From NCBI GenBank assembly GCA_021776215.1, contig JAJFGI010000086.1, forward strand, positions 1 through 37,010: a DNA stretch of 37,010 bases, written 5' to 3'. Source of the stretch: Kiloniellaceae bacterium (GTDB taxonomy: Bacteria > Pseudomonadota > Alphaproteobacteria > Kiloniellales > J153). This document shows positions 1-37,010 of this stretch, one piece after another. A program made the translations under genes and the position numbers. Below the pieces are notes generated by a model, which worked only from the letters and a program-made list of their open reading frames with translations, did not search any database and was not told the origin of the DNA. Every line of letters starts with the position of its first letter. The stretch's first letter is position 1.

Positions 1-1272
1 CGCGACCTTGCCTGGCGACTGGGTGTCACCGTCGGCACGATCAGCCGGGCCTATGCCGAGGCCGGACGGCGGGGCCTGGTGAGTGGCGAGGTCGGCCGCG
101 GCACCTATGTGCGCACAGCGATTCCGGCGGTCACCCAGGCCATGGCCGGGCCGGCGCCCGGGGACACCTTCATCGACATGACCTTGAATTTTCCGGCGGC
201 CGGCAGCGAAGCGGCCGCCATAGGGCCGGTCCTCCAGGCGATGGCCGCCGATCCGGCAACCCCGGACCTGCTGCGCTACCACGCGAATGGCGGCATGCCC
301 GCGCATCGCGCCGCCGGGTCGGAATGGCTGGAGCGCTGCGGCGTGCCGGTAACGCCGGAGCGCGTCCTGGTCACAGCCGGCGCGCAACACGGCGTGACCA
401 TCGTGCTGGCCTCCCTGACCCGGCCGGGCGACCGCATTCTGACGGAGGGGGTGACGTATCCGGGGGTGCAACTAGTCGCCCGATTGTTGGGCCTGCACCT
501 GGACCCCCTGCCCCTTGACGCCCACGGCCTGCAGCCGGAGGCCTTGGACGCGGCCTGCCAACGCGGGAGCTACCGCGCCCTTTATTGCATCCCGACATTG
601 CACAATCCGACGACGGTGACCATGCCGGCGGAACGGCGCCAGGCCATCGTCGACATCGCCCGCCGCCATGGCCTGCCGATCCTGGAGGACGACATCTTTC
701 GCCGTCTGGCGCCGGAACCGCTGCCACAGCCCCTGTGCACGCTGGCGCCGGAGCTGGTCTACTATGTGACGGGTCTGTCGAAAACGACGGCGCCGGGTTT
801 GCGCGTCGGCTTCGTCGCCGCGCCCGCCGTCGCCGTCGATCGTCTGGCCAGTGCCATCCGCACCACCTGCTGGATCGCGCCGCCGATCACGGTTGAGATC
901 GCCTGCCGCTGGATCCGCGACGGCTCGGCCGAACGCATCCTCCAGGACCTGCGGCGGGAAGCGGCGTGGCGGCGCGAGCGGACTCTCAAGGCCCTCGGCC
1001 GCTGGGACATCGACTGCGCGCCCGGCGCTTTGCATATCTGGCTGCATCTGCCCGAGCCCTGGCGCTCCACCGACTTCGCCGCCGAGGCCAAGCGGCGCGG
1101 TCTGGGCGTGACTCCCGCGGAAGCCTTCTCGATCGGCCGCCGCGCGCCCTCCCATGCCATCCGCGCTTGCTTCGGCCCGCTGCCGAGCCGCGCGGTTCTG
1201 GACAAGGCGCTGGGGATTCTCACCGAGATGCTGGAGGATCGGCCCCTCCAGGCCTTCGGCTCGATCGTCTAG
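1..1272 (+). CDS. PLP-dependent aminotransferase-like transcriptional regulator (MocR/GntR type), 5' truncated by window edge
   Basis: Reading frame is open from base 1 (RDLAWRLGVTVGTISRAYAEAGRRGLVSGEVGRGTYV = GntR-type winged HTH), followed by an aminotransferase class I fold with YYVTGLSKTTAPGLRVGF around the PLP lysine. Confidence 0.88.
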   Translation, partial: RDLAWRLGVTVGTISRAYAEAGRRGLVSGEVGRGTYVRTAIPAVTQAMAGPAPGDTFIDMTLNFPAAGSEAAAIGPVLQAMAADPATPDLLRYHANGGMPAHRAAGSEWLERCGVPVTPERVLVTAGAQHGVTIVLASLTRPGDRILTEGVTYPGVQLVARLLGLHLDPLPLDAHGLQPEALDAACQRGSYRALYCIPTLHNPTTVTMPAERRQAIVDIARRHGLPILEDDIFRRLAPEPLPQPLCTLAPELVYYVTGLSKTTAPGLRVGFVAAPAVAVDRLASAIRTTCWIAPPITVEIACRWIRDGSAERILQDLRREAAWRRERTLKALGRWDIDCAPGALHIWLHLPEPWRSTDFAAEAKRRGLGVTPAEAFSIGRRAPSHAIRACFGPLPSRAVLDKALGILTEMLEDRPLQAFGSIV

Positions 1273-2087
1273 CGGTCCGATCCGTCGAAGGGCCGCACCG
1301 TATGGCCGTGATTGACCGGTCCGTGACCGCGGCCGAGGCCGGGCGCGGTGCGAATGGCCTCGTACAGGTAGGCGCGGGCGCGCACCACCGCGGCGCGCAA
1401 ATCCAGGCCCTGCCCCAATCCCGTGGCGATCGCCGAGGCCAGGGTGCAACCGGTGCCGTGCGTGTGCGGCGTATCGATGCGCGGGCTTTCAAAGGTCTCG
1501 ACCGTATCGCCGGCGACCAGCACATCCACGACGGTCGCGCCGCTCAAATGCCCGCCCTTCACCAGCACCGCACCCGGCCCCAGATCGCGCAGCCGCTTGC
1601 CGGCGCGCACCATGCCGTCGACATCGCCGATGGTCTCGCCGCACAGGCACTCCGCCTCGGGAGCATTGGGGGTCAGCAGGGTGGCGCGCGGCAACAGCCG
1701 CCGTATCAGGATCGCCACCGCCCCGGGATCGAGCAAGGCATCGCCGCTTTGCGCCACCATCACCGGATCGACCACCACGGGTATGGCTGGGTCGAGTGAA
1801 TCGAGCACCTCGCACACCGCGCCGATCACGGTGTCGGAATGCAGCATCCCGGTCTTCACCGCATCCGCGCCAATATCCTCCAGGACGAGCCGCATTTGAT
1901 GCTGGATAAAGGCAGGGTCAACCCCAACGACCCCAAAGACGCCGCGCGTATTCTGCGCCGTCAGCGCGGTGACCGCCGTGGCGGCGTACCCGCCCAAGGC
2001 CGTCACCGTCTTGATATCGGCCTGAATGCCGGCGCCGCCGCCGGAGTCCGACCCGGCGACGATCAGCACGCGGGCGGGCGCGGCCAT
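1269..2087 (-). CDS. thiD: Hydroxymethylpyrimidine/phosphomethylpyrimidine kinase
   Basis: VLIVAGSDSGGGAGIQADIKTVTALGGYAATAVTALTAQNT and HGTGCTLASAIA motifs typical of ThiD. Confidence 0.95.
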   Translation of the reverse strand: MAAPARVLIVAGSDSGGGAGIQADIKTVTALGGYAATAVTALTAQNTRGVFGVVGVDPAFIQHQMRLVLEDIGADAVKTGMLHSDTVIGAVCEVLDSLDPAIPVVVDPVMVAQSGDALLDPGAVAILIRRLLPRATLLTPNAPEAECLCGETIGDVDGMVRAGKRLRDLGPGAVLVKGGHLSGATVVDVLVAGDTVETFESPRIDTPHTHGTGCTLASAIATGLGQGLDLRAAVVRARAYLYEAIRTAPGLGRGHGPVNHGHTVRPFDGSDR

Positions 2088-2100
2088 CCCCGGCCCCTAA

Positions 2101-3456
2101 CTAGCTACGGGCGCCGCGGGCGACGTCGGCGATGGTGCCGATGACGCTGTCCACCGCGGCGCCGACCTGGCCGGCATCCTCGCCCTCGCCCATGACCCGG
2201 ATCAGCGGCTCGGTCCCCGATTTGCGGACCAGCAGCCGGCCGCCGCTACCCAGCGCGGTCTCCGCCTGGGCGATGGCCGCACGGACCCGCGCGTCCTCGA
2301 GAGGGGCGCCGCCATTGAAGCGGATGTTCTTGAGGATCTGCGGCAACGGCTCGAACAGGCGCGTCACGGCGCTGGCCCGGCCGCCACTCTGCACCAGAAC
2401 GGCCAGGACCTGCAGGGCGGCGATCAGGCCGTCACCGGTCGTCGTATGGTCGCTGAGCACCACGTGGCCGGATTGCTCGCCGCCGACGTTGAAACCGCCA
2501 TCGCGCATGCGCTCGACCACATAGCGGTCGCCGACCGGCGTGCGCGCCAGTTCCAGCCCGAGGCTGGCGATAAATCTCTCCAGCCCCAGATTGGACATCA
2601 CCGTCCCGACCACGCCGCCGCCGGTGAGTTGGCCGGCCTGATGCCACGAGCGAGCCACCAGGGCCAGCACCTGGTCGCCATCCACCAGCCGCCCGGTCTC
2701 GTCGGCCAGCACGACCCGATCCGCGTCGCCGTCCAGGGCCAAGCCCAGATCGGCGCCATGCGCAACTACGGCCTCCTGCATGGCCTCTGGTGTAACGGCG
2801 CCACAATCCTTGTTGATATTGAAGCCATCCGGGGTGACGGCGATGGGCACGATCTCGGCGCCCAGCTCGTAGAGCACCTTTGGCGCCACCCGGTAGGCCG
2901 CTCCGTTGGCGCAATCCACGGCGATCTTGAGGCCGTCTAGGCGCAGGCCCTTGGGGAAGGTGTTCTTGACGAACTCGATATAGCGGCCGACGGCATCGTC
3001 CAGGCGCCGGGCCTGGCCCAGATGATCCGCGGCCGCCAGACCATCGGCGCCGCCGTTGTCGATACGCGCCTCGATGGCCCGCTCGATGTCGTCGGACAGC
3101 TTGTAGCCGTCCGGTCCGAACAGCTTGATGCCGTTATCTTCATAAGGGTTGTGCGAGGCCGAGATCATGACCCCGAGATCGCCGCGCAACGATCGGGTGA
3201 GCATGGCCACCGCCGGCGTCGGCAGCGGCCCGAGCAGCACCACGTCCATGCCCACGGCGATAAATCCGGCGGTCATCGCCGGCTCCAGCATATAGCCGGA
3301 CAGCCGCGTGTCCTTGCCGATGACCACCAGATGGCGGTGGTCGCCGCGCTGAAACTGAGCGCCCGCCGCCTTGGCCACCGCCAGGGCGGTTTCCGCGGTG
3401 ATCGGCTCGCGGTTCGCCGTTCCCCGTATGCCGTCGGTGCCGAATAGCTTGCGCAT
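2101..3456 (-). CDS. glmM: Phosphoglucosamine mutase
   Basis: [15 protein letters not shown] start, [14 protein letters not shown] catalytic serine loop, DGDADR metal site, [12 protein letters not shown]. The ORF track start (3471) is 5 codons upstream of the likely start. Confidence 0.96.
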
Positions 3457-3561
3457 GGTTCCTCGACTCAACGCCGCGAGGGGTTAAGAAAATCGGAATT
3501 CCGCCTTATAGCAGAACCCACCGCGGCAAACACGGCCTTCCATATTGGCCCGCGACCAGGG

Positions 3562-4632
3562 CTACTGGCTGCCGGCACCTTCACTCTCGATAGCGTTCCA
3601 CACCGCCAAGGCCTGCAGGGTTTCCACCACGTCGTGGGCGCGGATGACCTGAACCCCGCGTGCGACCCCCGCCAGCGCTCCGGCGAGCGAACCGGGCACC
3701 CGGTCCTTGGCCGCCCCGGCCGCGGCCACCCGCCCGATGAAGCTCTTGCGGCTAACGCCGAGCACCACCGCGCACCCCAGGCCCTGGAAGACCGCGAGCT
3801 GATCGAGAATGCGCAGATTGTGGGCCACCGTCTTGCCAAAGCCGATGCCGGGATCCACGGCGATGCGCGCCCGCGGAATGCCCGCCGCCGCGCACGCGGC
3901 AACGCGCGCCGCCAGGAAGTCGTATACATCGAGGGGCGCATCATCGTAACGCGGCTCGCGCTGCATGGTCTGCGGCTCGCCCCGCATGTGCATGAGGATC
4001 ACCGGCGCCTGCCGCCGGGCGGCCAGGGCCAGGCTCTCGGGATCGCCGGCCAGAGCCGTCACGTCGTTGACGATCCGGGCCCCCGCATCCAGGGCCGCGG
4101 CCATGACCGCGGCGCGGCGGCTATCGATGGAAACCAGAACACCGGCCTGGGCCAATCCGGTGATCACCGGCACGACGCGGCGTAATTCTTCCTCCGGCGG
4201 CACCGGTGCCGCGCCGGGGCGCGTCGACTCGCCGCCGACGTCGAGAATGCCCGCCCCCGCCTCGTGCATGGCCAGCCCATCGGCGATGGCCCGTTGCGGG
4301 TCGAAGCGGTCGCCACCGTCGGAGAAACTATCGGGGGTGACGTTGATGACCCCCATCACCTGCGGCCGCTCCAGATTCAGGCCGGCAAAAGGCGGGCGGG
4401 CGGCACTCAGCTGGCGCAAGAGGTCTTCGGCGGCGGCGGCAAGCCCGAACCTCTCGGCCCACTTTGCGGCCTCCGCCGCGGCGATCACGGAGCGGGCGCG
4501 CTCTGTCGCCCCGTCCCGAACCACGGCTTCGCACTGCTGAAATCGCAACGGCCCGCCGGCAAGCGGCACGTCATCCGCAGCGGCAACCGCGCCAATCCGC
4601 ACCAGCGGTCGAAGCGTGAGACTGGCGGTCAT
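3562..4632 (-). CDS. folP: Dihydropteroate synthase
   Basis: PQVMGVINVTPDSFSDGGDRFD, GAGILDVGGESTRPGA and GVSRKSFIG motifs. Confidence 0.95.
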   Translation of the reverse strand: MTASLTLRPLVRIGAVAAADDVPLAGGPLRFQQCEAVVRDGATERARSVIAAAEAAKWAERFGLAAAAEDLLRQLSAARPPFAGLNLERPQVMGVINVTPDSFSDGGDRFDPQRAIADGLAMHEAGAGILDVGGESTRPGAAPVPPEEELRRVVPVITGLAQAGVLVSIDSRRAAVMAAALDAGARIVNDVTALAGDPESLALAARRQAPVILMHMRGEPQTMQREPRYDDAPLDVYDFLAARVAACAAAGIPRARIAVDPGIGFGKTVAHNLRILDQLAVFQGLGCAVVLGVSRKSFIGRVAAAGAAKDRVPGSLAGALAGVARGVQVIRAHDVVETLQALAVWNAIESEGAGSQ

Positions 4633-4668
4633 GGCGTATCGCCTCGACTAAAGGTCACCGGATGCGCG

Positions 4669-4694
4669 AAAGCCCCGCGCACGCACGGGGCTTT
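4669..4694 (-). terminator. Hairpin AAAGCCCCG-CGCACGCA-CGGGGCTTT in the ftsH-folP spacer
   Basis: Perfect 9-bp inverted repeat just downstream of the ftsH stop; short T run (TTT) on either strand. Confidence 0.55.
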
Positions 4695-4726
4695 GCGATG
4701 TCGAGTTACGGCCGTTCGAGCTTTGC

Positions 4727-6661
<1,935 letters not shown>

Positions 6662-6779
6662 AACCCAATCCCCTTCCTCAGCGCGTCTGGGCCCGGTGGG
6701 ACTTGGCCACCGCCGGCCAGGCGCAAATCAAGCCCGCTTTCTTGAGCCTCTTGGCTATTAAGATAATGTGCGTTGTCGC

Positions 6780-8126
6780 CTAAGCAACTGTAAAGGACCC
6801 GGCGGTTAAAGAAATTCTTGGCGAAAAACTGCTGGCCATCATGGTTAATCTCCCGGCTCCAGCTCGCCCGTAGCCCAATTGCGGGACCGAGATCAGCCCC
6901 AAACCGTCGCGAAGGGCCGGCAGACCGTGGGTCGCCGAGGCCGGAATAGTCGTGGCGAATGCCGGTTCAGCGGCCCGCACTTCGGTCCAGCCAGCGGCCC
7001 CAAGAGGACCTACCGTTAGGCCGCCCCGGCGTGGCGCGGCGCGGCGGTGCACCCGCAGGGCAAAGCGATGATCCCAATACAATGTCTCGCCCGCCCGAAC
7101 CAATCGGTCCCCAGCCCGGCCTGATTCGCGCACGACCAGAATGCGCCCGCGCCGCGGCATGAAGCGGCAGCCGCCCAGGGTCGCCCCGCTCTCCAGCCCG
7201 GCGACCACCCGTCCATAGAGCCGCTCCAGGCGCTCCAGGCGCGGCGGGTATTCCAAACCGCCCACCAGCATGGCTATGCGGGCCAAGGCGCGCAGGCCGA
7301 CCTCAGGGGCCGCCGCCGCCAGGGGCGCCGGGTCGAGCCACAGGAAGCCGGCCGGATGCACCGTGGCGGCGCGGGCCAGGACCGTCGCGGTGGATTGCGC
7401 CAAGGCCGTCCGCGCCCGGCCCAGCCGCGTCGCGGTGGCGGCAAGACGGGCCGGGCTCAGCCCCTCGGCGGCCAGCGCCGGCATGAGCCCGCGCAGGCGC
7501 ACCCGGGCATGCGCGGGGTCCAGGTTGCTCGGATCCTCGATCCAGGGCACGCCGCGGCGGCGCAGGGTCGCCTCCAGGCCGGCCCGCGGCAGACCCAGCA
7601 GCGGTCGCAGCACGCGCAGTCCCGGCGTCTCGGTAACCGCCGCCATCGCCGCCAAGCCGTCGAGACCGCTGCCCCGGCCGAGGCGCAGCAGGAAGGTCTC
7701 GGCCTGGTCCTCCAGTTGATGGCCGAGCGCCAGATGCAGGATCCCCTGGCGGGCGCACCAGTCGCCGAGCAAGCCATAGCGGGCCCGCCGGGCCGCCGCC
7801 TGCACGTTCGCGGTCGGCTTGGCGCCGCGCCAGCGCAGCACCCGGTGGGGCACGCCGAGCGGACGCAAGGTCCGGCCGACTTGCGCCGCCTCGGCCGCCG
7901 ATCCCCGGCGCAGGCCGTGATCGACGGTCAGTGCGGTCATGGTGCCGCCGCGCGCCGACACCCAGCGGTGCAGCAGCACGGCGAGCGCCATGCTGTCGGC
8001 ACCGCCGGAGACGGCGGCGGCTACATGTGGCTTCGGTTCGAAGGGTTCGAAACCGCGCATCAGCGCGGCGAACTCGGTCGCGGTGATAGCCTTCGCCGGA
8101 TCCGTTGCCGGCCGGCTCACGCTCAT
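6780..8126 (-). CDS. tilS: tRNA(Ile)-lysidine synthetase
   Basis: VAAVSGGADSMALAVLL PP-loop (SGGxDS), LALGHQLEDQAETFLLRLGRGSGLDGL. Confidence 0.93.
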   Translation of the reverse strand: MSVSRPATDPAKAITATEFAALMRGFEPFEPKPHVAAAVSGGADSMALAVLLHRWVSARGGTMTALTVDHGLRRGSAAEAAQVGRTLRPLGVPHRVLRWRGAKPTANVQAAARRARYGLLGDWCARQGILHLALGHQLEDQAETFLLRLGRGSGLDGLAAMAAVTETPGLRVLRPLLGLPRAGLEATLRRRGVPWIEDPSNLDPAHARVRLRGLMPALAAEGLSPARLAATATRLGRARTALAQSTATVLARAATVHPAGFLWLDPAPLAAAAPEVGLRALARIAMLVGGLEYPPRLERLERLYGRVVAGLESGATLGGCRFMPRRGRILVVRESGRAGDRLVRAGETLYWDHRFALRVHRRAAPRRGGLTVGPLGAAGWTEVRAAEPAFATTIPASATHGLPALRDGLGLISVPQLGYGRAGAGRLTMMASSFSPRISLTAGSFTVA

Positions 8127-8130
8127 CGGC

Positions 8131-9111
8131 TCACGAGCAGCCGAGGCGCTGCTGCTCCTGCTTGGCGCGTTGGATCAGGGTGACGGCGGCGTTCTTGTAG
8201 CGCTTCAGCAACTCGGTGAGCGTGCCGCACGCATCCGTCTTGTTGCCCAGTGATCCCAGGGCCAAACCGAGCTTGAGCAGGTTGTCCGGCGCCTTGGAAT
8301 TGTCCGGATATTCCTGGTATGCCTCGGCGAAGGTGACCGCCGCCTGCTGAAAATCGCCGCGCACGTAGTAAGTCTCGCCCAGCCAATACTTGGCGTTGCC
8401 GGCGAGCGGGTCCTGCGGATGCTCTTCGACAAAGGCGCGCAGCGCGATTTCCGCGTCGTTGTAGTTGGCCTGACTGAGCAAACCGAAAGCGTGGTCGTAT
8501 TGCTCCTTCGGCGTGCCGGTGGCGAGCGCCGCGGCGGTCTGCTGGGAGCCCGCGGCCGGTGCCGGTGTGGCCCCGCCGGCGGCCTGCTGGGCGCGCAAGG
8601 CCTCGACTTGCGCCGGGTCGACCGTGCCGATGACACCGGGTGTGCCCGGGGCGGCCGACGGCGCGCCGGCCAGGGTGCCGCTGGGCGCGCCCAAGCTGCC
8701 GGCCGAACTCATGCTTCCGGGCGCCGGCGCCAGACCGGGGGTCGCCTGCTCCAGGCGCTGCAGCCGCACTTCCAGGTCGGCGGCGAGGCGATCCAGCCGC
8801 TCGGCGACCTGGTTGTACCGGAAGGCTGCCTCCTCGGCCTGACCGGTCAGGGAGCGCAGCTCGCTTTCGAACTGCGAGAGCCGCAGCTCGATCCGGGCCA
8901 GCGCGGTGGAGCCGCCGCCACCGTCGGCGACCGGAAGTTCCACCGGCTCGGGCGGCGTCTCGCCGCGGTAGACTTGCCGCTGCAGGGTGATCAATTCCCG
9001 CTGCAGCCGGTCGATTCGGTCGACCAGACCTTGCAGTTGAGAGTCCTGTGCCAAGGCGGGCGGCCCGGCGACCAGCAAAAGCGCGGCGAATATCAAGGCG
9101 ATCTTGGACAT
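8131..9111 (-). CDS. cpoB: Cell division coordinator CpoB / YbgF (Tol-Pal associated TPR protein)
   Basis: Signal peptide MSKIALIFAALLLVAGPPALAQ, coiled coil, C-terminal TPR repeats (EQYDHAFGLLSQANYNDAEIALRAFVEEHPQDPLAGNAKYWLGETYYVRGDF); downstream of pal. Confidence 0.92.
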   Translation of the reverse strand: MSKIALIFAALLLVAGPPALAQDSQLQGLVDRIDRLQRELITLQRQVYRGETPPEPVELPVADGGGGSTALARIELRLSQFESELRSLTGQAEEAAFRYNQVAERLDRLAADLEVRLQRLEQATPGLAPAPGSMSSAGSLGAPSGTLAGAPSAAPGTPGVIGTVDPAQVEALRAQQAAGGATPAPAAGSQQTAAALATGTPKEQYDHAFGLLSQANYNDAEIALRAFVEEHPQDPLAGNAKYWLGETYYVRGDFQQAAVTFAEAYQEYPDNSKAPDNLLKLGLALGSLGNKTDACGTLTELLKRYKNAAVTLIQRAKQEQQRLGCS

Positions 9112-9256
9112 CGCCCGGAATCGGTCAGAAGAACAGCGAATCGGCGCAGACATCGTTCACCCTTGGTTGTCGCGCGGCCCCGGGGTGGAACAATCGGGAT
9201 CTTGGCCGGGAGCTTGGCCGACTTTTGTGCCGGAATTTCTTGGCGGAATTGTGGCG

Positions 9257-9274
9257 CCGCCGGGGCCCCGGCGG
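9257..9274. repeat. Perfect 18-bp palindrome CCGCCGGGGCCCCGGCGG
   Basis: Read directly in the pal-cpoB spacer. Confidence 0.85.
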
Positions 9275-9358
9275 GACTTCCGTCCGCTGTTCCGCCCGCG
9301 TCCGACAAGGCTAGTCGGCAAAATGCCACCCCTCGACGGCTGCCAATCGTAGGCACGT

Positions 9359-9407
9359 CCGACCCTGGCCCGCGGCGCGTTCACCGCGAGCCAGGGTCGG
9401 GTCTTTT
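9359..9407 (+). terminator. Terminator-like hairpin CCGACCCTGGC...GCCAGGGTCGG followed by GTCTTTT (plus-strand polarity)
   Basis: 11-bp perfect inverted repeat (9359-9369 / 9390-9400) with T4 on the plus strand; both flanking genes are on the minus strand. Confidence 0.45.
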
Positions 9408-9425
9408 GACAGCCAGCGGCCGTGG

Positions 9426-9938
9426 CTAGTTGACGACGAAGACTCCGCGACGATTTTGCGCCCAGGCGTCTTCATTCGAGCCGAGAACCGCCGGACGCTC
9501 CTTGCCGTAGCTGATCGTCGTCAGCCGATTCGCGCTCACCCCGAGTGCGGCCAGATAGTCGCGCACCGAGTTCGCACGCCGGTCGCCCAGGGCGAGGTTG
9601 TATTCCCGCGTGCCGCGCTCGTCGGCATGGCCCTCGATGGTCAGGGTCACGGCCGGGTAGTTGTTGAGCCAAACGGCCAGCGACTCGACCGTCGCCCGCG
9701 CATCGGGTTGCAGATCGCTCTTGTCGAAATCAAAGAAGACCCGGTCGCCAACGTTCGCGACGAGATGCTCCTGAGTGCCGGGGGTAGGGCCAGGAATCGA
9801 AGTTACGCTTGGCGCTGTCGTCGTCGAAGTGCCGGCAGTCGAGCCACCGCCCGCCGCCCCCCCGGACTCTTCGGACGCAGTACCGCATGCGCCCAGCAAG
9901 AATGCGGCCGCAACGAAAGTGAGGAACTTGAATCGCAT
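9426..9938 (-). CDS. pal: Peptidoglycan-associated lipoprotein
   Basis: Lipobox-like LLGACG, OmpA domain VFFDFDKSDLQPDARATVESLAVWL...IEGHADERGTREYNLALGDRRANSVRDYL. Confidence 0.97.
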   Translation of the reverse strand: MRFKFLTFVAAAFLLGACGTASEESGGAAGGGSTAGTSTTTAPSVTSIPGPTPGTQEHLVANVGDRVFFDFDKSDLQPDARATVESLAVWLNNYPAVTLTIEGHADERGTREYNLALGDRRANSVRDYLAALGVSANRLTTISYGKERPAVLGSNEDAWAQNRRGVFVVN

Positions 9939-10086
9939 TTGATGCCCTCTCGAGAAGTCCCCGGAATCGGGTGAAGATAGGGTCGACCTAAGGCTGGTAT
10001 GTATGGGGTCACCCTACGAGAAAAGAGAAACGTCGGGCGCGCCGGCATCCTGTCGGCGAATCCGCGCAGAATATACCGGTGCCCCC

Positions 10087-11430
10087 CTACGGAATCAAGG
10101 GGGACCAAGCCGGATCGGAGCCGTCGATGGGTGTCGCGAGCTCGCGCTCGTTGAATCCAGTCAGATCAATTGTATAGACTTTTGACTCAACCTTGCCGCG
10201 TTCGTCCGCCCGCGACTGGCGATAAAACGACAGGACGCGGCCGTTTGGCGCCCAGGTCGGCCCCTCGACGAGAAACCCTTTGGTAAGCATACGCTCGCCA
10301 CTGCCGTCGGGGCGCATCACACCGATGAAGAACTCCCCGGCATGAATCCGGGTGAAGGCGATAAGATCGCCGCGCGGCGACCACACCGGCGTGGCGTAAC
10401 GTCCTGGACTGAAAGTGATTCTGCGCACATTGCCGCCATCGGCCGACATGATATAGAGCTGCTGCGTGCCGCCCCGGTCAGAGTTGAAAACGACCTCCTT
10501 GCCGTCCGGCGAATAGGACGGCGAGGTGTCGATGGCCGGATGGTCGGTGAGCCGCGCCACCTTCCGGGTGCGCAGATCCATGGTGTAGATCTCGGTGTTG
10601 CCCTGGCGGGCCTGGCTCATGATCACTTTATTGCCATCCGGAGAGAACCGTGGCGCAAATGTCATACCCGGAAAATCTCCGAGAACTTCCTGCTGGCCGG
10701 TGGCCAAATTGAACAAATACACCCGCGGCACCTTGCCCACGTAGGACAGATAGGTGATTTCCTGGGTGGTTGGCGAGAAGCGCGGGGTCAGCACCAGGGC
10801 GCTCCCCTCGGTGAGGAATCGGTGGTTTTCGCCGTCCTGGTCCATGATCGCCAGGCGCTTGACCCGCCGGTTCTGCGGCCCGCTTTCGGCGATATAGACG
10901 ATGCGGGTATCGAAATACCCCTCCTCGCCGGTCAGGCGCTTGTAGATCGCATCCGAAATGATGTGCGAGACCCGGCGCCAATTCGACGGGGTGGTGAAAT
11001 AGGCCAGCCCTGTCATCTGCGTCTCGGCGAAGACGTCCCACAGGCGGAACTCCACGCGCAGCCGGCCATCGGCCTGAAGCTGCACGGTGCCGCTGATGAG
11101 GGCCTGGGTATTGATCAGGCGCCAGTCGGCGAAGCGCGGACCGGCGCGCAGGGTCGCCGGATCCTGGATGAAAGCCCCGCGATCGATGGGCTTGAACAGG
11201 CCGCTGCGCTCCAGATTGCCGGAGATGACGCCGGCGATGTCGCGGCCGACGCGCGCCTCATCGGGCGTTTCGCCGAAGAAATCGGTCACGGCCACCGGCA
11301 GCGGTTCGACGAAGCCGCGGGTGATATCGACAACCAGCTCGGCGCGCGCCGGGACAATGGTCACTACAGTTGTTGCCATGACGGCAAGAACCAGGAGGGC
11401 GGTGGACAGGTTTTTCATGTGCGCTTTCAT
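10087..11430 (-). CDS. tolB: Tol-Pal system protein TolB
   Basis: Signal peptide after MKAHMKN, six-bladed beta-propeller repeats ([67 protein letters not shown]). Start overlaps the tolA stop (ATGA). Confidence 0.97.
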
Positions 11431-12299
11431 CATGTTCCAAACATCTCTCGCGGATTGAATCGCAGCGTCAGCTCGCGCCATATCTGGTACTTCTTCGGGG
11501 GCAAGCGAAAGGGGCTGCATTTGTAGATGGCCCGTTGCGCGTTCTCGGCGGCACTGCGGAAATAGCCGTCTCGTGACATTCGTGCAACATCGACGACGTC
11601 CGCCCGCTGCAACGAGCCATCCGGGTTCAGGGTGACACGGATCTCAACCACCATGTCCTCGGCGGACACCGCCCCGGGGTCCAGCCGCCAGCAACTGAAC
11701 AACTGCTGCTGGATGGCGCGGACCATGTCGTTCTGCTCAAAAACGCTCACCTGGCGGCTGACCGGTCCCGGCTTTTCCGCCGTGGGGGTTTCCTGCTGCG
11801 GCGGGGCCGGCTCCTGTTTCAAGCGCTCAACGTTGCGCAGGATCGAGGCGAGCGGATCCGCTTTCGGTTCTTCCTTCTTTTTCGGCGGAGGCTCCTTCAA
11901 TTCCGGCCGTTTGCGCGGCTTTGGCGGTATCTGAACCGCCACTTCCGGCTCCGGCTCCGGCTCGGGAATCGCCTCGGGCGGCGGTGGCGGTTCAGGCTCC
12001 GGCTTCGCTTCGGGCTTTGGCGGTTCGGGTTCCGGCTCGGGTTCCGGCTTTGGCGGCTCCGGTACCGCCTTGGCCTCCTCGACCGGCGGCTCGGGCTTGG
12101 GCGCGACCTCCTCGGCGGTGGTCTCCGGCTTCGGCTCGGGCTTGGGCTCCGGTTTCGTTTCGGTCAGCTCGTCGGGCGTGACGATCTGCACCGGCATCAC
12201 TGTTGTCGTCGGCGGCTCGACGAACGACGGCAGGCCGAAGATCAGCACCGCCAGCACGACGCCGTGAAAGACGCTGGAGAGGAGGGCGCCCTTGCGCAT
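11430..12299 (-). CDS. tolA: Tol-Pal system protein TolA (TonB-like, Pro/Glu/Lys-rich linker)
   Basis: N-terminal TM, long EPKPEPKPE low-complexity linker, C-terminal periplasmic domain; lies between tolR and tolB. Confidence 0.9.
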
Positions 12300-12317
12300 G
12301 GCTAGGCCGGATCCATG

Positions 12318-12803
12318 CTAATTGCTTTTGCCCTTGTTGGGGGTGCGGGCATCGCGGCTGTGGCCCTTCGGCAGCTCGGCGATCAAGGCCACGCGCGTGA
12401 AGCCGGCGATGTTGATATTGCCCATCACCTCCATGATGCGGCCATAATTCACGCCCTGGTCGCCGCGAACGTAGATGCGCGTGTCCGCCTTGTTCTCGGT
12501 GATCGCCTGCAAGCGGGGCACCAGGTTCTCCAGCTCAACCGCTGTTTCCTGGATGAAGATGGTGCCTTCGAGGTTGACCGAGATGACCAGCGGCTCTTCC
12601 GATTCGGCGATCGACTTGGCCTTGGTCTTCGGCAGATCGACGGGAACCCCGACGGTCAGCAACGGCGCCGTGACCATGAAGACGATCAGCAGCACCAGCA
12701 TGACGTCGACGAACGGCGTCACGTTGATTTCGCTCATCGGCCGATAGCCGCCGCGCCGCCGCCTGCCGCCGCCATTGCCACCGTTGAGTAAGGAGCCCGC
12801 CAT
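12318..12803 (-). CDS. tolR: Tol-Pal system protein TolR (ExbD/TolR)
   Basis: MSEINVTPFVDVMLVLLIVFMVTAPLLTVGVPVDLPKT signature. Confidence 0.97.
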   Translation of the reverse strand: MAGSLLNGGNGGGRRRRGGYRPMSEINVTPFVDVMLVLLIVFMVTAPLLTVGVPVDLPKTKAKSIAESEEPLVISVNLEGTIFIQETAVELENLVPRLQAITENKADTRIYVRGDQGVNYGRIMEVMGNINIAGFTRVALIAELPKGHSRDARTPNKGKSN

Positions 12804-12807
12804 GCGC

Positions 12808-13533
12808 TCAGGCCTCGTCGAGCTGGCGCGAGAGGATCGATCCGAACTCGCCGGCGAAGGCCTCCAGACGGTCGGCGTAGCGGCCCAGATCGGTGGAGAG
12901 CTTGTTGAACCCGATCACCGCCGGGATCGCCGCCACCAGGCCCAGCGCCGTCGCGAACAAGGCCTCGGCGATGCCAGGGGCGACCACCGCCAGGCTGGTA
13001 TTCTCGGCCGCGGCGATCGAGGTAAAGGCATTCATGATGCCCCAGACGGTGCCGAACAGGCCGATGAAAGGCGCCGACGAGCCAACCGAGGCGAGGAAGA
13101 CCATGTGACGTTCGAGGCGCTCCATCTCCCGCCCAAGGGTTATACTCATCACCCGTTCGATGCGCTGCTGCAGGTTGGCCTTGCCTTGCGGGTTGCCGAC
13201 CCCGCCGCGTGCCGCCGAGCGGCGCCACTCGCGCATCGCCGATACGAACAGCGACGACATGGGATCGCGCGGGTTGCGGTCGATGCGGTCGAAGAGATCA
13301 TCCAACGAGCCGCCGGACCAGAACGCCTCCTCGAAGTCGTGCGCATAGCCGCGCAGACGGCGCATCCGCAAGGCCTTCTCGAAGATGATCGCCCAGGTCC
13401 AGAAGGAGGCGAGCAGCAGGATGATAAGGACCAGCTTGACCACGATGTCGGCCTGGAAGAACAGGCCCCAGATGGTCAGATCGTAGTTGACGGAACCCTC
13501 GAGCGCGAGAGAGTCGACCGTTGCGTTTTCCAT
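12808..13533 (-). CDS. tolQ: Tol-Pal system protein TolQ (MotA/TolQ/ExbB proton channel)
   Basis: LASVGSSAPFIGLFGTVWGIMNAFTSIAAAENTSLAVVAPGIAEALFATALGLVAAIPAVIGFNK. Confidence 0.97.
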   Translation of the reverse strand: MENATVDSLALEGSVNYDLTIWGLFFQADIVVKLVLIILLLASFWTWAIIFEKALRMRRLRGYAHDFEEAFWSGGSLDDLFDRIDRNPRDPMSSLFVSAMREWRRSAARGGVGNPQGKANLQQRIERVMSITLGREMERLERHMVFLASVGSSAPFIGLFGTVWGIMNAFTSIAAAENTSLAVVAPGIAEALFATALGLVAAIPAVIGFNKLSTDLGRYADRLEAFAGEFGSILSRQLDEA

Positions 13534-13536
13534 GTA

Positions 13537-13983
13537 TTAGCCTTGCCTTGACGGTTGTACGTAGGGTTCGAGGGCCTGCCGCACGGCGGCCGGGATGCGC
13601 GCCGGGCGGCCGTTCTGGCGCAAACACGCGACGCGCAGATCAATCCGCGCCAATTCTTCCGGACCCCGCCAGACCGCCTGGGCGGCGGAAACCGTCGCCG
13701 CGGCGAGCTTGACCAGGCGGGAGCGCACTTCGATCAGATCGTCGAGACGCGCCGGCCGGAGAAATTCCACGGCGCAGGCACGGACGGCAAAAACCAAGCC
13801 ATAGCGGTTCGCCATTTCGGACTGGTTAACACCGATCAGGCGCAGCATCTCGGTTCGGGCCCGTTCGGCGAATTTCAGATAATTCGCGTAATAGACGATG
13901 CCGCCGACATCCGTATCCTCGTAGTAGATGCGGATCGGCAGGTTGTGCGTGTGGCCGTCGATCTGTCCGGAGGAGCCGCTCAC
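13537..13983 (-). CDS. ybgC: Tol-Pal system-associated acyl-CoA thioesterase (GTG start)
   Basis: [32 protein letters not shown] signature; GTGA overlap with the ruvB stop. Confidence 0.95.
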
Positions 13984-15074
13984 GCATCACCCTCGCCATC
14001 AGCTTCATCAGCTTCATCAGCTTCATCAGCTTCATCAGCTTCGCTATTTGCCGCCAACAGCTCGAGCTGGGCCAGGTTGCGCGGCGCCTCGCGGCCCAGG
14101 TAGGCATAGCCGGATCGGGTCAGCGCCCGGCCGCGCGGCGTGCGCTGCAGCAGCCCCTCCTGGATGAGGTATGGCTCGATCACCTCTTCGATGACATCGC
14201 GCTGCTCGGACAGGGCGGCGGCCAGGGTATCGGCGCCCACCGGTCCGCCGTCGTAGTTCTCGGCGATGACGGTCAGATAGCGGCGGTCCATGGCGTCTAG
14301 GCCGCGCTCGTCCACTTCCAGTCGGCGCAGGGCGGCATCGGCGGCGGCTGTATCCACGGCGGCCACTCCGGACACGGCGGCGAAGTCGCGCACCCGGCGC
14401 AGCAGTCGGCCGGCCACGCGCGGCGTGCCACGGGCGCGGCGGGCGATCTCCCGCGCCCCGTCGTCGGTCAACGTGAGATCCAGTACCCGGGCGCCGCGCG
14501 CGACGATCTGTTTCAACTCGTCGGTGTCGTAGAACAGCAGGCGCAGGGGGATGCCGAAGCGCTCGCGCAACGGCGTGGTGATCAGGCCCGACCGGGTGGT
14601 GGCGCCAATCAAGGTGAAAACCGGCAGATCGATGCGCACCGAGCGCGCCGCCGGTCCCTCGCCAATGATCAGGTCGAGCTGAAAATCCTCCATGGCCGGA
14701 TAGAGAATCTCCTCGACGGCCGGTGAAAGTCGGTGGATCTCGTCGATGAACAGCACGTCGCGCGGCTGCAGGTTGGTCAGGATCGCCGCCAAGTCGCCGG
14801 CGCGGGCGATCACCGGGCCGGAGGTGGCGCGGAACCCGACGCCCATCTCGCGCGCCACGATCTGCGCCAGGGTCGTTTTCCCCAGCCCCGGGGGCCCATG
14901 GAAGAGCACATGATCCAGGGCCTCGCCCCGGCTGCGCGCCGCGTCCACGAAGACCCGCAAATTCTCGCGCAGGCGGCTCTGCCCGACGAAGTCGTCGAGG
15001 GTGGCGGGCCGCAGCGTTTGCTCGGCCGCATCCGGCGCTTCGAACTCGGGAGCGACGACCCGCGCCTCGGTCAT
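13980..15074 (-). CDS. ruvB: Holliday junction branch migration DNA helicase RuvB
   Basis: [14 protein letters not shown]-like N-terminus, [18 protein letters not shown] Walker [33 protein letters not shown]-terminus carries an EAD repeat. Confidence 0.98.
13998..14042. repeat. Five tandem copies of 9-bp unit atcagcttc (EAD x5 on the coding strand)
   Basis: Read directly: atcagcttc repeated five times, 13998-14042, inside the 3' end of ruvB. Confidence 0.97.
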
Positions 15075-15673
15075 GCCGAGAGCTCCTTCAGGCCGGCTTT
15101 GATCACCGCCTCAAGCGGCGCGCCGGTGCCCAAGGTGCGCGCCGCATGGGCCACCGCGCCGAAGGCCTCCGACTGCCGGTAGCCCAGGTTGACCAGGGCC
15201 GATACCGCGTCCTCGGGCACCTCGCCGGGGCCGCCGCGCCCGGCCTCGCCGGGGGCCGGCGCGAAGGCGATCTTGCCGGCCTTCTCCTTCAATTCGGTAA
15301 TCACCCGTGTGGCCAGCTTGCTGCCGACCCCGCTGGCGCGCGACAGTGCGGCCTTGTCCTGGGCGGCGATGGCCTGCGCCAATTCCGCCGCGGGCAGGAC
15401 GGACAGGATGGCCAGCGCCATGCGTGCACCCACCCCCTGCACCGTGCACAGCATACGGAACCAGGTCCGCTCTGCCGTGTCGGCAAAACCGTAGAGATGG
15501 ATGTGGTCCTCGCGCACGTGGGTCTCGATCAAGAGGCGCACCGTCTCGCCCGGCGACGGCAGGCCGGTCAAGGTCCGCCGCGAACAGAAGACGACGTAAC
15601 CGACACCGTTCACATCGACGATGGCCCACTCGTCGCCAACGGAATCGACGGCGCCGGTCAGCTTGCCGATCAT
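15071..15673 (-). CDS. ruvA: Holliday junction branch migration protein RuvA
   Basis: [48 protein letters not shown] helix-hairpin-helix. The ORF track start at 15805 extends into ruvC. Confidence 0.96.
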
Positions 15674-16200
15674 GGCGCACTCCCCGCCGCCGCCCGCCGC
15701 GCCGCGGCGTCGCCGGCGGCCCACAGACGGCCACTGGCCGCGGTGTGGGCATGGCAGATGGCGACCGCCAAGGCATCGGCGGCATCGGCCGAGGACACGG
15801 CGCAACCGGGTAGCAGACGCGCCACCATCATGGCCACCTGTTCCTTGGCGGCGTGGCCGGTGCCGACCACCGACTTCTTCACGATCATCGGCAGGTATTC
15901 CGCCACCGGCAAAGCCGCGAGCGCCGGGGTTAGCAGCGCGATTCCCCGGGCCATGCCCAGCTTCAGGGTCGACGACGGATTGCGGTTTGCCAAGGTGACC
16001 TCGACCGCCGCCTCATCAGGGCGAAAGTCGGCCAGCACCCGGTCGATACCGTGATGCAACTGCATCAGGCGTCCCGCCAGGTCGCGGTCCGAATCCGTCG
16101 TCACTACACCGTGGCCCACATGGCGCAAGCGGTTTCCGTCGGCTTCGATAATTCCCCAGCCGGTACGGCGCAGGCCGGGATCCAATCCGATAACGCGCAT
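15670..16200 (-). CDS. ruvC: Crossover junction endodeoxyribonuclease RuvC
   Basis: [57 protein letters not shown]. Confidence 0.97.
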
Positions 16201-16245
16201 AATCCCCCATATATCCCGCACATAACTACCGCGGCCCGGATCGGC

Positions 16246-16995
16246 CTAGGCGGTCAGTCGAGTCATCGTCTCTTCCGCAATATCAAAGTTCGCCGAGACC
16301 TGCTGAACATCGTCGTTGTCGTCGAGGGCATCGAGCAGCTTGAGCAAAGTTTCGGCCTGTTCCTCGTCCACCTCGATGGTCATCTGTGGCTGCCAGGCCA
16401 GGCGTGCCTCTTGCGGGTCGCCAAAACGCTCCGCCAGGGCATCGCGCACCGTGCTGAAATCGTCGGGTGCACAGGTGACGTCGTGCCCCTCGCCGCCGCT
16501 CTCGACGTTGCTGGCGCCAGCCTCGACGGCTACTTCGAAAACCGCCTCGGCATTGCCGACGTCGCGATCGAAGCGGATCAATCCGACCTGATCGAACATG
16601 AAGGAAACGCTGTTGGTTTCGCCCAGGGTCCCGCCGTACTTACTGAACGCCGAGCGCACCTCGGAGGCGGTGCGCTTGCGGTTATCCGTCAGCGCCTCGA
16701 CGATCACCGCGACGCCGCCGGGCCCGTAGCCCTCATAGCGAATCTCCTCGTATTGGGTGGCATCGTCGCCACCCACGGCCCGCTTGATGGCGCGGTCGAT
16801 GTTATCCTTCGGCATGTTGGCAGTCCGGGCCGCGGCCAGGGCGGCACGCAGGCGCGGATTGCTGGCCGGATCGGGCAAGCCCGAGCGGGCCGCCACGGTA
16901 ATTTCCCGAATCAGCTTGCCGAACACCTTGGCGCGCTTTTTGTCCTGCGCGCCCTTGCGGTACATGATGTTCTTGAATTGCGAATGGCCTGCCAT
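16246..16995 (-). CDS. yebC: YebC/PmpR family protein (DUF28)
   Basis: [37 protein letters not shown] signature. Confidence 0.97.
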
Positions 16996-17052
16996 GACCA
17001 GTCGGCCCCATAAGTTGCTAGCCTAGATGATGCTAGTAGGTTGTGACTTGTC

Positions 17053-17069
17053 TACCACATTTTGTGGTA
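17053..17069. promoter_or_regulatory. Inverted repeat TACCACA-TTT-TGTGGTA upstream of yebC
   Basis: Perfect 7-bp half-sites with 3-nt spacer, read directly in the intergenic region. Confidence 0.4.
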
Positions 17070-17320
17070 TGGCACGCACAGTTTGTCGGCGCGCCGATCG
17101 CCGCGCGTGCCACTGATAGTCGCCCAATATGGCGATATTGCGGCGCCTTCTAGCAGGATTTCGTGGCCGCCTAAAGCCCCTCTCCGGCGCCTATGCCGGT
17201 CCCAGGGACCATCCAGCCGGCCAGTTTACGCTCTTTTAAGGCGCCTCCCCGCAAGATGCACGCCGCCGGGAATCGCCAAGGCGGCGGACGGTGCCGATTT
17301 TGCCCAGAGAGGCCAACAAG

Positions 17321-17596
17321 ATGTCCCTGCCCAGCAACGTCCCGGAACTCGCCGTTCCCCAATCCGATGCCGTCGACGAGGCGGAGATCAGCCGCTGCCT
17401 CGAAAGCGCAGCCGTCTTGGTCCAAGGCTTTGCCGAGCGCGGGGCGGTCAGCGCCCTGGACGCCATCCTTGCGATCAGCGGCGACGTCGTGCCATCCGCA
17501 TGCGACCGGGCCCGGTTGGCCGCCGCGGCGGTGCTTCAGCAAACGGTGACCCTGCAGGACGAGGTCAGCCGTTTTCTCTCCTTGACCCGGAAATAG
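17321..17596 (+). CDS. Small hypothetical protein (about 91 aa)
   Basis: ORF MSLPSNVPELAVPQSDAVDEAEISRCLESAAVLVQGFAERGAVSALDAILAISGDVV...; GAGAGG Shine-Dalgarno-like sequence before ATG 17321 (an alternative start at 17291 is in frame). Confidence 0.55.
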   Translation: MSLPSNVPELAVPQSDAVDEAEISRCLESAAVLVQGFAERGAVSALDAILAISGDVVPSACDRARLAAAAVLQQTVTLQDEVSRFLSLTRK

Positions 17597-17616
17597 GCGC
17601 CCTTTAGCCGGGCATC

Positions 17617-18429
17617 CTAGGCCGGCATCGCCGGGCTCAGGCAACCACCGACGCGGACCGGCGCGACCCGGCGGGCCAAACCGCTGGTATCGTCGGTTTC
17701 CACGAACACTCCGCACAGTGTCCCCTCGCCAGTCGCCGCCGTCATGCGCTCGGTGGGCAGCTTGCGGGTGAAGCGGGCGATGGGCACCGCCTTGTCCATG
17801 CCAATCACCGAATTGTAGTCGCCGCACATCCCGGCGTCGCTTTGATAGGCGGTGCCGCCCGGCAGGATCATGGTATCGGCGGTCGGCACGTGGGTGTGGG
17901 TGCCGACGCACAGCGACACCCGGCCGTCGACAATATGGCCCATGGCCATCTTCTCGCTGGTCGCCTCGGCATGCAGGTCGAGGACGATGGCCTGCACCGA
18001 GGCGCCGAGCCGGTGGTTGGCCAGTTCCCCCTCGACGCAGGCGAACGGGTCGTCCAGGGGATCCATGAACAGCCGGCCCATGACGTTGAGCACCAAAATG
18101 CGCCGCCCCTGCCCCGCATCGTAGAACGCGGCACCCCGGCCCGGTGTGCCGGCGGGGTAGTTCTGCGGCCGCAAGAGGCGCGGCTCTCTCTCCGCCAGGG
18201 CAAAAGCCTCACGCTGGTCCCAACTGTGATTGCCGCCGGTAATGACATCGACGCCGGCGGCGAAGATCTGCTCGCTGACCTTGGCAGTGATCCCGAAGCC
18301 ACCGGCGGCGTTCTCGCCATTGGCGATGACCACGTCCACCGCGAGGGTCCGGCGCAGGTTCGGCAGGTGTGTGGCGATGGCATCGCGGCCGGAGCGGCCG
18401 ACGATATCTCCACAATAGAGAATGTTCAT
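17617..18429 (-). CDS. YmdB/TIGR00282 family metallophosphoesterase
   Basis: MNILYCGDIVGRSGRDAIATHLPNLRR, VIANGENAAGGFGIT, DVITGGNHSWDQREA, VGTHTHVPTADTMILPGGTAYQSDAGMCG. Confidence 0.94.
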   Translation of the reverse strand: MNILYCGDIVGRSGRDAIATHLPNLRRTLAVDVVIANGENAAGGFGITAKVSEQIFAAGVDVITGGNHSWDQREAFALAEREPRLLRPQNYPAGTPGRGAAFYDAGQGRRILVLNVMGRLFMDPLDDPFACVEGELANHRLGASVQAIVLDLHAEATSEKMAMGHIVDGRVSLCVGTHTHVPTADTMILPGGTAYQSDAGMCGDYNSVIGMDKAVPIARFTRKLPTERMTAATGEGTLCGVFVETDDTSGLARRVAPVRVGGCLSPAMPA

Positions 18430-18436
18430 CGCCGCC

Positions 18437-19015
18437 TCATCCTACGTCCAGGGCCTCCGCTTCGGTGACAATCCAATCGAGACGCGCATCGGTCGCATCA
18501 TGTGGCACGGACTCTACTTCCTGCGCGGAGAAAGCCAGGCCGACAGCGACGACGGGGCCCTGCGCGCGCAGGGCTGCCAAGGTCCGATCATAGAATCCGC
18601 CGCCATACCCAAGCCGGTACCCCGCCCGGTCGAACGCCAGCAGCGGCACCAGCAACAGGCGCGGCACGACCGTCTCTTGTTCCTCATCCGGCACCTGGGT
18701 GCCAAAGCCGCCCGCCACCAAGCCATCGCCAGGGCGCCAAGCACGGAAGATCAGCGGCTGCCCCTTGCCGACGACCACCGGCAAACAAAGCGAGTGGCCG
18801 CGCGCGTGCAGCGCCGTCAAGATGGGGCGCGGGTCGATTTCGCTGCGCATGGGCCAATACCCAGACACCGCCGCTCCCGGCGGCACCCGCACCGCCGCGA
18901 GAAACCGGTCGGTCACCACCGCCGTCTCACCGGCGGTCGCCGCGGCGGCATCCCGGCGCTCTCCGGCGATTCGGCGCAAATCGGCCTTGTTTTGCTGAAG
19001 CGTCGGCGAGGTCAT
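18437..19015 (-). CDS. 5-formyltetrahydrofolate cyclo-ligase family protein
   Basis: MTSPTLQQNKADLRRIAGERRDAA N-terminus; VSGYWPMRSEIDPRPIL; VPLLAFDRAGYRLGYGGGFYDRTLA. The ORF track start (19438) reads through the 6S RNA and is rejected. Confidence 0.93.
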   Translation of the reverse strand: MTSPTLQQNKADLRRIAGERRDAAAATAGETAVVTDRFLAAVRVPPGAAVSGYWPMRSEIDPRPILTALHARGHSLCLPVVVGKGQPLIFRAWRPGDGLVAGGFGTQVPDEEQETVVPRLLLVPLLAFDRAGYRLGYGGGFYDRTLAALRAQGPVVAVGLAFSAQEVESVPHDATDARLDWIVTEAEALDVG

Positions 19016-19054
19016 CTTTCCGCCCCGTTTGCCGAGCCCCGGGGAGATGTAATC

Positions 19055-19215
19055 GAGCGGTGCCACGATGGCCGTTGGTTTTTGTTCTTCCTCTGTGGCC
19101 TGCAGTGCAGGTGGGCGCCATATACCGGAACCACGGCCCCGGCAGGGACAGCTCCCTTGAGGTGGATATTGGCCCCAGGGACTGAACGACCTGACGCACC
19201 TCGTAGCACCGCCCG
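19055..19215 (-). ncRNA. ssrS: 6S RNA
   Basis: Position between zapA and the 5-FCL gene is the known alphaproteobacterial 6S location. A closing stem CGGTGCTACG (19202-19211) / CGTGGCACCG (19058-19067) pairs over 10 bp with one G-U. The internal segment has CCCTGGGGC, CTCAAGGGAG and GGTTCCGG elements. Length about 155-160 nt. Confidence 0.85.
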
Positions 19216-19298
19216 AATGAACAGTAGATCGTGATGCTTTAACAACTTGTCTATAGCGAAGTTGGTGACGGCCCGGCCCCGTCCCGGCGAAACCGCAC

Positions 19299-19658
19299 CT
19301 AGGCCCCGCGATTTTCGACGGCGGCCAGCCGGGCGGCCATGGCCTCGATGCGCTCGGCGCTGCTCTCCAGCGCGGCGGCGACTTCAGCCTCGAGCGCCGG
19401 ATCATCGGCCGCGCTATCGGCATCCTCGCCCTCGACATCGAGCAAATGGATCTGACGGTAGGCGTCGTAAAGTTCGTCGGTGATCAACAGGCTGGCCATG
19501 ATCAGAAGGCGCGCTTCGCCCACCTGTCCGACCGAACTGGCAAGCTCCTGCATCCGTTCGTCCACGTGCTCCGCCAGCTTGCGCAAATGCTCTTCCTGGC
19601 CGTCGTCGCAGGTCATCTCATAGCTGCGGTCGTTGATTTTCAGGGTGATCTGGGCCAC
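19299..19658 (-). CDS. zapA: Cell division protein ZapA
   Basis: MAQITLKINDRSYEMTCDDGQEEHLRKLAEHVDERMQELASSVGQVGEARLLIMASLLITDELYDA. Confidence 0.93.
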   Translation of the reverse strand: MAQITLKINDRSYEMTCDDGQEEHLRKLAEHVDERMQELASSVGQVGEARLLIMASLLITDELYDAYRQIHLLDVEGEDADSAADDPALEAEVAAALESSAERIEAMAARLAAVENRGA

Positions 19659-19663
19659 GAGAT

Positions 19664-19894
19664 CTATGCCTCCAGCAGCGACTTGAACCGCGCGATGGTC
19701 GAATCCAGCCGCGCCGCGACGGTCGTTGCCGCCTTCTGCAGCGCCGCGTTTTGTTTCTGCGCCGCCGCCAGGGCATCGCGCAGGTCGGCACCGTCATCGC
19801 TATCGGCGCCGTTGCCCACCCGCGCATCCACGGCCCGCTCGAGACGATCAAGGGCTTCCTGCAATCGTCTGGTTGCCTGGTCCAATTGCGCCAT
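19664..19894 (-). CDS. DUF4164-like small coiled-coil protein
   Basis: MAQLDQATRRLQEALDRLERAVDARV...LRDALAAAQKQNAALQKAATTVAARLDSTIARFKSLLEA; immediately upstream of zapA in the same orientation. Confidence 0.7.
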   Translation of the reverse strand: MAQLDQATRRLQEALDRLERAVDARVGNGADSDDGADLRDALAAAQKQNAALQKAATTVAARLDSTIARFKSLLEA

Positions 19895-20163
19895 GGCTCT
19901 CTCGGTTCGATTAGTTGTAATGACCCATGCGCGGGCGCGCAGACGCCCGCCAAGGGCGCAAAGTCAAGGATACGCACGGCCAAACGAAACGGTCAACCAC
20001 CGCCGCCGGTGATTCGCGAATTTGCCGCAACCCCGCCGCTTACCGGGCGGCCGACTGGGCGGTTGACGGCCAGGGCTTGTGGCGGCATGTTGCGCGCGAG
20101 CCTGCGGCGGCCAGGAGCATGGCGCCGGCACAACCGTCTCCCACATCCAAGTGGACGACCACG

Positions 20164-22194
20164 ATGGACGCAGCGTCGTCGATATCCGCGAAGACCAGCG
20201 AGTCGCCCACCGGGGCATCCCCCGGCGCATCGCACTCGGAATTGGCGACCGCAATCCGCGCCCTCTCGATGGACGCGGTCGAAGCGGCAAAGTCGGGCCA
20301 TCCGGGCATGCCCATGGGCATGGCGGACGTGGCGACCGTTCTGTTCACCCGTTTTCTCAAGTTCGACCCGGCGCGGCCCGACTGGCCGGACCGTGACCGC
20401 TTCGTGCTCTCGGCCGGCCACGGGTCGATGCTGCTCTACAGCCTGCTCTATCTGACCGGCTATGCCGACATGACCATCGACGAGCTGCGCAATTTTCGCC
20501 AGCTCGGCAGCCGCACGGCAGGCCACCCGGAATACGGCCACGCCAGTGGAATCGAGACCACCACCGGCCCCTTGGGCCAGGGCTTGGGCAACGCCGTCGG
20601 CATGGCGCTGGCGGAGCGCGTGCTGGCCGCCCGCTTTGGCGACAAGCTGGTCAATCACCATACCTACGCGATCGCCGGCGACGGCTGCCTGATGGAGGGC
20701 ATCAGCCACGAGGCCGCCTCGCTGGCGGGGCACCTGCGTCTGGGCAAGCTGATCGTCCTTTTCGACGACAACGGCATCTCCATCGACGGGCCCACGTCCC
20801 TGTCCGTCTCGGACGACCAGCAGGCACGCTTCGCCGCCTATGGCTGGCACGTCCAGGCGGTCGATGGGCACGATCCGGAGGCGATCGCGGCGGCGATCGC
20901 GGCGGCACAGGAAACCGAGCAACCGTCCCTGATCGCCTGCAAAACGATTATCGGCTACGGCGCGCCGACCAAGGCGGGCAGCGCCAAGACCCATGGCGCC
21001 GCGCTCGGCGCCGCGGAAATCGCGGGGGCGCGCGAGAAGCTCGGCTGGCCCTACGCCCCGTTCGTGGTGCCGGATGAGATCTTGGGCGCCTGGCGGCGCG
21101 CCGGCAGCCGCGGCGCACCGGCGGCAACCGCTTGGGAAAAGCGCCTAGCCGAATGCGATGGCAAGACGCGCAGCGAGTTCAAGCGGCGCATTGCCGGTGA
21201 ATTACCGAAGAATTGGACCGAGGGGTTGGCGGCGCTGAAACGAACAGCGATCGCGGAAGCCCCGGAGATCGCCACCCGGGTCGCCTCGCAGCGAGCGATC
21301 GAGGCCCTGGTGCCATACCTGCCGGAGCTGGTTGGCGGATCCGCCGATCTTACCGGCTCGAACAACACCCTGGTTTCGGATCAGATTGCCATCGGCCCCG
21401 GCATGTTCGCCGGCTCCTACGTATATTACGGGGTGCGCGAGCATGCCATGGCGGCGGCCATGAACGGCCTGGCCCTGCACGGCGGTGTGATCCCCTATGG
21501 CGGCACGTTCCTGGTCTTTACCGACTACTGCCGGCCCTCCATTCGCCTCTCCGCCTTGATGGGCCAGCGGGTCATCTATGTGATGACGCACGATTCCATC
21601 GGCCTGGGCGAAGACGGGCCGACCCATCAGCCGGTCGAGCATCTGGCGGCGCTGCGGGCGATTCCGAATCTAAACGTCTTCCGTCCCGCCGACCTGGTGG
21701 AAACGGCGGAGTGCTGGGAGGTGGCCATTGCCACCCGCGACCGGCCGTCGGTCCTGGCACTCACCCGGCAGGCGGTGCCCAGCCTGCGCCGCGACGGCAG
21801 CGAAAACCTGAGTGCCTACGGCGGCTACATCATGGCGCCGGCGGACAACGCCCGCCAGGTCACGCTGATCGCCTCAGGCTCCGAGGTTGCCATCGCCATG
21901 GCCGCCCAGACCCTGCTGGCGGCCGACGGCATCGCGGCGGCGGTCGTCTCCCTGCCCTGCTGGAAGCTTTTCCAGGCGCAGCCGGCGCATTACCGGGACG
22001 AGGTGCTCGGCCCGGGATCCCTGCGTGTCGGTATCGAAGCCGCGGGCGCCTTTGGCTGGGATACCTGGCTGGCCCCGGACGGCGCCTTTGTCGGCATGAG
22101 CGGCTTCGGCGCCTCGGCCCCCGCCGAAAGCCTCTACGAGCACTTCAAGATCACCCCCCAGGCGGTGGTCGATGCGGTGAAGGCCCGTCTATGA
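20164..22194 (+). CDS. tkt: Transketolase
   Basis: [103 protein letters not shown]. Start inferred at ATG 20164, not the ORF track start 19927. Confidence 0.97.
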
Positions 22195-22255
22195 TGGCCA
22201 TTCCACCCTGTCGGCACCGCGACACCATCCAACAGCAGCACGGGAACGAACAACG

Positions 22256-23257
22256 ATGAGCGGAGCAGAACTAGCCAAGACGGCGCAGGCTTTGGTCGTC
22301 GACGGCAAAGGCATCCTGGCGGCGGACGAAAGCTCGCCCACCATCAAGAAGCGCTTCGATAGCATCAAGATCCCCTCGACCGAAGAAAACCGGCGCGACT
22401 ACCGAACGATGCTCTTTACAACGCCCGGCGCCGCCGAGCACATCAGCGGCATCATCCTGTTCGACGAGACGATTCGGCAGAACGCGGCCGATGGGACGCC
22501 TCTGGTGCGCATCCTGCGCAACGCCGGGATCATCCCCGGCATCAAGGTGGACGCGGGCGCCAAGCCGTTGGCCGGGCATCCCGGAGAGACTGTCACCGAG
22601 GGTCTGGACGGCCTGCGCGACCGTCTCAACGACTACGCGAAACTCGGCGCCCGCTTCGCCAAGTGGCGCGCCGTTTACCGTATCGGCGATGTCATCCCCA
22701 GCCCGGCTTGTGTTTTGGCCAACGCCCACGCCCTGGCGCGCTATGCGGCGCTGTGCCAGGAGGCCGGCGTGGTGCCCATCGTCGAACCGGAGGTGTTGAT
22801 GGACGGCGACCACGACATCGACGCCTGCGACGAGGTGACGGAAGAGATCCTGCGCTCGGTCTTCGCCGAGCTGTCGGTGCAGGACGTGCTGCTTGAAGGC
22901 ATCCTGCTTAAGCCAAACATGGTGATTTCGGGCGCCGATTGCCCCGAGCAGGCGGACGTGGAGGAGGTCGCTCGGCGCACGGTCCGCTGTCTGCGGCGTA
23001 CGGTGCCGGCGGCGGTGCCGGGCATCGTTTTCCTCTCAGGCGGGCAAAGCGACGCGGTGGCGACACAGCATCTCAATGCCATGAACAAGCTGCCGGACTC
23101 GCGGCCCTGGAAGCTCAGCTTCTCCTATGGCCGCGCCCTGCAGGCGGCGCCGCTGCAAGCCTGGGGCGGCAAGGCGGACAAGGTGAAAGCCGGCCAGGCG
23201 GCTTTCCTCGAGCAGGCCAAGGCCAACGGCGCGGCGACGCTCGGCAAATACGCCTGA
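22256..23257 (+). CDS. fba: Class I fructose-bisphosphate aldolase
   Basis: GKGILAADESSPTIKKRF; VPIVEPEVLMDGDHDI; GILLKPNMV; PGIVFLSGGQSDAVATQHLNAMN; SFSYGRALQAAPLQAWGGK. Confidence 0.96.
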   Translation: MSGAELAKTAQALVVDGKGILAADESSPTIKKRFDSIKIPSTEENRRDYRTMLFTTPGAAEHISGIILFDETIRQNAADGTPLVRILRNAGIIPGIKVDAGAKPLAGHPGETVTEGLDGLRDRLNDYAKLGARFAKWRAVYRIGDVIPSPACVLANAHALARYAALCQEAGVVPIVEPEVLMDGDHDIDACDEVTEEILRSVFAELSVQDVLLEGILLKPNMVISGADCPEQADVEEVARRTVRCLRRTVPAAVPGIVFLSGGQSDAVATQHLNAMNKLPDSRPWKLSFSYGRALQAAPLQAWGGKADKVKAGQAAFLEQAKANGAATLGKYA

Positions 23258-23297
23258 GGGCGCCCGCGCAAGTTAGATCGGAACCAAGGAGACATCG

Positions 23298-24308
23298 ATG
23301 GTGGTCAAAGTGGGGATCAACGGCTTCGGCCGGATTGGACGGTTGGTTTTTCGGGCGGCGATGGAATCGGGGCGCAAGGACATCACCTTTGTGGCGATCA
23401 ACGACCTGGGCTCGGCGGCCGACAATGCGCATCTTTTGAAGTACGATTCGGTGCACGGGCGTTTCCCCGGCAAGGTCGAGGCGACGAAGAACACCATCAA
23501 GGTCAACGGCAAGTCGATTCAGGTTCTGGCCGAGCGGGACCCGGCCCAGTTGCCGTGGGGCAAGCTGGGTGTCGACGTGGTGCTGGAATGCACCGGCCTG
23601 TTCACCAAGAAAGAGGCCGCGGCGAAGCATCTGGCGGGCGGCGCCAAGAAGGTGCTGGTTTCGGCGCCGTGCACGGATGCCGATCTGACGGTCGTCTACG
23701 GCGTCAATCACGACAAGCTGCGCAAAAGCCACACGGTCGTCTCCAACGCCTCGTGCACCACGAACTGCCTGGTGCCGGTCGCCTACGTGCTCGACGAGAC
23801 GGTCGGCATCAAGCACGGCTTCATGACCACGATCCATTCCTTCACCGGCGACCAGCGCACGGTGGATACCCTGCACAAGGACCTGCGCCGGGCGCGGGCT
23901 GCTTCGCTCTCCATGATTCCCACCTCGACCGGGGCGGCGCGCGCCGTCGGCCTGGTGATGCCGAAGCTGAAGGGCAAGCTGGACGGCACCTCGATCCGGG
24001 TGCCGACGCCGAACGTCAGCCTCATCGACCTAACCATCGTGGCGAAGAAGAAGACCACGGTCGAGGCCGTCAATCAGGCCATGGTCCGCGCCGCTAAGGG
24101 CAACCGCCTGAAAGGCATCCTGGAGACCAACGACGAGATGCTGGTCTCCTCAGACTTCAACCACAACCCGGCCAGCTCCACCTTCGATCTGACCGAGACG
24201 CAGGTGCTGGACGGGACCTTCGTGCGGGTTCTCTCCTGGTACGACAACGAGTGGGGCTTCTCCAACAGGATGAGCGACACCGCCGTCGCCATGGGCAAGC
24301 TGCTTTAG
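23298..24308 (+). CDS. gap: Glyceraldehyde-3-phosphate dehydrogenase, type I
   Basis: [48 protein letters not shown]. Confidence 0.98.
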
Positions 24309-24342
24309 CCCCCCGCCCCTCCGCTTCGGCTATCATGGGCGG

Positions 24343-24750
24343 ATGGCCGAGAGCGCGATCATTGTCCACTCGCTGGAGCACGCCCGTGCTGCCGTCGCCG
24401 CGGCGGCGGCGTTGAACGTGCCGGTCACGCTGGCCTCGGCGCCCGGCGCCGCGGCCTACCTTGGGCCGATGTGGTTCGCCGAAGTGGTCGGGCACGCCGC
24501 CGCCGAGCATCCCGATGCCCAGGTCTCCGCCATTCTCGACTGCGGCGCGATGCCGGGGCTGGTCCTGGCGGCGCTGCGCCAGGGGATCAAGCGGGTGCGG
24601 TTCACCGGGCGCGCGTCGACCGCTGCGAAACTGGCCGCCATCGCCGGCGGTCACGGCGCGGAGATGGTGCGCGGTCGCCTGAACGGCCGCGACCTGCTGG
24701 ATAGCCCCGATCCGGCGGCGGCATGCCGCCGCTGGCTGGCGCGCGGATAG
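24343..24750 (+). CDS. Conserved hypothetical protein (about 135 aa)
   Basis: ORF MAESAIIVHSLEHARAAVAAAAALNVPVTLASAPGAAAYLGPMWFAEVVGHAAAEHP..., co-directional between gap and efp. Confidence 0.7.
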   Translation: MAESAIIVHSLEHARAAVAAAAALNVPVTLASAPGAAAYLGPMWFAEVVGHAAAEHPDAQVSAILDCGAMPGLVLAALRQGIKRVRFTGRASTAAKLAAIAGGHGAEMVRGRLNGRDLLDSPDPAAACRRWLARG

Positions 24751-24844
24751 GGAGCGAAACGGTCCCGATTGCCTCGCCGGGGTCAAGCTGTTAGCTTCCC
24801 CGCGCCTTTCCCGACCCCAATCCTGACCCCGGACCCGTCTAGCC

Positions 24845-25414
24845 ATGAAGATCAAGGGCAACGCCATCCGTCCCGGTAACATCGTCGAGCACAAAGGCCG
24901 CCTCTGGCGCGCGGTGCGCATTCAGCACACGCAGCCCGGCAAGGGCGGCGCCTATCTGCAGGTCGAGCTCAAGGATGTCCGCGACGGCACCAAGCTGAAT
25001 GAGCGCTTCCGCTCCAGCGAGGACGTGGAAAGAGTCCGCCTCGACCAGCGCGACTACCAGTTCCTCTATGCCGAAGCCGACGACATGCTGACTTTCATGG
25101 ACAAGGAAAGCTACGACCAGGTCACCGTGCACAAGGACCTGTTGGGCGAGCCGGCGGTGTTTCTGCAGGAGGGCATGGACGCCACCATCGAGTCTTACGA
25201 GGGCTCGCCGATCAGCGTGCTGCTGCCCGATACGGTGGTCATGGCCATCGTCGAGGCCGATCCGGTGGTGAAGGGTCAGACGGCGTCGTCGTCCTATAAG
25301 CCGGCGCTGCTCGAGAACGGCGTGCGCACGTCGGTCCCGCCGCACATCGAGTCCGGCACGCGGGTGGTGATCAATACGGCCGACGGCTCCTACGTAGAGC
25401 GGGCCAAGGACTAA
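24845..25414 (+). CDS. efp: Elongation factor P
   Basis: [93 protein letters not shown]. Confidence 0.97.
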
Positions 25415-25418
25415 ATCG

Positions 25419-25439
25419 AGCGGCGGCGTCACCGCCGCT
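25419..25439 (+). terminator. Hairpin AGCGGCGG-CGTCA-CCGCCGCT after efp (no clear T tract)
   Basis: 8-bp perfect inverted repeat starting 5 nt after the efp stop. Confidence 0.35.
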
Positions 25440-25460
25440 GGCAACTCCAGGATATCCCCG

Positions 25461-26267
25461 ATGGCCGTGCGCTCGGCGACAATCAACGTGATGACCCGCG
25501 CCGCCGACAAGGCGGCCCGCCGCCTGAAGCGCGACTTCGGCGAGGTCGAGAACCTGCAGGTTTCGCGCAAAGGTCCCGCCGATTTCGTTTCGTCGGCGGA
25601 CCTGCGGGCAGAACAAACCTTGCGGGAGGAATTGGGACGGGCGCGACCCGAGTACGATTTCCTAATGGAGGAGTCGGGTCACACCGCTGCCCGCCAGCCG
25701 GCGAGCGGGGGGGTGCCGCGGCGCTGGATTGTCGATCCGCTGGACGGCACCACGAATTTTCTGCACGGCCTGCCGCATTTCGCTATCTCCATCGCCTTGG
25801 AGGAGCGCGGCGAGATCATCGCCGGCGTCGTCTACGACCCGATCAAGGAAGAGATGTTCTGGGCCGAAAAGGGCGCCGGTGCCTATTTGAACGATCGTCG
25901 ACTCCGAGCTTCCGGGCGCGACACCCTTGCGGCTGCTGTCGTCGGCACCGGGGCACCGTACAAAGGCCATGGCGACGCCCCGAAGTTTCTCGCCGAGCTG
26001 AATGCCGTCATCGGCGCCACCGCGGGCATGCGCCGCTGGGGTTCGGCCTCGCTGGACTTGGCGTATGTGGCCGCCGGGCGTTTCGATGCTTTTTGGGAGC
26101 GCCATCTGTCCCTCTGGGACACCGCCGCTGGTATTGTTTTGGTGCGCGAAGCCGGCGGCTATGTGAGCGAAGTTGACGGAAAATCGCTGCGCCCGGACAG
26201 TCCCAGCATACTGGCCGCCAATGCCACGTTGCACCCGGCCATCATGGCGCTGTTACGCGGCGCCTAG
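25461..26267 (+). CDS. suhB: Inositol monophosphatase family protein (SuhB-like)
   Basis: EYDFLMEESG, WIVDPLDGTTNFLHGLPHFAISIAL, LWDTAAGIVLVREAGG motifs. Confidence 0.93.
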   Translation: MAVRSATINVMTRAADKAARRLKRDFGEVENLQVSRKGPADFVSSADLRAEQTLREELGRARPEYDFLMEESGHTAARQPASGGVPRRWIVDPLDGTTNFLHGLPHFAISIALEERGEIIAGVVYDPIKEEMFWAEKGAGAYLNDRRLRASGRDTLAAAVVGTGAPYKGHGDAPKFLAELNAVIGATAGMRRWGSASLDLAYVAAGRFDAFWERHLSLWDTAAGIVLVREAGGYVSEVDGKSLRPDSPSILAANATLHPAIMALLRGA

Positions 26268-26355
26268 GGCCGCCCTTGCAAAGCGGTTGTCGGCGGCGCG
26301 GGCTCGGCATAGTCTTAGGCCCGATTCGGCGGGCGAAGCGCAGCACGGGGGACGT

Positions 26356-27651
26356 ATGAATTTGGCTGCTCGCCGCGAATGCGCGGCAATTCCCGGACCG
26401 GTATGGCCGGATGCGTACGAAACGAACGATGGGCGAGCGCGTGCCAGGCGCGCTGGTGCGATCATGTTTGTCGCGGCGCTGGTCGGCGGCATGGCCGCCG
26501 TTCCGGTGTCGGCACAACAGACCGCCCAGCAGACTATCGTCATCGGTGATGACAATGGCGGCGCGGATGGCAGCGGTCCCAAGCGTTCCGATAGCGCCGG
26601 TGTGGTCATCAACGATGACGTGCTCGACAGCCTCGGCAGGTCGGGTGGCGCCGCGCCGGGCCTCCCGCCGTCCACCCCCTATGGCGCCCCGGGACAAGCG
26701 GGACAGGCACCGGTGATCGGTCCCGGCGCCCCCGGTACGGCCTATCGGCTGCCGGGCACCGGCCAACTGGTGATCAGCCGTCCGAGCACGCTTTTGTTTC
26801 CGCCTCCTACTTTTCCCAGCAGCCGATTGACCGTCCCCGCGCCGGCCGGCCGGGCGGCGCGCACCGCGCCGGATACCGGCACGGCGGAGTCGCGCCTGCT
26901 CGTCCCGAAACCGGCCCAACCGTCGGCACCGGATGTGGCGCGGCCGGAACCGGCCCCCGCGGCAACGGCGGCCGTCCCCCGCGAGCCCGTCACACCCGCG
27001 CCGGGGCTCGGCACCGCCACCGCCGAGATTCCGCCGGCAACCGAAGCCGCGCCGGCGCCGGCCGCCGAGCCGACACCGGCGGCCGCCGCCCCGATGGCGC
27101 CAACGACGGAACCCGTCACCCTGCCAGCGCCGCCCGCAGTGGCGGAGTTGCCGACCGCGGCAGCGCCCGCCGCCGAGCCACCGGTGGCGCCGCTGCCCGC
27201 CGAGCCAAGCCTCCAGGACGAACCGGCAACCGCGGCAGCGCCCTCCGGTACCCCAGCCGTGGAGGCCGAGCCGAAAGCGACGCCACAACCGGAGCCGTCT
27301 CAGAGCGCCGCCTTACCGTCGGCGGCCGGCCCGGTCGGCGAAATGCGCCTGACCTTCGACGATGGCTCGGCCGAATTGACGTCAACCGCCATGGGTCAAT
27401 TGGACAGCCTGGCAAAGGAACTGCTCGGCAAAACCGACGCCCGGGTGCAACTGCTGGCCTACGCCAAAGCGAGCGAGGACGGCTCCAGCCGGGCGCGGCG
27501 CCTATCGTTGTCGCGGGCGCTGGCCGTGCGGGCCTATCTCATCGAGAAGGGCATCCGCTCGACTCGCATGGACGTCCGCGCGCTGGGCAGCAGCTTCGAG
27601 GACGGCCCGGCCGACCGCGTCGATGTCCTGCCCCAAGAGTCCACACAATAG
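26356..27651 (+). CDS. Secreted/anchored OmpA-family protein with Pro/Ala-rich linker
   Basis: Signal/anchor AIMFVAALVGGMAAVPVSAQQ, long Ala/Pro-rich region, C-terminal OmpA-like MRLTFDDGSAELTSTAMGQLDSLAKELL...RARRLSLSRALAVRAYLIEKGIRSTRMDVRALG. Confidence 0.8.
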   Translation: MNLAARRECAAIPGPVWPDAYETNDGRARARRAGAIMFVAALVGGMAAVPVSAQQTAQQTIVIGDDNGGADGSGPKRSDSAGVVINDDVLDSLGRSGGAAPGLPPSTPYGAPGQAGQAPVIGPGAPGTAYRLPGTGQLVISRPSTLLFPPPTFPSSRLTVPAPAGRAARTAPDTGTAESRLLVPKPAQPSAPDVARPEPAPAATAAVPREPVTPAPGLGTATAEIPPATEAAPAPAAEPTPAAAAPMAPTTEPVTLPAPPAVAELPTAAAPAAEPPVAPLPAEPSLQDEPATAAAPSGTPAVEAEPKATPQPEPSQSAALPSAAGPVGEMRLTFDDGSAELTSTAMGQLDSLAKELLGKTDARVQLLAYAKASEDGSSRARRLSLSRALAVRAYLIEKGIRSTRMDVRALGSSFEDGPADRVDVLPQESTQ

Positions 27652-27693
27652 GTCGCCCGAAACCGCGTGCGCCACAGTTTCGCCGCAGTAGCA

Positions 27694-27719
27694 CCCTATA
27701 GGGCAGCGCTCTATAGGGC
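27694..27719. repeat. ccctatagggc-agcgct-ctatagggc direct/inverted repeat element
   Basis: ctatagggc occurs at 27696-27704 and 27711-27719; ccctatag/ctataggg also form an inverted repeat. Lies in the spacer upstream of the MotA-like gene. Confidence 0.6.
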
Positions 27720-27758
27720 GAACACTCTCCGACAGACCGCGAGGCTGCAATTCACACG

Positions 27759-28916
27759 ATGACTCGGCCGCAGCGTTACCTGATCCGCATGACCGTCTTT
27801 CTGGTGATCGTCACCGCCGCCTGCGCGGCGCTGGCGCCTCGGCTGATGGACGCTTTCTTCGCCAACGCATTGCTCAACGGCATGATCCTCGGCGTCATGC
27901 TGCTTGGCGTTGTGTACATCTTCCGCCAGGTCATCATCCTGCGGCCCGAGATCGACTGGCTGCAGGATCTACGCCGGGAAAGCAGCGGCGGGCTGGTTTT
28001 TCCCGCGGCGCTGTCCGAACGGCGGCCGCCGCGCCTGCTTGGGCCCATGGCCAACATGCTGGGCGAACGGCGGGGGCGGATCTCGCTGTCCACCATTTCC
28101 ATGCGGACCTTGCTCGACGGCATCCATAGCCGCATCGAGGAGTCGCACGAGATTTCGCGCTATCTCATCGGCCTGCTGATCTTTCTCGGCCTTCTGGGCA
28201 CCTTCTGGGGCCTGCTGGAGACGGTCACGGCGGTGGGCAGCGCCATCGCCGGGCTGAGCGGCAGCGGCGCCGACGCGGCAATCCTGTTCGAGGACCTCAA
28301 GCGCGGCCTGGAGACGCCCCTGTCCGGCATGGGCACGGCCTTCAGCTCGTCCCTGTTCGGCCTCGCGGGGTCTTTGATCCTCGGCTTTCTCGAGTTGCAG
28401 GCGGGCCAGGCGCACAACCGGTTCATGAACGATCTGGAGGAGTGGCTGTCCGGCGTCACCCGCCTGTCCAGCTCCGGCCCGGTCGGCGACGGTGAGGCCT
28501 CGGTTCCGGCCTTCATCCAGGCGCTTTTGGAAAAAACCGCGGATAGCCTGGATCAACTGCAAACCACCATCGCGCACGGCCAGGGCGACCGCAACACGCT
28601 GGACCAGAACCTGATTACCCTGACCGAGCGTCTCGGGCATCTGACCGACCATATGCGTTCGGAACAGGATCTCTTGATTCGCCTGGCCGAGGCCCAGTCG
28701 CAAATGAAGGCTTTGCTCACTCGCATCGCCGAGGGCACGCCGACGGCCGGCGGCTTCGACGATGCCAGCCGCACGCATATCCGCAATCTCGATGTACGGC
28801 TCGAGCATCTCATCAAGGAAATGGGCAGCGGCCGCGACCAGGCGGTGCAGGAGATTCGCGGCGAGATCCGCCTGCTCACCCGGACCATCGCGGCGATGGC
28901 CGAGGAAAGCGAGTAG
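27759..28916 (+). CDS. MotA/TolQ/ExbB-like proton channel family protein
   Basis: Multiple TM segments; LIGLLIFLGLLGTFWGLLETVTAVGSAI and LSGMGTAFSSSLFGLAGSLILGFLEL match the conserved MotA/TolQ TM core; C-terminal coiled coil. Confidence 0.85.
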   Translation: MTRPQRYLIRMTVFLVIVTAACAALAPRLMDAFFANALLNGMILGVMLLGVVYIFRQVIILRPEIDWLQDLRRESSGGLVFPAALSERRPPRLLGPMANMLGERRGRISLSTISMRTLLDGIHSRIEESHEISRYLIGLLIFLGLLGTFWGLLETVTAVGSAIAGLSGSGADAAILFEDLKRGLETPLSGMGTAFSSSLFGLAGSLILGFLELQAGQAHNRFMNDLEEWLSGVTRLSSSGPVGDGEASVPAFIQALLEKTADSLDQLQTTIAHGQGDRNTLDQNLITLTERLGHLTDHMRSEQDLLIRLAEAQSQMKALLTRIAEGTPTAGGFDDASRTHIRNLDVRLEHLIKEMGSGRDQAVQEIRGEIRLLTRTIAAMAEESE

Positions 28917-28922
28917 CGCGCG

Positions 28923-30245
28923 ATGTACTCACTCGGGCGCGGCGGCAGCCGCCGAGCCATCAACATCTGGCCCGGCTTCGTCGATGCCCTGGCCTCGCTG
29001 TTGCTGGTCGTCATCTTCGTGCTCATGGTCTTCATGATCGCGCAGTACTTCCTCTCGGCGGCGCTGACCGGCCGCGACGAAGCGCTGGTGCGCCTGCAGC
29101 GCGAGATCGCCGGTTTGGCGGAGCTGCTGTCGCTGGAACGGGCAGCGAACGCGGAGCTGCGCATCGACGTGTCGCAGCTTTCGTCCGAGCTGCAAAGCTC
29201 GCTTACGGCCCGCGACTCGCTCGCCAATCAACTTGCCGCCTTAACCGAGTCGCGCGACGCCCTGCAAGCCAGGCTCGACGAGGCCCAGGCCAAGGAGGCG
29301 CAGGCCAGCCAGGAGCTCGAAGACGCCTACAAGACGATCGAGGTCGATAAGGAAAAAATCGAGGCCCAGTTGGCCCAGCTCGCCATCCTACAAAAGCTGC
29401 GCGATGAATTCAGCGAACGGATCAAGGCATTCGAGACGGACAAGGCCAAGGTCACCAAGGAGTTGGAGGACGCCTACAAGGTCATCGACGCCGACAAGGC
29501 GAAGATCCAGGCGCAACTCCAGGACTTGGCCGTGTTGCAGTCGTTGCGCGACGAGCTGCTGGCCAAGCTGGCCGAGGCCGAGGGTGGACTCGACAAACAG
29601 GAGCAACTGACCGACGAAGCGCAAGCCCAGGTTCTGCTGCTCAACCGCCAGATGGCCGCCTTGCGCGAACAGTTGGCGCGGATCTCCGATCTGCTGGCGG
29701 ACGCGGAAGCCAAGAACAAGGCCGACGACGTGCAGATCGCCGATCTCGGCCGCCGCCTTAATGTCGCCCTGGCCAACAAAGTGCAGGAGCTGGCCCGCTA
29801 CCGCTCGGAGTTCTTCGGCCGCCTGCGCGAGGTCTTGGGCAACCGCCAGGACGTACGCATCGTCGGCGACCGGTTCGTGTTCCAGTCGGAAGTGCTCTTC
29901 GCCAGCGGATCGGCGGAGCTAGGTGCCGCCGGGCAACAACAGTTGGCGAAGCTGGCGCAAACGTTCAAGCAGATCGCGGCAAAGATTCCGAAGGACCTGC
30001 CGTGGATTCTGCGCGTCGATGGTCACACCGACATCGCGCCGATCCATACGGCCGAGTTTCCGTCGAATTGGGAGTTGTCGACGGCGCGCGCCGTGTCCGT
30101 CGTGCAGTTTCTGGTCGCCCAGGGAATTCCGGCGGATCGCCTGGCCGCCGCCGGCTTTGGCGAATTCCAGCCGCTGGAAAAAACCCGCACCGAGGAGGCG
30201 TTCCTGCGCAATCGGCGCATCGAGCTAAAACTGACCGAACGGTAG
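28923..30245 (+). CDS. MotB-like protein: N-terminal TM with Asp, coiled coil, C-terminal OmpA peptidoglycan-binding domain
   Basis: INIWPGFVDALASLLLVVIFVLMVFMIAQYF (MotB/TolR-like TM with Asp), long coiled coil with internal repeats, OmpA domain VLFASGSAELGAAGQQQLAKLAQ...VDGHTDIAPIHTAEFPSNWELSTARAVSVVQFLVAQGIPADRLAAAGFGE. Confidence 0.88.
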   Translation: MYSLGRGGSRRAINIWPGFVDALASLLLVVIFVLMVFMIAQYFLSAALTGRDEALVRLQREIAGLAELLSLERAANAELRIDVSQLSSELQSSLTARDSLANQLAALTESRDALQARLDEAQAKEAQASQELEDAYKTIEVDKEKIEAQLAQLAILQKLRDEFSERIKAFETDKAKVTKELEDAYKVIDADKAKIQAQLQDLAVLQSLRDELLAKLAEAEGGLDKQEQLTDEAQAQVLLLNRQMAALREQLARISDLLADAEAKNKADDVQIADLGRRLNVALANKVQELARYRSEFFGRLREVLGNRQDVRIVGDRFVFQSEVLFASGSAELGAAGQQQLAKLAQTFKQIAAKIPKDLPWILRVDGHTDIAPIHTAEFPSNWELSTARAVSVVQFLVAQGIPADRLAAAGFGEFQPLEKTRTEEAFLRNRRIELKLTER

Positions 30246-30252
30246 GCGGCTC

Positions 30253-32100
30253 CTACTCACCAGCCGTGGCGGCCGCGAGATCGACACCGCCGCCATTCGC
30301 CTGGTCGAACTGCAGCGCCGCCAGGCGTGCATACAAGCCGTCCTTGCGGATCAGTTCGCCATGCGTGCCGACCGCAACGATGCGTCCCTGATCCATAACC
30401 ACGATGCGATCGGCCTTGAGGACGGTTGCCAGGCGATGGGCGATGACCAGGGTGGTCCGCCCGGCCATGAGGCGGTCCAGGGCCTGCTGTACGGCACGCT
30501 CGCTTTCCGCATCGAGGGCGCTGGTTGCCTCGTCCAGCAACAGCACCGCCGGATTGCGCAGAATGGCGCGGGCCACCGCTAGGCGCTGCCGCTGGCCGCC
30601 GGACAGGCGCACGCCGCGCTCGCCGAGGAAGGTTTCCAATCCTTCCGGCAAGCGATCCAGGAACTCCAGGGCCGCGGCGGCCTCGGCCGCGCGGCGCACC
30701 TCATCGTCGCTGGCCTCCGGCCGGCCATAACGGATGTTTTCCCAGGCATTGGCGGAGAATATGACCGGCTCCTGGGGCACCAGGCCGATGCGCGCCCGCA
30801 CCGCGCGCGGGTCGGCAGCGCGGATATCCACGCCATCGAGAAGAATCCGTCCGCCCTGGGGATCGTAGAATCGCAGCAGCAACTGAAACAGCGTCGTCTT
30901 GCCGGCACCCGACGGGCCGACCACCGCCAGCTTTTCGCCGGGCCGTACGATGAGATCCAGGTTGTCGACCGCCTGGCGGTCCGGGCGCGACGGATAGCGG
31001 AAGACCACCTGTTCAAAGCGGATCTCGCCGCGCGCCGGCTCCGGTAGCGGCAGCGGCTCGGCCGGGGCCGCGATATCCGGCTCCATCTCCAGTAACTCGA
31101 GCAGCCGTTCGGTGGCGCCGACGGCGCGTTGCAAGTCGCCGATTACCTCGCTGATGGCCCCGGCCGCGCCGGCGACCACCACCGCGTAGAAGACAAAGGC
31201 CGACAGCTCACCGCCGGTAATCCGCCCGGCCAGCACGTCATGCCCGCCGACCCACAGAATCATGCTGACCGAGCCGAAGACCAGGACCAGGACGGTGGCG
31301 GTCAGGATGGCGCGGGCGCCGATGCGCCGCAGGGCGGTGGCAAACGCCTCCTCGGTCCGGGTCGCGAAGCGCTGGCGGTCGAGGGGCTCGTGGCCAAAGG
31401 CCTGCACCGTGCGGATCGCAGCCAGCGCCTCGTCGGCGTAGGCGCCGACATCGGCGACCCGGTCCTGGCTGTCCCGGCTCAGCCGGCGCACCCGGCGGCC
31501 GTAGACGAGGATCGGCACAACCACCAACGGCATGACCAGGAACGCCAAGCCGGTCAGCTTGGCGCTGGTCACGGCCAGCAGCACCGTGCCACCGATCAGC
31601 ATCAGGGTATTGCGCAGGGCGATCGAAACCGACGTGCCGACCACCATCTGCAGCAGGGTGGTATCCGTGGTCAGGCGGGACATGATCTCGCTCGTGCGGG
31701 TGACCTCGTAATAGGCCGGCGAGAGGGCGATCACCCGGTCGAAGACGGCGGAGCGGATATCCGCGACCACCCGCTCGCCCACCCAGGACACCAGATAGAA
31801 GCGCACGTAGCTGGCCCCGGCGAGCAGCAGAATGACGCCGACCAGCACCAGAACCGCTTGGTCCAACAGGGCGCTGTTGCCGCTGGCGAAACCCTCGTCC
31901 ACCAGCTTGCGTAGGCCAAGGCCCAGGCCAAGCACGGTGCCGGCCGCTACGGTCAGGGCGATGCTGGCCCCGACGACCTGCAGCTTGTAGGGCCGCACGA
32001 ACTGCCAAAGCAGGCGAATCCGCCGCAGGTCGCCACCGGCCGGCCGTTCGGCCGCCGACCCGCCGCCCCCGGCTCGCCCCATATCTCCTTGTCGTCTCAT
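30253..32100 (-). CDS. ABC transporter, fused TM and ATPase (MsbA/lipid exporter type)
   Basis: [25 protein letters not shown] Walker [17 protein letters not shown] signature, [16 protein letters not shown] Walker B, N-terminal six-TM domain. Confidence 0.94.
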
Positions 32101-32226
32101 GGCTTATGGGTATCGCAAAGGGGCTTCCCCGACAACCGCGCCGGATGGATCTTTGGCCCTCAACCGTCGGGCTTGCCTCCGGCCAGCGGCTCGGCTATAC
32201 AGCCCGCCGTCGAGGAGGGCCGAGCG

Positions 32227-32451
32227 ATGAAAAAAGATATCCACCCGGAGTACCACGAGATCAATGTGGTGATGACCGACGGGACGAGCTTCAAGACGCG
32301 CTCAACCTATGGCAGCGCCGGGGATACGCTGCGCCTGGACATCGACCCCAAGACCCACCCGGCCTGGACCGGCGAGCACCGCCTGATCGACAGCGGCGGC
32401 CAGGTCGCCAAGTTCAAGAAGCGGTTCCAGGGAATCGGTCTTAAGTCGTAG
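32227..32451 (+). CDS. rpmE: 50S ribosomal protein L31
   Basis: [67 protein letters not shown]. Confidence 0.96.
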
Positions 32452-32458
32452 CCGGAGC

Positions 32459-32890
32459 CTACAGCGTGGCGGGCCCAAGGGCGCCCGGCACGCGGTCCAG
32501 CATGGCGTCCAAACGGGCCACCCGCTGATACAGCCGCAAACTGCTGTCGAGAAGCTGGGCCAAGCGTTCCGGCAAGGGCTCGTCGAGGACCGGCTGAACC
32601 GCCTCGCAGATCGAATGCCCCGCCAGACGGTATTCCGGAGTCACCGCCTGCTCCCGCGTCAGCTCGCCGGCATGCACCGCCTTCTGAACCAGAAGCCACG
32701 CCACGACTTGTGTGACCCGGGCGGTCATCCGCATGGATTCACAACTCGCCACCAGCCGGCCTGCGGCGCTCAGCTCGTCGAAATCGGCCCGTTTCTGGTG
32801 CGCCAAATAGTCCCGTGCCTCACGGGTCAGCGCCATCGCCTCGTCGAAGGTGCTGTCGAAATAGGCGATCTGTTGGGCTAAATCGGTCAC
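32459..32890 (-). CDS. rcdA: RcdA-like protease adaptor (DUF1465 family)
   Basis: FDEAMALTREARDYL...ESMRMTARVTQVVAWLLVQKAVHAGELTREQA resembles Caulobacter RcdA/DUF1465. Confidence 0.8.
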   Translation of the reverse strand: MTDLAQQIAYFDSTFDEAMALTREARDYLAHQKRADFDELSAAGRLVASCESMRMTARVTQVVAWLLVQKAVHAGELTREQAVTPEYRLAGHSICEAVQPVLDEPLPERLAQLLDSSLRLYQRVARLDAMLDRVPGALGPATL

Positions 32891-33072
32891 AAGCAGTGCT
32901 CAGCATTGGGGCGGGTTGGCGGTGGGACCAGGTTTCGTAAGACTGTATCCAGCGCCACCTTAACAATTGGTTCGATAGCGCCCTTCGAAAAACCGGAAAA
33001 AAAAAGCCATTACTCCGGTATTCCCTTAAAAATCAATGTATTAACATTCGGAAATCCAACCCAGCGAGGGGC

Positions 33073-33100
33073 TTGACAGGCGCGGGCGCAGACCTAAATC
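33073..33100 (+). promoter_or_regulatory. Candidate hsp20 promoter TTGACA-N16-TAAATC
   Basis: -35 like TTGACA at 33073-33078, -10 like TAAATC at 33095-33100, about 114 nt upstream of the start codon. Confidence 0.45.
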
Positions 33101-33113
33101 AAGAGTGTCGCCA

Positions 33114-33217
33114 GGGGCGCCTATGATAAGGGCCCCGTCAGGCGGCAGGCATAGAGGGGTTCGACCATGGTGGTGAGCCCTGATGTTTGGACCATGTTGC
33201 TCAACTGGAGGATATGG
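33114..33217 (+). promoter_or_regulatory. ROSE-like RNA thermometer candidate in the hsp20 5' UTR
   Basis: Three consecutive potential hairpins: GGGGC/GCCCC (33114-33136), GGGTTC/GAGCCC (33157-33180), and a last one CCATGTTGCT...TGGAGGATATGG (33193-33217) placing a UUGCU motif opposite the Shine-Dalgarno GGAGG. Confidence 0.55.
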
Positions 33218-33687
33218 CTATGCGTAGCACTGATCTGACTCCCCTTCTGCGCGCCACCGTCGGCTTCGACCGCATGATGAACATGCTCGATACGGCGACC
33301 CGTACGGACGAAGGCGCCCTTAGTTACCCGCCTTACAACATCGAGAAGACCGGCGAAGACGACTACCGTATCGTCATGGCGGTGGCCGGCTTTGGCGAGG
33401 ACGAACTGGATATCACGGTGAAGGAGAACAGCCTGGCCGTCACGGGCAAGAAGGACAAGCCCGAGGACGAGGCCGGTTCTTACCTCTACCGCGGTATCGC
33501 CACCCGCGCTTTCGAGCGCCGGTTCGACCTGGCCGATCACATTCGGGTGACCGGCGCCCGCATCGAGAACGGCTTGCTGTTCATCGATCTGGTGCGCGAG
33601 GTCCCGGAGGCCATGAAGCCGCGCTCCATTAAGATCGAGTCGCGGCCGGCCAGTGGCCGCAAGGTCCTCGAAGGAAAGGCGGCGTAA
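33214..33687 (+). CDS. Small heat shock protein (Hsp20/IbpA family)
   Basis: YPPYNIEKTGEDDYRIVMAVAGFGEDELDITVKENSLAVTGKK; GIATRAFERRFDLADHIRVTGARIENGLLFIDLVREVPE alpha-crystallin domain. SD GGAGGA before ATG 33214; the ORF track start 33187 is upstream. Confidence 0.95.
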   Translation: MAMRSTDLTPLLRATVGFDRMMNMLDTATRTDEGALSYPPYNIEKTGEDDYRIVMAVAGFGEDELDITVKENSLAVTGKKDKPEDEAGSYLYRGIATRAFERRFDLADHIRVTGARIENGLLFIDLVREVPEAMKPRSIKIESRPASGRKVLEGKAA

Positions 33688-33708
33688 CGAAATAGCCGCA
33701 CACACGGC

Positions 33709-33743
33709 CGGGGGCGGTCATACGGCCGCCCCCGAACCGTTTT
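33709..33743 (+). terminator. Hairpin CGGGGGCGG-(8 nt)-CCGCCCCCG followed by AACCGTTTT
   Basis: 9-bp perfect inverted repeat after hsp20; it overlaps the 3' end of the convergent thioesterase gene. Confidence 0.5.
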
Positions 33744-34170
33744 CCAATTGGGCGAGGGCATCGCGAATCGGCCCTGGAATCGGCACCGGCCGTATATCCG
33801 CCCGGCCCACGAAGACATGCACGAAGTGGCCGACAGCCGCGGCCGCTTCGCCGCCCTCTTGAAACAGACCGATCTCATAGCGGACGCTGCTGCGCCCCAG
33901 GTGGGCGACCCGCAGCCCGGCCTCGACCAATTCGGGAAAAGCGAAGGCGGCCCGGAACCGGCAGTGCGACTCCGCGCAGATGCCGATGACCGGCCCGCCG
34001 TGGATGTCCAATCCGCCGGCGCGGATCAGGTAGTCGTTGATGACCGTGTCGAAGTAGGAATAGTAGACCACGTTGTTCACGTGGCCGTAGATGTCGTTGT
34101 CCATCCAGCGCGTCGGGATGGTCAGGAAATGCCGGTAGCCGGTACGGGTTTCCTCGGATTGTTTGCTCAT
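33718..34170 (-). CDS. Acyl-CoA thioesterase (4-hydroxybenzoyl-CoA thioesterase fold)
   Basis: FLTIPTRWMDNDIYGHVNNVVYYSYFDTVINDYLI hotdog thioesterase signature. Confidence 0.9.
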   Translation of the reverse strand: MSKQSEETRTGYRHFLTIPTRWMDNDIYGHVNNVVYYSYFDTVINDYLIRAGGLDIHGGPVIGICAESHCRFRAAFAFPELVEAGLRVAHLGRSSVRYEIGLFQEGGEAAAAVGHFVHVFVGRADIRPVPIPGPIRDALAQLENGSGAAV

Positions 34171-34184
34171 CACCGTCCGTTGCC

Positions 34185-34970
34185 CTAGAGAATTGTTCTG
34201 AGCGCGTCGAGGGTTTCGTCCGGCTTCTCCAGCATCATCATGTGGCCGCAACCGGCGATTTCCATCACCTGGGCGCCCGGGATCGCCCCGGCCAGTTTCC
34301 GCCCGGCCCTGGCCGGAGTCATCCGGTCGTCACTCCCCAAGACCACAAGCGTGGCACAGCCGACCCGCTCCGCCGCCGCGCCGCCGTCGTAAGCGTTGCA
34401 GGCGGCCAAGTCACGATGCAGGACACCGGGGGCACTCCGCTCCAGCAGGCGCTCACTGCCGCCCATGAGCCACAGCCCCGGCGCCCGGTTGCCGCCCACG
34501 TGCCCGGTCGGACCATGGCCCCAGGACGTCACTAGATCATAGGCGAGGTGCTCGTTCGCTTCGGCCGCCGCCAGCAGATCGGGATGCACCGGCATGCGCG
34601 GCGCGGCACCCAACAGGGCGAGCGCCCGTACCCGGTCGGGGAACCGCGCCGCCGTCTCCAGCGCGATCAGGGCGCCCATGGAATGGCCGACGAGCGCCGC
34701 CGTGGTGACCCCGGCGGCCTGCAAAAAAGCATCGACCCACGCGGCCATCGCCGCGATCGAGTCCAGCGCCGGCCCGGCGGAGCGGCCATGACCCGGCAAA
34801 TCCGGGGCCAGTACGGACCGTCCGTGATGGGCGAAGTAGCGCGTTTGCAGGGCCCAAATCGTATGGTCCATGCCGGCGCCGTGCATGAAAACGACGCTGT
34901 CCTGGCCGGCATCGAAGGGGCGGCCGCCGGTGGCGGCGTAGACCGGCTGCTGGGCAACAACAATGTCCAC
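34185..34970 (-). CDS. Alpha/beta hydrolase
   Basis: VVFMHGAGMDHTIW, LAPDLPGHGRSAG, AALVGHSMGALIALE (GxSxG), late His in IAGCGHMMMLEKPDE. Confidence 0.92.
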   Translation of the reverse strand: MDIVVAQQPVYAATGGRPFDAGQDSVVFMHGAGMDHTIWALQTRYFAHHGRSVLAPDLPGHGRSAGPALDSIAAMAAWVDAFLQAAGVTTAALVGHSMGALIALETAARFPDRVRALALLGAAPRMPVHPDLLAAAEANEHLAYDLVTSWGHGPTGHVGGNRAPGLWLMGGSERLLERSAPGVLHRDLAACNAYDGGAAAERVGCATLVVLGSDDRMTPARAGRKLAGAIPGAQVMEIAGCGHMMMLEKPDETLDALRTIL

Positions 34971-34980
34971 GGGCGCCGGG

Positions 34981-36276
34981 TCAGGCTTTTTGCGCGGCGC
35001 GTAGCGCCTGACGCAGATCGTCGATGATGTCGCCGGCGTCCTCGATACCCACGGAGATGCGGATCATATCCTCGCCGACGCCGGCGGCGGCGAGTTGCGC
35101 CGCATTCATCTGCTGATGCGTGGTGCTGGCCGGGTGCAGGACCAGGGTCTTGGCATCGCCCACGTTCGCCAAGTGCGAGGCCAGCTTGCAGGCCTCGATG
35201 AACCGGGTGCCGGCGGCACGCCCGCCGGTGAGGCCGAAGCTGATGATCGACCCCGCCCCCTTGGGCAACAGGCGCTGCGCCAGTGCATGGTCCGGGTGGG
35301 CGGGCAAGCTCGGGTGCACGACCCAGGCCACCGCCTCGTCGCTCTCGAGGAATTCCAGGACCCGCGCGGTGTTGGCCACGTGGCGCTCGATACGCAGCGG
35401 CAGGGTCTCGATTCCCTGCAGGATGTAGAAGGCATTTTGCGGGCTCATGGCGGGGCCGAAGTCGCGCAGCCCTTCCGCCCGAGCGCGCATGGAAAACGCC
35501 TGCGGCCCGAACTCCTCGGCGAAGTCGATGCCGTGATATCCGGCGTAGGGTTCGGTCAAGGTCGGAAACTTGCCGCTTGCCTCCCAATCGAAACGGCCGC
35601 CGTCCACGACGATCCCGCCGAGCGCCAGGCCGTGCCCACCCAGCCATTTGGTGGCCGAGTGCATGACGATATCCGCCCCCAATGCCACTGGGTTGCACAG
35701 ATAGGGGGTCGCGAAGGTGTTATCGATCATCAGCGGCAGGCCGGCGCCGTGGGCGATGTCGGCGACCGCCGGGACGTCGAGCACTTCGAGGCCCGGGTTG
35801 CCGAGGGTCTCGGCGAAGATCAGCCGCGTCTCCGGCCGGATGGCGGCGCGCAAGGCCGCATGATCGCGCGGGTTGACGAAGCTGGTCTCGATGCCGAAGC
35901 GCGGCAGGGTGTGGGCGAACATGTTGACGCTGCCGCCATAGAGGGACGACGAGGCGACGATATGCCCGCCCTGCCCCATCAAGGTGACGATCGCCAGATG
36001 CAGAGCGGCCTGGCCGGAGGATGTGGCCACGGCGCCGACACCATGCTCCAGGGCCGCCACCCGCTCCTCCAGCACCGCGACCGTGGGGTTGGAGATGCGG
36101 CTGTAGATGTGCCCGGCGCGCTCCAGATTGAACAGCGCCGCCGCGTGGTCCGTGTCGCGGAACACATACGACGTGGTCTGGTAGATCGGCACCGCCCGGG
36201 CGCCGGTCACCGGATCCGGCTGCTGCCCGGCGTGCAGCGCCAAGGTGTCGAATTTCAGGAACTTGGGAGTCGCCAT
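34981..36276 (-). CDS. metY: O-acetylhomoserine aminocarboxypropyltransferase/sulfhydrylase
   Basis: FDTLALHAGQQPDPVTGARAVPIYQTTSYVF, RISNPTVAVLEERVAALE, VMHSATKWLGGHGLALGGIVVDGG. Confidence 0.95.
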   Translation of the reverse strand: MATPKFLKFDTLALHAGQQPDPVTGARAVPIYQTTSYVFRDTDHAAALFNLERAGHIYSRISNPTVAVLEERVAALEHGVGAVATSSGQAALHLAIVTLMGQGGHIVASSSLYGGSVNMFAHTLPRFGIETSFVNPRDHAALRAAIRPETRLIFAETLGNPGLEVLDVPAVADIAHGAGLPLMIDNTFATPYLCNPVALGADIVMHSATKWLGGHGLALGGIVVDGGRFDWEASGKFPTLTEPYAGYHGIDFAEEFGPQAFSMRARAEGLRDFGPAMSPQNAFYILQGIETLPLRIERHVANTARVLEFLESDEAVAWVVHPSLPAHPDHALAQRLLPKGAGSIISFGLTGGRAAGTRFIEACKLASHLANVGDAKTLVLHPASTTHQQMNAAQLAAAGVGEDMIRISVGIEDAGDIIDDLRQALRAAQKA

Positions 36277-36413
36277 GGCCGATCCGGACTGAGTTCTTGC
36301 CGCGATAGCCGCCAGACTACACGACCGGCGCCGATGCGCTCAACGACGCTTCCGACGTCCCGGGCTCAAAGGAACCGTGCGGTAGCGGGCGGTCATGCGG
36401 CCGTGATGCGGGC

Positions 36414-36458
36414 AAAAAAAATGGGGGGCCTTGGGTCCGTCATATCGGACCGTGGCCC
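36414..36458 (-). terminator. Intrinsic terminator (minus strand): GGGCC-AC-GGTCCG-ATATGA-CGGACC-CAA-GGCCC then CCCATTTTTTTT
   Basis: Inverted repeat GGTCCG (36434-36439)/CGGACC (36446-36451), extended by GGGCC/GGCCC, followed on the minus strand by eight T (plus A8 at 36414-36421). Confidence 0.75.
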
Positions 36459-36464
36459 ACCCAA

Positions 36465-36494
36465 TTGTTATGCCTCAACCTGTTAACTTGCCGG
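36465..36494 (+). repeat. Inverted repeat arm 1: ttgttatgcctcaacctgttaacttgccgg
   Basis: Matches the minus strand of 36612-36642 (ttgtaatgcctccctgttaacttgccgccgg); includes 15 identical bases cctgttaacttgccg and 7 identical atgcctc. Confidence 0.9.
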
Positions 36495-36589
36495 ATTTTG
36501 ACATTACGGCGCCCCACTCCCACGGTCAAGGGCGCATTGGTTAACGAACACGAGTGCAAACCCTTGACCCCGAAACGATTAGGGCCCGG

Positions 36590-36619
36590 AAAAGAAAAGC
36601 CGCCGGACAAGCCGGCGGC
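36590..36619 (-). terminator. Intrinsic terminator (minus strand): GCCGCCGG-CTTGT-CCGGCGGC-TTTTCTTTT
   Basis: 8-bp GC-rich perfect stem (36599-36606 / 36612-36619) followed on the minus strand by TTTTCTTTT. Confidence 0.85.
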
Positions 36620-36642
36620 AAGTTAACAGGGAGGCATTACAA
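36612..36642 (-). repeat. Inverted repeat arm 2: ttgtaatgcctccctgttaacttgccgccgg (minus strand)
   Basis: Partner of 36465-36494. Confidence 0.9.
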
Positions 36643-36810
36643 GGAACGGATTCTCATCCGCTCGACGAGCCGGAGCTCCCAGGGAGGGATTCCGATTCGC
36701 CTGACAACAATGTAGGCACAGCCCGCTAAAAAATGGTTAATGAAATGCGAAAGTTCGTGGTGTTTTTGCTACAAAGCTGTGACATTTAAGCAACAATTGG
36801 GCCCCAGTCC

Positions 36811-37010
36811 TCACTGCGCCAGCCAGCCACCATCGATATTCAACGCCGCGCCGGTGATCTGCGCAGCCCCGTCGCTGCACAGGAAGCACGCGAGTTGGCT
36901 AATCTGCTCCGGCGTGACGAATTCCTTGGACGGCTGCTTCTCCTGGACCAGTTCGACCTTGGCCTCGTCATAGGACATGCCGGTTTCCTTGGCCCGGTCC
37001 TCGATTTGCT
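36811..37010 (-). CDS. bdhA: 3-hydroxybutyrate dehydrogenase-like SDR, C-terminal fragment (truncated by window edge)
   Basis: Manual minus-strand translation: QIEDRAKETGMSYDEAKVELVQEKQPSKEFVTPEQISQLACFLCSDGAAQITGAALNIDGGWLAQ*. Missing from the ORF track because it is truncated. Confidence 0.85.
   Translation of the reverse strand, partial: QIEDRAKETGMSYDEAKVELVQEKQPSKEFVTPEQISQLACFLCSDGAAQITGAALNIDGGWLAQ

Follow-up and report, generated by a model that had tools for sequence, protein, structure and literature searches.

Two adjacent candidate small RNAs in the metY-bdhA spacer of a Kiloniellaceae bacterium: a putative anti-Shine-Dalgarno sRNA and its predicted sponge

The metY-bdhA spacer of a Kiloniellaceae bacterium appears to hold two small regulatory RNAs, RNA1 and RNA2, rather than one. 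It lies within a stretch of 37,010 nucleotides that was analyzed as a whole and is referred to here as the window. The two are probably adjacent, separately transcribed sRNAs, of which RNA1 would act as an anti-Shine-Dalgarno (anti-SD) repressor and RNA2 as its dedicated sponge. With moderate confidence, the pair may further be viewed as a tandem sRNA/anti-sRNA module that coevolves over several alphaproteobacterial families and whose decoy also serves a second sRNA family. The proposal is built from features read in the DNA: the two loci, their promoter and terminator signals, their conservation, complementarity and coevolution, and the independence of RNA2 from metY. An earlier note on this DNA had described a single candidate sRNA; the second RNA, downstream of the first, was missed and is the larger finding of the locus. 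Table 1 presents the coordinates of the features.

Table 1. Features of the RNA1-RNA2 locus and of related loci (window positions unless a locus or contig is named).
Feature	Position	Strand	Remarks
bdhA 3' end	36811..37008	(-)	upstream gene, cut by window end; 3-hydroxybutyrate dehydrogenase; NF009093, 1.7e-19, last 65 residues
TTAACCATTTTTTAG box, TTAA-N7-TTAG	36726..36740	(-)	CtrA-site-like; upstream of RNA1; promoter role inferred
RNA1 (candidate sRNA)	36590..36702	(-)	stem-loop 1, stem-loop 2, anti-SD linker, terminator; 5' end estimated, -10 uncertain
RNA1 stem-loop 1	36701-36664	(-)	predicted fold
RNA1 stem-loop 2	36663-36644	(-)	predicted fold
RNA1 linker/seed UCCUUGUAAUGCCUCCCUGUUAACUU region	36620..36643	(-)	near-invariant in alignment; unpaired in MFE and centroid folds
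RNA1 intrinsic terminator	36590..36619	(-)	8 G-C pairs, 5-nt loop, TTTTCTTTT
GTTAACCAATGC half-site-like element	36534..36545	(-)	upstream of RNA2 promoter; recurrent in many, not all families; seen in upstream alignment
RNA2 promoter	36501..36530	(-)	CTTGACC (36530-36524), 17-nt spacer, TAATGT (36506-36501)
RNA2 (predicted sponge RNA)	36414..36496	(-)	5' anti-seed, terminator hairpin, T8; 5' end estimated
RNA2 anti-seed CCGGCAAGTTAACAGGTTGAGGCAT / CCGGCAAGUUAACAGGUUGAGGCAU	36470..36494	(-)	complementary to RNA1 linker and to SorX-like sRNA seed
RNA2 terminator-like hairpin and U8	36414..36463	(-)	covariation
metY	34981..36276	(-)	next gene downstream, same strand; O-acetylhomoserine aminocarboxypropyltransferase; NF006004, 777.6 bits
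DUF1465/RcdA genes	window 32459-32890; L041 1072-1470; L050 1112-1558; L043 1779-2348	window (-)	window ORF by resemblance only
SorX-like sRNA CCCAGACGUGAAGCCUCCCUGUUNAACUUGCC	G000 contig C111 16662-16768 (L091 ~2163-2269)		37.5 bits vs Rfam cut-off 46.6

The elements on which the earlier note had based its candidate are all present. GGGAGG occurs on the plus strand at 36629-36634 and 36682-36687, the CGGAT-GAGA-ATCCG hairpin lies between the two copies (36647-36660), and a strong intrinsic terminator with an 8-bp GC stem ends in TTTTCTTTT (36619-36590). The flanking genes it had named, bdhA and metY, are confirmed by the NF009093 and NF006004 matches. Since GGGAGG is rarer in the window than expected by chance (9 occurrences against ~33), the motif count by itself says little and the case for RNA1 has to be made from structure and conservation. 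Compared with its dinucleotide shuffles, the stretch folds better (z = -4.4, 0/200), with the MFE and centroid structures in agreement. Between stem-loop 2 and the terminator, a single-stranded linker of ~24 nt contains the 3' CCUCCC and runs into the 5' arm of the terminator, GCCGCC. Two CCUCCC motifs had originally been proposed as the mark of this RNA; the 3' copy (36629-36634) is conserved, while the 5' copy (36682-36687) is not. The latter lies apically in stem-loop 1, where relatives read CCCGCCC, CTCCC or something unrelated. Stem-loop 1 is highly variable in sequence across relatives, and RNAalifold on a MAFFT alignment of RNA1 did not recover stem-loops 1 and 2. A six-codon ORF inside RNA1 (AUG AGA AUC CGU UCC UUG UAA) was set aside, its start codon not being kept in relatives.

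Conservation of RNA1 is extensive. Of 101 relatives, 52 gave a BLASTn match to it. A covariance model derived from 30 orthologues (model R1), to which the RNA1 of the window scores 113.3 bits, matches in 58 of the 64 genomes of the order (Kiloniellales-type Alphaproteobacteria), a few of the weaker matches (e.g. G019) being a SorX-like paralogue and not RNA1. The class-wide count of 61/290 genomes mixes BjrC1505-type and SorX-type matches. Comparison of the spacer among relatives, over 30 aligned sequences, places the near-invariance in the linker with the 3' CCUCCC: the single-stranded UUCCUUGUAAUGCCUCCCUGUUAACUU is almost unchanged, and little or no variation is seen at most columns of the stretch from stem-loop 2 to the terminator (GTTCCTTGT.A.GCCTCCCTGT...CTTGCCGCC). 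Upstream, a TTAACCATTTNTTAG box is found in most genera; in the form TTAA-N7-TTA[AG] it precedes RNA1 in 16 of 22 genera, where 0.4 would be expected, and is usually 100-109 nt ahead of the RNA1 core. Together, conservation, fold and upstream box strongly support the earlier view of a putative independent sRNA gene with an exposed C-rich anti-SD segment and a terminator; RNA1 would thus be an sRNA gene conserved across the order, its transcription being predicted from these signals. The chance that RNA1 is just the structured 3' UTR of bdhA, freed by read-through or processing, is slim. Such an origin would suit the position of bdhA, whose end lies ~180 nt upstream in the same orientation, both in the window and in some relatives, but many loci keep RNA1 where bdhA was not detected directly upstream, and the box and its spacing are conserved. 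It is the retention of box and RNA1 together at loci of this kind that makes a bdhA 3' UTR origin unlikely.

Turning to the family of RNA1, the earlier placement in the AbcR/alpha-r class did not hold, as the nine matches that Rfam gave up to E = 10 included no AbcR or alpha-r15 model and no family reached its cut-off at the window. Nor does RNA1 belong to the CUCCUCCC motif class that had been suggested; its motif is CCUCCCUGUU instead. The best-scoring models were BjrC1505 (RF02356; 26.3 bits against a gathering cut-off of 50, E 0.012 for 1 kb), SorX (RF02784; 23.3 bits, cut-off 46.6), SorY (22.2 bits, cut-off 111) and suhB/MmgR/alpha-r8 (RF00519; 21.9 bits, cut-off 41). With BjrC1505, RNA1 aligns over its full length (positions 1-140) and has in common GCCUCCCUGUU together with the hairpin that precedes and the terminator that follows this segment; RNA1 differs in its lower score, and the Rfam entry describes no partner RNA. 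The BjrC1505 model alone retrieves the same loci as BLASTn in >12 relatives, and in one genome (G064) a BjrC1505 member above the cut-off occupies the same place before metY and is accompanied by an RNA2. RNA1 is thereby connected to BjrC1505 through intermediates and by genomic place. A strong BjrC1505 member (G072, 91 bits) carries the box TTAACTATTTGTTAG. SorX has CCUCCCUGUU, ACUUG and the terminator as in RNA1, whereas RNA1 possesses an extra 5' stem-loop and remains below the SorX cut-off. MmgR/alpha-r8 resembles RNA1 in its single-stranded CCUCCCU segment ahead of the terminator. According to PMC12559287, a core of 10 nt, UUUCCUCCCU, that follows a weak hairpin marks this family, whereas RNA1 has AUGCCUCCCU after a strong hairpin, and the genome holds a separate true alpha-r8 member on contig C13 (55.2 bits). 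Judged by these alignments, RNA1 is related to BjrC1505 and SorX but divergent, falls below the Rfam cut-offs, and is not an AbcR/alpha-r15 RNA.

The signals around RNA2 support a separate RNA with its own conserved promoter and terminator, the transcription of which would follow from them. TTGAC-N17-19-TANNNT stands ahead of RNA2 in all 22 of 22 genera (0.03 expected). The hairpin covaries (0.290 against 0.135 in shuffles, 0/500; slid controls at most 0.116), while the 5' 33 nt are unpaired in the centroid fold. A strict sigma70 scan found no promoter, and the accompanying terminator scan did not report the RNA2 hairpin. No Rfam match fell on RNA2 up to E = 10, and a known riboswitch was discarded as its identity. 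The anti-seed is present in nearly all loci orthologous to the RNA1 locus; the RNA2 model matches 55 of the 64 genomes of the order and 19/290 class-wide. In a name-bearing GTDB scan, RNA2 was met in Kiloniellales, Rhodovibrionaceae, Pelagibius, Tistlia, Denitrobaculum and similar.

RNA2 could be imagined as the leader of metY, with RNA1 pairing to an anti-seed in the metY 5' UTR and so controlling premature termination or translation of metY. In favor of this, most loci of the order, and also G064, have metY directly downstream in the same orientation; attenuation would be well served by a terminator-like hairpin ahead of the gene, and the U-tract of RNA2 is weak in some cases (e.g. L007, L008). 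We regard this arrangement as unlikely, however, since RNA2 is also kept at loci with another gene in the place of metY: a convergent hsp20 follows it in L041, L012 and L050, fasciclin-like genes in L049 and an unrelated ORF in L110. In the window, moreover, ~140 nt separate the U8 run of RNA2 from the metY start.

As a separate RNA, RNA2 most often travels with RNA1. When GTDB was scanned for the RNA2 promoter plus anti-seed, RNA1 was found 116-344 nt upstream in 32 of 35 matches; the other three comprise a truncated contig, a diverged RNA1 (Ferruginivarius) and an RNA2 alone. Five genomes were found with RNA2 and no adjacent RNA1 (G010, G014, G019, G021, G033), and four of them have a SorX-like CTCCCTGTTCAACTTGCC elsewhere; in G033 no partner sRNA was found. 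At L110 (~2400-2510, the same locus as L156, G021), RNA2 stands without RNA1 or metY alongside; it is flanked by two ORFs, of which one is small and DUF1192-like and the other lipoprotein-like.

The complementarity of the two RNAs is extensive and centers on the seed of RNA1. In the window, the RNA1 linker and the RNA2 anti-seed, both unpaired in centroid folds, form 26 bp, consisting of a main helix of 15 + 7 bp with a 2-nt bulge and four further pairs, at -44.9 kcal/mol (z = -6.7 against dinucleotide shuffles). RNA2 thereby shows the extensive complementarity to an sRNA seed that is expected of a sponge. Across 35 lineages, the cognate duplexes sum to -1293 kcal/mol compared with -1151 +/- 18 when partners are permuted (z = -8.1, 0/50,000), and the 14 most divergent lineages alone give z = -5.6, kinship being ignored in both figures. 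Matched changes are seen in CCCUGUGCAACUUGCC/GGCAAGUUGCACAGGG (G025), CCUGUUAAACUUUC/GGAAGGUUUAACAGG (G175), CCUGUCUAACUUG/CAAGUUAGACAGG (f43) and GACUCG/CGAGUC (G342). By this comparison of cognate and permuted partners, the RNA1 seed and the RNA2 anti-seed coevolve. Complementary segments of 22-30 nt that lie on one strand, in most cases 116-344 nt from each other, could also constitute an inverted repeat at the DNA level, such as a protein-binding or recombination site, a reading that we hold to be extremely improbable. Many lineages need G-U wobbles or bulges (e.g. GUUGAC vs GUUGAC in f5), which fits RNA pairing and disfavors a palindrome in DNA; each segment lies between promoter and terminator signals, and RNA2 occurs also away from its partners.

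A second partner for RNA2 is suggested by the SorX-like sRNA CCCAGACGUGAAGCCUCCCUGUUNAACUUGCC, which is present in 19/19 genomes checked (G000 on contig C111 and the G001-G063 counterparts L195-L212). In all 19, its seed pairs with the RNA2 of the same genome, the energies of -32 to -44 kcal/mol being close to those for RNA1. The MmgR/alpha-r8 seed of the window's genome pairs poorly with RNA2 (-16.9 kcal/mol). These energies suggest that RNA2 may be a shared sponge of BjrC1505- and SorX-type sRNAs, a role that would explain why the RNA2 core is near-invariant while the center of RNA1 varies. As to messenger targets, phasins were considered for RNA1 by analogy with MmgR and rejected: in most of 20 family loci, some with uncertain start codons, the seed paired with phasin mRNAs no better than with shuffles, one locus being ~1.8 sd better.

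In the model that we infer for transcription, Hfq use, the direction of titration, the physiological signal and mRNA targets, RNA1 would expose its CCUCCCUGUU anti-SD seed between stem-loop 2 and the terminator and occlude ribosome-binding sites, most likely keeping several mRNAs from being translated, probably with the help of Hfq. RNA2, made from its own sigma70-type promoter directly downstream of RNA1 and comprising a 5' single-stranded anti-seed and a terminator, would base-pair with the linker so that RNA1 is sequestered or destabilized. It could likewise take up the SorX-like paralogue on contig C111 and not MmgR/alpha-r8. As the pairing of RNA1 and RNA2 is symmetrical, the direction of titration is not fixed by sequence, and the roles could be exchanged, with RNA2 as the active mRNA-pairing regulator and RNA1 and the SorX-like sRNAs as its decoys. 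This exchange seems very unlikely: the seed of RNA1 is of the anti-SD type found in SisA-D and MmgR-class repressors (PMC12559287), whereas the 5' end of RNA2 looks like a Shine-Dalgarno or target mimic and RNA2 contains nothing else but a terminator.

With RNA2 placed as the sponge, the closest described case is CrfA of Caulobacter crescentus, which sponges the anti-SD sRNAs SisA-D (alpha-r8). According to PMC12559287, this non-coding RNA inactivates several sibling sRNAs by pairing of a G/A-rich segment with their CCUCCCU anti-SD seed, as is predicted for RNA2. RNA2 is distinguished by its architecture, its partner families and its adjacency to a partner. CrfA pairs through its G/A-rich second stem-loop (PMC12559287), whereas RNA2 has only an unpaired 5' anti-seed and a terminator; its predicted partners are of the BjrC1505 and SorX types, the alpha-r8 seed pairing poorly with it in the window's genome; and it is encoded next to one of these partners. 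QrrX of Vibrio cholerae, a sponge of Qrr1-4, is likewise encoded by a gene devoted to this role, has a conserved promoter of its own and pairs with the conserved seed of sibling sRNAs (PMC9732341). It belongs to other bacteria and has other sequences and seeds than RNA2, and qrrX lies between vca0830 (qrrT) and vca0832, beside the regulator gene qrrT (PMC9732341). A literature search, with most subscription journals outside its reach, returned no title or abstract describing RNA2; so far as the literature was searched, we could not find this RNA family described.

Both CrfA and QrrX were discovered by interactome sequencing in single species (PMC12559287, PMC9732341). The present pair could be read from sequence thanks to the coevolution of seed and anti-seed in many genera, and this coevolution suggests an on/off pair of ancient origin. 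RNA2 might also explain why the BjrC1505-type linker is near-invariant. For work on the pairing of sponge and sRNA and its evolution, cultured relatives are available in Pelagibius litoralis, Tistlia consotensis, Rhodovibrio sodomensis and Denitrobaculum tricleocarpae. A search for complementary segments in neighboring intergenic RNAs may offer a route to other sRNA/decoy pairs.

The box upstream of RNA1 may bear on its regulation. The CtrA site is TTAA-N7-TTAA, which the box resembles, making it a candidate site. In many families, a GTTAACNATTC-like element precedes the RNA2 -35 box by ~4-10 nt and resembles the first half of the RNA1 box; this likeness points to possible co-regulation of RNA1 and RNA2. 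A DUF1465/RcdA gene is near the RNA pair in several families (PF07323 in L041, L043, L050); that of L041 has in addition a sub-threshold match to NCBIfam RcdA. In CtrA turnover, RcdA serves as a protease adaptor. Taken together, the TTAA-N7-TTAG box and the recurrent neighbor rcdA raise the possibility that the module is tied to the CtrA cell-cycle circuit. Lastly, RNA1 and RNA2 are both present in a record titled 'Polyangiaceae' (L104), possibly a misassigned or contaminated MAG contig.
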